The notes under the pieces: model-generated
The model's input: only the letters and a program-made list of their open reading frames with translations
What the model was told of the DNA's origin: nothing
The model's database searches: none
Assembly (NCBI RefSeq): GCF_029029505.1
Contig: NZ_JAKJSD010000003.1
Coordinates: 1-64,000, forward strand
Length of the DNA: 64,000 nucleotides
Source: Ancylomarina sp. DW003
Lineage (GTDB): Bacteria > Bacteroidota > Bacteroidia > Bacteroidales > Marinifilaceae
Direction: 5' to 3'
Shown: positions 1-64,000 of the stretch, one piece after another
Numbering within the stretch: the first letter of the stretch is position 1
Layout: each line of letters starts with the position of its first letter
Made by a program: the position numbers and the translations under genes

Positions 1-12
1 CTTGTTAGGAGA

Positions 13-768
13 TTAAATCACCTCAATTTCATCTTTTAGTAACCAACCTTGGTTCCCATCACTAAGTTTAATGTTATACCAGTCGCCAAGCTCTTCAATA
101 ACTTTAACTTTGGTTCCTTCATGTAATAAAAACAATTGAGTCCCGCTATCATCAGGTGAGCCTTTAACCGTTACACTTGGATTAAAAATGATAGCATACT
201 CTCTAAGCGTAAGTTGCTTGTTCATTTTTGATGCAAAATTGTAAAACACAAGGCTCGATAAAAGGCATAAAATGGATAGGAAGAAACCCAGTTTTTTAAT
301 GCGATTCAGTTTACTGTATAGGTATAAACTCATTAAAGCTAAGAATAAGAAAAAGAAGCCTATTGATAAATAAGACCAAGCATTAGCTGATAAACTGTTC
401 CATAAGCCGGATACCCACGAACTCACGAAAAATTCCGGAAGAACTTCTAGCTTATCAACAACATGTTTCTGAGCCAGTTCTAAATTGTATTTAATATCCT
501 CATCTTCGGGAGACAGAAGTAATGCTCTTTCATAGTTTAAGATAGCCGGTGCAATCTTACCCGTTTTGTAGTAAGCATTGGCAAGATTAAAATAAATTTC
601 CGGAGCTTCTACACGAGTTTCAAGTACTGCCTCGTACTCTTCGATTGCGATTTCAAATTCACCTTTTTGATAATATTCATTAGCCTCCTGAATAAGATTC
701 GATTGCGATTGTGCAAAAATCTGACAAGAGAAAGCTAAGGCTATAAGGGTATATATAATTCTTTGCAT
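13..768 (-). CDS. batE: BatE-like TPR/SH3 membrane protein
   Basis: Last gene of the Bat (Bacteroides aerotolerance) cluster. The 251-residue product starts with a signal peptide (about residues 1-20). Tetratricopeptide repeats follow (about 25-105, with YFNLANAYYKTGK and ALLLSPEDEDIKYNLELA), then two membrane helices (about 133-178), then a C-terminal bacterial SH3-type domain (about 195-251, with GDWYNIKLSDGNQGWL). This order of domains is the usual BatE layout. It begins 2 bases after the batD stop, so translation is probably coupled. The family is thought to assemble with BatA-D at the inner membrane and periplasm; the exact biochemical role is not established. The call rests on domain order and operon position. 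Confidence 0.88.
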   Translation of the reverse strand: MQRIIYTLIALAFSCQIFAQSQSNLIQEANEYYQKGEFEIAIEEYEAVLETRVEAPEIYFNLANAYYKTGKIAPAILNYERALLLSPEDEDIKYNLELAQKHVVDKLEVLPEFFVSSWVSGLWNSLSANAWSYLSIGFFFLFLALMSLYLYSKLNRIKKLGFFLSILCLLSSLVFYNFASKMNKQLTLREYAIIFNPSVTVKGSPDDSGTQLFLLHEGTKVKVIEELGDWYNIKLSDGNQGWLLKDEIEVI

Positions 769-770
769 GA

Positions 771-2585
771 TTACTTGATGTTTTTTTCAAGTTTGGTAAT
801 AGTTTCCATGGTTTCCTGATAAAGACTGTCCATCTCTGATGAACCACTAGTCGGTGCATAACGAGCGAATTCGCAAGTATCTAAAATTGACATGAAGTCA
901 CGAATAATTTCTTGCTCAACTTCTTTTTCAACAAGAATACCATTGATATTATCTTTACTCAAATCGGCTAAAGGAATATTAAACTTATCAGCCGTATAAT
1001 CCCAAAGTGCTTTTAGTATCTCATCGTAGAAAGCTTCTTTTTCGTTTGCCTTTAAACTTTGTGCTGCAGCTTTTAAGCGTTTCATAGCAACACGGTTGGC
1101 ACGTTTGTTTTTCATTTTAGCCACATCAGCATTTTCCTTAATTCGCTTACGATTAAAAACAAATGCCAGTATGAAAATGAAGAATGGTAGAATGTATGCC
1201 AAATAAAAATTCAGCGTTCCAAAGAAAATTTCACCTTTAAAGATTGGTTCAAAATTATTCGTCTTAATAAAACGAATATCCTTACCTATAAACTTGACAT
1301 CTTCTTTAGTAAAAGAACTGATTGTTGTGTTCGAAACAACGCCTTCGCCTTTTTCCACATGAATTTTATATTCCGGTGTCAGTTTGGTTATATATCGTCT
1401 TGACCTAGGTTCAAAATAAGTAAACTCACTGGCAGGAATAACAAAATCACCTGCATGACGCGGTATAATTAAGTATTCAAACGTCGTAGAGCCTGTCATT
1501 CCTTTTTCAGAGCTTTTCAGGTTCTGATTGGTTTTAGGATCGTAAACTTCAAAATCAGCAGGGAAATCCATTTCTAATGGATTAATTAGCTTCAGGTTTC
1601 CACTACCAGAAATTTTAACTTTTAAGGTAATTGCATCATCAACTGTAACAGATTTACTATTGATGTTAGCTGTTATCTTAAATTGACCAACAGCACCATC
1701 GAAAGATGCAGGCGCATTATTAGGTACGGGATTGACCTTAATTTTAACAGGTAAGGATTTACGAGGTACACGTACGTTTCTATAATTATTAAAGAAATCG
1801 TCGAACATACTTCTCGACCGCGCTTGAGCAGATTGTTGAACAATGCAGTTCATTTCCCAAGGCTCTATAATAATATCACCTTCATGCTGAGGAAAGAGAA
1901 GATACTCTGCTGTCTCGTAAGTATACATTATTTTGCCATTAATATTTTCTGCAGTTAAAGTACTTGGCTTTGTTCGTTCAATTGTTTGAGTAAGAAATCC
2001 CTCGAAAGTAGGTAGTTTAACAGACTCAATATTAACTAAATTCTGAGTTCTTGAATAGATTTTTAAGGTCGCTCTTACAGGTTCCCCCATAAAGATATTC
2101 CTTCTGTCGACATTAACTTTGACATATAGGTTATCCTTAGTAATTCGCTGAGCTTGCTTCGAATTTGTGCTGTGCATACCTTGATTATTGTTTTTGGTAC
2201 TTTCTCTGACAATCTCAATTGTATGCGAATTAGACTTGATCACTTTGCCGTCAACCGTAATCTCAGCTGGTGCAAAAGTGAATTTACCTTCAGTCTCGGG
2301 TAGAAGTACATAGGTATATGTATAGGATGAACTGGAAGTCATTTTCCCATTAATATACTGGGTGCTCATATTGGTTGAAGAAGTTGGTCCATATAGAACC
2401 CTACAACCCTTTATTGCAGGTAATTTTAAATTAGATCCTTTTTCATTCAGGACGTATGATAGGCGAAATTGCTCCCCAAGTGCAACAACTTTGGGAGCTG
2501 TCACAGTAAACTTAGTTTTATCGGCAAAAGCCGAAGTACTAATAAATAGACATGTAAGTATTAAGAAAAATAGTCTCTTCATCAA
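771..2585 (-). CDS. batD: BatD-like protein (BatD/oxygen tolerance family)
   Basis: A 604-residue protein with a signal peptide (about 1-21), a long periplasmic part made of beta-rich repeats (for example VKVNVDRRNIFMGEPVRATL near residue 150 and a related VDDAITLKVKISGSG near 310), one membrane helix (about 455-478) and a cytoplasmic tail. The repeated phrase of the type 'I.GEP...' is typical of the BatD/oxygen-tolerance family. It lies between batC and batE on the same strand, with a 2-base gap to batE. Two ATG codons are adjacent at the start and either could be used. It probably forms a complex with the VWA proteins BatA and BatB. Function in aerotolerance is family knowledge and was not seen here. 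Confidence 0.88.
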   Translation of the reverse strand: MMKRLFFLILTCLFISTSAFADKTKFTVTAPKVVALGEQFRLSYVLNEKGSNLKLPAIKGCRVLYGPTSSTNMSTQYINGKMTSSSSYTYTYVLLPETEGKFTFAPAEITVDGKVIKSNSHTIEIVRESTKNNNQGMHSTNSKQAQRITKDNLYVKVNVDRRNIFMGEPVRATLKIYSRTQNLVNIESVKLPTFEGFLTQTIERTKPSTLTAENINGKIMYTYETAEYLLFPQHEGDIIIEPWEMNCIVQQSAQARSRSMFDDFFNNYRNVRVPRKSLPVKIKVNPVPNNAPASFDGAVGQFKITANINSKSVTVDDAITLKVKISGSGNLKLINPLEMDFPADFEVYDPKTNQNLKSSEKGMTGSTTFEYLIIPRHAGDFVIPASEFTYFEPRSRRYITKLTPEYKIHVEKGEGVVSNTTISSFTKEDVKFIGKDIRFIKTNNFEPIFKGEIFFGTLNFYLAYILPFFIFILAFVFNRKRIKENADVAKMKNKRANRVAMKRLKAAAQSLKANEKEAFYDEILKALWDYTADKFNIPLADLSKDNINGILVEKEVEQEIIRDFMSILDTCEFARYAPTSGSSEMDSLYQETMETITKLEKNIK

Positions 2586-2717
2586 TCTTTTTTTATTTCT
2601 CTAAAGGTTCAAATTTAAACAAAATCAAAATTACTTATTATTTTGCAGAATAGGAGCAAAGCACAGAATAAGTCTACTGCTAATCACAATTCTTTAATCA
2701 TAATTCATCATTTCGTA

Positions 2718-3515
2718 TCACCAATCCTTTTTAATTTTTTGTTTTTTCTTCTTTTGTGCTTTAGCTTTCGCTTTTTGCACTTTCTGTTGTACTTTTTTCT
2801 CGTCATTCTCAAGCGCTTTTAACAAGCGCTGTGCATCTTCCTTGGAGATTTTTCCTTGCTTTTGTTCTTTCTTTTTATCTTGATCTCCCTCTTCAGGCTT
2901 TTGCTTTTCTTTATCTTTTTGATCCTTCTTTTTATCCTGATCTTTTTTCTTTTCGTCTTCTTTCTTCTTCTGATCGTCTTTGTTTTTCTGATCTTGCTTG
3001 TTCTTATCTTTATTTTTGTCCTTGTTATCCTTATTGTCTTGATTCTGCTGATCCTTGTTTTGCTTTTTCTTTTGCTCTTCTTTCTCTTTCATTTTTCGAG
3101 CATACTCCAAATTGTATTTGGTTTCTTTGGAATCCGGGAAGTGACGAAGCGATTGCTTGTAAGCTTCAATACTCTCGTCAATCTTTTTATTAACGAGCAA
3201 TGTGTTACCAATATTGTGGTGCAGAATTCCCAGGCGTTGAGGATCGGTTTCTTTTGATGCTAGAGCTTGAAATTGCTCCAGAGCTTCATCGTATTTCTTT
3301 TGCTTGTATAAGGCATCACCTAAATTAAAGGCAGCCTCAAAAGATGCAATATCTTTATCAAGAGCTTTACGATATTCATTTTCAGAATCCTGGAAGTTCT
3401 TATTTTCAAAAAGGCCATTCCCTTTTCGGATGAATTTTCTCTCTTTTTGAGCATTTGCTTCAAAACAAGCTAAGCTTATTAGAGTTAATATGAGTAGGCT
3501 AATTCTTATCTTCAT
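2718..3515 (-). CDS. batC: BatC-like TPR protein with low-complexity charged tail
   Basis: The start is taken at the ATG at 3515, because the longer reading frame begins with TTG at 3533 and the ATG opens directly into a good signal peptide ending ...ACFEANAQ. The mature protein has three TPR-type repeats (AAFNLGDALYKQKKYDEAL; GILHHNIGNTLLVNKKIDES) followed by a very long Lys/Asp/Gln/Glu-rich segment covering about the last 110 residues. BatC proteins in Bacteroidota have TPRs and such tails. The tail is probably disordered. It is the reason for two long but meaningless reading frames on the opposite strand. It lies between batB and batD in the operon. Confidence 0.85.
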   Translation of the reverse strand: MKIRISLLILTLISLACFEANAQKERKFIRKGNGLFENKNFQDSENEYRKALDKDIASFEAAFNLGDALYKQKKYDEALEQFQALASKETDPQRLGILHHNIGNTLLVNKKIDESIEAYKQSLRHFPDSKETKYNLEYARKMKEKEEQKKKQNKDQQNQDNKDNKDKNKDKNKQDQKNKDDQKKKEDEKKKDQDKKKDQKDKEKQKPEEGDQDKKKEQKQGKISKEDAQRLLKALENDEKKVQQKVQKAKAKAQKKKKQKIKKDW

Positions 3516-3553
3516 GTCAATCTGTTTTGTCAATTCTGATCTAAGTTCCTTGT

Positions 3554-4582
3554 TTACTTGAACAAATGAATATCCTTTAAGTGGCGATTCTTTCTGTCAA
3601 GAATCAAATATTCGATCAGAATAAGTAAAAGTACCATTGCGATAAAATACTGAAATTTCTCATCGTATGCAGAGTAGATACGTTGTTCCAGTTCAGTTTT
3701 ATCCATCTTGTTAATTTCGTTGAAAAGCGCTTTTAAACCTGTCGTTGTGTTGTTGGCTTTAATCATGTTGCCACCACCAGCTTCAGAAATCTCAGCGAGC
3801 ATTTTCTCGTTAAGTTTTGAGATAACCACATTACCTTGCTCATCTTGTCTGAACTGACCTGATTTCCCTTTAATTGGAATAGGAGCTCCTTTAGGTAATC
3901 CCATGGCAATGGTATGAACAATGATACCTTGTTCAAGGGCTGATTTGGCGGCAGCACTTGCGTCATCTTCATGGTTTTCACCATCGGTAATAACAATAAT
4001 TGCTTTGCTTGCCTCGCTATCAGGCGTAAAACTTTTACTGGCTAAATTAATGGCTGCACCAATTGCCGTACCTTGTACCGGAACAATATCGGTATTAATG
4101 GTTGACAGAAATAGTTTTGCAGAGGAATAGTCCGTTGTGATTGGTAATTGTGTATAAGCTTCACCAGCGAATACAATTAAGCCAATCTTGTCGTTATTCA
4201 AGTTGTCAACCATTTTCGAGATAGCACGCTTAGCACGCTCCAAACGATTAGGTTTAATATCCTGAGCCAGCATGGAATTTGATACATCCAGTGCTATAAC
4301 AATCTCAACACCTTTACGCTTTATCTTTCTCAGCTTAGAACCAAACTGAGGTCCGGCAATGGCTATTATCAAGAAACAAAATGCAAAAAGCATAATGGAA
4401 AACTTGTAAATAGGGCGATTGAATGATGCAAATGGCATCAATTGCGAAATGATCGACATATCGCCGTATTTCTGTAGAGCTTTTTTCTTCATCCTGTAGC
4501 TGATGTAGTACAAGACTACAAGAGCTGGAATAATGAAGAATAAGTAGAGATATTCTGGATGTTCAAAACGAAACTGGTTCAT
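3554..4582 (-). CDS. batB: BatB-like von Willebrand factor A membrane protein
   Basis: A VWA-domain protein anchored at both ends: N-terminal membrane helices (about residues 10-30 and 58-78) and a C-terminal helix near 315-332. The VWA domain carries a metal-ion-dependent adhesion site: ALDVSNSML (DxSxS), a conserved Thr in QGTAIGAA and the VITDGENHED strand. The reading frame can be extended to a TTG at 4588, but the ATG at 4582 is preferred. It is paralogous to the upstream BatA. It probably acts with BatA as the MIDAS partner of the MoxR ATPase. Confidence 0.9.
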   Translation of the reverse strand: MNQFRFEHPEYLYLFFIIPALVVLYYISYRMKKKALQKYGDMSIISQLMPFASFNRPIYKFSIMLFAFCFLIIAIAGPQFGSKLRKIKRKGVEIVIALDVSNSMLAQDIKPNRLERAKRAISKMVDNLNNDKIGLIVFAGEAYTQLPITTDYSSAKLFLSTINTDIVPVQGTAIGAAINLASKSFTPDSEASKAIIVITDGENHEDDASAAAKSALEQGIIVHTIAMGLPKGAPIPIKGKSGQFRQDEQGNVVISKLNEKMLAEISEAGGGNMIKANNTTTGLKALFNEINKMDKTELEQRIYSAYDEKFQYFIAMVLLLILIEYLILDRKNRHLKDIHLFK

Positions 4583-4684
4583 TTTCAAATAATATTAGAT
4601 TTGAGTTTATGGGCATTTAGAAAATGCCGGTTTACTCATAAGTTTAAAATAATTATCGATCAACAATTTCTAATCAATATTTGA

Positions 4685-5677
4685 TTAGGGAATATTTCTA
4701 AGAATACTGTTACGGAAAGCAATTTCGAGAAGTAAGAAAAGCGCTGCTAATAGTGCATAATGCTTATAAGCTTCACTTTTTGTACTGAATTGTTTTACTT
4801 CTATCTTTCTTTTTTCCATTTGATCAATTTCCTCGTAAATAGCTTTAAGCTTATTGTTGTCTGTAGCTCTAAAATATTTACCGCCGGTTAACTCTGCAAT
4901 TTTTGTTAGAGTTGCTTCATCAATTTCAACCGGCATGTCCTGCATTTGTATTCCAAAAGGCGTTTGGAAAGGGTAGGGCGCTGTTCCCTGAGTTCCTATC
5001 CCAACGGTATAAACACGGATACCATAAGTTTTAGCTAATTCTGCTGCTGTAGTAGGAGCGATTTCACCTCTGTTATTTACACCATCAGTAATTAGAATCA
5101 CAACTCTCGATTTTGCTTCACTATCTTTCAAACGATTAATAGAATTTGCTAAACCTAAACCAATAGCAGTACCATCTTCAATCATACCTGATTTGATATC
5201 GCTAAACAGATTAATCAGTACGGCATGATCGGTTGTTAACGGGCATTGTGTAAAACTCTCACCACTGAAAATAACCAAACCAATTTTGTCTTGTTGACGG
5301 CCCGTTATAAATTGAGTCGCAACATCTTTTGCGGCTTCCAGTCGGTTAGGCTCAAAATCCTGAGCCAACATACTACTTGAGATATCAAGTGACATGACAA
5401 TGTCAATTCCTTCAGAACTTACATTCTTCCAATCGTTACTCGATTGGGGACGAGCCAAAGCAACGACCAAAAATGCAATAGCCAATACTCTAAATAAAAT
5501 GAGAGCGTGACGGAAGTAAAATTTATAAGTCTTAGGTGCCTTCTTCAAGCTCTTTAATGTAGAGACCTGTATGCTGGCATGGGCCTTTTTATCGCGCCAA
5601 ATGTACCAAGCTAATACTGGAACAATAAGCAGCAATAAATAAAGGTATTCAGGATTTGCAAAATCTAGATTATTCAT
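4685..5677 (-). CDS. batA: BatA-like von Willebrand factor A membrane protein
   Basis: A 330-residue VWA protein with the same plan as BatB: membrane helices near residues 8-25 and 57-77, a VWA domain with the MIDAS motif SLDISSSML (DxSxS), a Thr-containing loop EDGTAIGLG and LITDGVNNRG, and a C-terminal hydrophobic segment near 305-320. It keeps all three MIDAS elements, so metal-dependent ligand binding is plausible. It sits between the 342-residue membrane protein gene and batB. BatA and BatB are tandem paralogues, a standard feature of this cluster. Confidence 0.9.
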   Translation of the reverse strand: MNNLDFANPEYLYLLLLIVPVLAWYIWRDKKAHASIQVSTLKSLKKAPKTYKFYFRHALILFRVLAIAFLVVALARPQSSNDWKNVSSEGIDIVMSLDISSSMLAQDFEPNRLEAAKDVATQFITGRQQDKIGLVIFSGESFTQCPLTTDHAVLINLFSDIKSGMIEDGTAIGLGLANSINRLKDSEAKSRVVILITDGVNNRGEIAPTTAAELAKTYGIRVYTVGIGTQGTAPYPFQTPFGIQMQDMPVEIDEATLTKIAELTGGKYFRATDNNKLKAIYEEIDQMEKRKIEVKQFSTKSEAYKHYALLAALFLLLEIAFRNSILRNIP

Positions 5678-5765
5678 ATTTTAAGTACCAAATGTAAATG
5701 GTTTGCTTCTTTTTCTCGCAAACAAGATATTAAGTGAAAAGTTAGAAGATGATTAAGTTGGTTTA

Positions 5766-6794
5766 TTAAACCAATTTATTCTCTTCCTCTTTTGTTAGTT
5801 CAGCTGGTTCCGATTCTTCTTCAGGTTCTTCAATTACGGTTTCCTTAATAAGCGTTTTTTCAACAATACGATAGGCATATTTTAAGCTTAATTGATTCTC
5901 ATCAGGAAGCGGTTGAAATTTCGCAAACTTAGCCAAGTCAGCTCTTTCGAGTATAACTTTTAAGTCTGCAATCAAATCCTTATGCATCATCTCTTCAGAA
6001 ATAGCATCCATTGTTTCGTCAGTTGTAGACTCAATCGTTGCTAAACCAAATCGCTCGTCAAGGTAATTTCTAACGGCATCAGTCAAATCAGAATGATACT
6101 GCTTGATTTTACCTGTTTGCCATAGTTTTTGCTCATCTATCTCTTCAAGTTTACGAAGTGCAATAACATGTGCTGGTTCAGCAGGAATTTCAGCCTTGAA
6201 TAAGGGTTGATTGTTCTTGTATCTGCGATAGAAATAATAGGTGGCAAAAAGTATAATAATAAGTAATAAACCACCACCAGCCCAAGGTGCTACCTCGGCG
6301 AATGATACTGGTGTATGAATTGGCATAGCAATATCAAAATTGGCTTTTGTTGTGTCAATCTCGAAGCTGCGAACTCCTAATTGCAAGGTATCGGTACGAA
6401 TAATGTTATTGATATTTGCACCATTCAGTTTGAATACGAAAGGGGGAATTTTGTGAACACCACCATCAAAAGAGGTAATCAGAAACTTCTTATTTACCTT
6501 AAATGAGCCATCTTTCTTTTTTGTAGAATCGAGTGGCCACTGACGAATAATTTCAATGTTCTTGGTAATACTATCGGTGAAAACCGGAAAGCTGACATCA
6601 ATACCTTTAGGTTGATCAATTGTCAATTGCAAATTGATTTGATCCCCTATGGCAATTACATTCGTATCAAGAGCAACACTAACTTTGAAACCTTCATCTT
6701 GATCTTGTGCAATTGCCGGGCTTAAAAGCAAAGCAAAAGCACAGAGCAAAAGGCTTTTTTTGATTTGTGTTTTTATAGTTTGTAATCCTATCAT
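5766..6794 (-). CDS. Signal-peptide membrane protein of the Bat operon (DUF4381/BatD-like)
   Basis: A 342-residue protein with an N-terminal signal segment (about 13-29), a periplasmic beta-rich domain that resembles the BatD repeat (VALDTNVIAIGDQINLQLTI), one membrane helix (about 172-190) followed by a basic stop (YRRYKNN), and a cytoplasmic helical tail with KLWQTGKIKQYHSDLTDAV and NYLDERFG. Similar tails occur in DUF4381-type proteins that accompany MoxR/DUF58/VWA genes. The last 25 residues are rich in Glu. It sits between DUF58 and batA. No enzymatic motif was seen; a structural or adaptor role in the MoxR-VWA complex is inferred from position. Confidence 0.75.
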   Translation of the reverse strand: MIGLQTIKTQIKKSLLLCAFALLLSPAIAQDQDEGFKVSVALDTNVIAIGDQINLQLTIDQPKGIDVSFPVFTDSITKNIEIIRQWPLDSTKKKDGSFKVNKKFLITSFDGGVHKIPPFVFKLNGANINNIIRTDTLQLGVRSFEIDTTKANFDIAMPIHTPVSFAEVAPWAGGGLLLIIILFATYYFYRRYKNNQPLFKAEIPAEPAHVIALRKLEEIDEQKLWQTGKIKQYHSDLTDAVRNYLDERFGLATIESTTDETMDAISEEMMHKDLIADLKVILERADLAKFAKFQPLPDENQLSLKYAYRIVEKTLIKETVIEEPEEESEPAELTKEEENKLV

Positions 6795-6892
6795 CTTATT
6801 ATTTTAAAAACCCAATTTATTTAAGATTTATGATCGCAGATTTCTGATTTGGAATCCATTCATAAATCAAAAATCCTCAATCTTAAATTGTT

Positions 6893-7762
6893 TTAAGCTC
6901 TTCGTTTAAATAGAGAAATTAACGATCTCACGTAGTCTTGATCGGTTCTGATATTTGCAACATCAACACCTGAACGTTTGAACGTTTCCTCAACTTTTGC
7001 TTGATTTTCTCTCCACCACTTAGCATGAGTATTTCTAACTCGCGAACTTGATGTATCGACCCATTGGTATTGACGGGTTTCAGCATCTAACATCCTAATA
7101 AGCCCAATGGAAGGTAATTCTTCTTCACGCTTATCGTAAATTTTAAGTGCAACCACATCGTGCTTTCTGTTGGCAATACTCAAACTTTTTTCAAAGTCTT
7201 TATCATCAATAAAGTCAGATATCACGAAAGTGGTACAACGCTTTTTAATGGCCTTAGTCAGGTAGCGAAGCGCACTGTTAATATCCGTTTTGCGGTGTTC
7301 GGGTTTAAAATCGATTAATTCCCGGATAATTCTAAGAATATGCGATTTTCCTTTTTTAGGCGGAATAAACTTCTCAATGGTATCTGAAAAGAAAAGCACA
7401 CCAATTTTATCGTTGTTCTGAATGGCAGAGAAGGCCAAAACTGCAGCAATTTCAGTAATCTGATTTTTTTTGAGTTTCGACATGGTTCCAAACTCGCGAG
7501 AACCACTCACATCAATCATCAGCATCACGGTCATTTCACGCTCTTCTTCGAAAAGCTTGACGAAAGGGGTGTTGTAACGAGCCGTTACATTCCAGTCGAT
7601 ATTACGAATGTCGTCGCCGTACTGGTATTCGCGAACCTCGCTAAAGGTCATTCCTCGCCCTTTAAATGCTGAGTGGTATTCTCCGGCAAATATATTTCGA
7701 GACAAACCTTTGGTCTTAATCTCGATTTTCCGAACTTTTTTTAATAATTCACTGGTCTCCAT
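6893..7762 (-). CDS. DUF58 domain protein (VWA-like)
   Basis: A 289-residue cytoplasmic protein of the DUF58 family. The hallmark N-terminal stretch (FAGEYHSAFKGRGMTFSEVR, then DIRNIDWNVTARYNTPFVK) precedes a VWA-like fold with MLMIDVSGSREFGT. The MIDAS serine pattern is kept in that motif. No membrane segment was seen. DUF58 proteins are encoded next to MoxR AAA+ ATPases, as here, and are thought to be their substrates or adaptors. The gene lies 103 bases after moxR and the gap contains a short repeat family. Confidence 0.9.
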   Translation of the reverse strand: METSELLKKVRKIEIKTKGLSRNIFAGEYHSAFKGRGMTFSEVREYQYGDDIRNIDWNVTARYNTPFVKLFEEEREMTVMLMIDVSGSREFGTMSKLKKNQITEIAAVLAFSAIQNNDKIGVLFFSDTIEKFIPPKKGKSHILRIIRELIDFKPEHRKTDINSALRYLTKAIKKRCTTFVISDFIDDKDFEKSLSIANRKHDVVALKIYDKREEELPSIGLIRMLDAETRQYQWVDTSSSRVRNTHAKWWRENQAKVEETFKRSGVDVANIRTDQDYVRSLISLFKRRA

Positions 7763-7865
7763 AGTTAATTACGAATTGATAATTACGAATTAATAATTAA
7801 GTCGTTGAGTATAAGAATTACGAAAAGTGTTTCAATCGTAATTCTTAATTCCTCATTCGTAATTA
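7763..7865. repeat. Intergenic AATTACGAATT-type repeat
   Basis: Between moxR and the DUF58 gene the 11-mer AATTACGAATT occurs twice close together. Partial or inverted copies (GAATTACGAA, TCGTAATTCTTAATTC, TTCGTAATTA) fill the rest of the gap. It is mostly palindromic and AT-rich. Similar repeats are common between genes in Bacteroidota. No coding content was seen. Confidence 0.55.
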
Positions 7866-8861
7866 CTACGGTACTTCAACAGTATTCAAAATCTCAGAAA
7901 TAATATGCTCACTTGTGATGTTGTTGGCTTCAGCCTCGTAAGTTAAACCGACACGGTGACGCAATACATCGTGACAAACGGCACGAATATCCTCTGGAAT
8001 AACGTAACCACGACGCTTGATAAATGCATAAGCTTTTGCTGCCGATGCCAATGAAATACTTGCACGAGGAGAACCACCAAAAGCGATCATCTCTTTGAAT
8101 TTCTCTAGTCCGTAATCTGCAGGGAAACGTGTCGCAAATACAATATCAACAATATATTTTTCAATCTTTTCGTCCATATAAACATCCTTAACTACTGAAC
8201 GTGCCTTAAGAATATCTTCTGGTTTAAGAATTTGACTTGCAACGGGGAATGCCTTTAAAAGGTTCTGACGCATGATTAATTGCTCTTCCTCTTTTTTAGG
8301 GTAATTGATAACCACCTTAAGCATAAAACGGTCAACTTGCGCCTCAGGTAGAGGGTAAGTACCTTCTTGCTCAATCGGGTTTTGAGTAGCCATTACAAGG
8401 AAAGGCTCTTCAAGTTTATAAGTGTTTTCGCCAATTGTAACCTGGCGCTCTTGCATCGACTCAAGCAAAGCAGCCTGAACCTTAGCTGGGGCACGGTTAA
8501 TCTCATCGGCAAGAATAAAGTTGGCGAAGATTGGTCCTTTTTTTACAACAAATTCTTCTTTCTTCTGAGAATAGATCATTGTACCGATAAGATCGGCTGG
8601 TAGAAGGTCTGGTGTAAACTGTATACGACTAAAGTCAGCATCTATAGTTGTTGCAAGGGTGTTGATAGCAAGGGTTTTTGCCAATCCGGGAACCCCTTCA
8701 AGCAGGATGTGTCCATTGGAGAGTAAGCCAACCAACAGGCTCTCGACCAAATGTTTTTGTCCAACAATTACCTTATTCATTTCCATAGAAATCATATCCA
8801 CGAAGGAACTTTCCTGCTGGATACGCTCGTTTAGTTCTTTGATATCAACTGTCTGCATCAT
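7866..8861 (-). CDS. moxR: MoxR-family AAA+ ATPase
   Basis: First gene of the Bat operon. The 331-residue AAA+ ATPase has Walker A GVPGLAKT (near residue 57), Walker B LADEINRAP, sensor 1 MATQNPIEQEGTYPLPEAQ and the VDRF arginine-finger region, all in the usual MoxR spacing. MoxR proteins act as chaperone-like ATPases for VWA proteins such as those encoded downstream. The start is one of two adjacent ATGs (8861 or 8858). A promoter box and a hairpin lie upstream (see separate entries), leaving an unusually long leader of about 190 bases. Confidence 0.95.
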   Translation of the reverse strand: MMQTVDIKELNERIQQESSFVDMISMEMNKVIVGQKHLVESLLVGLLSNGHILLEGVPGLAKTLAINTLATTIDADFSRIQFTPDLLPADLIGTMIYSQKKEEFVVKKGPIFANFILADEINRAPAKVQAALLESMQERQVTIGENTYKLEEPFLVMATQNPIEQEGTYPLPEAQVDRFMLKVVINYPKKEEEQLIMRQNLLKAFPVASQILKPEDILKARSVVKDVYMDEKIEKYIVDIVFATRFPADYGLEKFKEMIAFGGSPRASISLASAAKAYAFIKRRGYVIPEDIRAVCHDVLRHRVGLTYEAEANNITSEHIISEILNTVEVP

Positions 8862-8998
8862 AAAAAAGTATATTTTGCTTTTGTTATTAAACGTTTTAAT
8901 AAATTAGGGTGGAGAGGAATTTGATTTTGAAAACAGCTTTAATCTGAAAAAACCTTGATAGGACAGTTTCATTTCAAAAATCAAATAACTTCCAATCA

Positions 8999-9026
8999 AA
9001 AAAAGCAATGTTTGGCACTGCTTTTT
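8999..9026 (-). terminator. Terminator-like hairpin in the moxR leader
   Basis: Read on the minus strand: AAAAAGCAGTG, a 5-base loop, CATTGCTTTTT and then further Ts (stem arms 9016-9026 and 9000-9010, one G-U pair). This is a typical intrinsic terminator shape. It lies between the candidate promoter at 9062-9069 and moxR, so it could act as an attenuator. Alternatively it terminates a transcript from further upstream. Confidence 0.6.
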
Positions 9027-9061
9027 AGGGCAATAATAATGTCAATTATTTTTGTGCCCTA

Positions 9062-9069
9062 CAAAGATA
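9062..9069 (-). promoter_or_regulatory. Candidate promoter -7 box for the moxR-bat operon
   Basis: On the minus strand the sequence TATCTTTG matches the Bacteroidota -7 consensus TAnnTTTG exactly. No clear -33 TTG was recognised. The predicted transcript would begin near 9055 with a self-complementary segment (AGGGCA at 9027-9032 pairs with TGCCCT at 9055-9060) and then reach the terminator-like hairpin. Confidence 0.5.
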
Positions 9070-9330
9070 ATTTTTTGGACTATTTATAAAAGTCGTTTGC
9101 CGTTAATTTTTGTTAAGCTATGCTTTCTCTTAGGAGTAATAGCGCGATATGAATTGTATTTGAGCGGTCTGGAAATGTTATGAAGTGCTTTGTGTGGAAT
9201 CGAATTAGTGGCTCCTGTTATCAGTATGAGTTAATCTGATTTAAGAGATATGATATAAGGAAAGAATAAAGTTTGCAAAAAACTTAAGCGAAGAGCCTTT
9301 GGGTAGAAACAGAATCTGCAAATTAATTAA

Positions 9331-9366
9331 GCCCCTGTATTCTAAGGCACATTAGAATACAGGGGC
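9331..9366 (-). terminator. Perfect 15-bp hairpin after the histidine kinase gene
   Basis: GCCCCTGTATTCTAA (9331-9345), a 6-base loop and its exact complement (9352-9366). It lies 40 bases past the stop of the minus-strand kinase gene. There is no long T run on the minus strand side, so termination by this stem alone is less certain than its stability. Confidence 0.6.
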
Positions 9367-9405
9367 TTGAGTTATAATTCAAAATTTTAAGATGTATTCT
9401 AAAGC

Positions 9406-10539
9406 TTAGTTGAGATCTTTTAAATAAAAACTAAATATGCTTCCTTGTCCTATTTCGGATTCAAGTGATACATGGCCATCAAGTTTTTCTAATATTCTTT
9501 TCACAATAGATAGACCAAGTCCTAAGCCCTTTGTTAATTTATCTTTACTCTTATCCCGTTCATTAAAAATAATGTCTTTCAAATCATCACTAATACCTTC
9601 TCCTTTATCCTCTACGCTGTATTTTATATAGCCATCTTCTGTTTTGGTACTATAAATTTTAATTTTGGGCGGGGTTCCACCATATTTAATGGCATTGCTT
9701 ATATAATTCAACCAAACTTCTTCAATCCAGAGTGAATAACCCAAGCAGTTTGAAATATTTTCACTGATTTCGATATCTACGTTCTTTTCTTCTATCTGAT
9801 ATTTTAATCGGTGACAAGCAGAGTCTATAATGTTTCTCATATTGATTTCACCAATATCCACATCTTCTTTCTTCATACTTGCAAAAAGTAAAAGTTCCCC
9901 TATAATACTGGACATTTTTCGACCTCCCTCGGCTATCTCATTTAAGTACGAATCATGTTCTTCTTTTGATAATTCAAAGCTTGGGTTAATCAGTAGCTCA
10001 CTAAAACCAACAATACCAGCTAAAGATGAGTTTAAATCATGCGCTACTGTGTGAGCATAAGCATCCAGCTCCTGATTTCTTTTCTTTAATTCATACTCGG
10101 CTTCTTTACGGGTAGTAATGTCTGTTAAAAAACCAATACCAAGTTTACCTGATTCAGTATTTAAAAAACTAATACTGAGTTCGACCAAAAATGTAGAACC
10201 ATCTTTTCTTTTGGCAGTTAATTCCAAACCTTCTCCCATTGGTCGAATTCGAGGAGCTTTAAAATAACCTTTAACATGAGAGTCGTGTTTTGAATGCAAG
10301 TCATCAGGAATAAAAATATTCATATGTTGCCCTATTACTTCATGTTTGTCATGCCCTGTTAACTCAGCTAATCTGTCATTTATAAGGATAATTCTTCCCG
10401 ATTCGTTGATGAAAATAACACCTTCAGCCAATGATTCCAGCAATGTTTTGATGGTAACATCACCTTGTAACAAACCCGATGTATAAGCGATTTCTTTTTG
10501 AATTTTTAATTCGTTAATAAGATCAGTTTGATTTTCCAT
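9406..10539 (-). CDS. Cytoplasmic PAS-domain sensor histidine kinase
   Basis: A 377-residue protein without a membrane segment. A PAS domain (about residues 28-148, with GVIFINESGRIILINDRLAE and a PAC-like end FLTDITTRKEAEYELKKRNQ) is followed by a dimerisation domain with the phosphoacceptor H in AHTVAHDLNSSLAG. A HATPase_c domain closes it (N box NYISNAIKYG, G1 VEDKGEGIS, G2 GLGLGLSIVKRIL). All key residues are present, so an active kinase is expected. No response regulator is adjacent, so it is an orphan and its partner cannot be read here. The signal is probably intracellular. Confidence 0.92.
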   Translation of the reverse strand: MENQTDLINELKIQKEIAYTSGLLQGDVTIKTLLESLAEGVIFINESGRIILINDRLAELTGHDKHEVIGQHMNIFIPDDLHSKHDSHVKGYFKAPRIRPMGEGLELTAKRKDGSTFLVELSISFLNTESGKLGIGFLTDITTRKEAEYELKKRNQELDAYAHTVAHDLNSSLAGIVGFSELLINPSFELSKEEHDSYLNEIAEGGRKMSSIIGELLLFASMKKEDVDIGEINMRNIIDSACHRLKYQIEEKNVDIEISENISNCLGYSLWIEEVWLNYISNAIKYGGTPPKIKIYSTKTEDGYIKYSVEDKGEGISDDLKDIIFNERDKSKDKLTKGLGLGLSIVKRILEKLDGHVSLESEIGQGSIFSFYLKDLN

Positions 10540-10772
10540 TTTTTAGATGAGTTAGAAAGAAAGGATATGTGTCGATTTTTTAATCATGTAATAGCTTACG
10601 AACTTTTCTGTTGTATCTCTGTCTAATTTATGAATAGTAGAGATGTTTACAAAATTTTATGTTTCTTTTATTCTCATTCAATTTTAATTGTAAGTATTAT
10701 TTTGCTCACAATAGGAGCTTAGTCGTTTGGTTTTAGGGTATGTGCTAATGGTTAAGCCCTGGATAGAAATAA

Positions 10773-11597
10773 TTATTTCGAAGTGTTTTTATTCTTTTGT
10801 TTAGTATATGTTTTGTAGTTTTTTACAATTTGCTCAGCAATATCATATTGGCTGCTTATTTTTGTGATTTCTAGTTTTGGACCACAATAGGCCATGAAAT
10901 TTTCTAAGGCCTCACCTTTTAAGCCGGTATGTGCTGAGACTATATCGCTTGTGTAATATTGCTTGAGTTTTTCAAGCTTCCACTCTTCCCGAATCATTTT
11001 GGTCACCTTCTTTTTTATTTTCTCTGATCGACTCAATTTGGCAAATAAAAAATCAGTAGGAGCAAATAGAGCACCAAGAAAAGTAAACTTCTCACGCTTT
11101 TGGCGATACTGCGGTGGTATAATATTAGGAGGTTTAATTCGAAATGGAGCCAGCTCTTTTAGTATTTGCTTATTAATTGCAAATTCGTTTTTGAGCTTAA
11201 GTTTCACAAACCTATCCTTAAACTCATCCCAGGTTCCAAGAGCAAAGACGTTCACTTCTTCTATTAAGTAAGCCACCTTCTCTAAAGTTATAGCGTATGA
11301 CAATGGGAGTGAGGTATCGAAAATAAAAGGAATAGGCCATTCTTGAGTTTTATATCCCAGTGCTGAAATAACAAGCGTATCCAGCTTTTTAACCTGTAGA
11401 TGGAATATACCCAAACTATCGCAAATTTGCCCACTTCGTTTGCCTTTAACCAGAATGTGTGCAAGTGGGACAGGAGCAGCGTTTTTTGTTATAATTTGCC
11501 CTGATATCCTTACAATGGAATCATTTTTTATTCCAGTTGCTTTAGATGAATGATATAGAAGAAACAGAAGTAGGAAAATCAGTAGAATTCGAAGCAT
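10773..11597 (-). CDS. Exported protein with carboxypeptidase-regulatory-like domain
   Basis: A 274-residue protein with a signal peptide (about residues 1-20). A CarboxypepD_reg-like beta-sandwich follows (about 28-105; VRISGQIITKNAAPVPLAHI, then LVISALGYKTQEW). The rest is basic and alpha-helical with no recognised domain. Proteins of this kind are common in the Bacteroidota envelope. No operon partner is close (233-base gaps on both sides). Function is unknown. Confidence 0.7.
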   Translation of the reverse strand: MLRILLIFLLLFLLYHSSKATGIKNDSIVRISGQIITKNAAPVPLAHILVKGKRSGQICDSLGIFHLQVKKLDTLVISALGYKTQEWPIPFIFDTSLPLSYAITLEKVAYLIEEVNVFALGTWDEFKDRFVKLKLKNEFAINKQILKELAPFRIKPPNIIPPQYRQKREKFTFLGALFAPTDFLFAKLSRSEKIKKKVTKMIREEWKLEKLKQYYTSDIVSAHTGLKGEALENFMAYCGPKLEITKISSQYDIAEQIVKNYKTYTKQKNKNTSK

Positions 11598-11831
11598 ATA
11601 GTGGTTTGAGATTAGGTTTTAATTAGTCTCCCCTAAATTATATACGCTACAGGTGTTAAACAATATGTGTGGATTCGTTTTAACAGTAATTAAGTTTCTT
11701 TATGAAAATGAGTTGAATGCTAAAATAATTTTAAATCCTATAAGTTGTAATTGGTCTGATTGAATTGCTCTAAATTTCCAGTTGGCTTGTCAGGACCCAT
11801 GAAATTTAGCTTTTGCCAGTTGTTGCTGTTG

Positions 11832-12323
11832 TTATTCGTGTTTTTCAAACTCAAATGAAATTTCCATTTCAGAATTAGAAACTGAAGCATTTATTTTCTG
11901 ACCATTTTTCCAATATTTTATCTTGTTTGGAAAGTCAATCTCATTATTTTCACAAGTGAATTCGTTTTCATTATGGCTTGTACCATTAAATGTAATTGAT
12001 TCAGATTCTTCGGGAACTTTTACGGTCAAATCCCATTTCCCATTTGTTTTAGTTAATCGTATCCTTTCTTGCTTTATTGTGTCTCCATTTTGCATTGTAA
12101 AACCAATTCCTGAATATTCAGTCTCTTTAATCTTTTCCCAGTTTTCAAATGTTTCCTTTCCTTCTTTCTCGTTTAATCTTTTCCATTTACCCAAAAGCCA
12201 ATCAAAATTTTCAGACTTTTCTGTCACTGTTGTTGATTTTTCTTCTATTTGCTGATTCTTCTTTTTACTCTGATTGCAAGATATAAGCAAAGTCCCAATT
12301 AATATTATCAGTATTTTTTTCAT
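11832..12323 (-). CDS. DUF6265-like lipoprotein
   Basis: A 163-residue lipoprotein: a short hydrophobic N-terminus ending in LLISCNQS (lipobox Cys near residue 16), then a Lys/Glu-rich linker. A small beta-barrel-like domain follows with WLLGKWKRLNEKEGKETFE and YSGIGFTMQNGDTI, the pattern of the DUF6265 family. Binding function is unknown. It is an isolated AT-rich gene; the downstream side is a short repeat-like stretch. Confidence 0.7.
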   Translation of the reverse strand: MKKILIILIGTLLISCNQSKKKNQQIEEKSTTVTEKSENFDWLLGKWKRLNEKEGKETFENWEKIKETEYSGIGFTMQNGDTIKQERIRLTKTNGKWDLTVKVPEESESITFNGTSHNENEFTCENNEIDFPNKIKYWKNGQKINASVSNSEMEISFEFEKHE

Positions 12324-12438
12324 AAGTTCTGTTTTATAATTGTTTATCGGCGGTTCGTATAAGAATAGTAGCCAACTGCGGATCTCATTCCTGCCAATTT
12401 ACAAGAAAATTGGAGCGAACTACATACCTTCAAATTTG

Positions 12439-12873
12439 TTATTCATTTATTAAATCAAAATAACTTTTTTTATCATTGATTTGTTTTAGTTCAAAAAAAA
12501 TAGCAATAACTATTGGCATGCAGTTAAGCCCTAAATGGTAGAACTTCTCCGCTTGTAATTTATCTCCTCCTATCCATTTTATAGAAATAAAAAATATACA
12601 AGCAATTGCCATTGCAATTCCTAAAGAAATTATTGAAAGTACTTTTTGTTTGTATTTCTTTGGATTGGAAAATAGTTTCCGCTCTTTTTCTGATATTTTT
12701 TTTATGTCACTCATACTACTAAAAGCAAAAGTAAACCCCATAAAAAAAATACCCAATCCTACTTCCTCAATAAAATTTTTTGGTCGAAATACGGAACCAT
12801 GAAGAATATAATAAATTGCAGGAATAGCAAATAAATAGGACACATAATGGAAGTAGTGAAATAATTTTGTCAT
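12439..12873 (-). CDS. Small four-helix membrane protein, unknown
   Basis: A 144-residue protein that is mostly hydrophobic. Four probable membrane helices lie near residues 12-28, 40-58, 78-100 and 112-128, joined by short Lys-rich loops (SDIKKISEKERKLFSNPKKY). I do not recognise the family. It is one of three small AT-rich genes in a row (11832-13775) with unrelated products and large gaps, which looks like an accessory stretch. Confidence 0.6.
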   Translation of the reverse strand: MTKLFHYFHYVSYLFAIPAIYYILHGSVFRPKNFIEEVGLGIFFMGFTFAFSSMSDIKKISEKERKLFSNPKKYKQKVLSIISLGIAMAIACIFFISIKWIGGDKLQAEKFYHLGLNCMPIVIAIFFELKQINDKKSYFDLINE

Positions 12874-13097
12874 ATTATCGTCTTTTTATATTGTTTACGA
12901 ACTTATATTTTCGAATTGTAGTTTTTAAACCATTTGCAAACTCTTGTATCTTTTCAATTAACAATGCTGATTTTTTTTGATAGAAAATTGATTAAAAATT
13001 CTGTTTGGTTGACTTACTGGAGCTTATTAATTGAGCTAAGTTTTCAATCAGCTCATTACTGCCCATTAATTTTAATTTTTGTTTTGGGTAGTACATT

Positions 13098-13775
13098 TTA
13101 TATAAACCGGGCATTAATTAGTTCTTCTTTATTCATTTCTAGTGTATCAGAAAGCCAGTCCGTAATAACTGTTTTTAATTCTTTTCGATTAACTGTACCA
13201 TTTTCAGATCTCGCTTTTAAATAATTCTCTCTGGTTATTAGTTCTACCAATTCTTTGATTGTCGAAGCATTTAATTCTATTCCTTGTTTTGATAGAATTA
13301 TCATACTCGGAATAAGGACAACAATTCCTATTAACCCGATTTGCAATTTTATAAATAATAAAACAAATGAAATCAAAATACCATAAATTAGAGATTGATA
13401 TAAAACTCGAGGAGGAAACAATAGGTTAATATCAAATCCCAATGTATCACATATTTGCTTAACTAAACGTTTCCTAGAGCTTCTTGGTAACAATTCTGAT
13501 AAACTATTATCTAAAGTAAAAGTGCTTTTTTCTTTAATTCCAACCTTGTCAAAGACATTTCTTACTTTGTAAAATGCTTGTTGTTTGGTGCAAGAATCTA
13601 CATCTTCTAGTGTAATTTCTTCGATTATTACATCACATAACTCATTAAAGTCTGAAACATTAATCAGTTCCTCTGAATGAAATTTTATCTGGAACATTTC
13701 TTCAATTGATTGAATTGAATCTTCAATATTTTCAATTTCCCAATTATCCAATTTTCTTTTTTCCATAAAAATCAT
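13098..13775 (-). CDS. Unrecognised protein with two central membrane helices
   Basis: A 225-residue protein. A hydrophobic double segment (about residues 124-162) is flanked by acidic helical regions. The N-terminal part (SIEEMFQIKFHSEELINVSD) and the C-terminal part (ITDWLSDTLEMNKEELI) resemble the helices of acyl-carrier-protein-like domains, but no phosphopantetheine Asp-Ser-Leu motif was seen. That resemblance is weak. Start ATG at 13775; a second ATG lies four codons in. Function is not assigned. Confidence 0.55.
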   Translation of the reverse strand: MIFMEKRKLDNWEIENIEDSIQSIEEMFQIKFHSEELINVSDFNELCDVIIEEITLEDVDSCTKQQAFYKVRNVFDKVGIKEKSTFTLDNSLSELLPRSSRKRLVKQICDTLGFDINLLFPPRVLYQSLIYGILISFVLLFIKLQIGLIGIVVLIPSMIILSKQGIELNASTIKELVELITRENYLKARSENGTVNRKELKTVITDWLSDTLEMNKEELINARFI

Positions 13776-14225
13776 TTTATCCTTAATGGTGACCTTCTGC
13801 CAGTATTACCCACAACGTATGTGCAAAGTACTATGCACTTTATATTACTTATCTGTCATCTTTTATAAGTCTTTGTTATTCTTTGCTTTATCCGTTCAAA
13901 TGACATCTAACGGACTTTTTATTTTTACAAGAGATTTAATTACGCAAATTGGTATAATCGTCTAAATAACAAGTACAACTGTAAATGTAATTATAATCTA
14001 TTATTTATATGTAAGATAAAATACGAAGTTTTGCAAAAGCGAGTTAAGCATAAAAAGAATTGATTGGAAAATCTATTAGTGAATCTTGAGAGTGTTTAAG
14101 TAGAAAGGCTAATTTAACTCCCGAACGGTCGGGTCCGCCCCTGTCAGGTTCAGGTGAATAATAAAAACCCAATCTCATTAAGCAGAGATTGGACTTTCTA
14201 TGGTGTGATTATATTTCTCGTTTAA
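13776..14225. other. Intergenic region with short hairpins
   Basis: 450 bases without a convincing gene. It starts with a phrase (CCCACAACGTATGTGC near 13809) of the sort often found beside cassette-like accessory genes. It also holds a short hairpin CCCGA/TCGGG at 14120-14133 next to a GC-rich patch. The rest is AT-rich. Confidence 0.5.
14169..14192 (-). terminator. Intrinsic terminator of the cupin-BFD gene
   Basis: CCAATCTC (14169-14176), an 8-base loop and GAGATTGG (14185-14192). On the minus strand the stem is followed by GTTTTTATT. It lies about 34 bases after the stop of the gene ending at 14226. Confidence 0.75.
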
Positions 14226-14789
14226 TTACCTCTTTGTGTCAATCATCTTCTGTAATAGGAGTTTGCAATTTCCACAATCGGTACCTGCTCCAGTCAGTTC
14301 TCCAAGCTTTTCAACTGTATCTGCTCCATCATTTATTGCATTAATAACAGTATCCATAGTAATCATTTTGCAGCTACAGGCTAATGCCAATATTTTTTTT
14401 ATATCACCTAAGCAATTACCACATTCGGTTCCTGCGCCAGTCATCTCTTGTATGTCCTCCACAGTGCGAGCGCCGTTAACCATTGCCATTCTAATATCAG
14501 CATAGCTCACTTGTTTACATTGGCAGATAATTCGATTGACTGGTATTAGAATAGCCGTTACATATAAATCGCCATCAGTTTTAAGGGTATGCATCGAACC
14601 GGCAGGAGCAACTAATACATCTCCTACGTTTAATTCTACTTCTTTGCCGTCTACTATGCCAAGCCCAGAGCCCTTTATACAATAAAAAATTTCATCTTGA
14701 GTTCCATGTTCGTGATAAGGAACTTTTAGATCGGGATGGATATGATAGACGTTTGTTTTGATTGCTTCTTTAATAGAATTTATGTCCAT
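14226..14789 (-). CDS. Cupin fused to two BFD-like [2Fe-2S] domains
   Basis: A 187-residue fusion. Residues 12-85 are a cupin barrel with the metal ligands H26, H28, E33 (PYHEHGTQDE) and H67 (GDVLVAPAGSMH). Residues 87-128 and 136-177 are two tandem BFD-like (bacterioferritin-associated ferredoxin) domains, each with four cysteines in C-x-C...C-x-x-C spacing: C89, C91, C123, C126 and C138, C140, C172, C175, ending GTECGNC and GTDCGNC. Single BFD domains bind a [2Fe-2S] cluster. A cupin plus two of them suggests a redox- or iron-responsive metal protein, which is inference. It has its own terminator and no close partner. Confidence 0.82.
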   Translation of the reverse strand: MDINSIKEAIKTNVYHIHPDLKVPYHEHGTQDEIFYCIKGSGLGIVDGKEVELNVGDVLVAPAGSMHTLKTDGDLYVTAILIPVNRIICQCKQVSYADIRMAMVNGARTVEDIQEMTGAGTECGNCLGDIKKILALACSCKMITMDTVINAINDGADTVEKLGELTGAGTDCGNCKLLLQKMIDTKR

Positions 14790-15337
14790 TTTGCTCTTGT
14801 TTTAGTTTGTGTGTTTTAAATCAATGTTGTTATAAATAAATTAATCAATTGGGCTGTCTGCCCAACCGAGCTTGCGAGCTCATCTGCTTTGCGAATAAAC
14901 CCGACTTCATTTCTTGTCTTGAAACAAGAAACGAAGCAAAGAAATTCAAGGCTACTTTTTAAATACCTTTCTTATTTGCCTCACGCTTAAGTGCGGCCGG
15001 GTGATTTTCGAACAAGTTCTCAACTTCCCGGTCTTTACTAAAGCTTTCGTTAAACGAAAAATATTTAAAAGAAATGCCATATTTCAAGGAGTTCGAATAG
15101 AACCTCTATATTCTATTGTCAGTCAGAAAGTATACGATACATACAAAAACGTTTATGAAGCGATTGGTTTTAAATCTTCAATAGACTATCTGTATTAGAG
15201 ATTATTTTGATTCCCAGATGTAATTAACTTACTTTTGGTAAGTCAAAGGTAAATGGAGAGTAATAGACATACAATAAGGCACCGCAAGGTGAGAGACTTA
15301 CTTCGAAGAAACTAATGATGATAATCAAGACGATATA
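14790..15337. other. Intergenic region with hairpin and possible gene remnant
   Basis: 548 bases. It contains a hairpin CTTCATTTCTTGT/ACAAGAAACGAAG (14905-14917 and 14924-14936). A GTG-initiated 65-codon frame at 15001-15198 has no recognised similarity and no good ribosome binding site, so it may be a gene remnant. The palindrome upstream of the HxlR gene is listed separately. Confidence 0.45.
15227..15251 (-). promoter_or_regulatory. Palindrome and minus-strand -7 box upstream of the HxlR gene
   Basis: ACTTAC (15227-15232), 5 bases, GTAAGT (15238-15243) form an inverted repeat. It is directly next to TACCTTTG read on the minus strand (15244-15251), which fits the TAnnTTTG -7 box. HxlR regulators bind such short palindromes near divergent promoters, so this may be the operator. 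No intact divergent gene starts here. Confidence 0.4.
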
Positions 15338-15703
15338 ATGGAAAATAATTTGGAAATATTTTCTCATTTTGAGGAATGCCCCGTAAGGAAAGTATTAAAT
15401 AGGTTTGGCGATAAGTGGTCTATATTGGTTCTTATGGTTTTAGGTGAAGTAGATAATATGCGTTTTAATAAGTTGCATAAAACAATTGGCGATATATCGC
15501 AGAAGATGCTAACCGTTACCCTTCGTACTTTGGAGTCAGATGGCTTGGTTAAGCGTACCGTTTTCCCTGAAATTCCACCTAGGGTTGAATATGAGATTAC
15601 TGACAGAGGCAGATCTTTATTAATCCATATTAATAATCTGGTTGAATGGGCAGATGAGAATATGGAATCTATTTTGGAATCAAGAGCTAAGTTTGAATCT
15701 TGA
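15338..15703 (+). CDS. HxlR-family transcriptional regulator
   Basis: A 121-residue winged-helix protein. The HxlR signature is clear: CPVRKVLNRFGDKWSILVLM near the start, RFNKLHKTIGDISQKMLTVT for the recognition helix and RTVFPEIPPRVEYEITDRGR for the wing. An N-terminal Cys (CPV) is conserved in many members that sense electrophiles or aldehydes. It is monocistronic, with a possible operator upstream. Its target cannot be named; the minus-strand serine hydrolase gene converges on it and is not an obvious target. Confidence 0.92.
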   Translation: MENNLEIFSHFEECPVRKVLNRFGDKWSILVLMVLGEVDNMRFNKLHKTIGDISQKMLTVTLRTLESDGLVKRTVFPEIPPRVEYEITDRGRSLLIHINNLVEWADENMESILESRAKFES

Positions 15704-15862
15704 TTTAATAAGATGGATACTTTGAGTTTGATTTGTGTCTGGTTTGAATTGATAATAAGGAAGTCCTATCCACATGGAATAGGGCTTGACTTAAATTGCT
15801 TTTGACTGCAACCTTGTTGTATTTCAAAGATGCTGGATGTGTTGATTAAGAGTCGACAAGGC

Positions 15863-17437
15863 TTACTCCTTTACTCTTGTTAGGTCCAAATCCTGGAAAT
15901 CGAAGCTAAAATCAATATTTGGGGAGATCCCCTTCATTTTAATGGAGATTGCTTTGCCTTCCTCATCCAGATTAAAAGTTGCAAAAGCATCGCAATTCAT
16001 ATCTCTGTAATCCCACTTAATGGCAAAAGTTGTGGCTTTGTAAAAATACATGCTACCTGCTAGTTTAGGCGATCGAAGAGCTTTAATCATCAACTTTCCA
16101 TCCTTCTCGAATACCTCCATTTTCCCAAACCATTTGTCTTCGAAAGTTCCGGTATACTTCTCAATATCTAATTTCTTTGGTTTTGCTAATTCTACTGTTT
16201 CCCAAACCGCATTTACAATAGAATCTACCTTGGTGTTGGTTCCCTTCAATTTTTCCGAAGCAAAGGCATTCCAATCCATTGCTTCAACACCAAGATAGGA
16301 GTCGATAATGGCTTGTGCAAGGGTAAAGTACGTATAACCTCCCGGTAAGGTGTTGGTTAATACTGCAAGGCCCAAATCCAACTCAGGAATCAACAGCGTT
16401 TTTGAAAGCATGCCTGGTAATCCACCTGTGTGACTGATGATGGTATATCCTTTGTAATCTTCAATTACCCATCCCAGGCCATATGCTTTATAGTGGTTTT
16501 GATATCTCTTACTTCCTCTTGCCGAAAAACTCATCATGGTATGTGCTTTCCACATTTCACGCTGGCGATCCTCCGAGAACAATTCATTTTCTAATTCCTT
16601 ACCATATTTGCCGGCATTCAATTGTACCAACAACCAATTGCTTAGATCTTTTACACTGGAATTGATTCCTCCGGCGGCATCGGTCAAGGAACTTGAATAG
16701 GCATTTACTACTTTCAACTCTCCACTTTCTGATGAATGAGGTTTTGCAACATTCTCTCTGTCACCCAATCGTTCATAGGAACCTACTGATCTTTCCATTC
16801 CAAGAGGTTTCAGAATTCTGCTTTCCACAAATTCTGCCCAGCTTTTTCCACTTATTCGGTGAATGATTTCTCCTGCTACGACGTACAACATGTTGTCATA
16901 GTCGTATTTGGTTCTAAAACCGGATACCGGTTTCTGATGCTGAAAACTTTTTAATATATCATCAATAGTGTAATCGCCACCATCAGGGAATATCATTAGA
17001 TCTCCTGCTCCTAAACCTAAGCCACTACGATGGCACAACAAATCTTCAACTGTAAAGTTTTCGCGAACATAGGAGTTGTACATGGTAAATTCCGGGATGT
17101 GATCTACCACCTTATCCATCCAATTTAATTTTTTCTCATCTACTAAAATGGCAAGAGCTGCTGCTGTAAAAGCTTTGCTGTTTGATGCTATGGCAAACAA
17201 GGTATTTTCATCAATCGCTTCTTTGCTTTCGATTGAGGCGTAACCGTATCCTTTGGCATGAATCAACTTCCCATCTTTTACTACAGACACTGCAAGACCT
17301 GCTGATGGGAATGTTTCTAATGATTGATTTACAATTGAATCAATTTGATGACTTGAAAGTCCTTGTGCATTGACAAAAAGGTTATTCGCAGAAAAAGCTA
17401 GTAAAAATAGTAAACTTAGCAGTTTTGTTTTCAACAT
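15863..17437 (-). CDS. Exported serine hydrolase (class C beta-lactamase-like) with DUF3471 tail
   Basis: A 524-residue protein with a signal peptide ending ...NLFVNAQG. The beta-lactamase/penicillin-binding fold has the nucleophile motif SxxK in ASNSKAFTAA, a YxN-type motif in KYDYDNMLYV and the third motif as HTG in ISHTGGLPG. The last 110 residues are a DUF3471-like beta domain (KYTGTFEDKWFGKMEV). Members hydrolyse peptides, esters or beta-lactams; the substrate cannot be predicted. It is monocistronic. Two further serine hydrolases occur at 61-64 kb. Confidence 0.9.
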   Translation of the reverse strand: MLKTKLLSLLFLLAFSANNLFVNAQGLSSHQIDSIVNQSLETFPSAGLAVSVVKDGKLIHAKGYGYASIESKEAIDENTLFAIASNSKAFTAAALAILVDEKKLNWMDKVVDHIPEFTMYNSYVRENFTVEDLLCHRSGLGLGAGDLMIFPDGGDYTIDDILKSFQHQKPVSGFRTKYDYDNMLYVVAGEIIHRISGKSWAEFVESRILKPLGMERSVGSYERLGDRENVAKPHSSESGELKVVNAYSSSLTDAAGGINSSVKDLSNWLLVQLNAGKYGKELENELFSEDRQREMWKAHTMMSFSARGSKRYQNHYKAYGLGWVIEDYKGYTIISHTGGLPGMLSKTLLIPELDLGLAVLTNTLPGGYTYFTLAQAIIDSYLGVEAMDWNAFASEKLKGTNTKVDSIVNAVWETVELAKPKKLDIEKYTGTFEDKWFGKMEVFEKDGKLMIKALRSPKLAGSMYFYKATTFAIKWDYRDMNCDAFATFNLDEEGKAISIKMKGISPNIDFSFDFQDLDLTRVKE

Positions 17438-17588
17438 GATAATTTAATTTAAGGTTCAGTTAGTGGTGTGGTGATTTGGAAATTATTGATGATCGCTTTA
17501 TGAATTCCATTCAAATATAGTTTAGTTATGACTAATATTCAAATTGGTGAACCTTGACCTAAAAGATGCTAGGCACGGCAAAAAAAAT

Positions 17589-17622
17589 GAAGCCCAAGCT
17601 CAATCAAATGAACTTGGGCTTC
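17589..17622 (-). terminator. Intrinsic terminator after the MFS gene
   Basis: GAAGCCCAAG (17589-17598), a 14-base loop, CTTGGGCTTC (17613-17622). On the minus strand it is followed by a run of Ts (the A run at 17579-17587). Confidence 0.85.
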
Positions 17623-17672
17623 AAATATCTATAAGGCTTACCAAGAGCTATATCTCCCGTTTTACTTTGACC

Positions 17673-18989
17673 TTAATTTTCTTCCTGAGGGTTGTTCAAC
17701 TTTAATGAGAACAGAAGTAGGACGATGACTAAAACACCACCTGCAATACCTGCCAATTGATAGCTACCTGTTAGTGTGAAGATTCTGGAGAAGAATAGGG
17801 GAGCTATGGCTGAACCAAATACCATAAGCGACATGGCCAGTCCGCTTATGGCTCCCAAATGATCTTGTCCGAAAAAACGAGGCCAGGTAATGGCTGCCAG
17901 TACGGAAAAAAGCCCACCCATGATACCATTTCCAAGAATCAGTATGTAATAGCCGCTCCAATGCGAAAGGAAGGATAATCCGATGCACGAAAGCAAGCAG
18001 CCCAAAAGGTAAATAATCAGAATTTTTTTAAGAGGCATGTAGTCGCTTATGACGTTTCCGGCAAGTGCTGCAACAATAGATATCAGCGAAGCAGGGATGA
18101 AAATACTAAGTGCCTTCTGTTCGCTGTATCCTGAGATTTCGAAAATGGAAACCACATTGAAAGTAAAGCCTGTGATAAAGAAGGCGCTAAAGGCAATGGC
18201 AAGGGCATAAACCCAAAACACAGGAGTCTTTTTTGCTTCTTTTAGAGTAAATTGTTTGTTGCTATCCTTAAAGGCTTTCTTTTTTTTCTCTTCTATAATT
18301 TTACCATCAGGAACTAAACCGCATTCTTCAGGATTATCGCGAAAGAAGATATAGGCAAAAATGATAAAAGCAACAATAATAGCTGCCATAATAAGATAGG
18401 CTGCGCTCCAATTGGTACTGTGAATTATGCCTGCAACAAATAGAGGTGCAACTGCAAATCCGAAAGATTGAATGGCTGATGATATGCTATTGGCTAATCC
18501 ACGATTTTTGTTGAACCATTTCATAAGCATATTTCTCGATGCTAAGGTCAGTACGCCTTGTCCCGAGAAACGAAGGATAAAGAATAAGGCTGAAACTAAT
18601 ATAAAGCTGATGGTTGAGAATGAAATATTTGTCCACGACGAAATACTTTGAGTCATTTGGTCGCTTATGGAGAAGAGTAAAAGTGTTATGGCCAAAGTGC
18701 TGGCTGCCAGAATGGAGGTGAAGCGTGCACCAAACTTGTCGTAAACTTTCCCTGCCTTGGTCAGAAATAGGGAGCTCATTGCTGTACCAATCAAATAGGC
18801 TGAACTCAATGCATCACGCGACAATTGCAAGGCATCTATTAAATAATCGGTGAAAACCGATACCCCAATGGTTTGACCAGGGATAGAACAAATGATTCCG
18901 ATTGTAGCTGCAATCATGGCCATCCATCCATAAAAAACTGGAAATTTGGATGGGGCAAAGGGTAGGTTGGGATGACGTTTTATTGGCAT
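17673..18989 (-). CDS. MFS transporter, OxlT/MCT-like
   Basis: A 438-residue major facilitator with 12 hydrophobic segments. The loop after helix 2 carries KAGKVYDKFGARF, the MFS motif A variant of the oxalate/formate and monocarboxylate antiporter group. The N-terminal FYGWMAMIAATIG is also typical of that group. A cytoplasmic Lys-rich loop (IIEEKKKKAFKDSNKQ) separates the two halves. The substrate is probably a small organic acid, but that is a guess. It is followed by a strong terminator and has no operon partner. Confidence 0.85.
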   Translation of the reverse strand: MPIKRHPNLPFAPSKFPVFYGWMAMIAATIGIICSIPGQTIGVSVFTDYLIDALQLSRDALSSAYLIGTAMSSLFLTKAGKVYDKFGARFTSILAASTLAITLLLFSISDQMTQSISSWTNISFSTISFILVSALFFILRFSGQGVLTLASRNMLMKWFNKNRGLANSISSAIQSFGFAVAPLFVAGIIHSTNWSAAYLIMAAIIVAFIIFAYIFFRDNPEECGLVPDGKIIEEKKKKAFKDSNKQFTLKEAKKTPVFWVYALAIAFSAFFITGFTFNVVSIFEISGYSEQKALSIFIPASLISIVAALAGNVISDYMPLKKILIIYLLGCLLSCIGLSFLSHWSGYYILILGNGIMGGLFSVLAAITWPRFFGQDHLGAISGLAMSLMVFGSAIAPLFFSRIFTLTGSYQLAGIAGGVLVIVLLLFSLKLNNPQEEN

Positions 18990-19453
18990 AAATTAAAATT
19001 TTGCACAAAGGAAGTCAATTATGCTGGAATCTTGATTACGATAACGAAGTTTATACTTGATGAAAGGTTCTTTTTTTCTGCTAGAGTTGTTGGTTTCTCT
19101 CCATTCGTATTTTTTAACCCAAACCCCAAAGGGGCTTAATTGTTTTGCTATTTTTGATTCCCTTGAGGGAACTTAGGGGTAATTTCATTTACTTGCTCAA
19201 GCCGCTAGGGCTCATGAGCGCCAGAAATTATATTTTGCGAATAAAAAATCAAGTCAGTCTGATCCTTGTTTGTTCTGTATGGTGACATTTGTATCACGCC
19301 TCACGGCAGACTGACAAAGCCCGCTCGAAACAAATTCTATCTTTTATTGCTAGTTTAAATATTTCGCTCATTGAATAGAGCCGAGATGGAGAAATCCCGA
19401 AAAGTTATCGGGATTATTCAAAATTTATAACTCATAATTAAGCACGTAGTGCT
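18990..19453. other. Intergenic region with dispersed repeat pieces
   Basis: 464 bases without a gene. It holds CCCCAAAGGGG-type palindromes near 19125, an inverted repeat GTCAGTCTG/CAGACTGAC (19253-19261 and 19307-19315) and an ATCCCGA/TCGGGAT hairpin near 19395. The 14-mer CAGACTGACAAAGC at 19307-19320 occurs again at 57323-57336. It looks like an accumulation of small non-coding repeats. Confidence 0.6.
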
Positions 19454-22087
19454 TTATAAGTTTAGTTTAATCTTAAGTCCTGTATTTTGGTGTTTGTTCC
19501 CATCGAAGCTCCAGAAGACTTCAACATCCATAATAAGAAAGATTTGCGATAAACCATAACCAACTTCCCAGTAGTTCTTTTTTCCTTCATGGGTTAGGTA
19601 GTTGGCAAATAAGCGTTCTTGTAGAGCCAATGAGTTGTTTAGTATTGGCAGTCGCTTTAGCAGAAATCGATCAGATGTGTATTGCATGTGTGCTTCTAAG
19701 AAATCCTTATTGGTGGCGTATCTGTAATAGTCCAATAAACGGAATGTGTTAAGATCACCTCCCAGCATAAAAACGGGTTTATTCGTTTTAAAATGGCGAT
19801 AGTCTGCAAAATGACTGGGCTTGCCTGATAAAAAAGAACCAGCTTTTACATTGTATGCTAAACGATCGTTAAATCCCATATCGAATTCTTGTTTTACCGA
19901 GGCTTCCAGATAAGAGAAGTCGCTCTCAGAATCTACAATATCCTTAATACCTTGTTTATATAGCAGACCAAAAGTTGGTTGGGAATGAAAGCTGACCATT
20001 CGTTTCACACCTTTGCTTATTCTATATCTGTGTCGGGGCGTATATTCCAGCTGAGCTGTAAATGTTAAAGCTTTATTGTCTTGAACTAAATCTGGATTTA
20101 CTCCTTGAGGAATATTACTCGTATAAGCATTGTCGCCAGGTCCGCTGATGTAGAATTTGTTGTTATTATAGATTTGCTTTCTATTGGCATATTCCAACTG
20201 AGCATGGAGGCTTAAACCATTGGCAAGATCTGTTTTGTGCCAAATTTTCACATAGTTTTTATCGTACAATTTCATATGATTGTCTTTGTAGTACAAAGAG
20301 GTAATCATATTTAACATGGGATTTATACCTGATTTTTCGTTAAAATCAACAGCTTTGCTTCCTGCTTCAAAACCAAGCCAAGCTCTTTTCAATCCATTGT
20401 ATCGGTATCGGCTTCCAACAGAGAAATCGAGATGTTCTCGAGAAAAAGCATAAGTAAGATTCGACGATGATTCGAAATAATGCCCAAGCGTATCACTTTT
20501 AGTAAAGGAAAACGGAGCATCGAATGTAAAGCCTTGTACTGTGTTGTAGGAGATTTTATCGAAGCTTAGTAAGCCTGGAGTCGATAAGCGGGAGTTTGTT
20601 TCTTTATATTTGTATGTTTTGCCAAAAAGGATGTGTTTAAACTTGAATTCTCTATTGGCTCTACGAACCGAATCTTTATACTCCGGAGTGTTCTTAACCT
20701 TTACGATAGAGTCTTTTTGAACAAAACTGATTTTTTCATCTGAAGAAAGTGGGATAGGGCGCATCTCAGCCCAATAGATGGAGTCTTTTGTTTTGGCATC
20801 TTTGGCCATTTTAAGCTTCTCATTTTTTATTTCCAGTGGTTCTTTTATTTTTTCCTTCTTGTTTTTGGCATTGTCTTTTTCCATTAAACGATAAAGCTTA
20901 CGCATGTCAGAGTTCTTCATGTCTTCCTTTTCGAGAAGCGTCTGGATCTCTTTTTTTCGTTTAATCTCTTTGGTAGATAAAACTTCAGACTCTTCTTTAT
21001 TGTTGAGCTTGTCTATTTCTTCAACTTCATTTTTACGAGCTAGCTCCTGACGTTTCAGATAATCGTGATCCAAATCCGGATTTAATTTAACTTCATAGTC
21101 TTTGATTGAGGCAACATACATACCTTCAAAACCAAAGCCCATGCCTTTAAATCTTATTTTATAATCGAGACTAACCGGCATCCAGACATCTTCTGAAACG
21201 GGTGCATATAGTTGGTGCATATGTACCTTAGTCATTGGGAGGTCCAATTTCAGGTCGGCGGAATGAATGTTCCAGAAAGTTTCGGAAATGTTAATAAAAC
21301 CACGAAACAGATCTTTCCCTTTTCTTTTGGGTGTGACTTTTATTTGGTTGATCATACGTCCCTGATCCTCAAATACGGATTCCATCTGAAATTTATATAC
21401 AGTGAATGCTGCTTTGTCTAAAGGAGAAATGAAACCATCATCTCGAGTATTGTATAGGTTGGTTGTTATAAATTGCATTGGATTTACCTGATCGTCTAAG
21501 CCTGATGAACGAACAGAAAGAACTTCTTCTTCAATTTTGTTGGGTAATTGGAAATGTATCTTGGATATATTTTCTGTGACAAATACCTTACCTACAGTAA
21601 TGTCATCTTCTGCGAGTTTCTTTTTGAATAGGCGAGGTACACTTGTTACTTTTCCTGAACCTTTTAAATAAACCTTATTCCTATATTCACTTACTTGCTT
21701 GGTGTAATAATCTCCCATTGCAATGGCTTTTCTCATCACAAAATAAGCTGGATCTTCACCACTGGCCAAAACTTTCACTTCTTTTAGCTGATAGGTTTGA
21801 GAAGCAAGTGCAACGTCCATTTTCATATCATTTGCTCCCATTTTAAGTTTGACTTCTTTGGTCTTATAGCCAATATATCGGTAATGAAGGTTCCATTCGC
21901 CTTCGGGAAGATTCAAATGGTATTCACCATCGATATTGGAAGTAGTTCCGTTTGCTAATTCCTGAATAAAAATGTTGGCAAAAGGAATGGGTTTTCCATC
22001 GGTATCGGTAATACGTCCACTAAGTTGTTGGGAGTAACTGGTGAATGAAAGCAGGCAAAATAAAAGGCTGATAATTTTAGTCGGCAT
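19454..22087 (-). CDS. DUF5686 outer-membrane protein with carboxypeptidase-regulatory domain
   Basis: An 877-residue protein with a signal peptide ending ...SFTSYSQQ. A CarboxypepD_reg-like domain follows (residues 20-105: LSGRITDTDGKPIPFANIFI), then a DUF5686 region that probably ends in an outer-membrane beta-barrel (alternating aromatic strands to the C-terminal LKIKLNL). A charged helical insert lies in the middle (about 345-445, rich in Lys and Glu). These proteins are abundant in Bacteroidota and their function is unknown. It is monocistronic. Confidence 0.85.
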   Translation of the reverse strand: MPTKIISLLFCLLSFTSYSQQLSGRITDTDGKPIPFANIFIQELANGTTSNIDGEYHLNLPEGEWNLHYRYIGYKTKEVKLKMGANDMKMDVALASQTYQLKEVKVLASGEDPAYFVMRKAIAMGDYYTKQVSEYRNKVYLKGSGKVTSVPRLFKKKLAEDDITVGKVFVTENISKIHFQLPNKIEEEVLSVRSSGLDDQVNPMQFITTNLYNTRDDGFISPLDKAAFTVYKFQMESVFEDQGRMINQIKVTPKRKGKDLFRGFINISETFWNIHSADLKLDLPMTKVHMHQLYAPVSEDVWMPVSLDYKIRFKGMGFGFEGMYVASIKDYEVKLNPDLDHDYLKRQELARKNEVEEIDKLNNKEESEVLSTKEIKRKKEIQTLLEKEDMKNSDMRKLYRLMEKDNAKNKKEKIKEPLEIKNEKLKMAKDAKTKDSIYWAEMRPIPLSSDEKISFVQKDSIVKVKNTPEYKDSVRRANREFKFKHILFGKTYKYKETNSRLSTPGLLSFDKISYNTVQGFTFDAPFSFTKSDTLGHYFESSSNLTYAFSREHLDFSVGSRYRYNGLKRAWLGFEAGSKAVDFNEKSGINPMLNMITSLYYKDNHMKLYDKNYVKIWHKTDLANGLSLHAQLEYANRKQIYNNNKFYISGPGDNAYTSNIPQGVNPDLVQDNKALTFTAQLEYTPRHRYRISKGVKRMVSFHSQPTFGLLYKQGIKDIVDSESDFSYLEASVKQEFDMGFNDRLAYNVKAGSFLSGKPSHFADYRHFKTNKPVFMLGGDLNTFRLLDYYRYATNKDFLEAHMQYTSDRFLLKRLPILNNSLALQERLFANYLTHEGKKNYWEVGYGLSQIFLIMDVEVFWSFDGNKHQNTGLKIKLNL

Positions 22088-22203
22088 AGGTCTGTTCTTG
22101 TTTTTTTGTTGTGTAACGGATTGTTAGCATAAATAGTTACACTTTTGAGTAATGCATGTAAAGATATTTTTTTGAAATGTTAAATAAAATATAAAAAACA
22201 TAA

Positions 22204-22240
22204 AAATGCCACAAACTCAAGATATGAACTTGTGACATTT
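22204..22240 (-). terminator. Probable terminator after the MotA/ExbB-like gene
   Basis: AAATGCCACAA and TTGTGACATTT form an imperfect stem with a loop of about 15 bases, about 20 bases beyond the minus-strand stop at 22261. Confidence 0.6.
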
Positions 22241-22260
22241 AAATAACAAAATTTTGATCT

Positions 22261-22632
22261 TTAGGCTTCCTGTTTTCTTGCGTTTAGATAACGAAGAGTG
22301 ATCCAGAATATTCCTGCTATTGAGAAAAGAATAGCACCTGTTAAAGGTGGAATCATACTAACTCTTAAGCCTCCGGCAACTGCTGCAGGAGAAACACTAG
22401 GGAAAGATTGAATGGCGCTAAGAGCTCCAGAAAGACCTATGCCTTGCCCAAGAAGACCGAGAAAAAAACTTAGGCTACCCAGAAATAAGATGGCATCTAG
22501 ATGCCGCTTGGTTACAAAACCAACTTTTATAAATTTAATTAAAGTTAATAAAGACCATGTTATGGCAGACAGCCCTGTAAGCATTACAAATGACATAAAT
22601 AGGACTCCGCCCTGAAAGAAAAAATTGAACAT
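22261..22632 (-). CDS. Small MotA/TolQ/ExbB-like membrane protein
   Basis: A 123-residue protein with three hydrophobic segments (about residues 8-32, 46-68 and 92-113). The segment with GQGIGLSGALSAIQSFPSVS, followed by PAAVAGGLRVSMIPPLTGAI, resembles the proton-channel helices of MotA/TolQ/ExbB proteins. It is shorter than usual and has no ExbD or MotB partner beside it. The role is therefore uncertain. Confidence 0.6.
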   Translation of the reverse strand: MFNFFFQGGVLFMSFVMLTGLSAITWSLLTLIKFIKVGFVTKRHLDAILFLGSLSFFLGLLGQGIGLSGALSAIQSFPSVSPAAVAGGLRVSMIPPLTGAILFSIAGIFWITLRYLNARKQEA

Positions 22633-22959
22633 GTTTTAATCGTTTAGGTTTAACAAAAATATGAATCAAACCTATTGCTTGTTTATTTCTTTTCAAATTT
22701 ATTGCGTTTAGCTGTTTATTAATTGCGATGAATGACATTTAGGGGGTGGTTGGTTGATTATGGCATCTTCATTTTGTCTTGAATATTTTGTTTTGACTTA
22801 TAGTGTTTATGATGTCTTTGAAATTTAGGTGTTTGAGGATTGTAAAATATCATGATTCTCTTAGTTACCCAGTCGCTCATCGTAAAAGTTAAACCGTTTA
22901 TCGTATATCATAAATAAAAGGTTTTAGCTTCAATCTAAATTATCTATTTTCGTATTGCT
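22633..22959. other. Divergent intergenic region
   Basis: 327 AT-rich bases between the divergent MotA/ExbB-like gene and the LytS-type kinase. No gene was seen. Promoters for both sides must lie here, but no full consensus box was found. Confidence 0.5.
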
Positions 22960-24054
22960 ATGATTAAGATATCAAACTTGCTTAATAGAAATCTTGTTAA
23001 CTGGAGAAGAACAGTTTTATCTCTGTTAACTTGGTCTATGGCCTTTTTATTCATTTCGGTTTTCTTTGGCTTGTATAGTCAAGATTATTACAATGCATTA
23101 ATTTTTTGTCTTTGTTTTGTGCCGCTTGCCTATGTGAGTACACGTCTTCTTAACAATTTTCTGATTCCCAGATATTTACTAACCAAACGTTATTTTCGTT
23201 TTGGTTTGTATTTGTTTTACCTGATGTGCTTATCGCTTAGTATTGAAACCTTAATTATTGCAGGCCTTTATGTTTTAATATGGAACTATTCCCTGGCGGG
23301 AATTGATCCTGCAACTATGGATGTGCGTTTTTTAATCGTAGGCTTATATTTTGTAATCTTGGTTGGGGTAGCCTACCGTCAGCTTCAACGAAGCCTAAAA
23401 GAACAAAGGCTGAGAGAACAACAAGATAAGGTAAAGGTAGAAACTGAATTGCGTTTAAAAGAAGCAGAGTTAAGTCTTTTAAAGGCACAAGTTAATCCGC
23501 ATTTTTTGTTTAACTCTTTAAATAGTATATATGGTTTAAGTCTGGAAAAATCGGAAGAAACACCTCGTATGATTATGCTGCTTTCGGATATTTTAGATTA
23601 CACGCTTTATGGTTGCAATACCGAATTTGTGTCTCTTGCCAAGGAGATTGAATTAATAGAAAACTATGCTGCTGTTCAAAAAGCTCGATTTGCCGATTCA
23701 ATTGACTTGAATATTAATCTTAAGGAAGGAAAAGATCTTCGTATGAATATTGCACCCTTATTGTTTTTACCCTTGGTTGAAAACTGTTTTAAACATACAT
23801 ATAGAAAGGAGAATTTTGCAAGTGATATTACTATTCTTTTGACTGTTGATACAGATTTGGTTTTTAAAATTAAGAATCCGGTAAGAGTGAAAGATAAAAT
23901 GCAAAAGAAGGGTGGCATAGGACTGGAGAATCTTAAGAAGCGTCTTGAATTGATTTACCCCCAAAAGCACCGACTAATTGTAAGTGAAAGTGATGGGTAT
24001 TTTGAAGTGGAGTTGCGATTAATGGTATTGAAGGAAAAGATATGCAAAAGATAA
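22960..24054 (+). CDS. LytS/YehU-type sensor histidine kinase
   Basis: A 364-residue kinase. Four membrane helices (about residues 20-40, 46-66, 84-108 and 120-142) precede a coiled linker and a His_kinase domain (PF06580 type) with the phosphoacceptor H in LKAQVNPHFLFNSLNSIYGL. A HATPase_c domain follows (PLLFLPLVENCFKH; GGIGLENLKKRLEL). It overlaps the next gene by 13 bases, so the pair is coupled. It phosphorylates the LytTR regulator encoded next. The signal is not known. Confidence 0.93.
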   Translation: MIKISNLLNRNLVNWRRTVLSLLTWSMAFLFISVFFGLYSQDYYNALIFCLCFVPLAYVSTRLLNNFLIPRYLLTKRYFRFGLYLFYLMCLSLSIETLIIAGLYVLIWNYSLAGIDPATMDVRFLIVGLYFVILVGVAYRQLQRSLKEQRLREQQDKVKVETELRLKEAELSLLKAQVNPHFLFNSLNSIYGLSLEKSEETPRMIMLLSDILDYTLYGCNTEFVSLAKEIELIENYAAVQKARFADSIDLNINLKEGKDLRMNIAPLLFLPLVENCFKHTYRKENFASDITILLTVDTDLVFKIKNPVRVKDKMQKKGGIGLENLKKRLELIYPQKHRLIVSESDGYFEVELRLMVLKEKICKR

Positions 24055-24746
24055 AATGTTTGTTGTTAGATGATGAGCCTATTGCTATTCGAATAATTGA
24101 AAGGCATTTAGAGAATTTCCCCGAAATGGAAGTTGTTGGCTGTTTTCATTCTGCTCCCCCGGCAATGAGTTTCTTGCGAAACAATCAGGTCGATCTTGTA
24201 TTTTCAGATATTGAGATGCCACAGATTAATGGTTTGCAGTTTTTAAAATCGCTGAAGTATGCGCCTGCTTTTATTTTTACAACAGCTTATCGCAATTATG
24301 CCGTAGAAGCTTTCGATTTGGATGTGGTTGATTACCTGATGAAACCTATCTCTCTGGAAAGAATGGCACGCGCTATAAACCGTTTTCACGATAGATTAAT
24401 ACCACAGGTAGAACCAATCACTCAAAGTCCGGTTACAGAAGAAGTTATTAATTTGAAAGTTGATAAAAAGGTTGTTCGATTGGCTTTGGATAAAATCGAT
24501 TATTTCGAAAGTTTTGGCGATTATGCCATCTGCAGGCATGAGGGAGGGAAGCTCGTTAGTCGTGAAACACTTACGCATTTGCTGGATATTCTTCCGTCAG
24601 ATCGATTTATTCGTATACACCGCCAGTTTATTGTTCCAATTGCTAAGATTGAATCTATTTTGGGAAATACAGTTTGTCTGGGGAAGAAGGAATTGCCAGT
24701 TGGTCGTTCGTATCGAAGCGATCTAAAGCAAAAAATGAATTTGTAG
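24042..24746 (+). CDS. LytTR-family response regulator
   Basis: A 234-residue regulator. The receiver domain has the acidic pair DDEP at residues 10-13, the phospho-acceptor Asp in LVFSDIEMPQING, Thr in FIFTTAYRNYAVEAF and Lys in DYLMKPI. A LytTR DNA-binding domain makes up the C-terminal half (VVRLALDKIDYFESFGDYAI; RFIRIHRQFIVPIAKIE). It forms a two-component pair with the overlapping upstream kinase. Target genes are unknown. No LytTR-type repeated site was identified near it. Confidence 0.94.
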   Translation: MQKIKCLLLDDEPIAIRIIERHLENFPEMEVVGCFHSAPPAMSFLRNNQVDLVFSDIEMPQINGLQFLKSLKYAPAFIFTTAYRNYAVEAFDLDVVDYLMKPISLERMARAINRFHDRLIPQVEPITQSPVTEEVINLKVDKKVVRLALDKIDYFESFGDYAICRHEGGKLVSRETLTHLLDILPSDRFIRIHRQFIVPIAKIESILGNTVCLGKKELPVGRSYRSDLKQKMNL

Positions 24747-25774
24747 GCAAAGTTGAAATGTTCAAAAAACCTGGAATTTAAATCTGAGTGTGTGCTGGTA
24801 AGAATTCTTTGATTCTTCAAATTTTATAGCCTATATAGGCTTTTTTCATTCAATCTATATTTTAAAGAGCAGTATCGTTCAAATTTACTGATATCAAGTA
24901 TATTATTAGTTTCAATTGTTGCGAATTTTGGTCAGGTTTAAAACCATTTTTATAACTTCTGGCGACTAGATTGAGCTACACCTACAATTGCTCATTGATA
25001 ATTCTTTCCTAAAATACCTGACAGTGCCTAAATATTTTTTTAATATCTGTAATCTGGTTTTTATAGCTGATTATATTTCCCTCTTGGTTGAATTATATTT
25101 ATTAATCTGGCTTTTTGTCAGAAGATTAGGACTTGGTTAATTATTAATATATATGACAAAAAAAGAATGAAATTTTAGACAAAGCCTTTCAAGAAACAAA
25201 TTTAAATGGCAGAAAATAACAGAGTTAAAATAAGCCAGATCTCTATTAATCAATTGTACAATAAGTTTTATCACTTAAAAATAAATAAAGTGAAAAAAAC
25301 AGTTTGCTTATGAAAAATAATTAAATTAGACATAAGAAATTATTTTAATTTAGCTTGCTTATGATGAAAATTTGTTGTCTGTATATCATTTGTTAATGAC
25401 CTGATGATGAAAGTCCTTTAGTTGTACATTAAAATGCTTTTTTAGGTGTTTATTTGATTAAATCTAAGATTGAATAATTAACAGGAAGAATCTTTGTTGA
25501 AAGTTTATTAATTTTTTCATATATACATAATGTGAATGTATTGCGTATGGGAATGGAGTGTTTTTAGATAGGAAGACTATCCCAAATGTAATAATGAATA
25601 CACTTTGAACCTTTGTTGGTGAATCCAAAAGCAACTCAAATATTTCTCTTAATCACAATTTTATAAGTTGAGTGATCTACCTGCTTATTGATATAGGAGA
25701 ATGTCTCTCTCTCTCGCTGATCCCAATCAGATAAATAATTAACAAAATTCTTACGTTTACCTAATTATCAAATT
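24747..25774. other. Long intergenic region upstream of the collagenase
   Basis: 1,028 AT-rich bases. No convincing gene, RNA or repeat was seen on either strand. The region likely contains the collagenase promoter and leader, but no clear TAnnTTTG/TTG pair was found near the start. A CT-rich run (TCTCTCTCTCTC) lies near 25705. Confidence 0.6.
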
Positions 25775-28700
25775 ATGAAAAATTTTAAGAAACTTGTATT
25801 AGTTTGTCTAATACTGTCCTTTTATTTTGTTGGATGGACACAGGACATACAAATTAATTATGATTATGCAGATAGGTGTGTACTGCAAAAAAATGGAGAA
25901 CCAATAAAAAATCCCGGTCCGGCTCCCGCTCGTAAACAAAATGAGAGTATAAGAAACGTAATGAAATCACGGGCTAGTATGTCCTTTTACGATTGGTATT
26001 CTTATAGTGGGGCATCACTTGTTCAAAAACTAAAACAAACAACCGATTATCAAAATCAGTTGAAATCCTTGTTTGAATTTAACGAAACCTATGGTCAAAG
26101 TATCTTTTCAAATCCCAATGTGGAAGCTGTGGCTAGAGAGATGTATAATATATCCATAGCTCATAATGGTACATATAGTAGTGGTATGTATGGTCTGGTT
26201 TGTTATCTGCATACCGCAGTTTATCACAATTTTTTTCAGAAGTCAATTACATTGAATGAAAATACCATGTATTGGTATCGATTGGCCTGTGAATCTTTCA
26301 CCCAAAATTCACATTTGTTTGAGATTAGTACCGAAGCCATAAGTATATTGGATGAATTTCTTATCATGGTTGATCAACCAGGTGTGAGACATCAGCCAAG
26401 AGTCATCGAATTGTTGAAACAAGTCATGCGCAATGTTGTTATAAATAAAAATTGGAAGGAGATTACCGATGACAGGTTGATGCGCTCTTATGCAACAATG
26501 GTAAACAGGATCTATTTCCTCATGTTTAGAGGCGTTCAGCCTGCCGACGACCTTTATGTAGAGGCATTGAAAGATGATTCAGAATTCTACAACCTAGTCT
26601 ACAAGCTTGCTACTGACGAAGAAATCAAAAATAATGGAGAATTGAATTTTCTTCAGGACAATTCTGTAGGAGAAATAGCTCGTGCCGCTTCAATTAAAGA
26701 TTTTGTGCCTTTGGTAGATCATTACCTTGCAGAGTTTACCAAAAACTACCCCCGACTTCATGTTAATTGGTTGAAATCAGTTGAGGCAATAAATAAATAC
26801 TGTGATTGTAATAAATTCAATCTTTGTGAAAATCTTGAAGCACTAAGAGCTGAGATAAACCAAAAGTTGTTCCCTCATACTTGGGAATTCGACAATGGAA
26901 AAATGTTAATAAAAACCTCGCTTAGTTACGAGCATGTTGAGCCACTTTATTATGCAGCAAAACAAGTAGAAGCTCAAATGTACCGAGTGCTTCAGACCGA
27001 TCAGCCAGTATTGAACGACCCCAATGAAACTTTAAATATGGTTGTGTATGGTACGCTTGAGGAATATAAAGCCTATCAAACTTTTCTCAATAATTTGTCC
27101 ACAGATAATGGAGGCATGTATATAGAAAAGGGTGCAACCTTTTACACCTACGAACGCACGCCTGCACAGAGCATTTATTCACTCGAAGAGTTATTTCGAC
27201 ATGAGTATACACATTATTTACAGGGGAGGTATATCGAAAATGGTTTTTGGGGAGTAACTGACTTCTTTAAAAATGATCGATTAACCTGGTTCGAAGAAGG
27301 CATGGCAGAGTTTATGGCTGGTAGCACCTCATCGGATGGTATCAGATACAGGAAAAGTATGCTAAGGAGTGTTGCTTCAGATGGTGACGACAGGTTGCCG
27401 GTAAGTAAAACAATTGGGGCAGGTTATTCAAGTGGATTTAAATTTTATAGATACGCTTATGTGATATGGCTCTACTTGTACCATAACGATATGGCTACCA
27501 TGAGGGAGTTGATGAATTACATTAAGGCAGATAATATTGCAGCTTTCGATGCTAAAATAAACAGCTTGAAGAATTCATCTGACTTTCAACAAAAAATAGA
27601 CACTTTTACCGATGAACTGCTCACAAAAAGCGACCAGTGGTGGATACCTACGACACCCTATCTTCCGGATGATGATTTAAGTGTGGGCAAACTCACAGAT
27701 ATCGAAAAGGAATTTAAATCGATTAGTGGCATCAATGAGGTAGAGGTCGTTTCGGATGCAGAGCAATCGATTGGTCGTTTTGGTATTAAAGGAAAACTTC
27801 AAAGTGGTCAATTTAATCAAAAACTAGATCAGTTAATCAAGACGCTCAATGCTGATGAATACATCAATAATTTTGATTATCTGGTTGGTTACTATAAGAA
27901 TGTATCAGGAACAACGGCTGATTTTTACATTACCGGATCGTTAAAGGATAAAAATATAGATAATACGCCGGAATGTAGCTTTGTTGTTGAATCAAGCACA
28001 GGACTGGTTGGACAAGCAATTAAGCTTAAAAGCACATCAAAAGGATATATCAAAGGCTTTAAATGGGAAACAAGTAATGGTGTGTTCATTGATGATGCTG
28101 TTGCCGCAACTGAGGTGAAATTTTCGACTGCTGGTAAATACGACATCAACCTGACTGTAACAGGAAATGATGGCAAAACTTATACCCATACTATTGAGAA
28201 TGCTGTAGATATCTATGCACCTTCAACATTGGATTATTGTGAGGTTAATACCACTAACGATTATGCCCATATTGAGCATGTTAGTTTGGAAGCAATAGAT
28301 AATAGCAACGACCTGTATCATGAGAATGGTTACGCTGATTACACACGTGTTTCGACTAAAATATTAAAGGGCAAGAATATCAACTTGAGTGTTGATGTAA
28401 GTTATTCCGTTGAAGATAGCTATGTAAATGCCTGGGTTGACTGGAATCAGGATGGTAGCTTTGATACAAATGAACAAATTATGCATACAAATGGTTTGAA
28501 TCCTTTGATCTCTAACTTTGTTATTCCTGATGAGGCATTGGAAGGCTTGACACGCTTGCGCATAAGGTATGCATTAAAAAAAGATTTAGATGCTTGCGAA
28601 TACAATTCGTACGTTGGAGAAACTCATGATTATAGTGTTATTGTAAAAGGAGCTGCCTCTGAAGATACCGAAGCTCCTCTTGCTCCAACAGAACTTGTTT

Positions 28701-29926
28701 TGACCTTTGTTGATGCTAACAGTATCAGTTTTACATGGAATGCCAGTGTTGATAATGTAGGCGTTAAAGGGTACAACGTTTTTGTTAATGGAGAGCTGAG
28801 CGGCACTTCGACGGAAACGAACTATAAACTTGATAATTTATTGCCGGAAACAAGTTATAGCATTTACGTTCAGGCATACGATGCGAGTAACAATTTTTCA
28901 GGCAATTCGAATAGCCTGGTGGTTACTACCGGTAAAGAGCCAGATACAATAGCACCAACACAGCCTGAAAACTTGGTTTTAATAGGAAAATCAAGTTCAT
29001 ACTTAGAAATTAAATGGGATATTTGTACCGATAATGTTGCTGTTAATGTTTATCAAATATGGCTTAACCAAAGTTTGTTCGATACCAGTGACACCAATAC
29101 GTTTTTGCTGGAAGGTTTGACATCAGCAACTGAATATTCAATTCAGATCGTTGCTTTGGACGAGAGTGGTAATGAATCCAATTCTTCTATTCCTTTGGTT
29201 GTTTCTACAGATCCGGAAATCAGTGGTTACTGCAATCTCAAATCTAATTCTCAAACATACGAGTGGATTAAGGGCGTTTTTATGGCTAATTTGTCAAATC
29301 GTTCCGAAAAGAGTGCCTATTCTGACTTTACTAATATTGTTTCTACTGTAAGAGCCGGGGAACGAACCTGGATTACAATAGAACCCGGATTCAGACCCAA
29401 CGAGCCCTATACAGAATATCTGATTGTGTGGATCGATTGGAACAAAAATAAACTTTTCGAAACTGAAGAGATTGTACTTGATCAATCAGGGAATAGAGCT
29501 ATGGGAACTTGGTTTACCGTTCCTGAAACATTTTATGGGTCGACCCGGATGAGAATAGCCTTGCAGCATGGTTCAAAACCCAATTCGTGTGGTGAAATTA
29601 AGAGTGGTGAAGTTGAGGATTACACCATCGGTACAAGCAGGACTAAGCAAGCTCAAGCTGAAATAGATGAATCTTTAATACCAGATGTGGAGCAAACATT
29701 CAAGGCCTATCCTAATCCTACAGATGGAGCTTTAACACTTGAAATACCTGAATCATTTAATCATGCAGCTATTCGCGTCATCAATAGTTTAGGAGTTATT
29801 GTACTGAATACAAAAGTTAGTACCACAAGAGAAGTTCTAAATCTAAATGGTTTATCCTCGGGGAATTATTTTATCATTATCAGTAATGAAACAGGAGTAA
29901 TCAAAAAACAGATCATTGTAAACTAA
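25775..29926 (+). CDS. Secreted M9 collagenase with PKD, GEVED, fibronectin III and type IX sorting domains
   Basis: A 1,383-residue secreted metalloprotease. After a signal peptide (about 1-22) comes the collagenase activator/peptidase M9 region with the zinc site HEYTH (H476, H480) and the third ligand Glu in WFEEGMAEF (E507/E508). Behind it are a PKD-like domain (about 740-820), a GEVED domain (about 880-960; VNAWVDWNQDGSFDTNEQI), two fibronectin III domains (about 965-1055 and 1060-1150) and a second GEVED domain (about 1155-1290; LIVWIDWNKNKLFETEEIV). A Por/type A C-terminal signal closes it (KAYPNPTDGALTLEI). Export by the type IX system and collagen or gelatin degradation are expected from the family. 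Confidence 0.93.
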   Translation: MKNFKKLVLVCLILSFYFVGWTQDIQINYDYADRCVLQKNGEPIKNPGPAPARKQNESIRNVMKSRASMSFYDWYSYSGASLVQKLKQTTDYQNQLKSLFEFNETYGQSIFSNPNVEAVAREMYNISIAHNGTYSSGMYGLVCYLHTAVYHNFFQKSITLNENTMYWYRLACESFTQNSHLFEISTEAISILDEFLIMVDQPGVRHQPRVIELLKQVMRNVVINKNWKEITDDRLMRSYATMVNRIYFLMFRGVQPADDLYVEALKDDSEFYNLVYKLATDEEIKNNGELNFLQDNSVGEIARAASIKDFVPLVDHYLAEFTKNYPRLHVNWLKSVEAINKYCDCNKFNLCENLEALRAEINQKLFPHTWEFDNGKMLIKTSLSYEHVEPLYYAAKQVEAQMYRVLQTDQPVLNDPNETLNMVVYGTLEEYKAYQTFLNNLSTDNGGMYIEKGATFYTYERTPAQSIYSLEELFRHEYTHYLQGRYIENGFWGVTDFFKNDRLTWFEEGMAEFMAGSTSSDGIRYRKSMLRSVASDGDDRLPVSKTIGAGYSSGFKFYRYAYVIWLYLYHNDMATMRELMNYIKADNIAAFDAKINSLKNSSDFQQKIDTFTDELLTKSDQWWIPTTPYLPDDDLSVGKLTDIEKEFKSISGINEVEVVSDAEQSIGRFGIKGKLQSGQFNQKLDQLIKTLNADEYINNFDYLVGYYKNVSGTTADFYITGSLKDKNIDNTPECSFVVESSTGLVGQAIKLKSTSKGYIKGFKWETSNGVFIDDAVAATEVKFSTAGKYDINLTVTGNDGKTYTHTIENAVDIYAPSTLDYCEVNTTNDYAHIEHVSLEAIDNSNDLYHENGYADYTRVSTKILKGKNINLSVDVSYSVEDSYVNAWVDWNQDGSFDTNEQIMHTNGLNPLISNFVIPDEALEGLTRLRIRYALKKDLDACEYNSYVGETHDYSVIVKGAASEDTEAPLAPTELVLTFVDANSISFTWNASVDNVGVKGYNVFVNGELSGTSTETNYKLDNLLPETSYSIYVQAYDASNNFSGNSNSLVVTTGKEPDTIAPTQPENLVLIGKSSSYLEIKWDICTDNVAVNVYQIWLNQSLFDTSDTNTFLLEGLTSATEYSIQIVALDESGNESNSSIPLVVSTDPEISGYCNLKSNSQTYEWIKGVFMANLSNRSEKSAYSDFTNIVSTVRAGERTWITIEPGFRPNEPYTEYLIVWIDWNKNKLFETEEIVLDQSGNRAMGTWFTVPETFYGSTRMRIALQHGSKPNSCGEIKSGEVEDYTIGTSRTKQAQAEIDESLIPDVEQTFKAYPNPTDGALTLEIPESFNHAAIRVINSLGVIVLNTKVSTTREVLNLNGLSSGNYFIIISNETGVIKKQIIVN

Positions 29927-29962
29927 TTGTTTTACAGTAGGCAATAGAGGAAGTTTAGGGAA

Positions 29963-29990
29963 ATGGGCTCTCAAGTTCTTGAGAGCCCAT
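29963..29990 (+). terminator. Terminator after the collagenase gene
   Basis: ATGGGCTCTCAAG, a 2-base loop, CTTGAGAGCCCAT, then TAGTTTTTAT. A 13-bp perfect stem 37 bases past the stop. Confidence 0.9.
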
Positions 29991-30004
29991 TAGTTTTTAT
30001 AACG

Positions 30005-30045
30005 AAAGCGAGACAGGCTTGTGTTCAAAAGTTCTGTTTCGCTTT
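30005..30045. terminator. Second hairpin between convergent genes
   Basis: AAAGCGAGACAG (30005-30016) pairs with CTGTTTCGCTTT (30034-30045) with one G-T. Flanking A and T runs let it work on both strands. On the minus strand it would terminate the recQ-DUF1905 transcript. Confidence 0.6.
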
Positions 30046-30080
30046 TCTTTAATAGGCATATAGCGGTAAATTATTCGTCT

Positions 30081-30560
30081 TTATGGTATTCGCGGATTCT
30101 TTTCTTTATTCCTGAGTTGGTCTATTAATTTGGAAATATTTCGTTCTAATGTTTTCTCCGTTTTAATGAAGCTTAAATATTTTAAAATGAGATTTCTTTT
30201 CGATTCACTTAAACTATTAAAATCCTCATAAAGCTTACTTGCTATTAATTGTTCTGTTAGCATTTTTGGAATAACATATTGCTTTTTTTTGACATTGAAA
30301 TCCTGTTCAATCTTAAAATCAGCAGTTTTGCCTATTGTTGTGTTTGAACCTTTAAACATTTGAATGTTGACAAATAATCTGTAAGGTCCATTTTTTACGG
30401 GAACAAGAGATTTGTTGAATGGAAAGGTATTTATAGTCCCTTTAATTTTAATATAACCTTTTGTTACAGTCATTTCAGACGTAATGTTCTCAGGTACATC
30501 GACGCAATAATTGATGCCTGTTTTATAGATTTCTGCTTTAAAACGATATTGTCTTATCAT
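30081..30560 (-). CDS. DUF1905/YdeI-like protein
   Basis: A 159-residue protein. The N-terminal half is a DUF1905 domain (GYIKIKGTINTFPFNKSLVP; GPYRLFVNIQM). The C-terminal half is a YdeI/OmpD-associated helix region (YEDFNSLSESKRNLILKYLS; KTEKTLERNISKLIDQL). Similar two-domain proteins are annotated as bacteriocin-protection proteins, though direct evidence is thin. It starts 32 bases after recQ ends and is probably co-transcribed with it. Confidence 0.75.
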   Translation of the reverse strand: MIRQYRFKAEIYKTGINYCVDVPENITSEMTVTKGYIKIKGTINTFPFNKSLVPVKNGPYRLFVNIQMFKGSNTTIGKTADFKIEQDFNVKKKQYVIPKMLTEQLIASKLYEDFNSLSESKRNLILKYLSFIKTEKTLERNISKLIDQLRNKEKNPRIP

Positions 30561-30592
30561 CTTTATTAATTGATTTTAGGACGGAATTAAGC

Positions 30593-32512
30593 TTACTGTT
30601 TTCGACTTTCATTAACCCAGTTCAATATGTCCTGATAACGGTACCGCTCAAGCTGGCCAAAACCTGGCATGCTCTTAGCTTTAATAGTTGTGAATTTTGG
30701 GGTATAGATACCGCATAAGAATTTTGTAATTAATTCAGGAGTTTCATTTCCATTTAAGCTATTGATTAATTTTTGAGTTAATTCTTCAAAATTGTAGCTC
30801 TCTATCTTAGGAAGAGAATCTGTTTGAGCCACTTTTATTGCTCCTGAAGAACAAACGGAGCAGTGTTGGCATGATTCCATCTCCAGTTTTTCACCAAAGT
30901 AAGTAGCAAGTTGAGAGCTTAAGCATTTTTCAGACTCAAATAAGGCAATCATGTTTTGTATTCGATTGACTTCGGTCTCTTCTTTTAATTTGAACTTTTT
31001 AAAAAGCTCCAAAGCTAATTTTTCTGTTTCGAAGTTTGGCTTTAGTATAGAGAAAACATCTGCCATTTGCGAAGCCTCCAGATTTAACCAAGCCTGTTCG
31101 CTAAAATATTCCAATGCCGCAATTATACGCTGTCTGTCAAGTTTTGGGTTTTGTTTGATATTATCAAAATCTACAGTCCACCATTTTCTAGCCTTATTAC
31201 AGGTATCAAATACTTCTTGAATGAATTCTTTTCTTTCTCCTTTAAACTTATTGATGATGTTTTGTTCGTCTACATTTAAGCTGAATCTGTAAGTCGCAAA
31301 ATACGAATGGAGAGGACGTAGAATTCCCATAATTTCTAAATAAACCAATAGGGTTTTAATAGGAAGCATACGAATATTGCATAAAGCAGGTAGATTGATC
31401 AAACGAACGTCCCAAAGTTCTCCTGCGTTCTGAATAATCTGAAGGAGTTTATTAATACCCTCGAATTCCGGCGTATCACCATATACGAAGTTTTCAAGAA
31501 TATTTACATTATCACGATTAGCGAGCACTATACAATTCGAGGGCTGATTATCTCTTCCGGCACGACCAATTTCCTGTGAGTAGTTTTCAATCGATTTTGG
31601 CAAATCGTAATGAATAACATTACGGATATCACTTTTGTCTATGCCCATTCCAAAGGCAATTGTTGCAACCACACAATTGATTTCTCCTTTCATGAAACGA
31701 TTTTGAATATCTTCTCTCACTTCTGTTTTCAATCCGGCATGGTAAGCTGTAGCTTGAATACCTTTAGTGCTTAATGTTTGTGCAACATCTTCAGCTGTTT
31801 TTTGCAATGTGACATAGACAATACTCGCTTCCTGGTTTTTATTAGAAAGCAGGTTGACTAAGCTTTTGTTTTTTTCACTTTCCTGAACAGGAATAACTTG
31901 TAAATTTAAGTTGGAACGATAAAAGCCCGTAACGCTTACATTATCTCTGCCAATATGAAATTTTTGACACATATCCTGAATAACCTTTGGGGTTGCAGTT
32001 GCTGTTAACAAAAGGCTTTGCTCAATATTGAATTCTTTTTGATAAGCAGGTAATTTGAGGTAATCGGGGCGAAAATTATGCCCCCACTCTGAAATACAGT
32101 GTGCCTCGTCGACCACAAGTAGGGAAATCGGAATTTCTTTCAAAAATCGTCGGAAGCGTTCGTTTTTAAATCGCTCAACAGAAATCATTAGAATCTTATG
32201 TTCTTTGTTTTTGATACCCTTCATGACCTCAATTTCTTCTTCTCGCGAAAGGCTGGAATCAATTCGAACAGCAGATATGTTTTTGGAATGAAGAAAATCG
32301 AGTTGATCTTGAATTAAAGCCAATAGGGGAGAAACAACTAAAGTTAAGTTGGGGAGGATTAAAGCAGGAAGCTGGTAACATAAAGACTTACCCGATCCTG
32401 TAGGGAAAATGGCAATAGCCGATTCGTTATTGGTAATTTTTGTAATCACTTCTTCCTGGCCCTTGCCGAAAGATTTAAAGCCAAATTGTTGTTTCAGAAG
32501 CTGATGTATCAT
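30593..32512 (-). CDS. recQ: RecQ-family ATP-dependent DNA helicase
   Basis: A 639-residue helicase with all SF2 motifs: QEEVITKI (motif 0), FPTGSGKSLCYQLP (I), VVDEAHCISEWGH (II, DEAH), LTATATPKV (III), MGIDKSDIRNVIHYDLPKS (V) and SQEIGRAGRDNQPSNC (VI). A RecQ zinc-binding module follows (C in the motif SCQHCSVC). The end is short and has no clear HRDC domain, as in the RecQ-like group of Bacteroidota. It acts in DNA repair and recombination. Expected to be chromosomal housekeeping or a paralogue of it. Confidence 0.93.
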   Translation of the reverse strand: MIHQLLKQQFGFKSFGKGQEEVITKITNNESAIAIFPTGSGKSLCYQLPALILPNLTLVVSPLLALIQDQLDFLHSKNISAVRIDSSLSREEEIEVMKGIKNKEHKILMISVERFKNERFRRFLKEIPISLLVVDEAHCISEWGHNFRPDYLKLPAYQKEFNIEQSLLLTATATPKVIQDMCQKFHIGRDNVSVTGFYRSNLNLQVIPVQESEKNKSLVNLLSNKNQEASIVYVTLQKTAEDVAQTLSTKGIQATAYHAGLKTEVREDIQNRFMKGEINCVVATIAFGMGIDKSDIRNVIHYDLPKSIENYSQEIGRAGRDNQPSNCIVLANRDNVNILENFVYGDTPEFEGINKLLQIIQNAGELWDVRLINLPALCNIRMLPIKTLLVYLEIMGILRPLHSYFATYRFSLNVDEQNIINKFKGERKEFIQEVFDTCNKARKWWTVDFDNIKQNPKLDRQRIIAALEYFSEQAWLNLEASQMADVFSILKPNFETEKLALELFKKFKLKEETEVNRIQNMIALFESEKCLSSQLATYFGEKLEMESCQHCSVCSSGAIKVAQTDSLPKIESYNFEELTQKLINSLNGNETPELITKFLCGIYTPKFTTIKAKSMPGFGQLERYRYQDILNWVNESRKQ

Positions 32513-32751
32513 GATGCTGGAATTGAAGAGTTGTCGATGTTTGATCTTATTTATTGTATACGAAATTAATAAAATTGATGTAGCAGTCGATTTTCTGGTT
32601 TATAAAATTGAATGAAGATTTAATTACATGTATTTGATCATCTTTTTAAAAGTTAGGGATGAGTTTTTTAGGGAAATATTTTAAGTTAAATATTGCAAAT
32701 TACAGGCTGTATGTTTAAATTGAATTAATGATTTGTTAAAAAGAAATTGAA

Positions 32752-32783
32752 TTTGGGCAATCAGTCCGCATTAGATACATTTG
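32752..32783 (+). promoter_or_regulatory. Bacteroidota-type promoter for the MATE gene
   Basis: TTTG (32752-32755), a 20-base spacer and TACATTTG (32776-32783). This matches the -33/-7 pattern TTTG-N19-21-TAnnTTTG. It is about 64 bases before the start codon at 32847. Confidence 0.75.
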
Positions 32784-32846
32784 TGTGAAAATGGCATGAG
32801 AATGCTGTTTGAGTATTTATTCTGACCGAAGAGAGGCAAAAACCGA

Positions 32847-34250
32847 ATGATAAAAGAAATAATAAGTAAAATTCAAAAGCAATTAGGCCTGTCGAAAGTT
32901 GGGAAAGATTTATTTAAGTTGGCACTGCCCATAATTGGTGCTCACCTCTTACATACTGCCTATAACCTAACTGACATGATTTGGGTTGGTGAGCTTGGGA
33001 GTCATGCAGTGGCTGCAGTTGGTTCAGCCGGATTTTTCATAAATCTTGGTTGGGCGTTAGCTTCGGTTATAACAGTTGGAGTTAATGTGAAAATTGCACA
33101 TTCCATTGGAGCTAAAAATGATAAAGAAGCTGGGCGCTATGCCATATCGGGTCTTTGGGGAATAGTTTTTCTTGCTACACTATTTACCTCGGTTTTATTG
33201 ATTTGGCCGGATCGTTTTATTGCTTTCTTCGAAATGAAGGATATTGTGGTGAATGAGATGGCAACTTCATATTTAATAATTGCTGCTTGTGGGGGGATCC
33301 TCAATTTTACCAATCTCTTTTTTATTGCTGTATTTAATGCTCACGGAAAAACAAAAACATCACTTAAGGCGAGTTTTGTTGGAACATCACTAAATATCTT
33401 GCTTGATCCAATTTTTATTTTCGTTTTGGATTTGGGTGTTGATGGAGCTGCTTATGCCACAATTATTGCTCGTACAGTATCCTTGAGCTATTTTATTTTT
33501 GCATTTAGGAAGAGTTCTACCATTCGTTTTTATAATTACTGGCCATATTTGGATAAGATTCTTCCTACTTTGAAAGTAGGTATTCCTGCTGCTTTTCAAC
33601 GTATATCATTTGCTCTTATTTATATCGTGATGGCTCGCATTATTGCAGAATGGGGACCTACGGCTATTGCTGTACAGAAAATAGGGGTGCAGATAGAGGC
33701 TTTTACCTTTATGGCTACAGCTGGTTTAATGCAGGCTGCAACAATTACGGTTGGAAGGCACTATGGAGCTAAAGAAATGCATATGTTACCTAAGGTTTTT
33801 AAAGCAACTTGGCGGATGGCGTTTATGGTTGGTGTATCAACCACGCTTCTTTTTGTACTCCTTCCCGAAACACTTTTTTCGGTCTTTGTACCTGAAAGAG
33901 AGAGTATCTTAATGGGGAAAGATTATTTATACATTATTGCTATTTCCCAGTTGTTTATGTGCCTTGAAATGACTGCTGCTTCAATTTTCCATGGCGTAGG
34001 TAAAACATCAGTGCCAGCAGTAATAAGTGTGATTTTTACAAGCTTACGAATTCCCGTAGCATATGTTTTAGGATTTTATACATTCCTTAGTTTAAATGGG
34101 GTTTGGTGGAGTATAAGTACCACTAGTATTATAAAGGGTGTGTTGTTGTTTCTTATTTTAAAGGCTTATTTTAGAAAGAACAACTTATGTTTTGAGAAAT
34201 TGTTTTTCTTTAGTAGAAAAACAGGTGAGAAGCTAGAGTGTGAAGATTAA
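32847..34250 (+). CDS. MATE-family multidrug/cation efflux transporter
   Basis: A 467-residue protein with 12 hydrophobic segments and the MATE repeat structure (LALPIIGAHLLHTAYNLTDM near the start; KVGIPAAFQRISFALIYIVM in the second half). MATE proteins export drugs or metabolites in exchange for H+ or Na+. A good promoter lies just upstream, so it is probably transcribed alone or with gshF, which starts 87 bases later. Substrate unknown. Confidence 0.92.
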   Translation: MIKEIISKIQKQLGLSKVGKDLFKLALPIIGAHLLHTAYNLTDMIWVGELGSHAVAAVGSAGFFINLGWALASVITVGVNVKIAHSIGAKNDKEAGRYAISGLWGIVFLATLFTSVLLIWPDRFIAFFEMKDIVVNEMATSYLIIAACGGILNFTNLFFIAVFNAHGKTKTSLKASFVGTSLNILLDPIFIFVLDLGVDGAAYATIIARTVSLSYFIFAFRKSSTIRFYNYWPYLDKILPTLKVGIPAAFQRISFALIYIVMARIIAEWGPTAIAVQKIGVQIEAFTFMATAGLMQAATITVGRHYGAKEMHMLPKVFKATWRMAFMVGVSTTLLFVLLPETLFSVFVPERESILMGKDYLYIIAISQLFMCLEMTAASIFHGVGKTSVPAVISVIFTSLRIPVAYVLGFYTFLSLNGVWWSISTTSIIKGVLLFLILKAYFRKNNLCFEKLFFFSRKTGEKLECED

Positions 34251-34337
34251 TAAACAAGAGACCACCGAAAGACGCTTTGTTTTATACAACGCGATTTTCA
34301 TTAAAATATATCAGACGACTAAAAGAAATTTTGACAG

Positions 34338-36647
34338 ATGAAAACTATTCATAACAATCTATTTGAATTACTAGAACATAAGAGTGTACGTAGCAGTATT
34401 TGCGATGGCTTATTTGGTATAGAGAAAGAAAATGTTCGTGTGGATAAGAATGGTCGTATGGCGACTACACCACATCCTGGAATTTTAGGAGATAAGTTTA
34501 AGCATCCGTATATCACTACCGATTTTTCGGAATCTCAAATTGAGATGATTACACCACCTCTTGATAGTGTTGATAAGGTTCATGGATTCTTAGAGACCCT
34601 TCACGATGTGGTAACTCAAAACATTGGGGATGAATTATTGTGGCCTCAATCTTTACCCCCTTTGTTGCCCAATGAAGAAGATATTCCTTTAGCGCAGTTT
34701 GGAGATAAGGGTGTTAGTAAAGAAAAGTATCGGGAGGTTTTAGCTAAACGATATGGTCGTGAACGACAAATGTTGACAGGTATTCATTATAATTTCTCTT
34801 TATCAGATCGATTAGAACGAAAGTTGATCAAGACGTGTTGTCCTGATGGAAATCCAGAATCATTTAGAGAAGTTTTATATCTGAAGATGTTACGTAATTT
34901 TATGCGTTACCGTTGGTTTTTGGTATGGCTTTTCGGATCGAGTCCCGTTTCAGATCCTTCATTTAAAATGAAAAATCTTAAAACAGGAGAAAAGAAACAA
35001 GTGGTTTGCGGACATGCCGTTTCTATTCGCACAAGTTCTAGTGGCTATACAAATGAGGAAGAATACTTTGTTGATTTCAATAGTCTTGATGGTTTTAAAA
35101 AATCAGTTTCAAACCTTGTTAAAGAAGGACAGTTAATTACTCATGAGGAACTTTATTTACCTATTCGGTTAAAGTTTGATGAGGAAGAGAAAATTTCTCA
35201 TGTAGAGGTGCGCTTGCTGGATTTGGATCCGTATGAGAAAGCAGGCATTTCAAAGAATAGATTACATCTGGTACATCTTTTTCTTTTACACTGCTTATTT
35301 AAGGATGAACCAGAAGTATATGACGAAAGACAGCAGGAAATAGCTTCAAATAATCAAGATTTAGTGGCTTGTTATGGTTTAAAGCCTGATTTGAAATTGT
35401 CAGATTTTGAAGGGAAAGAGATAGCTGTTTATGATTTTGGTAGGGAAGTGTTTAATGAAATTCAGGCTTTCCTTAATCAAGCTCAATTGTCTGATAAGGA
35501 AGAATACTTGTCAGCCTTGCAGCATTGCGAGGAATTGATGAATGGTTCTGTGAATCGTACTTCTTCTAAAATCAGGGAAGATATCATGAGAGAAGGTTTT
35601 ATCGCTTTCCATATGAAGCAGGCTATGAAATATCAAAAAGAGAGTGAGATTAATAGTTTCCGATTTCATGGTTTTGAAAACCTTGAGTTATCCACTCAGT
35701 TGCTATTGAAAGCAGCCTTGCGCCGTGGTGTAGAATTTGAAATTTTGGACCAAAACGAAAATTTCGTTCGTTTAAAGCAGGGTAATAAGATCGAATATGT
35801 CATGCAGGCGACTCGTACTTCTCTGGATAATTACAGTTCTGTTTTGATGATGGAGAATAAGCTGGTTACAAAAACGATTCTTGATGAGTCGGGCTTATCC
35901 GTTCCTGGTGGGATGAACTATTTGTTTAAGGAAAAAGCACTTTCAGATTTTGAACTATTTGAAGACCGGGCAATTGTTATTAAACCAAAATCGACCAACT
36001 TTGGTTTGGGGATTAGCATTCTTAAAGAAAATAATAAGGAAGAGGTTTATCAACGCGCTGTGGAAATTGCCTTCGAGCACGATAATAGCATATTAATAGA
36101 AGAATTTGTTCCAGGAAGAGAGTTCCGTTTTTTTGTAATTGGAGATAAAGTTGTTGGAATTTTGCACCGTGTACCAGCTAATGTTAAAGGTGACGGTAGG
36201 CTGTCTATTAAAGAATTGGTTATAGAGAAGAATAAAGACTCCTTAAGAGGAAAGGGCTATGTAAAGCCACTTGAAAAGATTAGCTTGGGAGAGGCTGAAG
36301 CCATGTTTTTAGCAGATCAATCTTTAACCTTTGATAGTATTCCCGCTCCGGATGAAATAGTTTATCTAAGAGAAAATTCTAATATTAGTACAGGTGGTGA
36401 TAGTATAGATTTTACTGATGACATCCACCAGTCATATAAAGATATTGCAGTAGAAGCGACAAAAGCACTTGATGTAGAAATTACAGGATTAGATATGATG
36501 ATTTTAGATGTTGAAACACCAGCTAATCATCAAAATTATTCGATTATTGAAATGAATTTTAATCCCGCAATCCATATTCACTGTTATCCGTATATAGGTG
36601 AAAATCGCTATTTAAATGAAAAGGTTTTAGATGCATTGGGGTTCTAG
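34338..36647 (+). CDS. gshF: Bifunctional glutamate-cysteine ligase/glutathione synthetase
   Basis: A 769-residue fusion. The N-terminal part (about residues 1-460) is a glutamate-cysteine ligase of the GshF type (GLFGIEKENVRVDKNGRMAT; RLLDLDPYEKAGI). The C-terminal part (about 485-769) is an ATP-grasp glutathione synthetase (IVIKPKSTNFGLGISIL; ILIEEFVPGREFRFFVIGDK; IIEMNFNPAIHIHCYPYIGE). It makes glutathione from Glu, Cys and Gly in two ATP-dependent steps. The length and order match GshF. A terminator follows at 36673-36696. Confidence 0.95.
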   Translation: MKTIHNNLFELLEHKSVRSSICDGLFGIEKENVRVDKNGRMATTPHPGILGDKFKHPYITTDFSESQIEMITPPLDSVDKVHGFLETLHDVVTQNIGDELLWPQSLPPLLPNEEDIPLAQFGDKGVSKEKYREVLAKRYGRERQMLTGIHYNFSLSDRLERKLIKTCCPDGNPESFREVLYLKMLRNFMRYRWFLVWLFGSSPVSDPSFKMKNLKTGEKKQVVCGHAVSIRTSSSGYTNEEEYFVDFNSLDGFKKSVSNLVKEGQLITHEELYLPIRLKFDEEEKISHVEVRLLDLDPYEKAGISKNRLHLVHLFLLHCLFKDEPEVYDERQQEIASNNQDLVACYGLKPDLKLSDFEGKEIAVYDFGREVFNEIQAFLNQAQLSDKEEYLSALQHCEELMNGSVNRTSSKIREDIMREGFIAFHMKQAMKYQKESEINSFRFHGFENLELSTQLLLKAALRRGVEFEILDQNENFVRLKQGNKIEYVMQATRTSLDNYSSVLMMENKLVTKTILDESGLSVPGGMNYLFKEKALSDFELFEDRAIVIKPKSTNFGLGISILKENNKEEVYQRAVEIAFEHDNSILIEEFVPGREFRFFVIGDKVVGILHRVPANVKGDGRLSIKELVIEKNKDSLRGKGYVKPLEKISLGEAEAMFLADQSLTFDSIPAPDEIVYLRENSNISTGGDSIDFTDDIHQSYKDIAVEATKALDVEITGLDMMILDVETPANHQNYSIIEMNFNPAIHIHCYPYIGENRYLNEKVLDALGF

Positions 36648-36672
36648 CTTAATAGAATAAGCTTACTTTATA

Positions 36673-36702
36673 TAGTCTAATGTTTGCATTAGACTATTTT
36701 TT
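36673..36702 (+). terminator. Terminator after gshF
   Basis: TAGTCTAAT (36673-36681), a 6-base loop, ATTAGACTA (36688-36696), then TTTTTTG. Confidence 0.88.
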
Positions 36703-36916
36703 GTGAACAATTTTTCATTTTGACATAATTCTCCTGAACAAGTTGCTCTTGCAATAAGTGTATTTTTGAGATATCTGTATGTTTTAGAACTATGATGTTG
36801 TAGAATACTCATCTCGATAATAGACTGTCAGTAGATTATTGATTAAATTTGTGAGTCTGTTACTTCTATTTTTATATAATTGCAGATTCTACAAATCAAA
36901 TTTTAAAGCTATAAAG

Positions 36917-38521
36917 ATGTCTGATTTTAACTACCAAAAACCATTTCCTATAACAAAGGATACGACCCAATATCGTCTATTGACTAAAGACTTTGTATCG
37001 ACTATCGAAGTAGATGGAAGAAAAATTCTTAAAGTGGATCCTAAGGGACTAGAGATGCTATCTAAGCAAGCTTTTGCCGATGTTTCTTTTTATTTACGTC
37101 CTGCACACCTGGAGAAATTAAGAACGATACTTCAAGATCCTGAGGCTTCAGATAATGATAGATTTGTGGCTCATACTATGTTACTGAATCAGGTTGTCTC
37201 TGCTGAAGGAGAATTACCTACATGTCAGGATACAGGGACAGCTATTGTTGTTGGAAAAAAAGGAGAAGACGTTTATACAGGTGCTGATGATGCTAAGCAT
37301 TTATCACAAGGTGTTTACGATACTTATCAAGAGCGTAATCTGCGTTATTCTCAGGTGGTTCCTTTTAGCATGTTCGAAGAAAAGAATACAGGCAATAACC
37401 TCCCTGCTCAAATCGATATTTATGCAAATCAAGGTAATGCATATGAATTTCTTTTCCTTACCAAAGGTGGAGGTTCAGGTAATAAGACATTCTTGTATCA
37501 GCAAACAAAAGCTTTGTTGAATGAAGAGAACTTAACTAAGTTTATTACTGAGAAAATTAAAGATCTTGGTACTTCGGCTTGTCCTCCTTATCACTTAGCA
37601 CTTGTAATAGGTGGAACATCAGCTGAAGCTAATTTGGCTACAGTTAAAAAAGCATCAACAGGTTATTTCGATCATTTGCCTAATGAAGGTAACGAAGGTG
37701 GTCAGGCTTTTCGCGACTTAGAGTGGGAGAAACGTGTTGTTGATATTTGTCGTAACAGTGAAATTGGAGCTCAGTTTGGAGGTAAGTATTTCGTACACGA
37801 TGTTAAGGTGATTCGTTTGCCACGTCACGCGGCTTCTTGTCCTGTTGGATTAGGGGTGAGCTGTTCAGCAGATAGAAATATTAAAGCGAAGATTAACGAA
37901 GATGGTATTTTCTTAGAAGAATTAGAGAAGGAACCATTTAAATATCTGCCAAAGGAGGCACCACACTTGAAGGATGCTGTTGAGATTGATTTGGATCAAC
38001 CAATGGAAGATATTCGTAAGGAGTTGTCTAAGTATCCAATTAAAACGCGTTTAAGCCTGAACGGAACTTTGATTGTAGCACGTGATATTGCACATGCACA
38101 GATTAAGCAAATGTTGGATGAGGGTAAGGAAATGCCTGAATATTTCAAGAATCATCCTGTTTATTATGCCGGACCAGCTAAAACACCTAAAGGAATGCCT
38201 TCAGGAAGTTTTGGACCAACTACAGCAGGCCGTATGGATTCATATGTTGATGTATTCCAAAAAGTAGGAGGCTCTATGGTTATGGTGGCTAAAGGAAACC
38301 GTTCTAAGGCGGTTACTGATGCTTGTCATGCAAATGGAGGTTTCTACTTGGGATCGATTGGTGGACCAGCTGCAGTTTTAGCAAAAAACAGTATTAAGTC
38401 TATCGAAGTAATTGATTTTCCTGAATTAGGAATGGAAGCAGTTCGTAAGATTCGCGTTGAGAATTTCCCTGCTTTTATTATTGTTGATGATAAAGGAAAT
38501 GACTTCTTTGCTAATCTTTAA
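36917..38521 (+). CDS. fumA: Class I fumarate hydratase
   Basis: The start at 36917 is chosen because the longer frame from 36839 adds 26 residues not expected in the family, and ATGTCTGATTTTAAC follows an A-rich leader. The 534-residue product is the one-chain class I (iron-sulfur) type: an N-terminal Fe-S-dependent hydrolyase domain with cluster cysteines ([42 protein letters not shown]) and a C-terminal swivelling domain ([28 protein letters not shown]). It interconverts fumarate and malate and needs a [4Fe-4S] cluster. The enzyme is oxygen-sensitive, which fits an anaerobic or microaerobic lifestyle. Confidence 0.92.
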
Positions 38522-38653
38522 AAGAGTCAGTTTAATGATTAACGGATTTTTTGTTTAAGAATTAAGAATTTAATTAGGCAAAGTTCATGCCTAAATCATA
38601 AATAAAAATTATTTTTGAATTAGAAATCAATATAAAACACTAAAAATATTATT

Positions 38654-39166
38654 ATGGCTTTAAATAAAAATGTAGAGAAGATCTTGAATGAGCAGATTAA
38701 TGCTGAATTTTGGTCTGCATACTTTTACTTATCAATGTCTAACTATTTTAATACAAATGGCATGTCGGGATTCTCAAATTGGATGAAAGTTCAGTTCGAA
38801 GAAGAGACTTCACATGCTATGAAAATGTTAGATTTTGTAAATGAGCGTGGTGGAAGAGTTATTCTTGAACCAATTGCTGAAGTGCCTTCGGAGTGGGATG
38901 GTGTTTTAAACATTTATGAAGAAACATTAAAGCACGAAGAGAAAGTAACAAGCTTAATTAACGAGTGTGTTAATGTTGCTATTGCAGAGAAAGATCACGC
39001 AACAGTTAATTTCTTGCAGTGGTTTGTTGACGAGCAAGTAGAAGAAGAGGCTGGAGTTGGTGAGATTATCGATCAGTTAAAAATGATTGGTTGCCAAGGT
39101 AATGGTCTCTACATGATGGATAAAGAATTCAGATCAAGAGTTTTTATTGATACAACAAAAGCTTAA
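38654..39166 (+). CDS. ftnA: Ferritin
   Basis: A 170-residue non-haem ferritin. The ferroxidase ligands are present: the first Glu in NEQINAEFWSAYFYLSM, the second Glu and His in FEEETSHAMKML, and the helix C/D pair in WFVDEQVEEEAGV. It stores iron as a mineral core in a 24-mer. It is monocistronic, with a strong terminator directly behind. Its last 18 codons and terminator exist a second time, in a diverged form, after the alpha-amylase gene (see findings). Confidence 0.95.
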   Translation: MALNKNVEKILNEQINAEFWSAYFYLSMSNYFNTNGMSGFSNWMKVQFEEETSHAMKMLDFVNERGGRVILEPIAEVPSEWDGVLNIYEETLKHEEKVTSLINECVNVAIAEKDHATVNFLQWFVDEQVEEEAGVGEIIDQLKMIGCQGNGLYMMDKEFRSRVFIDTTKA

Positions 39167-39186
39167 TCGATTCGATAATAGATTTA

Positions 39187-39221
39187 AAAAGCTTGTTAGT
39201 TAATTCTAACAAGCTTTTTTT
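39187..39221 (+). terminator. Terminator of ferritin
   Basis: AAAAGCTTGTTAG, a 6-base loop, CTAACAAGCTTTT and a further T run: a 13-bp stem starting 21 bases past the ferritin stop. Confidence 0.92.
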
Positions 39222-39560
39222 GTTTCCAAGTTCTATGTTTTTATAGTAAAATAATATTTTCAAATTCTATTTGTTAAACGGGTTTTATGTTTGTTTCAGG
39301 ATGTGCAAAAAATATTAGTATGTCGCCTACTTATAAAATGCTGAAATACGACTAGTGCAAACGTTTGTTATGTTTTTCTATCAATTTTCCATCTGATATT
39401 GAATTTTAAAAATAATATTGATCGTATTTTCCCCTCAGTTTATTTTTATTATGCTAATACATTATTAGTTACTAACCTGAAAGTAAACAAACAGTTAAAA
39501 TCAAGCGAATGGATTATTGTATACGCTTGATAATTTCTAACCCTTAAAATTATATTACTT
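39222..39560. other. Intergenic region between ferritin and alpha-amylase
   Basis: 339 AT-rich bases without a gene. The sequence should hold the amylase promoter; no consensus box was clear. If the amylase was inserted as a unit, the left boundary lies in this interval. Confidence 0.5.
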
Positions 39561-40937
39561 ATGAAAAAAAGAACACTTTACCTGAGTGTATTTTTCGCAC
39601 TTAGTGTTTGTTTGGTATTTTCTTCCTGCTCTAAAGACAAACTTGCAGAGCTGCAACCTGAAAATCAAAGCCTCAAAGTTTCCAGTTCAAGTACCAAATC
39701 TGCAAGCAATGCAAGTGTGATGATGCAAGCATTTTATTGGGATGTGCCCAATGGTGGTAATTGGTGGAATACTTTAAACTCTAAAGTTTCAGATTGGGGT
39801 GAGGCTGGAATAGATGCCATCTGGTTACCACCGGCATCAAAAGCTCAAAATGGTCCAAACTCGATGGGCTATGATCCATTTGATTACTTTGACTTTGGGC
39901 AGTATAATCAAATGGGATCTGTTGAAACACGTTTTGGCTCAAAAGCAGAGTTGAAATCACTAATTGGTACAGCACATCAAAATGGTTTAAAAGTATATGC
40001 TGATATTGTTATAAATCACAATAGTGGTGGAGCATCTCAAGCTAATCCTTATACAGGAGGAAATACCTGGACTGATTTTCAACCGATGTCAGGCATGTTT
40101 ACCCGCTCTTCTTCTGATTTTCATCCTAATGATATCGATAATAATGATAAAGGCAAGTTTGGAGGCTTTCCTGACTTATGCCATAAGAAGTCTAATGTTC
40201 AAAACTGGTTATGGAAGAATTCGAATTCGGTAGCTAAATATTATAAAAATGAAATGGGTTTTGATGGTTGGCGTTTCGATTACGTAAAAGGATTTGAACC
40301 GTGGGTTGTTAAAGAATGGAATGCTGCGGTAGGTGGTTTTTCAGTTGGTGAATTGTGGGATAGCAATGTTGATCATCTTAATTGGTGGGCAAATGAAGCT
40401 AATTCATCTGTATTCGACTTCGCTTGTTATTATGCAATGAATGACGCTTTTGATGGTAATGACCTGACAAAGCTGAATAACGATATGATGTGGAAGCGCA
40501 ATGCTTTTAAAGCTGTGACCTTTGTAACTAACCATGATACCGATGAAATCTGGAATAAGAAATTGGCTTATGCTTATATCCTGACACACGAAGGATATCC
40601 TTGTGTTTTTTATCGTGATTATGAAGAATGGTTGAATAAGGATATGATGAATAATCTTATTTGGATTCACAATAATTTAGCATCAGGAAGTACGTCTATT
40701 TTATATGCTGACAACGATGAGTATGTTGCCCGCCGAAATGGCTACAATGGAGCTGGACTTGTTGTTTATATAAACAATTCGGACTCTTGGCAGGAAAGAT
40801 GGGTTGAAACGAATTGGCCAAATACGACTATTAAAGATTATTCAGGGAATTCAAATTGGGAGCCTGTCACTCAGAGCGGTAAGTGGGTGAAGATTCAAGT
40901 ACCACCAAAGGGGTATTCTGTTTGGTCTGTTAAATAA
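39561..40937 (+). CDS. Alpha-amylase lipoprotein (GH13)
   Basis: A 458-residue exported enzyme. Its N-terminus is a lipoprotein signal with lipobox FSSCSK (Cys near residue 23). The GH13 catalytic residues can be placed: nucleophile D240 in GWRFDYVKGF, acid/base E264 in FSVGELWD and D326 in FVTNHDTDE. The short domain B and YADIVINHNSGG fit liquefying/plant-like alpha-amylases (GH13 subfamilies 5-7). It would be held at the membrane and degrade starch or glycogen. No susC/susD partner is near. The gene stands alone between ferritin and a duplicated piece of ferritin, which suggests it arrived by insertion. Confidence 0.92.
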   Translation: MKKRTLYLSVFFALSVCLVFSSCSKDKLAELQPENQSLKVSSSSTKSASNASVMMQAFYWDVPNGGNWWNTLNSKVSDWGEAGIDAIWLPPASKAQNGPNSMGYDPFDYFDFGQYNQMGSVETRFGSKAELKSLIGTAHQNGLKVYADIVINHNSGGASQANPYTGGNTWTDFQPMSGMFTRSSSDFHPNDIDNNDKGKFGGFPDLCHKKSNVQNWLWKNSNSVAKYYKNEMGFDGWRFDYVKGFEPWVVKEWNAAVGGFSVGELWDSNVDHLNWWANEANSSVFDFACYYAMNDAFDGNDLTKLNNDMMWKRNAFKAVTFVTNHDTDEIWNKKLAYAYILTHEGYPCVFYRDYEEWLNKDMMNNLIWIHNNLASGSTSILYADNDEYVARRNGYNGAGLVVYINNSDSWQERWVETNWPNTTIKDYSGNSNWEPVTQSGKWVKIQVPPKGYSVWSVK

Positions 40938-40958
40938 TGGATAGAATTGTATCTATTA

Positions 40959-41067
40959 CATGATAGATAAAGAACTCAAATCAAGAATTTTTGTTACTCC
41001 AATAAATACATCGTTGATTTGATAATATATTGAAAAGCCTGTTAGTTCATTACTAACAGGTTTTTTT
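40959..41067 (+). repeat. Diverged second copy of the ferritin 3' end and terminator
   Basis: The segment aligns with 39112-39219, about 108 bases with one small indel, at roughly 80% identity by eye. It reads MIDKELKSRIFV where ferritin reads MMDKEFRSRVFI, then shifts to another ending (stop at 41020-41022). It finishes with CCTGTTAG/CTAACAGG and a T8 run (41038-41068), the equivalent of the ferritin terminator. It now acts as the amylase terminator. Confidence 0.85.
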
Positions 41068-41163
41068 TATGCATAGATTTGCTGATGAAAAATATGTCTC
41101 TTTTTCATAAAGTCCTTGCTTAAGTCTTAGGCAATTCAAGAAAATTAGTTACTTTTGAATCCC

Positions 41164-41559
41164 ATGGATATGAACAGGTATCTTATTGTCGTTTTTTCGG
41201 TGCTTACAGCTTGTGCATCGGCCGTTCCTAATGTAGATTACGAGGAACTGGTTGATGATGTGCAACGTTTTGCTGCTTGGTACGCCGATCATTCTGACAG
41301 TTTTGAAGATGGTTATAATTTACCAATACTTGTTCCTGCTCAAAATACTTCGGAGCTTTCTGAAATCTATACGGCAAAAAGCTTGACTTTACCGTTGATA
41401 AAGAAGTTACCAAAGTTTCCTCATTTAAATTCAGATCTTGTTCATTTATATGAACCACTTTGTGTTGAAGTTCCGGAAGGAATTACAGTTTATAGCTTTC
41501 AATACAGATCAATCTTTCTTGCCGGATCTAATAGCATACGTGCTCCGGGATTAGTTTAA
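41164..41559 (+). CDS. Small lipoprotein of unknown function
   Basis: The frame is open from a TTG at 41155, but the ATG at 41164 (or 41170) is the likely start. The product of about 131 residues has a lipoprotein-like N-terminus ending LTACAS. The mature part is acidic at first (VDYEELVDDVQRFAAWYADH) and has no recognised domain. It is AT-rich like its surroundings and lies between the duplicated ferritin end and secA. Function not assigned. Confidence 0.6.
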   Translation: MDMNRYLIVVFSVLTACASAVPNVDYEELVDDVQRFAAWYADHSDSFEDGYNLPILVPAQNTSELSEIYTAKSLTLPLIKKLPKFPHLNSDLVHLYEPLCVEVPEGITVYSFQYRSIFLAGSNSIRAPGLV

Positions 41560-41709
41560 ACCTCCGATTTTTATATATCTATTTTTTAATCCTCTTTTCA
41601 GGATTAAATATCATGATGTATGCTTATTAATTGTAGTTGACGGCTTGTATAATAAAAGTACAAATTGAATAGAACTACTTCTTTATTAAAACAATAGACA
41701 ATTATATAG

Positions 41710-44700
41710 ATGGGTTTTATAGATAAAACATTAGGTAAACTATTTGGAAACAAGTCAGATAGAGACCTCAAAGAATTAGCGCCATACTTGGCAAGTATTA
41801 AGAGTGAATATGATAGAATAAAGCAGCTAGATACTAACGGACTTCGTGCCGAATCACAATTGCTAAAAAATAAAATTCAAGATTATATAAAAGCTGAAAA
41901 AGATGAAATTCAAACTTTAAAAGATAAAATTGAGTCAGGAGAACTTACTGTAAATCAGAAAGAGGAGACCTACGATAAGATTGATGAAATTGAGAAGATA
42001 ATTGATGACAGAATTGAAGAAGTTCTGAATCAAATCTTACCTGCTGCCTTTTGTATCGTAAAAGAGACAGCTCGTCGTTTTACAGAAAATGAAGAGATAG
42101 AAGTAACAGCAACTCAATTCGATCGTGATTTAGCAGCTCGTGCTGACCATGTACAAATCGAAGGCGATAATGCTGTTTGGTTTAATTCCTGGGATGCAGG
42201 TGGAACTGAAATCGTATGGAATATGGTTCACTACGATGTTCAGTTGATTGGTGGTATTGTACTTCACCAAGGTAAAATTGCTGAGATGGCGACTGGTGAG
42301 GGTAAAACCCTTGTTGCAACCCTTCCGGTATTCTTAAATGCATTAACAGGTCGTGGTGTTCATGTTATTACCGTGAATGACTATCTGGCAAAACGTGACT
42401 CGGAGTGGATGGGACCTATTTACCAATTCCACGGTTTGTCAGTAGATTGTATCGATAAGCATACACCTAATTCAGATGAGCGACGTACAGCTTATGCTTG
42501 CGATATTACTTTCGGTACAAACAATGAGTTTGGCTTCGATTACCTACGTGATAATATGGCAACCAATCCTAAAGATTTGGTTCAGCGTCGTCATAACTAT
42601 TCAATCGTCGATGAGGTTGACTCGGTATTAGTTGATGATGCTCGTACGCCATTGATTATTTCTGGTCCTGTTCCTAGAGGAGAGCATCAGTTATACGATG
42701 AGCTAAAGCCTAAGGTGCAGAAATTGGCTAAAGCGCAGACTGATTTGGTGATGAAAATGTTCACCGATGCGAAGCGTTTATTAAAGAGCGAGGATAAGAA
42801 GGAGCTGGAAGAAGGCGCTAAGTTATTGCTTAGAACTTTCAAAGGGATGCCAAAAATGAAGCCACTTATTAAATTCTTAAGTGAGCAAGGAAATAAAGCT
42901 TTATTGTTGAAGACTGAGAACTTCTACATGCAAGAGAATAACAAAAACATGCACATCATTACAGATGACTTGTATTTTGTTATTGATGAGAAGCAAAACT
43001 CTATTGAGTTAACTGATATTGGTATCGATTTGATTACGGACGATAGTGATGATTCGTCATTCTTTGTTCTTCCGGATATTGGATCAGAAGTTGCAGTTAT
43101 CGAGAAATCGGACATGTCTGATGAAGAGAAGCTGAAAACTAAGGATGAGATGATCCAAAGCTATGCGGTTAAATCTGAGCGTGTACATACCGTAAACCAG
43201 TTATTAAAAGCCTATTCACTTTTCGAGAAGGATGTTGAGTATGTTCTTATGGATGGTAAGGTCAAGATCGTTGATGAGCAGACGGGGCGTATTATGGAAG
43301 GTCGTCGTTATTCCGATGGATTACATCAAGCGATTGAAGCAAAGGAAAGTGTGAAGGTTGAGGCTGCAACACAGACTTTTGCAACCATTACACTTCAGAA
43401 CTACTTTAGAATGTACCACAAGCTTTCGGGTATGACAGGTACAGCAGAAACTGAAGCGGGTGAATTGTGGGATATCTATAAGTTGGATGTGGTTGTTATT
43501 CCAACAAACCGTCCTATTTCTCGTGATGATAGAGAAGATTTAGTTTATAAGACGAAGCGTGAGAAGTACAATGCAGTTATCGATGAAATTGGAGAGCTTG
43601 TAAAAGCAGGTCGTCCGGTTCTTGTGGGTACAACTTCGGTTGAGATTTCGGAACTTTTGAGCCGAATGTTGAAACTAAGAGGCATTAAACACAATGTACT
43701 GAATGCAAAATTACACCAGCGTGAGGCAGATATTGTTGCCGAAGCAGGTTATAAAGGAACCGTAACGATTGCAACCAATATGGCGGGTCGTGGTACCGAT
43801 ATTAAATTGAGCGATGAGGTGAAAGCTGCCGGTGGTCTTGCGATTATTGGTACAGAGCGTCACGATTCTCGTCGTGTCGACCGTCAGTTACGTGGTCGTG
43901 CCGGTCGTCAGGGAGATGTTGGTTCTTCTCAGTTCTTTGTTTCTCTTGAGGATGATTTGATGCGTCTGTTTAGCTCAGATCGTATTGTGAAGTTGATGGA
44001 TAGAATGGGTATTGAGGATGGTGAAGTGATTCAGCACTCAATGATTTCTAAATCTATTGAAAGAGCTCAGAAGAAAGTTGAAGAGAATAACTTCGGTATT
44101 CGTAAGCGTTTGCTTGAATATGATGATGTTATGAACTCTCAACGTGAAGTCATTTATAAGCGTCGTCGTCATGCTTTATTTGGTGAGCGTATTCAGGTTG
44201 ATATTGCTAATATGATGTTCGATGTTTGCGAAGCGGTGGTTAATGAATACCATGGTGGAGATTTCGAAGATTTCAAACTGGAACTAATTCGTGTACTTTC
44301 AATTGAATCTCCTGTTACTGAGGAAGAGTTCATGAAAGAAAAGCCGGAGGATATATCAAGCAAGTTACATGAAATTGTTTTAGATGCTCATAGACGTAAA
44401 GTTGAGACAATTAGCAAGCAAGCTTATCCTGTAATCAAAGATGTTTATGAAACAAAATCAGAAATGTACGAGAATATTGTTGTGCCTATTTCTGATGGAA
44501 CGAAGAATTTCCAGGTTGTAACTAACTTGAAGAAAGCTTACGAAACAGAAGCGGAAGAATTGGTTCGTGCCTACGAAAAAGTAGCTATTCTGGCAACAAT
44601 TGACGATTCATGGAAAGAGCATCTACGTGAGATGGATGACTTGAAACAATCGGTTCAGAATGCATCTTACGAGCAAAAAGATCCACTATTGATTTATAAA

Positions 44701-45003
44701 TTTGAATCTTTCAATCTGTTTAAAACAATGATTGAGAACACAAATAAATCAGTGGTAGCTACTCTAATGAAAGGACATATTCCTATGGAAATGCCTGATG
44801 AGGTTCAGGAAGCTAAGGAGCGTCGTCGTACAGATATGAGTGGCATGCAGACTTCAAAGGAAGATTTGGGAAGTGATGGTAGAAGAGAGCCTAAGAAAGC
44901 TGAGCCTGTTCGTAATGTTCAAAAAGTAGGTCGTAACGAACCTTGTCCTTGTGGTAGTGGTAAGAAATTTAAGCAATGCCACGGTAAAGGAATTCCAGCT
45001 TAA
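41710..45003 (+). CDS. secA: Preprotein translocase ATPase SecA
   Basis: A 1,097-residue SecA, the motor that drives proteins through SecYEG. Walker A is [14 protein letters not shown], Walker B and motif II are in [20 protein letters not shown], and motif VI is [20 protein letters not shown]. The C-terminal zinc-binding SEC-C motif [14 protein letters not shown] is intact. It is longer than E. coli SecA because of extra acidic inserts in the nucleotide-binding region (about residues 340-440), as usual in Bacteroidota. Codon use is that of a well expressed gene. The gap of 88 bases to lgt leaves co-transcription possible. Confidence 0.97.
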
Positions 45004-45091
45004 TTAGCTAATGAGTGAAAGAATAAATGAGGATTGAGTAAAAATCAATGATATCTCAGTTCTCATTTCTTAATATCTAAAATCTGATAAA

Positions 45092-45892
45092 ATGCTACTA
45101 TCAATCCTTTGGGATGTAGATCCTGAAATATTTAAAATTGGCCCTATTGCTGTACGATGGTATGGTTTACTATTTGCTCTTGGTTTTTTACTGGGATATC
45201 AACTTGTTGAGCGAATGTTTAAAAAGGAAGGCATTCCTTTAGAGTGGCTTGAGAAGCTTTTTATGTATACCTTAATTGCTACCGTAATTGGTGCACGATT
45301 AGGTCATGTGATTTTTTACGGTTGGGAATTTTATTCTCAACACCCTGCTGAAATTTTAAAGATCTGGCATGGAGGATTAGCCTCTCATGGTGCAACAATT
45401 GGAATTTTAGCCGCACTTTATTTCTATTCGAAAAAGGTGAGTAAGAAATCTATTTTATGGGTACTTGATAGAGTTGCTATTCCTGTAGCATTGGCTGGAT
45501 TCTTTATTCGTACGGGTAACCTGATGAATTCTGAGATTATTGGAACTCAAACAGATTTAGCTTGGGGATTCCAATTTGTAAAGGCATCTATTTATGAGCC
45601 TTTATCTCCGCGTCATCCGGCACAGCTATACGAAGCACTTTGTTATTTGTTTAGTTTTGGGATTCTGATGTATATGTATTGGAAAACCAATGCCAAAGAG
45701 TTTTCAGGACGTTTGATAGGAACATTCTTTATATTGATTTTCACAGCTCGTTTCTTTATTGAGTTTATTAAAGAAAATCAGGAAGCTTTTGAAGAAGGTA
45801 TGGCTTTAAATATGGGACAATGGTTAAGTCTTCCATTTATTCTGTTGGGAGCTTACTTAGCTTACAATTCGTTTAAGAAAAAGGTGGCTTAA
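45092..45892 (+). CDS. lgt: Prolipoprotein diacylglyceryl transferase
   Basis: A 266-residue inner-membrane enzyme with about seven membrane segments. The Lgt signature is GFFIRTGNLMNSEIIGTQTD (family pattern GRxGNFxNxE), and the catalytic His/Arg region is SPRHPAQLYEAL. It transfers diacylglycerol from phosphatidylglycerol to the lipobox Cys of prolipoproteins, of which several are encoded in this window. A terminator follows. Confidence 0.95.
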   Translation: MLLSILWDVDPEIFKIGPIAVRWYGLLFALGFLLGYQLVERMFKKEGIPLEWLEKLFMYTLIATVIGARLGHVIFYGWEFYSQHPAEILKIWHGGLASHGATIGILAALYFYSKKVSKKSILWVLDRVAIPVALAGFFIRTGNLMNSEIIGTQTDLAWGFQFVKASIYEPLSPRHPAQLYEALCYLFSFGILMYMYWKTNAKEFSGRLIGTFFILIFTARFFIEFIKENQEAFEEGMALNMGQWLSLPFILLGAYLAYNSFKKKVA

Positions 45893-45918
45893 TTACAAGC
45901 TGATACAGATATAGAAAA

Positions 45919-45948
45919 GGTCGATACTTTAGGTATCGACCTTTTTTC
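45919..45948 (+). terminator. Terminator after lgt
   Basis: GGTCGATAC (45919-45927), a 5-base loop, GTATCGACC (45933-45941), then TTTTTT. Confidence 0.92.
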
Positions 45949-46109
45949 GTATTGAACATTTGGTTCAAAATTGAATGATTTTCTTATATTTATCTTTCGA
46001 ATAAAAATTATGACACATGAAACGAGCCATTAACAAGCCTTTTCAAACAAAAGGAAATGACTAAATATGGCGACTTCCATGTGGTAAATTAAAATCAAAT
46101 TACGGACAC

Positions 46110-46319
46110 ATGAACCAATCTAAATATATCTGCGTAAAGTGCGGGAATATGAATTATGAGACCGATGAGTTTCGAGCTACGGGCGGCGCTTTTGCGAAAA
46201 TATTCGATGTACAAAATAAAAAGTTTACAACAGTTTCATGTACACGTTGCAAATACACTGAAATTTATAAGGGAAGTACGAGCCAACTAGGAAATATTTT
46301 TGATTTTTTCACGGGTTGA
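46110..46319 (+). CDS. Zinc-ribbon nucleic-acid-binding-like protein
   Basis: A 69-residue protein of the COG3478 type. Two Cys pairs form a zinc ribbon: CVKCGNMNYETDEF at the start and VSCTRCKYTEIYK in the second half. The central GGAFAKIFDVQNKKFTTVSC is typical of the family. No direct role is known. It stands between the lgt terminator and the phosphatase gene. Confidence 0.85.
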   Translation: MNQSKYICVKCGNMNYETDEFRATGGAFAKIFDVQNKKFTTVSCTRCKYTEIYKGSTSQLGNIFDFFTG

Positions 46320-46387
46320 TTTAATGGCAATTCTTTAAATTTGCCCACCTTAGAATAATCTGAGTAAATTAAGATTAGAAACGACCT

Positions 46388-46879
46388 ATGGATACCAAAA
46401 AGACCAAAAACTTATTATTTGTTTGTCTGGGAAATATTTGTCGATCACCAAGTGCTGAAGCTGTTATGAATGCTGTAATAAAAAAGGCAGACCAAACGTC
46501 AGAATTTGTTTGTGATTCAGCAGGAATTATTGGACATCATGAAGGTGATAGAGCCGATAGCAGAATGCGTTCTCATGCGGCTCGTCGATCGTACGACCTT
46601 ACCAGTATTTCTCGTCAGTTCAGATATAAAACGGATTTTGATAAATTCGATATGATTATCGGAATGGACGATCAGAATATTAAAGATTTACAATCTCAGG
46701 CCAGAAATCAGGAGGACTTGAAGAAGATCGTAAAAATGACAGATTATTGTACCAAGTTTACACACTACAAGACAGTTCCCGATCCATATTATGGAGGAGA
46801 AGCAGGTTTCGAGTTAGTTCTGGACTTACTTGAAGATGCTTGTGATGGCTTGTTAAATCACTTGAATGGAAAACTATAG
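46388..46879 (+). CDS. Low-molecular-weight protein-tyrosine phosphatase
   Basis: A 163-residue enzyme with the active-site loop C13-LGNICR19 (CX5R) close to the N-terminus and the general acid Asp in KTVPDPYYGG. All catalytic residues are present. Bacterial members act on phosphotyrosine proteins or, in some cases, on ribulosamine/erythrulosamine 5-phosphates. The 14-base overlap with the fructosamine-kinase gene makes the second substrate class plausible here: the pair may form a protein-deglycation module (inference from context). Confidence 0.93.
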   Translation: MDTKKTKNLLFVCLGNICRSPSAEAVMNAVIKKADQTSEFVCDSAGIIGHHEGDRADSRMRSHAARRSYDLTSISRQFRYKTDFDKFDMIIGMDDQNIKDLQSQARNQEDLKKIVKMTDYCTKFTHYKTVPDPYYGGEAGFELVLDLLEDACDGLLNHLNGKL

Positions 46880-47738
46880 AACAATCATATCAAAAGTAGA
46901 AGATTGGGCAGGGCAGAAGGTGATGTCCACCAAATCGATAAGCGGTGGTTGTATTTCCAAAGCAGAGATACTGACTTTTGAGAAAGGAAGCACTTGTTTT
47001 ATGAAAACGAAATGCTCTGCTGCTGATGTTTTCGAAAAAGAAGCTAAAGGCCTCCAGGAATTAAAGAAAGCCAATGCAATCCGCGTTCCCGAAGTTTTAT
47101 TTGTTGATGAAGATTGTTTGCTTCTTGAACAGATTCATTTGGGTACGCAAAACTATGATTTCTTTTCTAATTTTGGTCGTCAGTTGGCACGCTTGCATCA
47201 ATATGGGGCGCTCCGGTTTGGCTTTCCTCAGGATAATTATATTGGTAACACAATTCAGCTGAACACTTGCAATAAAATAGAAGCTGAAAATTGGTGTGAT
47301 TTTTACTATAACAAACGTTTATTGTTCCAATACAAATTGGCTGAAGAAAAAGGTATGGTTGGTCCTGAACTTAAAAATGGTTTTATTCTACTCGAAAATA
47401 GGATAGAGGAAATTTTGGAAGGAAGTGAAGAAAAACCTGCTCTTTTGCATGGTGATTTATGGTCTGGTAATTTCTTATGTGATGAGCAATCTCAAGCTTG
47501 CTTGATAGACCCTGCTGTTTATTACGGACATAGGGAAGCCGAGTTGGCTATGACAAAGCTCTTTGGAGGCTTTGATGAGAGTTTCTATTCCAGCTATCAG
47601 AAAACATACCCATTACCCGAAGGGCACGATTATCGCCAGAATATTTACATGCTTTACCATATTCTCAATCATCTAAACTTATTTGGGAAGAATTATTATG
47701 GACAGGCAGTAAAGCTGTTGTGGTCTTACCTTGATTAA
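46866..47738 (+). CDS. Fructosamine kinase family protein
   Basis: A 290-residue kinase of the fructosamine/ketosamine-3-kinase family (APH fold). The catalytic loop is ALLHGDLWSGNFLCD, the metal-binding Asp is in CLIDPAVYYGHREAELAM, and the N-terminal GGCISKAEILTF is a glycine-rich loop. It phosphorylates sugar adducts on proteins so that they fall off. It overlaps the upstream phosphatase gene by 14 bases, so the two are translationally coupled. Confidence 0.92.
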   Translation: MENYRTIISKVEDWAGQKVMSTKSISGGCISKAEILTFEKGSTCFMKTKCSAADVFEKEAKGLQELKKANAIRVPEVLFVDEDCLLLEQIHLGTQNYDFFSNFGRQLARLHQYGALRFGFPQDNYIGNTIQLNTCNKIEAENWCDFYYNKRLLFQYKLAEEKGMVGPELKNGFILLENRIEEILEGSEEKPALLHGDLWSGNFLCDEQSQACLIDPAVYYGHREAELAMTKLFGGFDESFYSSYQKTYPLPEGHDYRQNIYMLYHILNHLNLFGKNYYGQAVKLLWSYLD

Positions 47739-47884
47739 AATTGGTTTCTTATCAGAATTCTGTCAGTAATAACGGGTTAAAGCTTGTTAGATTGCCAACA
47801 CAAATTAAAAAACGATTTTCTTGTCTTTATTTATGGCAAAAATGTCTGAAATGACTAGATTTGCAGGATATTCATACAATACAG

Positions 47885-48172
47885 ATGAAAGAAATTCAAG
47901 ATATATTATCAAAAGCTAAACACTATTTTGAAGCTGAAGAGTTTCAATTGGCACTTAGCGAATATCAAAAGGTTATTGATTTAGATTCAAATCAAGTAGA
48001 AGCTAATTTCATGATTGGAGAGATTCATCATCAATTAGGAGATATGGCGAAAGCTTTAAGTTATTATATTAGAGTTAGCGACCTTGAGCCTGGTCATTCA
48101 AAGGCCAATGTTAAGATCGAGATGATTAATACCATTCTTGATTATTTTAATAGGGATATGCATAATCCTTAG
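47885..48172 (+). CDS. Small TPR protein
   Basis: The frame is open from a TTG at 47861, but the ATG at 47885 is preferred. The 95-residue product consists of two tetratricopeptide repeats (HYFEAEEFQLALSEYQKVID; FMIGEIHHQLGDMAKALSYY) and a short tail. It is a protein-interaction scaffold with unknown partner. It precedes hemA. Confidence 0.75.
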   Translation: MKEIQDILSKAKHYFEAEEFQLALSEYQKVIDLDSNQVEANFMIGEIHHQLGDMAKALSYYIRVSDLEPGHSKANVKIEMINTILDYFNRDMHNP

Positions 48173-48417
48173 CCAGTATTTATCTGAACTCGTTAAATAT
48201 TGTGCAAAATAGAACTTCTTCGATATAAAGGTAAAACAGATATTAAAGTCTGAAATAGAAAGAATTAAGGAATTTTAACTAATTTTGGTTCTTTCTGAAT
48301 TGCCAAATGTAAGCTGGATTTATAGTAATTTTTCGGTAATTAATTATATATTTGGTAGGACTCAGTCCTAAAAATGAATATTTTATATCAGCGAAGAACT
48401 CAAAATTAGATCAATTT

Positions 48418-49674
48418 ATGTCATCGCAAATAAGAGAGAATTTACAGAAATTTTTCGTTCTAGGTATTTCATATCGAAAAACGGCATTGGATGTAAGAGG
48501 ACGATTTTCATTAACTCAAATGGATCAGGAAGCGTTGCTTCGAGATGCAAAAGAATACGGTATTGAAGGCCTTATTGTTTTATCAACATGCAACAGAACT
48601 GAGATCTACGCTCATACTTCGGACAAAGATCTTGTCCAAAAATTATTTCTTAATTACTGTAAGGGAGACGAAAAAGATTTCCGATATAATGGTTATACCA
48701 TTAAGGGGAGCGATTGTATTAAGCACCTTTATGAGGTTTGTTCCGGAATCGATTCTCAGATTGTAGGTGACTTTCAGATTGTCGGTCAGGTGAAGAATGC
48801 TTATCAATTATCTGAAAAATATCAGATGATCAATTCTTTCTTAAACCGTTTATTTTCATTTGTATTTAAGGCTAGTAAGAAAATTAAGAATGAAACTGAG
48901 TTAAGCCGTGGTGCTGCTTCTGTTTCGCACGCTGCTGTGCAGTATATAAAAGATAAAGTGTCTGATTTAGAATCGGCAAACTATTTACTTTTTGGTACAG
49001 GAGAAATTGGAAAAGATACCTGTAGTAATTTGGTAAAACACATGGCGAATCGTTCACTAACACTTGTGAATAGAAATGTGGAAAGAGCCGAAGCTTTAGC
49101 TAAAAAATTCGATATTAATTATCGTGCGATGTCTCACTTAACTGAAGAAGTTAAGAAGGCTGAGGTAATAATTGTAGCGACAGGGGCCCCTCATCCAACT
49201 CTGATGAAGGAGCATTTCGAGGACACAACAGATTGTAAATTGGTCCTCGATTTATCGGTTCCGCGCAATGTTGATATGGCTATTGACTCTCTTGAGAATG
49301 TCCTGGTTATTTCGGTAGATGAACTTTCAGAACATACATCTGAAGCTATGCAACAACGCTTAACTTGTATTCCGCAAGCTGAAGAGATCATTGATGATTC
49401 AATCCGAGAATTTTATGGCTGGTTAGAAGTAACCTTCTTGTCGCCTGTAATTGTGGCTCTAAAGGATAACTTGAATAAGATTCGAGATAAAGAACTGGAG
49501 TATCACCGTCCTAAAATGAGTGATGATGAATTGAAACGTGTTGAAAAGATTACATCAAATTTGATGAACAAGATTGCCAGAGCATGTATTAGTCATTTGA
49601 AAGATCATCATAAAACACAATCAAGTCCTATGGAAACATTGAATATGATTTTCCAGGAACCAGAAACAAAATAG
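48418..49674 (+). CDS. hemA: Glutamyl-tRNA reductase
   Basis: The ATG at 48418 is preferred over the TTG at 48352, which would add 22 residues before SSQIRENLQKFFVLGISYRK. The 418-residue protein has the active-site Cys in LIVLSTCNRTEIYAHT, the substrate motif CSGIDSQIVGDFQIVGQVK, a Rossmann NADPH site (LLFGTGEIGKDTCSNL) and a C-terminal dimerisation domain. It reduces glutamyl-tRNA to glutamate-1-semialdehyde, the first committed step of tetrapyrrole synthesis by the C5 route. A strong terminator follows, so hemC needs its own promoter. Confidence 0.96.
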   Translation: MSSQIRENLQKFFVLGISYRKTALDVRGRFSLTQMDQEALLRDAKEYGIEGLIVLSTCNRTEIYAHTSDKDLVQKLFLNYCKGDEKDFRYNGYTIKGSDCIKHLYEVCSGIDSQIVGDFQIVGQVKNAYQLSEKYQMINSFLNRLFSFVFKASKKIKNETELSRGAASVSHAAVQYIKDKVSDLESANYLLFGTGEIGKDTCSNLVKHMANRSLTLVNRNVERAEALAKKFDINYRAMSHLTEEVKKAEVIIVATGAPHPTLMKEHFEDTTDCKLVLDLSVPRNVDMAIDSLENVLVISVDELSEHTSEAMQQRLTCIPQAEEIIDDSIREFYGWLEVTFLSPVIVALKDNLNKIRDKELEYHRPKMSDDELKRVEKITSNLMNKIARACISHLKDHHKTQSSPMETLNMIFQEPETK

Positions 49675-49697
49675 CATAAATATTATTAAAATATTGA

Positions 49698-49730
49698 GCC
49701 GTATAAACACGTTTATATGGCTTTTTTTTT
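49698..49730 (+). terminator. Terminator after hemA
   Basis: GCC-G-TATAAAC, a 2-base loop, GTTTATA-T-GGC, then nine Ts. Confidence 0.9.
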
Positions 49731-49815
49731 GCAAATTAGGTGAACGAAAAACGGAGCTTTGTTTTAATGAAAAACACAGTTCCTAATTCAATCATTAGCG
49801 CCATCGAAACGAAAA

Positions 49816-49823
49816 TATATTTG
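49816..49823 (+). promoter_or_regulatory. Candidate -7 box for hemC
   Basis: TATATTTG matches the TAnnTTTG consensus and lies 32 bases upstream of the hemC start. No convincing TTG was found at -33. Confidence 0.4.
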
Positions 49824-49854
49824 TGAATGATGGATAAAAACAACAAGCTAGACT

Positions 49855-50781
49855 ATGTCCCTTAAGAAGAAATTAATCGTTGCTACCCGCCCAAGCCTAT
49901 TGGCATATACACAAACCATGCAGACTGTAGAACTTCTACAAAAAGCTAATCCGGATATCGAATTCGAAGTAAAAAAGTTTAGTACACAAGGCGATCGTGT
50001 TTTGAATCGTTCTCTTACTGAATTTGGAACAACAGGTTTGTTTGTTAAAGAACTGGAACATGCACTTTTGGAGGGAGAGGCAGATATTGCTGTACATAGC
50101 TTGAAAGATGTACCCAGTTTTCATCCGGCAGGCTTGAAGTTGGTAGCTTATCCGGAGCGTGAAGATTCTCGTGATGTATTTTTAACCCGCGATGGTGTTT
50201 CTATCGACGATATGCCACAAGGCTTTGTTTTGGGAACCGGATCACCACGACGAAGAGTACAGTTGGCCGATGTTCGTCCTGATGCTAACTTTAAAGAAAT
50301 ACGTGGGAATATTGATACCCGCATACAAAAACTGCACGATGGCGAATACGATGCTATTATTTTGGCTGCTGCGGGTATGAATCGTTTAGCTAAGGCATTC
50401 GACGACGAAATGCTGATTGATGCAGATCTTTGTATTCCGGCAATTGGGCAGGGTGCTATTGCCATTGAAACCCGTGCTGACGATCCTGAATGTATTGCCC
50501 TTGTTGAAAAAGTAAATCACAAAGCAACTGAACTTGCAGTTTTGGCCGAACGTGCTTTCATGGCTGAGATTGAAGGTGGTTGTAAATTTCCTTTAGCAGC
50601 TCATGCAGTTGTTGATGGGAAGCATTTAAATATGATTGCCATTGTAGGTGATTTAAAATCAGGCGACTTTATTGTAGAAAGTATTGAAGTTCCGGTTGAA
50701 GAATCAGTTGCTAAATCAGCAGAATTAGCACAAAAAATGAAAGCCATTTGCGCTGAAAAGGGCATCAATTTTTATCAGTAA
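49855..50781 (+). CDS. hemC: Porphobilinogen deaminase (hydroxymethylbilane synthase)
   Basis: A 308-residue enzyme. The substrate-binding arginines are in GTGSPRRRVQLADVRPD and FKEIRGNIDTRIQKL. The dipyrromethane cofactor Cys is in EIEGGCKFPLAAHAV. The Asp-containing loop HSLKDVPSFHP is intact. It joins four porphobilinogens to hydroxymethylbilane. It is of normal length, so no HemD domain is fused to it. The region after the gene holds a MITE-like element instead of hemD. Confidence 0.96.
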   Translation: MSLKKKLIVATRPSLLAYTQTMQTVELLQKANPDIEFEVKKFSTQGDRVLNRSLTEFGTTGLFVKELEHALLEGEADIAVHSLKDVPSFHPAGLKLVAYPEREDSRDVFLTRDGVSIDDMPQGFVLGTGSPRRRVQLADVRPDANFKEIRGNIDTRIQKLHDGEYDAIILAAAGMNRLAKAFDDEMLIDADLCIPAIGQGAIAIETRADDPECIALVEKVNHKATELAVLAERAFMAEIEGGCKFPLAAHAVVDGKHLNMIAIVGDLKSGDFIVESIEVPVEESVAKSAELAQKMKAICAEKGINFYQ

Positions 50782-50893
50782 GAAAAGTTAATGAGTACTT
50801 AAAATATTTATGAGTTTAGAGTTATTGACTTGTGTTATTTACTTTGTAAATACTCAAGGCACTTTAAATACTTTAGACACTACTATAACATAC

Positions 50894-51108
50894 CAGGGCT
50901 TGTTCATAAAACATACAATAATTAAGCACCCCTCTGTCCTTCGGACATCTCCCCTAAAAAGGGAGATACTTCAATAGGATATCGAATAGATATTCTAAGC
51001 TTAGAATAATAATTTTTCCCTTTTAGGGAAATGTCGGCAGACAAAGGGTGTATTGGCTTAAGAAATAAGACAGTTTACAACTGACATAAATTTTATGAAC
51101 ACGCCCTG
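50894..51108. mobile_element. MITE-like element with nested inverted repeats
   Basis: Terminal inverted repeats of 18 bases, CAGGGCTTGTTCATAAAA (50894-50911) and TTTTATGAACACGCCCTG (51091-51108), match at 17 of 18 positions. Inside is a second, imperfect inverted repeat (about 36-40 bases per arm, 50927-50966 and 51015-51050; key parts CTGTCCTTCGGACAT and ATGTCGGCAGACA). The centre holds the palindrome ATTCTAAGCTTAGAAT (50992-51007). There is no coding capacity, so any transposase must be supplied in trans. Confidence 0.75.
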
Positions 51109-51173
51109 TATAGCATACAATAATTCAATATAGAACCAATAAATTTATATATAAACTATAAACACAATATAAA

Positions 51174-52163
51174 ATGAGTTTACGTCCATTATTTCCTCAA
51201 ACACGACTAAGAAGAAATCGTTACAGCAAAGTTGTACGTGATATGGTTGCAGAAACATCGCTTTCAGCAGATGATTTAATCATGCCACTTTTTGTTTGTC
51301 CGGGTGAGAAGGTTAAAAATCCAATTAAGTCGATGCCGGGTAACGATCAGTTATCGGTTGATATGTTGGTTGAAAAATGTAAAGAACTGCATGCTGCAGG
51401 TGTTAAATCGGTATTGCTTTTCGGTATTCCTGAGTCGAAAGACGAGGACGGATCAGTAGCGACTCATGAACATGGTATTGTTCAGAAGGCAACCCGTGCC
51501 ATTAAAGAGGTTTTACCAGAAATGTATATCATTGCTGATATCTGCAATTGCGAGTACACAACTCACGGGCATTGTGGAACCATCATCGATGGTGATGTAG
51601 ATAACGACAGCACTTTGGTAACACTATCTGCACAAGCTGTTTCTTTGGCTGAAGCTGGTGTTGATATGGTTGCTCCATCTGATATGATGGATGGTCGTAT
51701 TGCTCATATGCGTGCTGCTTTGGATGAGAATTGTTTCGAGAAAATGCCAATTATGGCTTACTCGGCTAAATATGCTTCAGGATTTTACGGACCATTTAGA
51801 GATGCAGCTGATTCGGCTCCTCAGTTTGGTGACAGAAGTACCTACCAAATGGATCCTCGAAACAGCGACGAAGCCATTCGTGAGGTTGAGATGGATATTG
51901 CTGAAGGGGCAGATATCGTAATGGTGAAGCCGGCATTGAGTTACCTTGATGTGATTTACCGTACCAAGCACGAGTTTAATACGCCTGTTGCAGCTTATAA
52001 TGTAAGTGGTGAATTCTCTATGGTAAAAGCAGCTCAGGAAAGAGATTGGATTGATGGAAATCGTGTGATGATGGAAATTATGACATCGATTAAACGTGCG
52101 GGTGCTGATATCATCATTACTTACCATGCACAGGAAGTGGCTGAGATTCTTAATAAAAAATAA
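51174..52163 (+). CDS. hemB: Delta-aminolevulinic acid dehydratase (porphobilinogen synthase)
   Basis: A 329-residue enzyme. The catalytic lysines are in MAYSAKYASGFYGPFRDA and VMVKPALSYLDVI. The metal-binding region is ADICNCEYTTHGHCG, in which several Cys suggest a zinc-type site. It condenses two ALA molecules to porphobilinogen, the substrate of HemC. It starts 65 bases after the MITE-like element, which may carry or disturb its promoter. Confidence 0.96.
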   Translation: MSLRPLFPQTRLRRNRYSKVVRDMVAETSLSADDLIMPLFVCPGEKVKNPIKSMPGNDQLSVDMLVEKCKELHAAGVKSVLLFGIPESKDEDGSVATHEHGIVQKATRAIKEVLPEMYIIADICNCEYTTHGHCGTIIDGDVDNDSTLVTLSAQAVSLAEAGVDMVAPSDMMDGRIAHMRAALDENCFEKMPIMAYSAKYASGFYGPFRDAADSAPQFGDRSTYQMDPRNSDEAIREVEMDIAEGADIVMVKPALSYLDVIYRTKHEFNTPVAAYNVSGEFSMVKAAQERDWIDGNRVMMEIMTSIKRAGADIIITYHAQEVAEILNKK

Positions 52164-52302
52164 TTAGATGATGTGGTGATGTGTTGATTTGACGTGCATT
52201 GAGCGCGGTGCCCTGAGTACGTTCATTGAGCGGAGTCGAAATGGAGTCGAAGGGTAGTTAAAATGCGATGCAATTATTACCAATAACCTTTAATTGATCA
52301 CT
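52164..52302. repeat. Short intergenic repeat between hemB and hemE
   Basis: CATTGAGCG occurs twice (52197-52205 and 52224-52232), followed by GGAGTCGAAATGGAGTCGAA. This kind of GAGCGGAGTCGAA sequence is a widespread small repeat in marine Bacteroidota. No gene was seen. Confidence 0.55.
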
Positions 52303-53334
52303 ATGACAAATTCTATTTTTCTAGATACAATAAACGGCATTAAGCGCGAAAGACCACCTGTGTGGTTTATGCGCCAAGCCGGACGCGTGTTACCTTCGTA
52401 TATGAAACTTCGCGAAAGCTATGGCTTTAAACATATGATGGAAGAGCCAAAGCTGGCAGCTGAGGTGACTTTGCTTCCTATTCACGATTTGGGTGTCGAT
52501 GCGGCTATTCTATTTTCTGATATTCTTGTGATTCCTGAAGCCCTGGGTATGGAGTTGAGCTTTGAAGGAAAAGGACCGACCTTTAAAACAGCCCTTAAGG
52601 ATGTTGAAGATCCATTGAAATTCCTGACGGATATGCCTGAGAAATTGGAGCATATTTATAAGGCAATTGATGAAATTTTAGCGACCAAACCAGCTGAAAT
52701 TCCTTTGATCGGATTCTGTGGCGGACCCTTAACCACTTTGTGTTATATGTTCCAGGGTTTTAGCCAGAACCTGAACTTTCCTGACTTTGTACCTGCCATT
52801 TACCGCGATAAGGCGACCATGAAAAAGTTGGTGACTCGTATTACGGAGATGAGTATCCATTATGCACTGAAGCAAGTGGAGCATGGCATACAAGCTTTTC
52901 AGTTGTTCGAAACGCATGCAGGTTTAATTCCTATCGAATTGTATAAAGAGGTGTTCTTACCATCGGTAAAAGCAATTCTTGGAGCCGTACGTGCCAAAGG
53001 TGTAAAGACAATTTACTTGCCTAAGGGATTGGGTACAGGTATCAATATGGTGAATCACGATTTGTGCGACTGTGTGAGTGTCGATTGGCAAACACCCTTG
53101 CACGAGGTTCGTAAGATTGTAGGCGAGGATATGATTCTTCAGGGAAACTTCGATCCCAGAACCTTACTTGCTGATAAGAATGCCATTGATCAGGAATTCG
53201 AATACCATCTGAATTATGGTCGTAAAGATCACAAGTGGATTTTCAACCTGGGACATGGTTTGTTGCCAAACATCCCTGTTGAGAATGTGAAATACTTGAT
53301 TGATAAAGTAAAAACCTCTGATTGGGGAAGATAA
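52303..53334 (+). CDS. hemE: Uroporphyrinogen decarboxylase
   Basis: The ATG at 52303 (MTNSIFLDTING) is preferred over the in-frame TTG at 52294. The 343-residue enzyme has the hallmark PPVWFMRQAGRVLPSYMKLR and the catalytic Asp in AAILFSDILVIPEALGM. It decarboxylates uroporphyrinogen III to coproporphyrinogen III. The gene ends in its own terminator, which recurs about 3.9 kb further on, behind the helicase module. Confidence 0.95.
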   Translation: MTNSIFLDTINGIKRERPPVWFMRQAGRVLPSYMKLRESYGFKHMMEEPKLAAEVTLLPIHDLGVDAAILFSDILVIPEALGMELSFEGKGPTFKTALKDVEDPLKFLTDMPEKLEHIYKAIDEILATKPAEIPLIGFCGGPLTTLCYMFQGFSQNLNFPDFVPAIYRDKATMKKLVTRITEMSIHYALKQVEHGIQAFQLFETHAGLIPIELYKEVFLPSVKAILGAVRAKGVKTIYLPKGLGTGINMVNHDLCDCVSVDWQTPLHEVRKIVGEDMILQGNFDPRTLLADKNAIDQEFEYHLNYGRKDHKWIFNLGHGLLPNIPVENVKYLIDKVKTSDWGR

Positions 53335-53384
53335 GCTTTCCCAAGCAACAAAATATAAAGCCGACTTTAACGAGTCGGCTTTTT
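53333..53384 (+). terminator. hemE terminator (repeat copy T)
   Basis: GCCGACT (53360-53366), a 6-base loop, AGTCGGC (53373-53379), then TTTTT. The stretch 53333-53380 is repeated nearly exactly at 57252-57299 (one difference over about 48 bases). Confidence 0.93.
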
Positions 53385-53427
53385 CTTTGCCTTATTTTAA
53401 TAGATGCACTATTATGTCTTGTCTATT
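53377..53427 (+). repeat. Left copy D of a 51-base direct repeat
   Basis: It starts within the 3' arm of the hemE terminator (GGCTTTTTCTTTGCCTTATT) and includes ATGCACTATTATGTC. Its partner lies at 57090-57140, with 47 of 51 bases identical and no gap. A 12-codon frame (MHYYVLSIQFVI, 53404-53442) is the truncated equivalent of the 48-codon frame at 57117. Confidence 0.9.
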
Positions 53428-53645
53428 CAATTTGTTATTTGACATGTGTTTTTAATATTGTTTAATTGATATTTTACTTAAGTTTGCGTTCTTAATTTAG
53501 AGAATGTACATGTCCTATTATAGAGTTATGACAACAAACTCCTTTTTATTGGGATATGAAAGAAATAACAGCCATATGCTTGTTATAAACTATTAGCCGC
53601 TACATTAATAAAAATAAAGAAGAAAGATTCGAAAATTTTAAAAAT

Positions 53646-55028
53646 ATGAGATTAGACAATTGGTTTATTACAAATCCAGATACCTCACAGCAAGAAGTGC
53701 TTAAAGTTCCAGTCAAACATAGTTTGACAGTAAAAGGCGCAGCAGGGAGTGGGAAAACAAATATGGCAATTTACCGGGCTAATCAAGCAAGAGATAACTC
53801 TTTTGTTATTGTGGTTTATACAGTCGCATTGAAAAAAATGATACGTTATGGTTTGAGTGAGTTAGGGCTTGACAAAGACCGTGTGGTACATGAGTGGTCA
53901 TGGATAAATAGGGGAATTGAATTCTCAGGTGATGTTTTTTGCTTAAAAGGGAACAATGCTCATGGATTAAACCCTTCTCTGTTATTCATAAAATCGGGTA
54001 ATGAGATTCTATTTTTTGTGTCAAGAGATGAATACGATTCAATTGTTAAAAAAGAAAGCTTTTTGAGCTATAATATTCAAAGCATTGAAAATCCCTTTGA
54101 AGTTTCGATTGATTTTGACGATTGGATCGAAGATAAATTTTATTATACATTTTATCGACGTTCTAGATGGTTTAAACAAGTTCAATTATTGGATTTTCAC
54201 TTTGACCCCAATGATAAAAAATATGTATTTATTCCCGCAGGATATTTATTCAAAGAAAAAGGTGAAGTTAATTATGTGATTGTGGACGAGGGACAAGATT
54301 TTACGTTATCCAATTACTCTCAACAATTTATTCCACAAGCAAAAAAATCAATCTCAATTTTTGGGGATACAAATCAAAAAATATATAAAGATAGAAACTG
54401 TAATATTGAGGATGTTGCAACCAGATTTAATTATCCTATGTTGAATCTTAATTTCAATTACAGAGTACCAAAAACAATTGCTAGAGTTGCACAGAATATT
54501 CCTCTACCGCACCTTGATTTACTTTCAAACAATAGAAAAAATAATGGAAACAGTGATTATCCCTCTTTCCCAAAACCGATATTAAAAAGGTGCAATTCGG
54601 AAGAAGAAGAATTACAATACATTCTCAATCGAATACAGACTGAGGGATTAGACGATGTTGCGATTTTGTTGCCCAAAGAAGAGACAGTGAAGGAACTTCA
54701 CAAGTTTTTTTCCGATAATAATGTTGGTACTCAAGTTCGTATAGCCGTCGATACTGGTTCCACCCCATTAGGAAATCGTAAATTTCATAGAATAGATACT
54801 TTGGATTTTACAAATCTTGATTTACCAAGTATTTTGACATATCATAGTGCTAAAGGGACTGAATTTGATAATGTTTTCATTCCGTTTGCTAATGAAGATA
54901 ATGGATTAGAGAGAAATCCTTTTTACGTTGCAATAACAAGGTCAAGTAGTCGTGTTTTCATTACTTATTCTCGAAAACTCACAAGTTTATTAAAAGATGT
55001 TAGTTCTAATGATGTAATATTTCAATAA
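53646..55028 (+). CDS. Compact superfamily 1 (UvrD/Rep-like) helicase
   Basis: A 460-residue SF1 helicase-like ATPase. Visible motifs: Q-motif region DTSQQEVLK, Walker A GAAGSGKT (residues 31-38), motif II VDEGQDF (D214-D218), motif III SIFGDTNQKIY, motif IV LNFNYRVPKTIARVA, motif V LTYHSAKGTEFDNVFIP and motif VI FYVAITRSSSRVFITYS. All are intact, so it should hydrolyse ATP. It is much shorter than UvrD or Rep, which suggests reduced accessory domains. It is followed after one base by the 612-residue gene. AT-richer than the hem genes. Such small helicases often belong to two-gene defence modules; here that is inference. Confidence 0.85.
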   Translation: MRLDNWFITNPDTSQQEVLKVPVKHSLTVKGAAGSGKTNMAIYRANQARDNSFVIVVYTVALKKMIRYGLSELGLDKDRVVHEWSWINRGIEFSGDVFCLKGNNAHGLNPSLLFIKSGNEILFFVSRDEYDSIVKKESFLSYNIQSIENPFEVSIDFDDWIEDKFYYTFYRRSRWFKQVQLLDFHFDPNDKKYVFIPAGYLFKEKGEVNYVIVDEGQDFTLSNYSQQFIPQAKKSISIFGDTNQKIYKDRNCNIEDVATRFNYPMLNLNFNYRVPKTIARVAQNIPLPHLDLLSNNRKNNGNSDYPSFPKPILKRCNSEEEELQYILNRIQTEGLDDVAILLPKEETVKELHKFFSDNNVGTQVRIAVDTGSTPLGNRKFHRIDTLDFTNLDLPSILTYHSAKGTEFDNVFIPFANEDNGLERNPFYVAITRSSSRVFITYSRKLTSLLKDVSSNDVIFQ

Positions 55029-55029
55029 T

Positions 55030-56868
55030 ATGGCAACGAAGAAATCTGCTAAAAAATGTTTTTGGATTCCAATAAACATTTGGAATTTGAATGAATTGTT
55101 TACAACAGAGAGTATTTCACCAATTTCTTTTTACAGAGTACGTGAATTTGGAAATCCTGTTAATCGTAATCAAGAAAAAGTTGAAGATCCAAACAAATTG
55201 ATTTTATTTGATAACGTTGTAAAAAGTGATATTCTATTAAAAATTTCACCTGACTTGTTGAATTTTCAATGTTTGACAGAAATTAAATCGAACAAGAAAG
55301 CCAAATTAAAAAGTTTTGAATATTCGAAAACAATATATCTGAAAAGTGGCCTATTCAATGTGTATTTTAGTAATCAAGGAAAACTGGACGAGTTTTTGAA
55401 CAACACATTTATGTTACTGGAGGTGAAATCCGTTAATAAGTACAAATCTGATTTTGTTATTGATGAAACAATAAGTACGCAAAGACAGGAAGCGACGTAT
55501 CAGCAACAACTTATGTCTGAGGAAAATAAAGTTCAACCTTTTTTTGATAAAGCATTTAACCAAATTAAAGGTTTAATTTACGGTTATCTTATTGGCTCAA
55601 TTGGCACATTAGGAGAAAAGGAACAAGGCTTAATTTCTAGTTTATCTAAATTAAAAAATGCGATTGGTGGTATTCATACTGATATTGTTATGGTAAATCA
55701 GTATTCGAATTTTTGGATTATTAATGTTCGTAAGCAAATAAAAGATTGCCATAAATCATATTCTGATAATTTCGGTAAACAATCTGATATTTTAGAATTA
55801 CTACTTCTGAGATTGGAAGAGATTGATAGTCTTAATATAATGAGGTGCTCTGATTTGGAGAAACAGAGCAGCCCTAATTACAAAAGAGATTATGAAACTG
55901 AACAAGAAAGGTTAGAAAAAGCTAAACGAGAACTTTACAAATATGAATCGAAATACGAAATAGCACCTTTAAGGGAAGAATTGGAAAGAATAAAACAAGA
56001 TGAAAAAAACAAAGGAATAGCAAAAGGTAAAACAAGAGAATATTACAAAAAAGATTCTTACGAGTTTAATCGTAAGCAAGAATTGAAACGATTAATTAAT
56101 GATTTAGAAAATGAACATGAATATCAAGAGCTTAAAAAAGCTGTTGGAATTCAGATTGAAAAAGTACGCAATTTTCAATTTGGTTTTACACAATACGATA
56201 CCTCTATAACAGAACAATTTAGCAGAATATCAGAACAACTATATGAAATTATAAAAAGAACAACAAGTTCTTTTTTGTCAAAAAGCAACCAGTCAAATGA
56301 TTTCTCAGATATTTCATTTGAAATCGACATATCAAAATTAACCAATTTTTATTGCAATCCTAAAACAAAATACGCTGACTTTTCCGTTAAGTTTCCTGAA
56401 AAAATTGTTGAAAGATTTACGAAAACTGAATTGAAACTGCTTACTGTTTCTATAAATTCGTTACTATCACAACCCCAAGGACAACTGGGTAACTTTTCTG
56501 AGCAAAATATTTTGGATGTTATAAAAAGTATTGGCGAGCATTTGCCTGAAAGTTTGGATAAACAAATTTTACGTGATTATTACATGTATCGGGATGGAAA
56601 AAACGATAATTTTATTTTCCCTGAAAATATAGTCTTAGGCAATTTAATTGTCTTTTTGATGAAATTGAATGGGCACGAACAAATTAATAAAATGCTTTTA
56701 ACAAAAAATATCGAAGAAAAGTATATTGCATTTATGTTTTATGGTGCATATGTTGGATTTGCTAATATGCCTAAAACATTTACAAATATAGTTTTTGATA
56801 GTAATAACTCAGAATTAACTAATGGCATAGATAATTACTTATTTAGTAATGTATTAATGAATTTTTAA
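55030..56868 (+). CDS. Unrecognised 612-residue partner of the helicase
   Basis: The ATG is one base after the helicase stop, so translation is coupled. I do not recognise the family. The N-terminal part (residues 1-135) is predicted to be mixed alpha/beta (CFWIPINIWNLNELF; NVYFSNQGKLDEFL). Residues 175-270 contain GLIYGYLIGSIGTLGE and VRKQIKDCHKSY. About 277-380 form a highly charged, probably coiled-coil, region (YETEQERLEKAKRELYKYES; ELKRLINDLENEHEYQEL). The C-terminal third is helical with a hydrophobic stretch. No nuclease, protease or membrane motif was certain. It is probably the effector or a structural partner of the helicase. Confidence 0.8.
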   Translation: MATKKSAKKCFWIPINIWNLNELFTTESISPISFYRVREFGNPVNRNQEKVEDPNKLILFDNVVKSDILLKISPDLLNFQCLTEIKSNKKAKLKSFEYSKTIYLKSGLFNVYFSNQGKLDEFLNNTFMLLEVKSVNKYKSDFVIDETISTQRQEATYQQQLMSEENKVQPFFDKAFNQIKGLIYGYLIGSIGTLGEKEQGLISSLSKLKNAIGGIHTDIVMVNQYSNFWIINVRKQIKDCHKSYSDNFGKQSDILELLLLRLEEIDSLNIMRCSDLEKQSSPNYKRDYETEQERLEKAKRELYKYESKYEIAPLREELERIKQDEKNKGIAKGKTREYYKKDSYEFNRKQELKRLINDLENEHEYQELKKAVGIQIEKVRNFQFGFTQYDTSITEQFSRISEQLYEIIKRTTSSFLSKSNQSNDFSDISFEIDISKLTNFYCNPKTKYADFSVKFPEKIVERFTKTELKLLTVSINSLLSQPQGQLGNFSEQNILDVIKSIGEHLPESLDKQILRDYYMYRDGKNDNFIFPENIVLGNLIVFLMKLNGHEQINKMLLTKNIEEKYIAFMFYGAYVGFANMPKTFTNIVFDSNNSELTNGIDNYLFSNVLMNF

Positions 56869-57089
56869 TGGGTAATTAACAGTTTGGAAGGGAAGGCGTA
56901 TGGCCAACAGGCATTTATATGTAACAGGTGATGCCCCGATAACGCGAGTTTAACTATGTTACTCCCTCTGGTCGTGAGCTCCATTTCGTTTCGGTTGTAG
57001 CTTGTACTTTGCGAATACAAACCAAACTTTTGTACTCTGGCAATTATTTAAAACTTGACTATGCAAAAGGCTGTCTCATTGTTTGAGGT

Positions 57090-57140
57090 GGCTTTTTCTT
57101 TGCCTTATTATAACAGATGCACTATTATGTCGTATCTATT
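57090..57140 (+). repeat. Right copy D' of the 51-base direct repeat
   Basis: 47 of 51 positions match the left copy at 53377-53427 without gaps. It comes directly after AGGCTGTCTC..GAGGTGG, which looks like half of a small hairpin. Confidence 0.9.
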
Positions 57141-57263
57141 ATTTATATTGGTAAAGTTCATCGAGAAAATGCCAATACAGGAAAACGCTTTAGCCAGTAT
57201 ATTTCCGTAGAAGAAGGAAAAGGAGCTTATAAACGTCTAACTGGGGGAGAGAAGCTTTCCTAA
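57117..57263 (+). CDS. Small 48-codon frame between repeat copies
   Basis: ATG at 57117 to TAA at 57261-57263, starting MHYYVVSIIYIGKVHRENAN and ending LTGGEKLS. Its first eight codons lie in the D' repeat and its end runs into the duplicated hemE-terminator segment. The last 20 bases before AAGCTTTCC match the last codons of hemE at about 16 of 20 positions. It may be a residual gene that was broken by the insertion, or a chance frame. Confidence 0.35.
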   Translation: MHYYVVSIIYIGKVHRENANTGKRFSQYISVEEGKGAYKRLTGGEKLS

Positions 57264-57305
57264 GCAACAAAATATAAAGCCGACTTTAACGAGTCGGCTT
57301 TTTTT
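57252..57305 (+). terminator. Duplicate of the hemE terminator (T')
   Basis: GCCGACT (57279-57285), a 6-base loop, AGTCGGC (57292-57298) and T8. The 48 bases 57252-57299 match 53333-53380 with one difference. Confidence 0.92.
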
Positions 57306-57440
57306 TGTAAACCACTTATAGTCAGACTGACAAAGCAGTATGGAGCAAGTTTTAATCAAACACTTATAAAAGCTTAGAGAACTCTTAATCAGAGGTATTT
57401 ATCCTTATATCAAAAAGTTGTTATTTTACTCTATAAATAT

Positions 57441-57467
57441 TTGGTTTTTATTTTTTTTATACATTTG
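57441..57467 (+). promoter_or_regulatory. Promoter of the HU-like/DUF4469 gene
   Basis: TTG (57441-57443) and TACATTTG (57460-57467), which fits TAnnTTTG. The 16-base spacer is somewhat short. The start codon is at 57512. Confidence 0.55.
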
Positions 57468-57511
57468 CAAGTATCAATAACATTATTTTATTCACTTTAT
57501 AAAGCAAAGTT

Positions 57512-58219
57512 ATGAGTTTAAAGTACAGTTTAACCGAAAACCTGCTCACAGCAGAAGTTGACGATTACAACGCTCGTCCACAAGAAGTAACAAGCTATGA
57601 TTTAGAGGATATTATAGCACAAATGCTCGAAAAAGGCAGCACAGTAACCCGTTCAGACATTCTTGCTGTGCTCAACAATTTTTTTGAAGTGGCAGGTACA
57701 ATTACCTCCAATGGCGGAATGATTAATACCGATTTATTTAAAACCAATTTTTCGGTAACAGGCGTGTTCAATGGTGCAACAGATGCTTTTGATAAAAGCC
57801 GTCATGCCATTAAAATTAATACCAATGCCGGAAAAGTTCTCAAAACAGCCCTGACAAAAGTAAAGGTAGAGAAAGTTGCCAGCGCCGAAACCATTCCTCA
57901 CATACTGGAAGTAAAAGACAGCATTAGCGGTAGTGTAAACGACCAAATAAGCTCAGAAGGGGTGTTGGAGATTACAGGAAGTCGCCTTAAATTAGATGGA
58001 GACAATGCCACCAATGGTGTCTATCTTGTAGCCAGCGATAATACCAGAAACAAGGTTGTTACTGTAGTCGATAACAAACCCGCAAGATTAATTGTTATAC
58101 TACCCACGCTTGCTGCCGGAGAATATTCCCTGCAAATAACAACCCAATACAATGGAGGAGGCTCAGGTCTCAAAAGCCCCCGAACAGGAACATTTAGTAA
58201 ACTTCTGACGGTTGTGTAA
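57512..58219 (+). CDS. HU-like DNA-binding protein with DUF4469 domain
   Basis: A 235-residue protein of a Bacteroidota-specific type. The N-terminal 125 residues have the HU/IHF-like fold found beside DUF4469 (MSLKYSLTENLLTAEVDDYN; VTRSDILAVLNNFFEV; HAIKINTNAGKVLKTAL). The C-terminal 100 residues are an Ig-like DUF4469 domain (LEITGSRLKLDGDNATNGVY; IVILPTLAAGEYSLQITTQY). It is likely to bind DNA in a non-specific or architectural way. It has its own promoter and terminator. A 4 x 23 base tandem repeat begins directly at its stop codon. Confidence 0.88.
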   Translation: MSLKYSLTENLLTAEVDDYNARPQEVTSYDLEDIIAQMLEKGSTVTRSDILAVLNNFFEVAGTITSNGGMINTDLFKTNFSVTGVFNGATDAFDKSRHAIKINTNAGKVLKTALTKVKVEKVASAETIPHILEVKDSISGSVNDQISSEGVLEITGSRLKLDGDNATNGVYLVASDNTRNKVVTVVDNKPARLIVILPTLAAGEYSLQITTQYNGGGSGLKSPRTGTFSKLLTVV

Positions 58220-58315
58220 TGTCAGGAGGTCTGATAGCACGCTGTCAAGGGGTCTGATAGCATACTGTCAAGGGATCTGATAGCATGCTGTCAAGGAGTC
58301 TGATAGCATACTGTC
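58220..58315. repeat. Four tandem copies of a 23-base repeat
   Basis: Units at 58220-58242, 58243-58265, 58266-58288 and 58289-58311, plus four bases of a fifth. Consensus parts: TGTCAAGGGG then TCTGATAGCATAC. At each junction the near-palindrome TGATAGCATGCTGTCA is formed. The units differ at a few positions, so the array is not new. There are no spacers, so it is not a CRISPR. Confidence 0.9.
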
Positions 58316-58350
58316 TTTCATCTTCTATTTGTCAGCATCCTTATCAGAAA

Positions 58351-58387
58351 AGAGAATGTGGATTAAGCTGCATTCTCTTTTTTTGTT
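58351..58387 (+). terminator. Terminator behind the HU-like/DUF4469 gene
   Basis: AGAGAATG (58351-58358), a loop of 12, CATTCTCT (58371-58378), then a T run. Confidence 0.8.
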
Positions 58388-58448
58388 AACTTCGGCGAAC
58401 CAAAGGATAAAACACTTTTACGATATATGGAATAGCTCATAAAATAAA

Positions 58449-58493
58449 AAAGGTGCACAATACACTCCATATTGGCATGTATTGTACACCTTT
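58449..58493 (-). terminator. Strong hairpin with minus-strand T tract
   Basis: AAAGGTGCACAATACA (58449-58464) and TGTATTGTACACCTTT (58478-58493) pair at 15 of 16 positions. On the minus strand the stem is followed by TTTTTTATTTTAT. There is no minus-strand gene upstream of it for several kb, so it may protect from antisense transcription or be part of a mobile unit's end. Confidence 0.7.
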
Positions 58494-58540
58494 GAAATAA
58501 TGTATAAGAAAAATAAGTGCACCAGTGCACATAGAAACAA

Positions 58541-58554
58541 GTTGTACCCAATAC
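58541..58554. repeat. Left inverted repeat of the 342-residue gene unit
   Basis: GTTGTACCCAATAC. Its complement recurs as GTACTGGGTACAAC at 59595-59608 (13 of 14 positions). It stands 10 bases before the start codon. Confidence 0.75.
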
Positions 58555-58564
58555 GAGAAACCAG

Positions 58565-59593
58565 ATGATTCAATTTGAAAAACAGATTAATAATAATGTA
58601 TTGGACATACCTGAATTAAAAGAATTGAGAAATCAAGACTGGAAATTCAGAACAAAAAAAACATATTACCATAAAAAGAAACTTCTTGAAAAACTAAATT
58701 CATTTTTTGACTGGTACGTGAGTTATTGTAAATCTAATTTGAAAGGAAAAACATATAGCCAAAAGAATATTTCACAATTAGTTTTAAAATTAAGCTTTAA
58801 AAATCAACAACATTGGAATGAATACTTGACAAAAAGCCTATTCCTTTCTTTAGAATACGTCAAATATTTAAAGAACGTTGTAACGATTAAAAATATCGGA
58901 GCATTTGACCACACACTATCAAGTTTAGAAATTGATTTAGAGTGGCTAATAGCGAGTTATGAAGTAGATGTTAAAAAAACAGTTAAGTCTATATCATTAA
59001 ATAGCGGAAGACGAAAAAATTTGTCGCCAACTGATTTGTTCTCTGCTGTTAGAACTTTATTCAGAATAGAAGAATTCTCTAAAATGGAAGAACTCTATTT
59101 GAGAGATTTAAAACCCGTTGTTATGTTTCAAATAAGACAGCTACTCGAAGTTTACGGAAGAGAATTAATAGGTTATTATGCTATTAATGACAAAAATGGT
59201 CTTCCTGTTAAAAAATTCACTCAAGTTTCTTGGGAATTTATAAAAGAAGAAGTTAAATCAAAAAAATCAAGAATAAAATTCCCTTTTGACGTTCAGATGA
59301 TTATTGATATTAACCGTTGGACTAATAATTTTGTTCATACAACATATCTTCACAGTTCATATATTCAATACTTTGTTTTAAAAGCAATTGGAGTTCTTTT
59401 TGCATCTAAATCAAAAGGAATTAAAATTTATACAGGTAAAATAAGTAATCGATTTGACATTGCAGATATAGAAATCACTAACTATAACAGTCTGAAAACT
59501 GATTTCGAACAGTATTTAAACAACAAGATTCCCAATACATTTGTAGAATGGATGCCGACAAATAAAGTTGGAGCATACATAATTTCGGAATAA
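58565..59593 (+). CDS. Unrecognised 342-residue protein with an HEPN-like R-x6-H motif
   Basis: A basic, mainly helical protein with no family I can name. Near the end of a helical domain it has R251-WTNNFV-H258 followed by HTTYLHSS. This has the spacing of the R-x4-6-H motif of HEPN ribonucleases, and the preceding helix (QIRQLLEVYGRELIGYY, about 190-206) would fit a bundle. This is suggestive and not proof. The last 70 residues (IKIYTGKISNRFDIADIEIT) form a small beta part. The gene is very AT-rich. It is bracketed by 14-base inverted repeats only 10 bases before the ATG and 1 base after the stop, like a gene cassette. Confidence 0.7.
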   Translation: MIQFEKQINNNVLDIPELKELRNQDWKFRTKKTYYHKKKLLEKLNSFFDWYVSYCKSNLKGKTYSQKNISQLVLKLSFKNQQHWNEYLTKSLFLSLEYVKYLKNVVTIKNIGAFDHTLSSLEIDLEWLIASYEVDVKKTVKSISLNSGRRKNLSPTDLFSAVRTLFRIEEFSKMEELYLRDLKPVVMFQIRQLLEVYGRELIGYYAINDKNGLPVKKFTQVSWEFIKEEVKSKKSRIKFPFDVQMIIDINRWTNNFVHTTYLHSSYIQYFVLKAIGVLFASKSKGIKIYTGKISNRFDIADIEITNYNSLKTDFEQYLNNKIPNTFVEWMPTNKVGAYIISE

Positions 59594-59594
59594 A

Positions 59595-59608
59595 GTACTG
59601 GGTACAAC
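59595..59608. repeat. Right inverted repeat of the 342-residue gene unit
   Basis: GTACTGGGTACAAC, the complement of 58541-58554 at 13 of 14 positions, one base after the stop codon. Confidence 0.75.
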
Positions 59609-59933
59609 ATTGTATAAACACAATGCGGTGTAAGGTGCTTAAAATGAACGAATTATGCATTAATAAGTAATAGTGCAAGCTGAAAGTGAAGTGCAATTAA
59701 AACCCGCACTACGCTTATACTTTACCGTTATGCGCAAGCAGAAAAAACGAATGAATCATTTATTTTAAGAATAAAAACTCTAGGATATCAGGGGGGCAAA
59801 ACAGTGATCATGCTCATGCAGGGCACACACAACATGTATAATTTTATTGCTAAGGTGATTCAGTAAATTAAAATTCCTGCAATTTATTTATCTTTAATCA
59901 ATCGGAAAGTAATGTATATTAAGAACCGCAACA

Positions 59934-60043
59934 AATCATACGATTTCCTGTTCTACGCAATTTAAACGAACCTGCAACAATATTTAACACCAGTACTTTT
60001 GATTACAGTTCGTTCTATTACTCAAACAGGAAATCGTATGATT
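59934..60043. repeat. Long inverted repeat upstream of the AraC-type regulator
   Basis: AATCATACGATTTCCTGTT (59934-59952) and its perfect complement (60025-60043), 19 bases each. Inside them is a second arm pair AACGAAC (59965-59971) / GTTCGTT (60008-60014). As RNA this would fold into one long two-step hairpin of 110 bases, ending 37 bases before the start codon at 60081. It may be an operator, a small RNA or a transposon end. Confidence 0.8.
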
Positions 60044-60080
60044 ATGCATTATTAAATTATATTTATCATTTACATTTTAA

Positions 60081-61220
60081 ATGGAATTTTCAATTTTAGG
60101 AATAATAACAATTTTTATACTATTTACTTCACTTTTATTAGCCTTATTTGTTTTAACAGTTAAAGTATCTAACAAAAAGGCAAATAGGTTTTTAGGTATC
60201 TATTTTTTAATCTTTGCCATTCATATTAGTGTTTTCTTTTACTCTAAATACATTACTTTACCCTCTGTTTTAGAAATGCTTCGCGACCATATTGCCTTTT
60301 TTACAAGTCCTTTATTGTTTTTCTATTTAATAGCTTCTATTTATTCAAATTTCAAGTTAAAACCTAAACATCTATTTCATATACTACCATTTGTAATTCA
60401 AATATTGATTTTTTCACCAAGGTTTTATTTTGCAAGTTTAAGCACAAGAAACTTTTTACTTGAAAACTTAAACAACACCATAGAAGGAAAACTTTCTATA
60501 ATTTTCGGCTTGCTTGTAGCTCTTTTTTATTTGATTGCGATGTTTGTAGAATTAAGAAAATACAAACAATTATTGTTAGAAAATTATTCAAATAAATCTG
60601 CTTTCAATTATAAATGGCTTTATCAACTATTAGTGTTATTAGTTACGATTTATTGTTTTTCATTGTTAAAACAAGTTTATAAGTTATATGGAACTGATGT
60701 TGAAATATTAAATGTTTTAAGAGTAATTCTTACTTTGGTTTTGCTTGTTTTTTTAACCTGGATTGTTTTAAAAAGTATGTACTATCCAAATCTTTTTAGA
60801 AGTATTAATTCAGAACATACATTAGCAAAAAAAATATTAATAGAAGATAATATAACCAATAAGTCAGAAAAGGACAGTAGTGAAGATGTTAATAGGTTGT
60901 TGGAGTTTATGGAAACCGAAGAACCTTACCTTGACGCTACTTTGACACTACAAAAACTTGCGGGTAAAATAGAATTACCAAACCGAGATCTTTCAATATT
61001 GATTAATCATAATCTGAATCAACATTTTTTTGATTTCATAAATCAATTTAGAATAAAAAAAGCGCAGCGCATTCTACTAAATCCAGATAATAATCAGTTA
61101 ACCATACAACAAATTATGTATGATGTTGGGTTTAACTCTAAATCTTCCTTTTATACTGCTTTTAAAAAGCAAACAGGTCTAACACCATCAGAATACAGAA
61201 AAAATAAGGTGTTTTCTTAA
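60081..61220 (+). CDS. Membrane-bound AraC-family transcriptional regulator
   Basis: A 379-residue protein. Residues 1-235 have seven probable membrane helices (for example IITIFILFTSLLLALFVLTV and TLVLLVFLTWIVL). The C-terminal 100 residues are an AraC-type double helix-turn-helix (LTLQKLAGKIELPNRDLSIL; IQQIMYDVGFNSKSSFYTAF; KKQTGLTPSEYRKN). Such membrane-AraC fusions are common in Bacteroidota and are thought to sense a signal in the membrane. Its probable targets are the following two serine-hydrolase genes on the same strand. A large inverted repeat lies upstream. Confidence 0.92.
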   Translation: MEFSILGIITIFILFTSLLLALFVLTVKVSNKKANRFLGIYFLIFAIHISVFFYSKYITLPSVLEMLRDHIAFFTSPLLFFYLIASIYSNFKLKPKHLFHILPFVIQILIFSPRFYFASLSTRNFLLENLNNTIEGKLSIIFGLLVALFYLIAMFVELRKYKQLLLENYSNKSAFNYKWLYQLLVLLVTIYCFSLLKQVYKLYGTDVEILNVLRVILTLVLLVFLTWIVLKSMYYPNLFRSINSEHTLAKKILIEDNITNKSEKDSSEDVNRLLEFMETEEPYLDATLTLQKLAGKIELPNRDLSILINHNLNQHFFDFINQFRIKKAQRILLNPDNNQLTIQQIMYDVGFNSKSSFYTAFKKQTGLTPSEYRKNKVFS

Positions 61221-61311
61221 TTTTTTTGATTAAAAAGGGTTCGACTTTATATAGTCGAACCTCATTAACTAATTATTTATTTTCATTTGTACCGAATTTA
61301 AATAAATAATA

Positions 61312-62487
61312 ATGAAAAACTTATCAATACTTTTAACGCTACTCTTTATCTGCTGGAGTTGCAAATCGCAAAATAGACAAGCAAATAAGATAGTCGTCCA
61401 TAATAATAAATCTGTTGAGATTTATAGTGATGCAATTGGTAAAGAAATAAAGCAAATCATAGATAAAAATGCTAAAGAACTTTTAAAAGATTCTTTAATA
61501 AATTCTTTGTCCATTGGGCTTTATATAAATAATGTAGCCTTGTCATTTAACTATGGGGAGTTAACAAAAGGGGAAGGAGATATTCCAACAAATAAAACTA
61601 TATATGAAATTGCTTCTGTTACAAAAACATTTACTGGCACATTAGCAGCAAAAGCTGTTTTAGAAGAAAAATTGACTTTGGAAGATGATATTAGAAAATA
61701 CTTACCAAAACCTTATCTTAATTTAGAACATAAAGGAAGACCTATTAAAATTAAACATCTACTAACTCATACTAGTGGATTGCCAGGAGATGTAATAGCT
61801 CTGGATACCGAAATAAATCAAAATTCAAATGAAATAGAATTTAATAAAGTAGTTGTCGCTCACGAAAACAAAAAAACAAAGGGCATTTTTTTTGAAAGCC
61901 TTTCAAAAATTAAGCTTACTGAAAAACCGGGAACGACTTTTAACTATTCAAATGCGGGAACAAATTTAATGGGATATATTTTAGAAAAAGTTTATAAACA
62001 ACCTTTTCAGAAATTAATAATGAATGAAGTGGTTGCAAAAGCAAAAATGGAAGACACCTATTTCAATGTTCCTAAAAACAAACAGTATAGACTGGCAAAT
62101 GGTTACTTGTTAGGGAAACCAATGCCGGAAACTAAATTAGCCAATACGCTTTGGGGAGCAGAAGGTGCATTAAAATCTACTACAGCAGATATGCTGAAAT
62201 ATATAAATTATCAATTTAAAAATGATAAAATTGTAAAAGAATCCCATAAAAAGATATTCGAAATTGATACTGATTATTGGATAGGCTATTTTTGGTGGAG
62301 TATTGAAAATCAAAATTACGATTTACACTACCGACACGATGGCGGTATTTCTAGAGCAAAGAATGTCCTAGCTATCTTTCCTGAAAATAAAATTGGGATT
62401 TCAATTTTCACTAACGAATCTGCCATTAATGTGAATCAAAAGTTATCTAATTTAACTCATACGATTTATAACGAACTGAAAAAGTAA
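61312..62487 (+). CDS. Serine hydrolase lipoprotein (beta-lactamase-like), first of two
   Basis: A 391-residue lipoprotein with a lipobox in LFICWSCKSQ. The class C beta-lactamase fold has SxxK in ASVTKTFTGT, YxN in FNYSNAGTNL and a third motif HDGG in YRHDGGISRA. The substrate is unknown; peptide or ester hydrolysis or peptidoglycan turnover is possible. It lies 92 bases after the AraC-type regulator and 170 bases before a second serine hydrolase with the same motifs but a secreted form. Confidence 0.9.
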   Translation: MKNLSILLTLLFICWSCKSQNRQANKIVVHNNKSVEIYSDAIGKEIKQIIDKNAKELLKDSLINSLSIGLYINNVALSFNYGELTKGEGDIPTNKTIYEIASVTKTFTGTLAAKAVLEEKLTLEDDIRKYLPKPYLNLEHKGRPIKIKHLLTHTSGLPGDVIALDTEINQNSNEIEFNKVVVAHENKKTKGIFFESLSKIKLTEKPGTTFNYSNAGTNLMGYILEKVYKQPFQKLIMNEVVAKAKMEDTYFNVPKNKQYRLANGYLLGKPMPETKLANTLWGAEGALKSTTADMLKYINYQFKNDKIVKESHKKIFEIDTDYWIGYFWWSIENQNYDLHYRHDGGISRAKNVLAIFPENKIGISIFTNESAINVNQKLSNLTHTIYNELKK

Positions 62488-62657
62488 TTGCTAACTTTTT
62501 TTAATATACTCTTGACCATATAATTTACCACAAACCTACTCATTGAGTCAAAAAGCTTAAAGATTCTGTTACCTGTCGCTTTTTTCTTTTTTATATGTAT
62601 AAAAGTATCAACTTTGAATTAATAATTAAAAAAATAAACTTCAAATTTCACTTATTT

Positions 62658-63692
62658 ATGAAAAAAACATTTATCCTTCTGTTAGTACTCACCTACTCTT
62701 TTATAAGTTATTCACAAAATCAAAAGTTGGACAGCTTATTCTCTAATTATGAAAAAGAAAATGAAGCAATGGGAGCTGTTTCCATTTTAAAAAATGGCAA
62801 TGAATTTTTCACAAAAGCTATCGGGTATGCAAGTATTGAATTAAACAAAAAAAATAACTCTGAAACTAAATTTAGAATTGGCTCTATTAGCAAAACTTTT
62901 ACAGCAACCATTATTTTGCAATTGGCAGATGAAGGGAAATTATCACTTAACGATTTCCTAAATCAATACTTTCCTGAAATTCCTAATTCAGAAAAAATTA
63001 CCATTTCTGATATGTTGTATCATAGAAGTGGGATTTATAATATTACAACAGAGAAAAACTTTGAAGCTTGGATTAGTGAGCCTAGAAATAAAAACGAAAT
63101 ACTAACTAAAATTAAAGGATATAAAAGTTTGTTTAAGCCAGGTTCTAAAACAGAATATTCAAATTCTAATTATATTTTATTGGCTTATATAGCCGAAGAT
63201 TTAGACAAACAGACTTTTGGAGAAATCATACAAAAAAGAATTATTAAAAAGCTAAATTTAACAAATACAGATTTTGGTAAGGACATAAATTTTTCTAAAA
63301 ATGAAGCAATGTGTTATTACCTGGAAAATGGCAAATGGAAAACAATTACGTTTTACACAAACTTAACAGGAACAATGGGTGCAGGTGGAATTATATCTAA
63401 TGCAAAAGATGTAAGTCTCTTTTACAATGCTCTTTTTACGGGAAAATTACTTTCAGAAAAAAGCTTACAGTTAATGACAACACCCAAAGAACAAATGGGA
63501 ATGGGAATTTCTGTGAATGATTTTAATGGAATAACAGTTTATGGGCACGATGGTGCAATTGATGGGTTTCGCTCAATGGCAGTTTACATTCCAAAATTCG
63601 AGTCAACCATTGTTTTTACTTTTAATGCTTCTTCTGGTTCTACAGGAAGAAAATTACAACAAATAGTTAAACTGTATATGCAAACTTTATAG
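62658..63692 (+). CDS. Secreted serine hydrolase (beta-lactamase-like), second of two
   Basis: The frame is open from 62595, but the ATG at 62658 starts directly with a signal peptide (MKKTFILLLVLTYSFISYSQ), so it is preferred. The 344-residue enzyme has SxxK in IGSISKTFTATI, YxN in EYSNSNYILL and HDG in YGHDGAIDGF. It is related to, but clearly diverged from, the preceding hydrolase. AT-rich like the rest of the region. Confidence 0.9.
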   Translation: MKKTFILLLVLTYSFISYSQNQKLDSLFSNYEKENEAMGAVSILKNGNEFFTKAIGYASIELNKKNNSETKFRIGSISKTFTATIILQLADEGKLSLNDFLNQYFPEIPNSEKITISDMLYHRSGIYNITTEKNFEAWISEPRNKNEILTKIKGYKSLFKPGSKTEYSNSNYILLAYIAEDLDKQTFGEIIQKRIIKKLNLTNTDFGKDINFSKNEAMCYYLENGKWKTITFYTNLTGTMGAGGIISNAKDVSLFYNALFTGKLLSEKSLQLMTTPKEQMGMGISVNDFNGITVYGHDGAIDGFRSMAVYIPKFESTIVFTFNASSGSTGRKLQQIVKLYMQTL

Positions 63693-63695
63693 GCA

Positions 63696-64000
63696 ATGTA
63701 TGAAACAAACATTGTTCATATTAAAATTTTATTACTTATCATCACGGTACATGCTCAAACTGACGAAACTGAATATACTGGAACATATGGTGATTGGATG
63801 CTTAATGGAAAGGTCTTGACTACCGAATTGGAATTAAAGTCAAACGGAACTTTTGAGTTGTGAACTGTAGATTATGTATATCCCTCAAACTTCCAAGGAC
63901 TATACAAACGAAGACGTTTGGATTGTGGTGGATGTTAGAGTTAAGTTAAATATGAAAAAGAAAACCAATCGTAAAAACAACCGAAAAAACAGTTGGACTT
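63696..64000 (+). pseudogene. Broken small lipocalin-like gene at window edge
   Basis: A frame begins at 63696 with a hydrophobic N-terminus (IKILLLIITVHAQ) and continues YTGTYGDWMLNGKVLTTELE. It stops at TGA (63861-63863). Beyond the stop the same frame reads TVDYVYP, then coding similarity moves to another frame (TSKDYTNEDVWIVVDVRV KLNM, ending in a Lys/Asn-rich tail). This looks like one premature stop plus one frameshift in a small exported beta-barrel protein. The end is outside the window. Two sequence errors could give the same picture. Confidence 0.5.

Follow-up and report, generated by a model that had tools for sequence, protein, structure and literature searches.

Copies of the hemE terminator between variable gene blocks in the hemE-kinase interval of Ancylomarina

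Repeats around a helicase gene pair downstream of hemE

The window analysed here is the whole stretch of 64,000 nucleotides that opens contig NZ_JAKJSD010000003.1 of Ancylomarina sp. DW003, so that its coordinates are also those of the contig. The features on which our analysis is focused are the following:

52303-53334, + strand: hemE (uroporphyrinogen decarboxylase; Pfam URO-D, 2.2e-93), the left flank of the hotspot, kept in five of five genomes of the genus
53309-53387, + strand: T, the final 26 bases of hemE and its terminator; 71/79 identical to 57228-57306
53372-53427, + strand: D, a spacer directly behind T that overlaps the end of T; 50/56 identical to 57085-57140
53646-55028, + strand: SF1 (UvrD-type) helicase gene, 460 aa (Pfam UvrD_C, UvrD-helicase)
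55030-56868, + strand: partner gene, 612 aa; an N-domain (about residues 10-145) followed by long helices in the predicted models
57067-57092, + strand: hairpin in front of D', unlike T in sequence (paired by eye from the sequence)
57085-57140, + strand: D', the second copy of D (50/56)
57117-57263, + strand: 48-codon frame, for which 194 genomes hold no credible relative; probably not a gene
57228-57306, + strand: T', a decayed hemE end with a well-kept terminator (71/79 to T)
57512-63692, + strand: further cargo, namely an HU/DUF4469 protein, an unknown 342-aa protein, an AraC regulator and two genes of the PF00144 serine-hydrolase family

The first-pass annotation of the window had described T and D, together with T' and D', as direct repeats that bracket an inserted helicase module, and the coordinates and identities it gave for the cores of the repeats are exact: 47 of 48 positions for T (53333-53380 against 57252-57299) and 47 of 51 for D (53377-53427 against 57090-57140), with the T match extending further than had been noted, to 79 bases with 71 identities. 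The two parts of T' are conserved to different degrees: the 26 bases of the hemE end, stop codon included, match in 20 positions, and the 53 bases after the stop in 51; beyond the edges of T and T', identity drops to 1-4 of 10 per step. A chance origin of the repeats is rejected both by shuffling and by the genome-wide rank of the matches: 200 dinucleotide shuffles of 53441-60440 gave no ungapped match better than 43/79 for T and 30/51 for D, and when the 4.84 Mb genome is searched with the T-D stretch, the highest-ranking matches other than the stretch itself are T' (E 3.6e-24), D' (1.4e-14) and, at 5.5e-10, a decayed third copy of T, all three being located on the hemE contig within 21 kb. 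The third T occupies 74469-74537 and ends 148 bases upstream of a kinase gene; both T' and the third T carry the window species' own AAGCAACAAAATATAAA, and the hemE terminators of the relatives are without AAGCAACAAAATATAAA.

The 48-codon frame had been proposed as the remainder of an older small gene that was split by the insertion. The frame exists at 57117-57263, but the split gene is rejected: a search of 194 genomes returned a single non-self match (E 0.0115), within an unrelated long ORF, and there is no match in Pfam, PADLOC, NCBIfam or PHROG. As for RNA genes, no Rfam family reaches its gathering score between positions 52000 and 90000 of the contig. Between the partner gene and D', a short motif (56995-57034) recurs at 88-93% in the fetched regions of two relatives, G002 and G003.

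A variable interval between hemE and a sensor kinase

The surroundings of hemE were compared across a genus set of five genomes, one per species: that of the window (G000), with its contig taken up to position 130000, and the other four of the genus (G001 to G004), from which regions of 60, 60 and 40 kb and two contigs of 20 and 17.7 kb were fetched. The next downstream gene common to four of the five encodes a PAS-domain sensor histidine kinase (Pfam), and the distance from hemE to this kinase is 856 bases in G001, 3527 in G002, 8036 in G004 and 21351 in G000. DNA homology between G000 and these three relatives ends at 53388-53397 and resumes at 74592-74593, barring the T copies and some short matches.

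The contents of the interval are largely private to the window species: of the 12 cargo ORFs that are 100 aa or longer, 11 are without a match at E <= 1e-8 in the relatives' fetched regions, and the remaining one, that of the HU/DUF4469 protein, matches at 29% over 83 aa. The regions fetched around hemE from the four relatives contain neither the helicase gene nor its partner, and the partner gene is absent from their whole genomes. The cargo is AT-rich, its 500-base windows having a GC content of 0.28-0.35, compared with 0.41-0.44 over 51250-53249, and no integrase or transposase family was recognised by Pfam among the scanned cargo ORFs (12 in G000, where 1037 aa of a 1112-aa ORF were covered, 9 in G004 and 3 in G002), a scan that small or broken genes could escape. 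The earlier proposal is thereby supported as to an AT-rich, foreign-looking insertion behind hemE, accompanied by a copy of the hemE 3' end in T' and by no integrase or transposase among the ORFs between hemE and the kinase. Since the cargo of the gap varies, and homology ends at the terminator and resumes just before the kinase, the helicase pair makes up a single block within a larger hotspot.

Two further features accompany the window cargo: a tandem repeat with a 23-base period and about four copies (58217-58308), located directly behind the HU/DUF4469 gene, and, behind this repeat, a stretch (58310-58446) that is 79% like one on contig C120 of G003, where further partial copies stand.

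The fifth genome, G003, is a draft in 230 contigs whose order is not recoverable. Its hemE terminator abuts a gene which elsewhere follows the like terminator of the kinase, and no kinase match is found in this genome at E <= 1e-100, with one present in four of the five genomes of the genus; as read from the sequence, this layout suggests what a terminator-to-terminator deletion would leave. On C120 of the same genome, a hemE 3' fragment, 80% identical over 163 bases to the genuine end of hemE, stands with a T before a TauE-family gene, and another T follows this gene. The second T and the DNA downstream of it form a 73-base stretch that is 81% identical to the hemE terminator and flank on C102; C86 carries a third T of this type, with a like flank. 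The evidence from G003 is suggestive only, since the draft gives no contig order and may contain gaps.

T and D copies across the genus

If T and D were a scar of the helicase module, as had been proposed, relatives without the module would be expected to carry single copies. Instead, a second T-like copy occurs inside the hemE-kinase gap of both G002 (46 bases, 80%) and G004 (59 bases, 78%), neither of which has the helicase pair, and a D-like tail follows it in each (G002 C1:784011; G004 C47:282953), with a further D-like tail behind a different hairpin in G004 (C47:281807). The near-empty gap of G001 holds no second T. An extra T is thus present inside the gap in all three genomes that have cargo there, and each relative without the module has three or more T-family hairpins, several of them sharing with T only the roughly 28-base hairpin. 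The module-specific scar is therefore rejected; because G002 and G004 carry copies in the same gap, around other genes, the T and D repeats belong to the hotspot and not to the helicase module.

The claim that the repeats derive from the 3' flank of the host gene holds for T, which includes the end of hemE, but not for D: in an unfiltered search of the fetched hemE regions, none of the four relatives showed a D behind the terminator of hemE itself, and D is rejected as an ancestral flank of hemE. The D-like copies of G002 and G004 are located about 90-100 bases before unrelated genes.

In searches with sequence models of T and D, 150 first-look candidates were scored in each of 24 genomes, a depth at which weaker copies could escape. 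The 13 matches of the T model at E <= 1e-6, seven of which are its own seeds, all fall within the genus: 10 are near hemE on the hemE contig, and three are on other contigs of G003; the best match outside the genus among the candidates scored has an E-value of 2.1e-6. The bare hairpin, with at most one mismatch, occurs at 17 sites in the five genomes, three to five per genome, against none in the backward control; 12 of the sites are near hemE on the hemE contig, and the other five are on G000 C45 (two), G004 C14, G003 C120 and G003 C86. Copies are thus not scattered over many unrelated sites within these searches, and a few T-family hairpins do lie elsewhere.

For the D model, the matches at E <= 1e-4 are its own five seeds; below these, among the 150 candidates scored per genome, come G003 C152:2138 (E 0.0028), directly behind a T match, and one in G026, a genome of another family (0.0061). 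A pattern of the window's D with up to two mismatches has 17 matches in the five genomes: D, D', the three copies of G002 and G004, and 12 others that look like chance, because the backward control gave 8. The T-D unit of G003 C152 (L116) spans 2095-2190 and lies about 1.6 kb from an IS200-like (Y1) transposase gene (16-480). A weak D-like tail (E 0.02) is also seen behind the TauE gene of G000, at about 85180-85222 of the contig (L010 14176-14240).

The helicase-partner pair

The pair is a conserved two-gene operon with a sporadic distribution in Bacteroidota; in some of its loci, known defence genes are neighbours. The partner is present in four of the 144 genomes searched, the window's own included, and in seven loci of a species collection, whose record titles name Bacteroidota (Marseilla being placed in this phylum). 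The pair loci are that of the window (53646-56868), L037-L039 and L069-L075, and a helicase homologue is located directly upstream of the partner, on the same strand, in 10 of the 10 loci examined (8 distinct, with L039 representing a distant member). Among the neighbours scanned, three loci have WYL regulators and two have defence-type reverse transcriptases, and AbiD and an RT-associated DUF1848 protein each occur in a single locus. In two loci, L072 (7753-8799) and L073 (3774-4595), a DUF1848 protein, RT-associated according to PADLOC, is encoded downstream, and a methyltransferase-like protein that is weakly similar to part of the RT_UG35 profile is encoded upstream of the helicase.

The helicase has a partial match to the GajB profiles of PADLOC. 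The partner has no Pfam or PADLOC match at E <= 1, and sequence searches of Pfam, NCBIfam, PHROGs, PADLOC and PDB gave weak or coiled-coil-like matches only. Its full predicted model (pLDDT 73.9) has no PDB match at E <= 1e-3, with DarT entries ranking 2, 5 and 12 at probabilities of 0.94-0.96. For the model of the N-domain (pLDDT 76.6), the top seven PDB matches found by Foldseek are Tpt1 and DarT, with E-values from 1.9e-3 to 8e-2 and hence none at or below 1e-3; among viral predicted structures four match at E <= 1e-3, two of them uncharacterised and two unnamed. In the sequence alignment, residues R38, Y103 and E131 are invariant in eight of eight close members, and E131 varies once the ninth, distant member is included. 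Judged from these models, the N-domain resembles the DarT/Tpt1 ADP-ribosyltransferase folds, and the partner is likely an effector of this fold coupled to the helicase. The pair would probably act in phage defence; it is an unnamed candidate system, its partner being named by no family library.

Discussion

The hemE-kinase interval combines T and D copies that are concentrated locally, and that surround different cargo in different species, with scanned cargo ORFs in which no recombinase family is recognised. The explanation that we place first, with about even confidence, is that the interval is a genus-level hotspot of gene turnover without a recombinase of its own, in which blocks are gained and lost between copies of T, and in places of T and D. 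In its favour are also the spread of gap lengths, the AAGCAACAAAATATAAA that T' and the third T have in common with the window species' T, the layout of G003 and the precedent of documented hotspots without recombinases. The T/D units would supply homology for ordinary recombination, of RecA type or homology-assisted: an incoming segment or circle with a T copy would add a block and one extra T, recombination between two T copies would remove a block, and new blocks would enter next to hemE, pushing older T copies outward. The order of decay, with T intact, T' part-decayed and the third T most decayed, fits such an outward push; the difference between the post-stop (51/53) and coding (20/26) parts of T' is likewise compatible with constraint or gene conversion, and a single event is not enough to give the nested order T-D ... 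D'-T'. Several findings stand against turnover by the repeats: the stretches of identity, 79 bases for T-T' and 56 for D-D', are short for efficient homologous recombination, some T-family hairpins are located elsewhere (twice on G000 C45, once on G004 C14), and the hotspot begins at a terminator and ends at a promoter region, limits that selection alone could explain. The junctions behind the turnover reading are compared between species only, with G003 contributing an unordered draft.

A serious rival, which we regard as possible though on balance doubtful, is that insertion takes place at the flanking genes and that the T and D copies arose independently, by separate local duplication or gene conversion, with no role in insertion. 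The edges of homology, at the terminator and just before the kinase gene, are those it would leave, most T-family hairpins have only about 28 bases in common, and recombination at flanking core genes has been proposed for other hotspots, in the passages considered of PMC5635113. It is countered by the hemE coding sequence that T copies contain, and by the T copies that accompany the cargo in three of three cargo-bearing genomes.

Site-specific integration, with the 3' end of hemE as attB, the recombinase acting in trans or since lost, and T' and the third T as att remnants of successive insertions, appears improbable to us. It would account for direct repeats that include the end of the gene, for the restored gene and the outward decay, and for the hemE 3' fragment elsewhere in G003; against it stand the lack of a recombinase family in the scanned cargo ORFs of G000 (12), G004 (9) and G002 (3), cargo that is wholly different between species, and a second T in G002 without the hemE-end part. 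That D rather than T bounds a small mobile unit, D-helicase-partner-D', is very improbable: D and D' do flank exactly the pair, and relatives are without D at hemE's own terminator, but the D-like copies of G002 and G004 stand before unrelated genes, and no recombination gene is present.

Returning to turnover between T copies, we may go one step further and suggest, as an unlikely extension, that T and D form an exchange site at which blocks ending in a T-type terminator enter behind hemE and leave through recombination between T copies, producing a terminator-punctuated array in which ordinary recombination replaces an integrase, and which delivered an undescribed helicase-ADP-ribosyltransferase defence pair. 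Many bacterial hotspots are without a recombinase, and the route by which genes enter them is unclear; at a locus where successive blocks are separated by copies of one flank's terminator, the scars would be visible and the route could be tested, because such repeats predict which segments are expected to leave or enter. For the pair, the predicted fold suggests that a helicase is coupled to an NAD-dependent modification, whose target may be nucleic acid.

Comparison with known systems

The model of the partner's N-domain resembles the fold of DarT toxins and Tpt1/KptA, from which the partner differs in having no sequence-level match, in being fused to long helices and in being encoded behind a helicase; unlike for DarT, no DarG-type gene was recognised beside it among the neighbours scanned with general profiles. 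With Gabija (GajA and GajB) and other UvrD-helicase defence systems, the pair shares a UvrD-like helicase and a second gene in one operon; it differs from Gabija in that the GajB profiles match the helicase only partially, and GajA is missing from the pair, because the partner has no PADLOC match. At the level of titles and abstract openings, we recognised nothing in the literature on terminator-linked hotspots, minimal mobile elements and helicase or ADP-ribosyltransferase pairs that describes a hotspot or a pair of this sort; both may nevertheless be published.

Tyrosine-integrase islands at the 3' ends of genes leave a direct repeat of the 3' end and a whole host gene, and grow by tandem accretion. 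The hemE locus resembles them in the direct repetition of the gene's 3' end (T, T' and the third T), in its whole hemE and in its apparent tandem accretion, and differs from them in that there is no integrase in the scanned cargo, the cargo is not shared and several T copies are without the gene-end part.

Hotspots without recombinases are documented in the passages considered of Oliveira et al. (2017, PMC5635113), according to which half of hotspots show no evidence of mobile elements and 27% have neither integrases nor transposases, and which propose recombination at the flanking core genes. The hemE-kinase interval is like these hotspots in its fixed core flanks, in cargo that differs wholly from genome to genome and in the absence of mobile-element genes from the scanned cargo. 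The hotspot is thus of a known kind, and its unusual detail, not described in those passages, is that copies of one flank's 3' end and terminator stand between the blocks.
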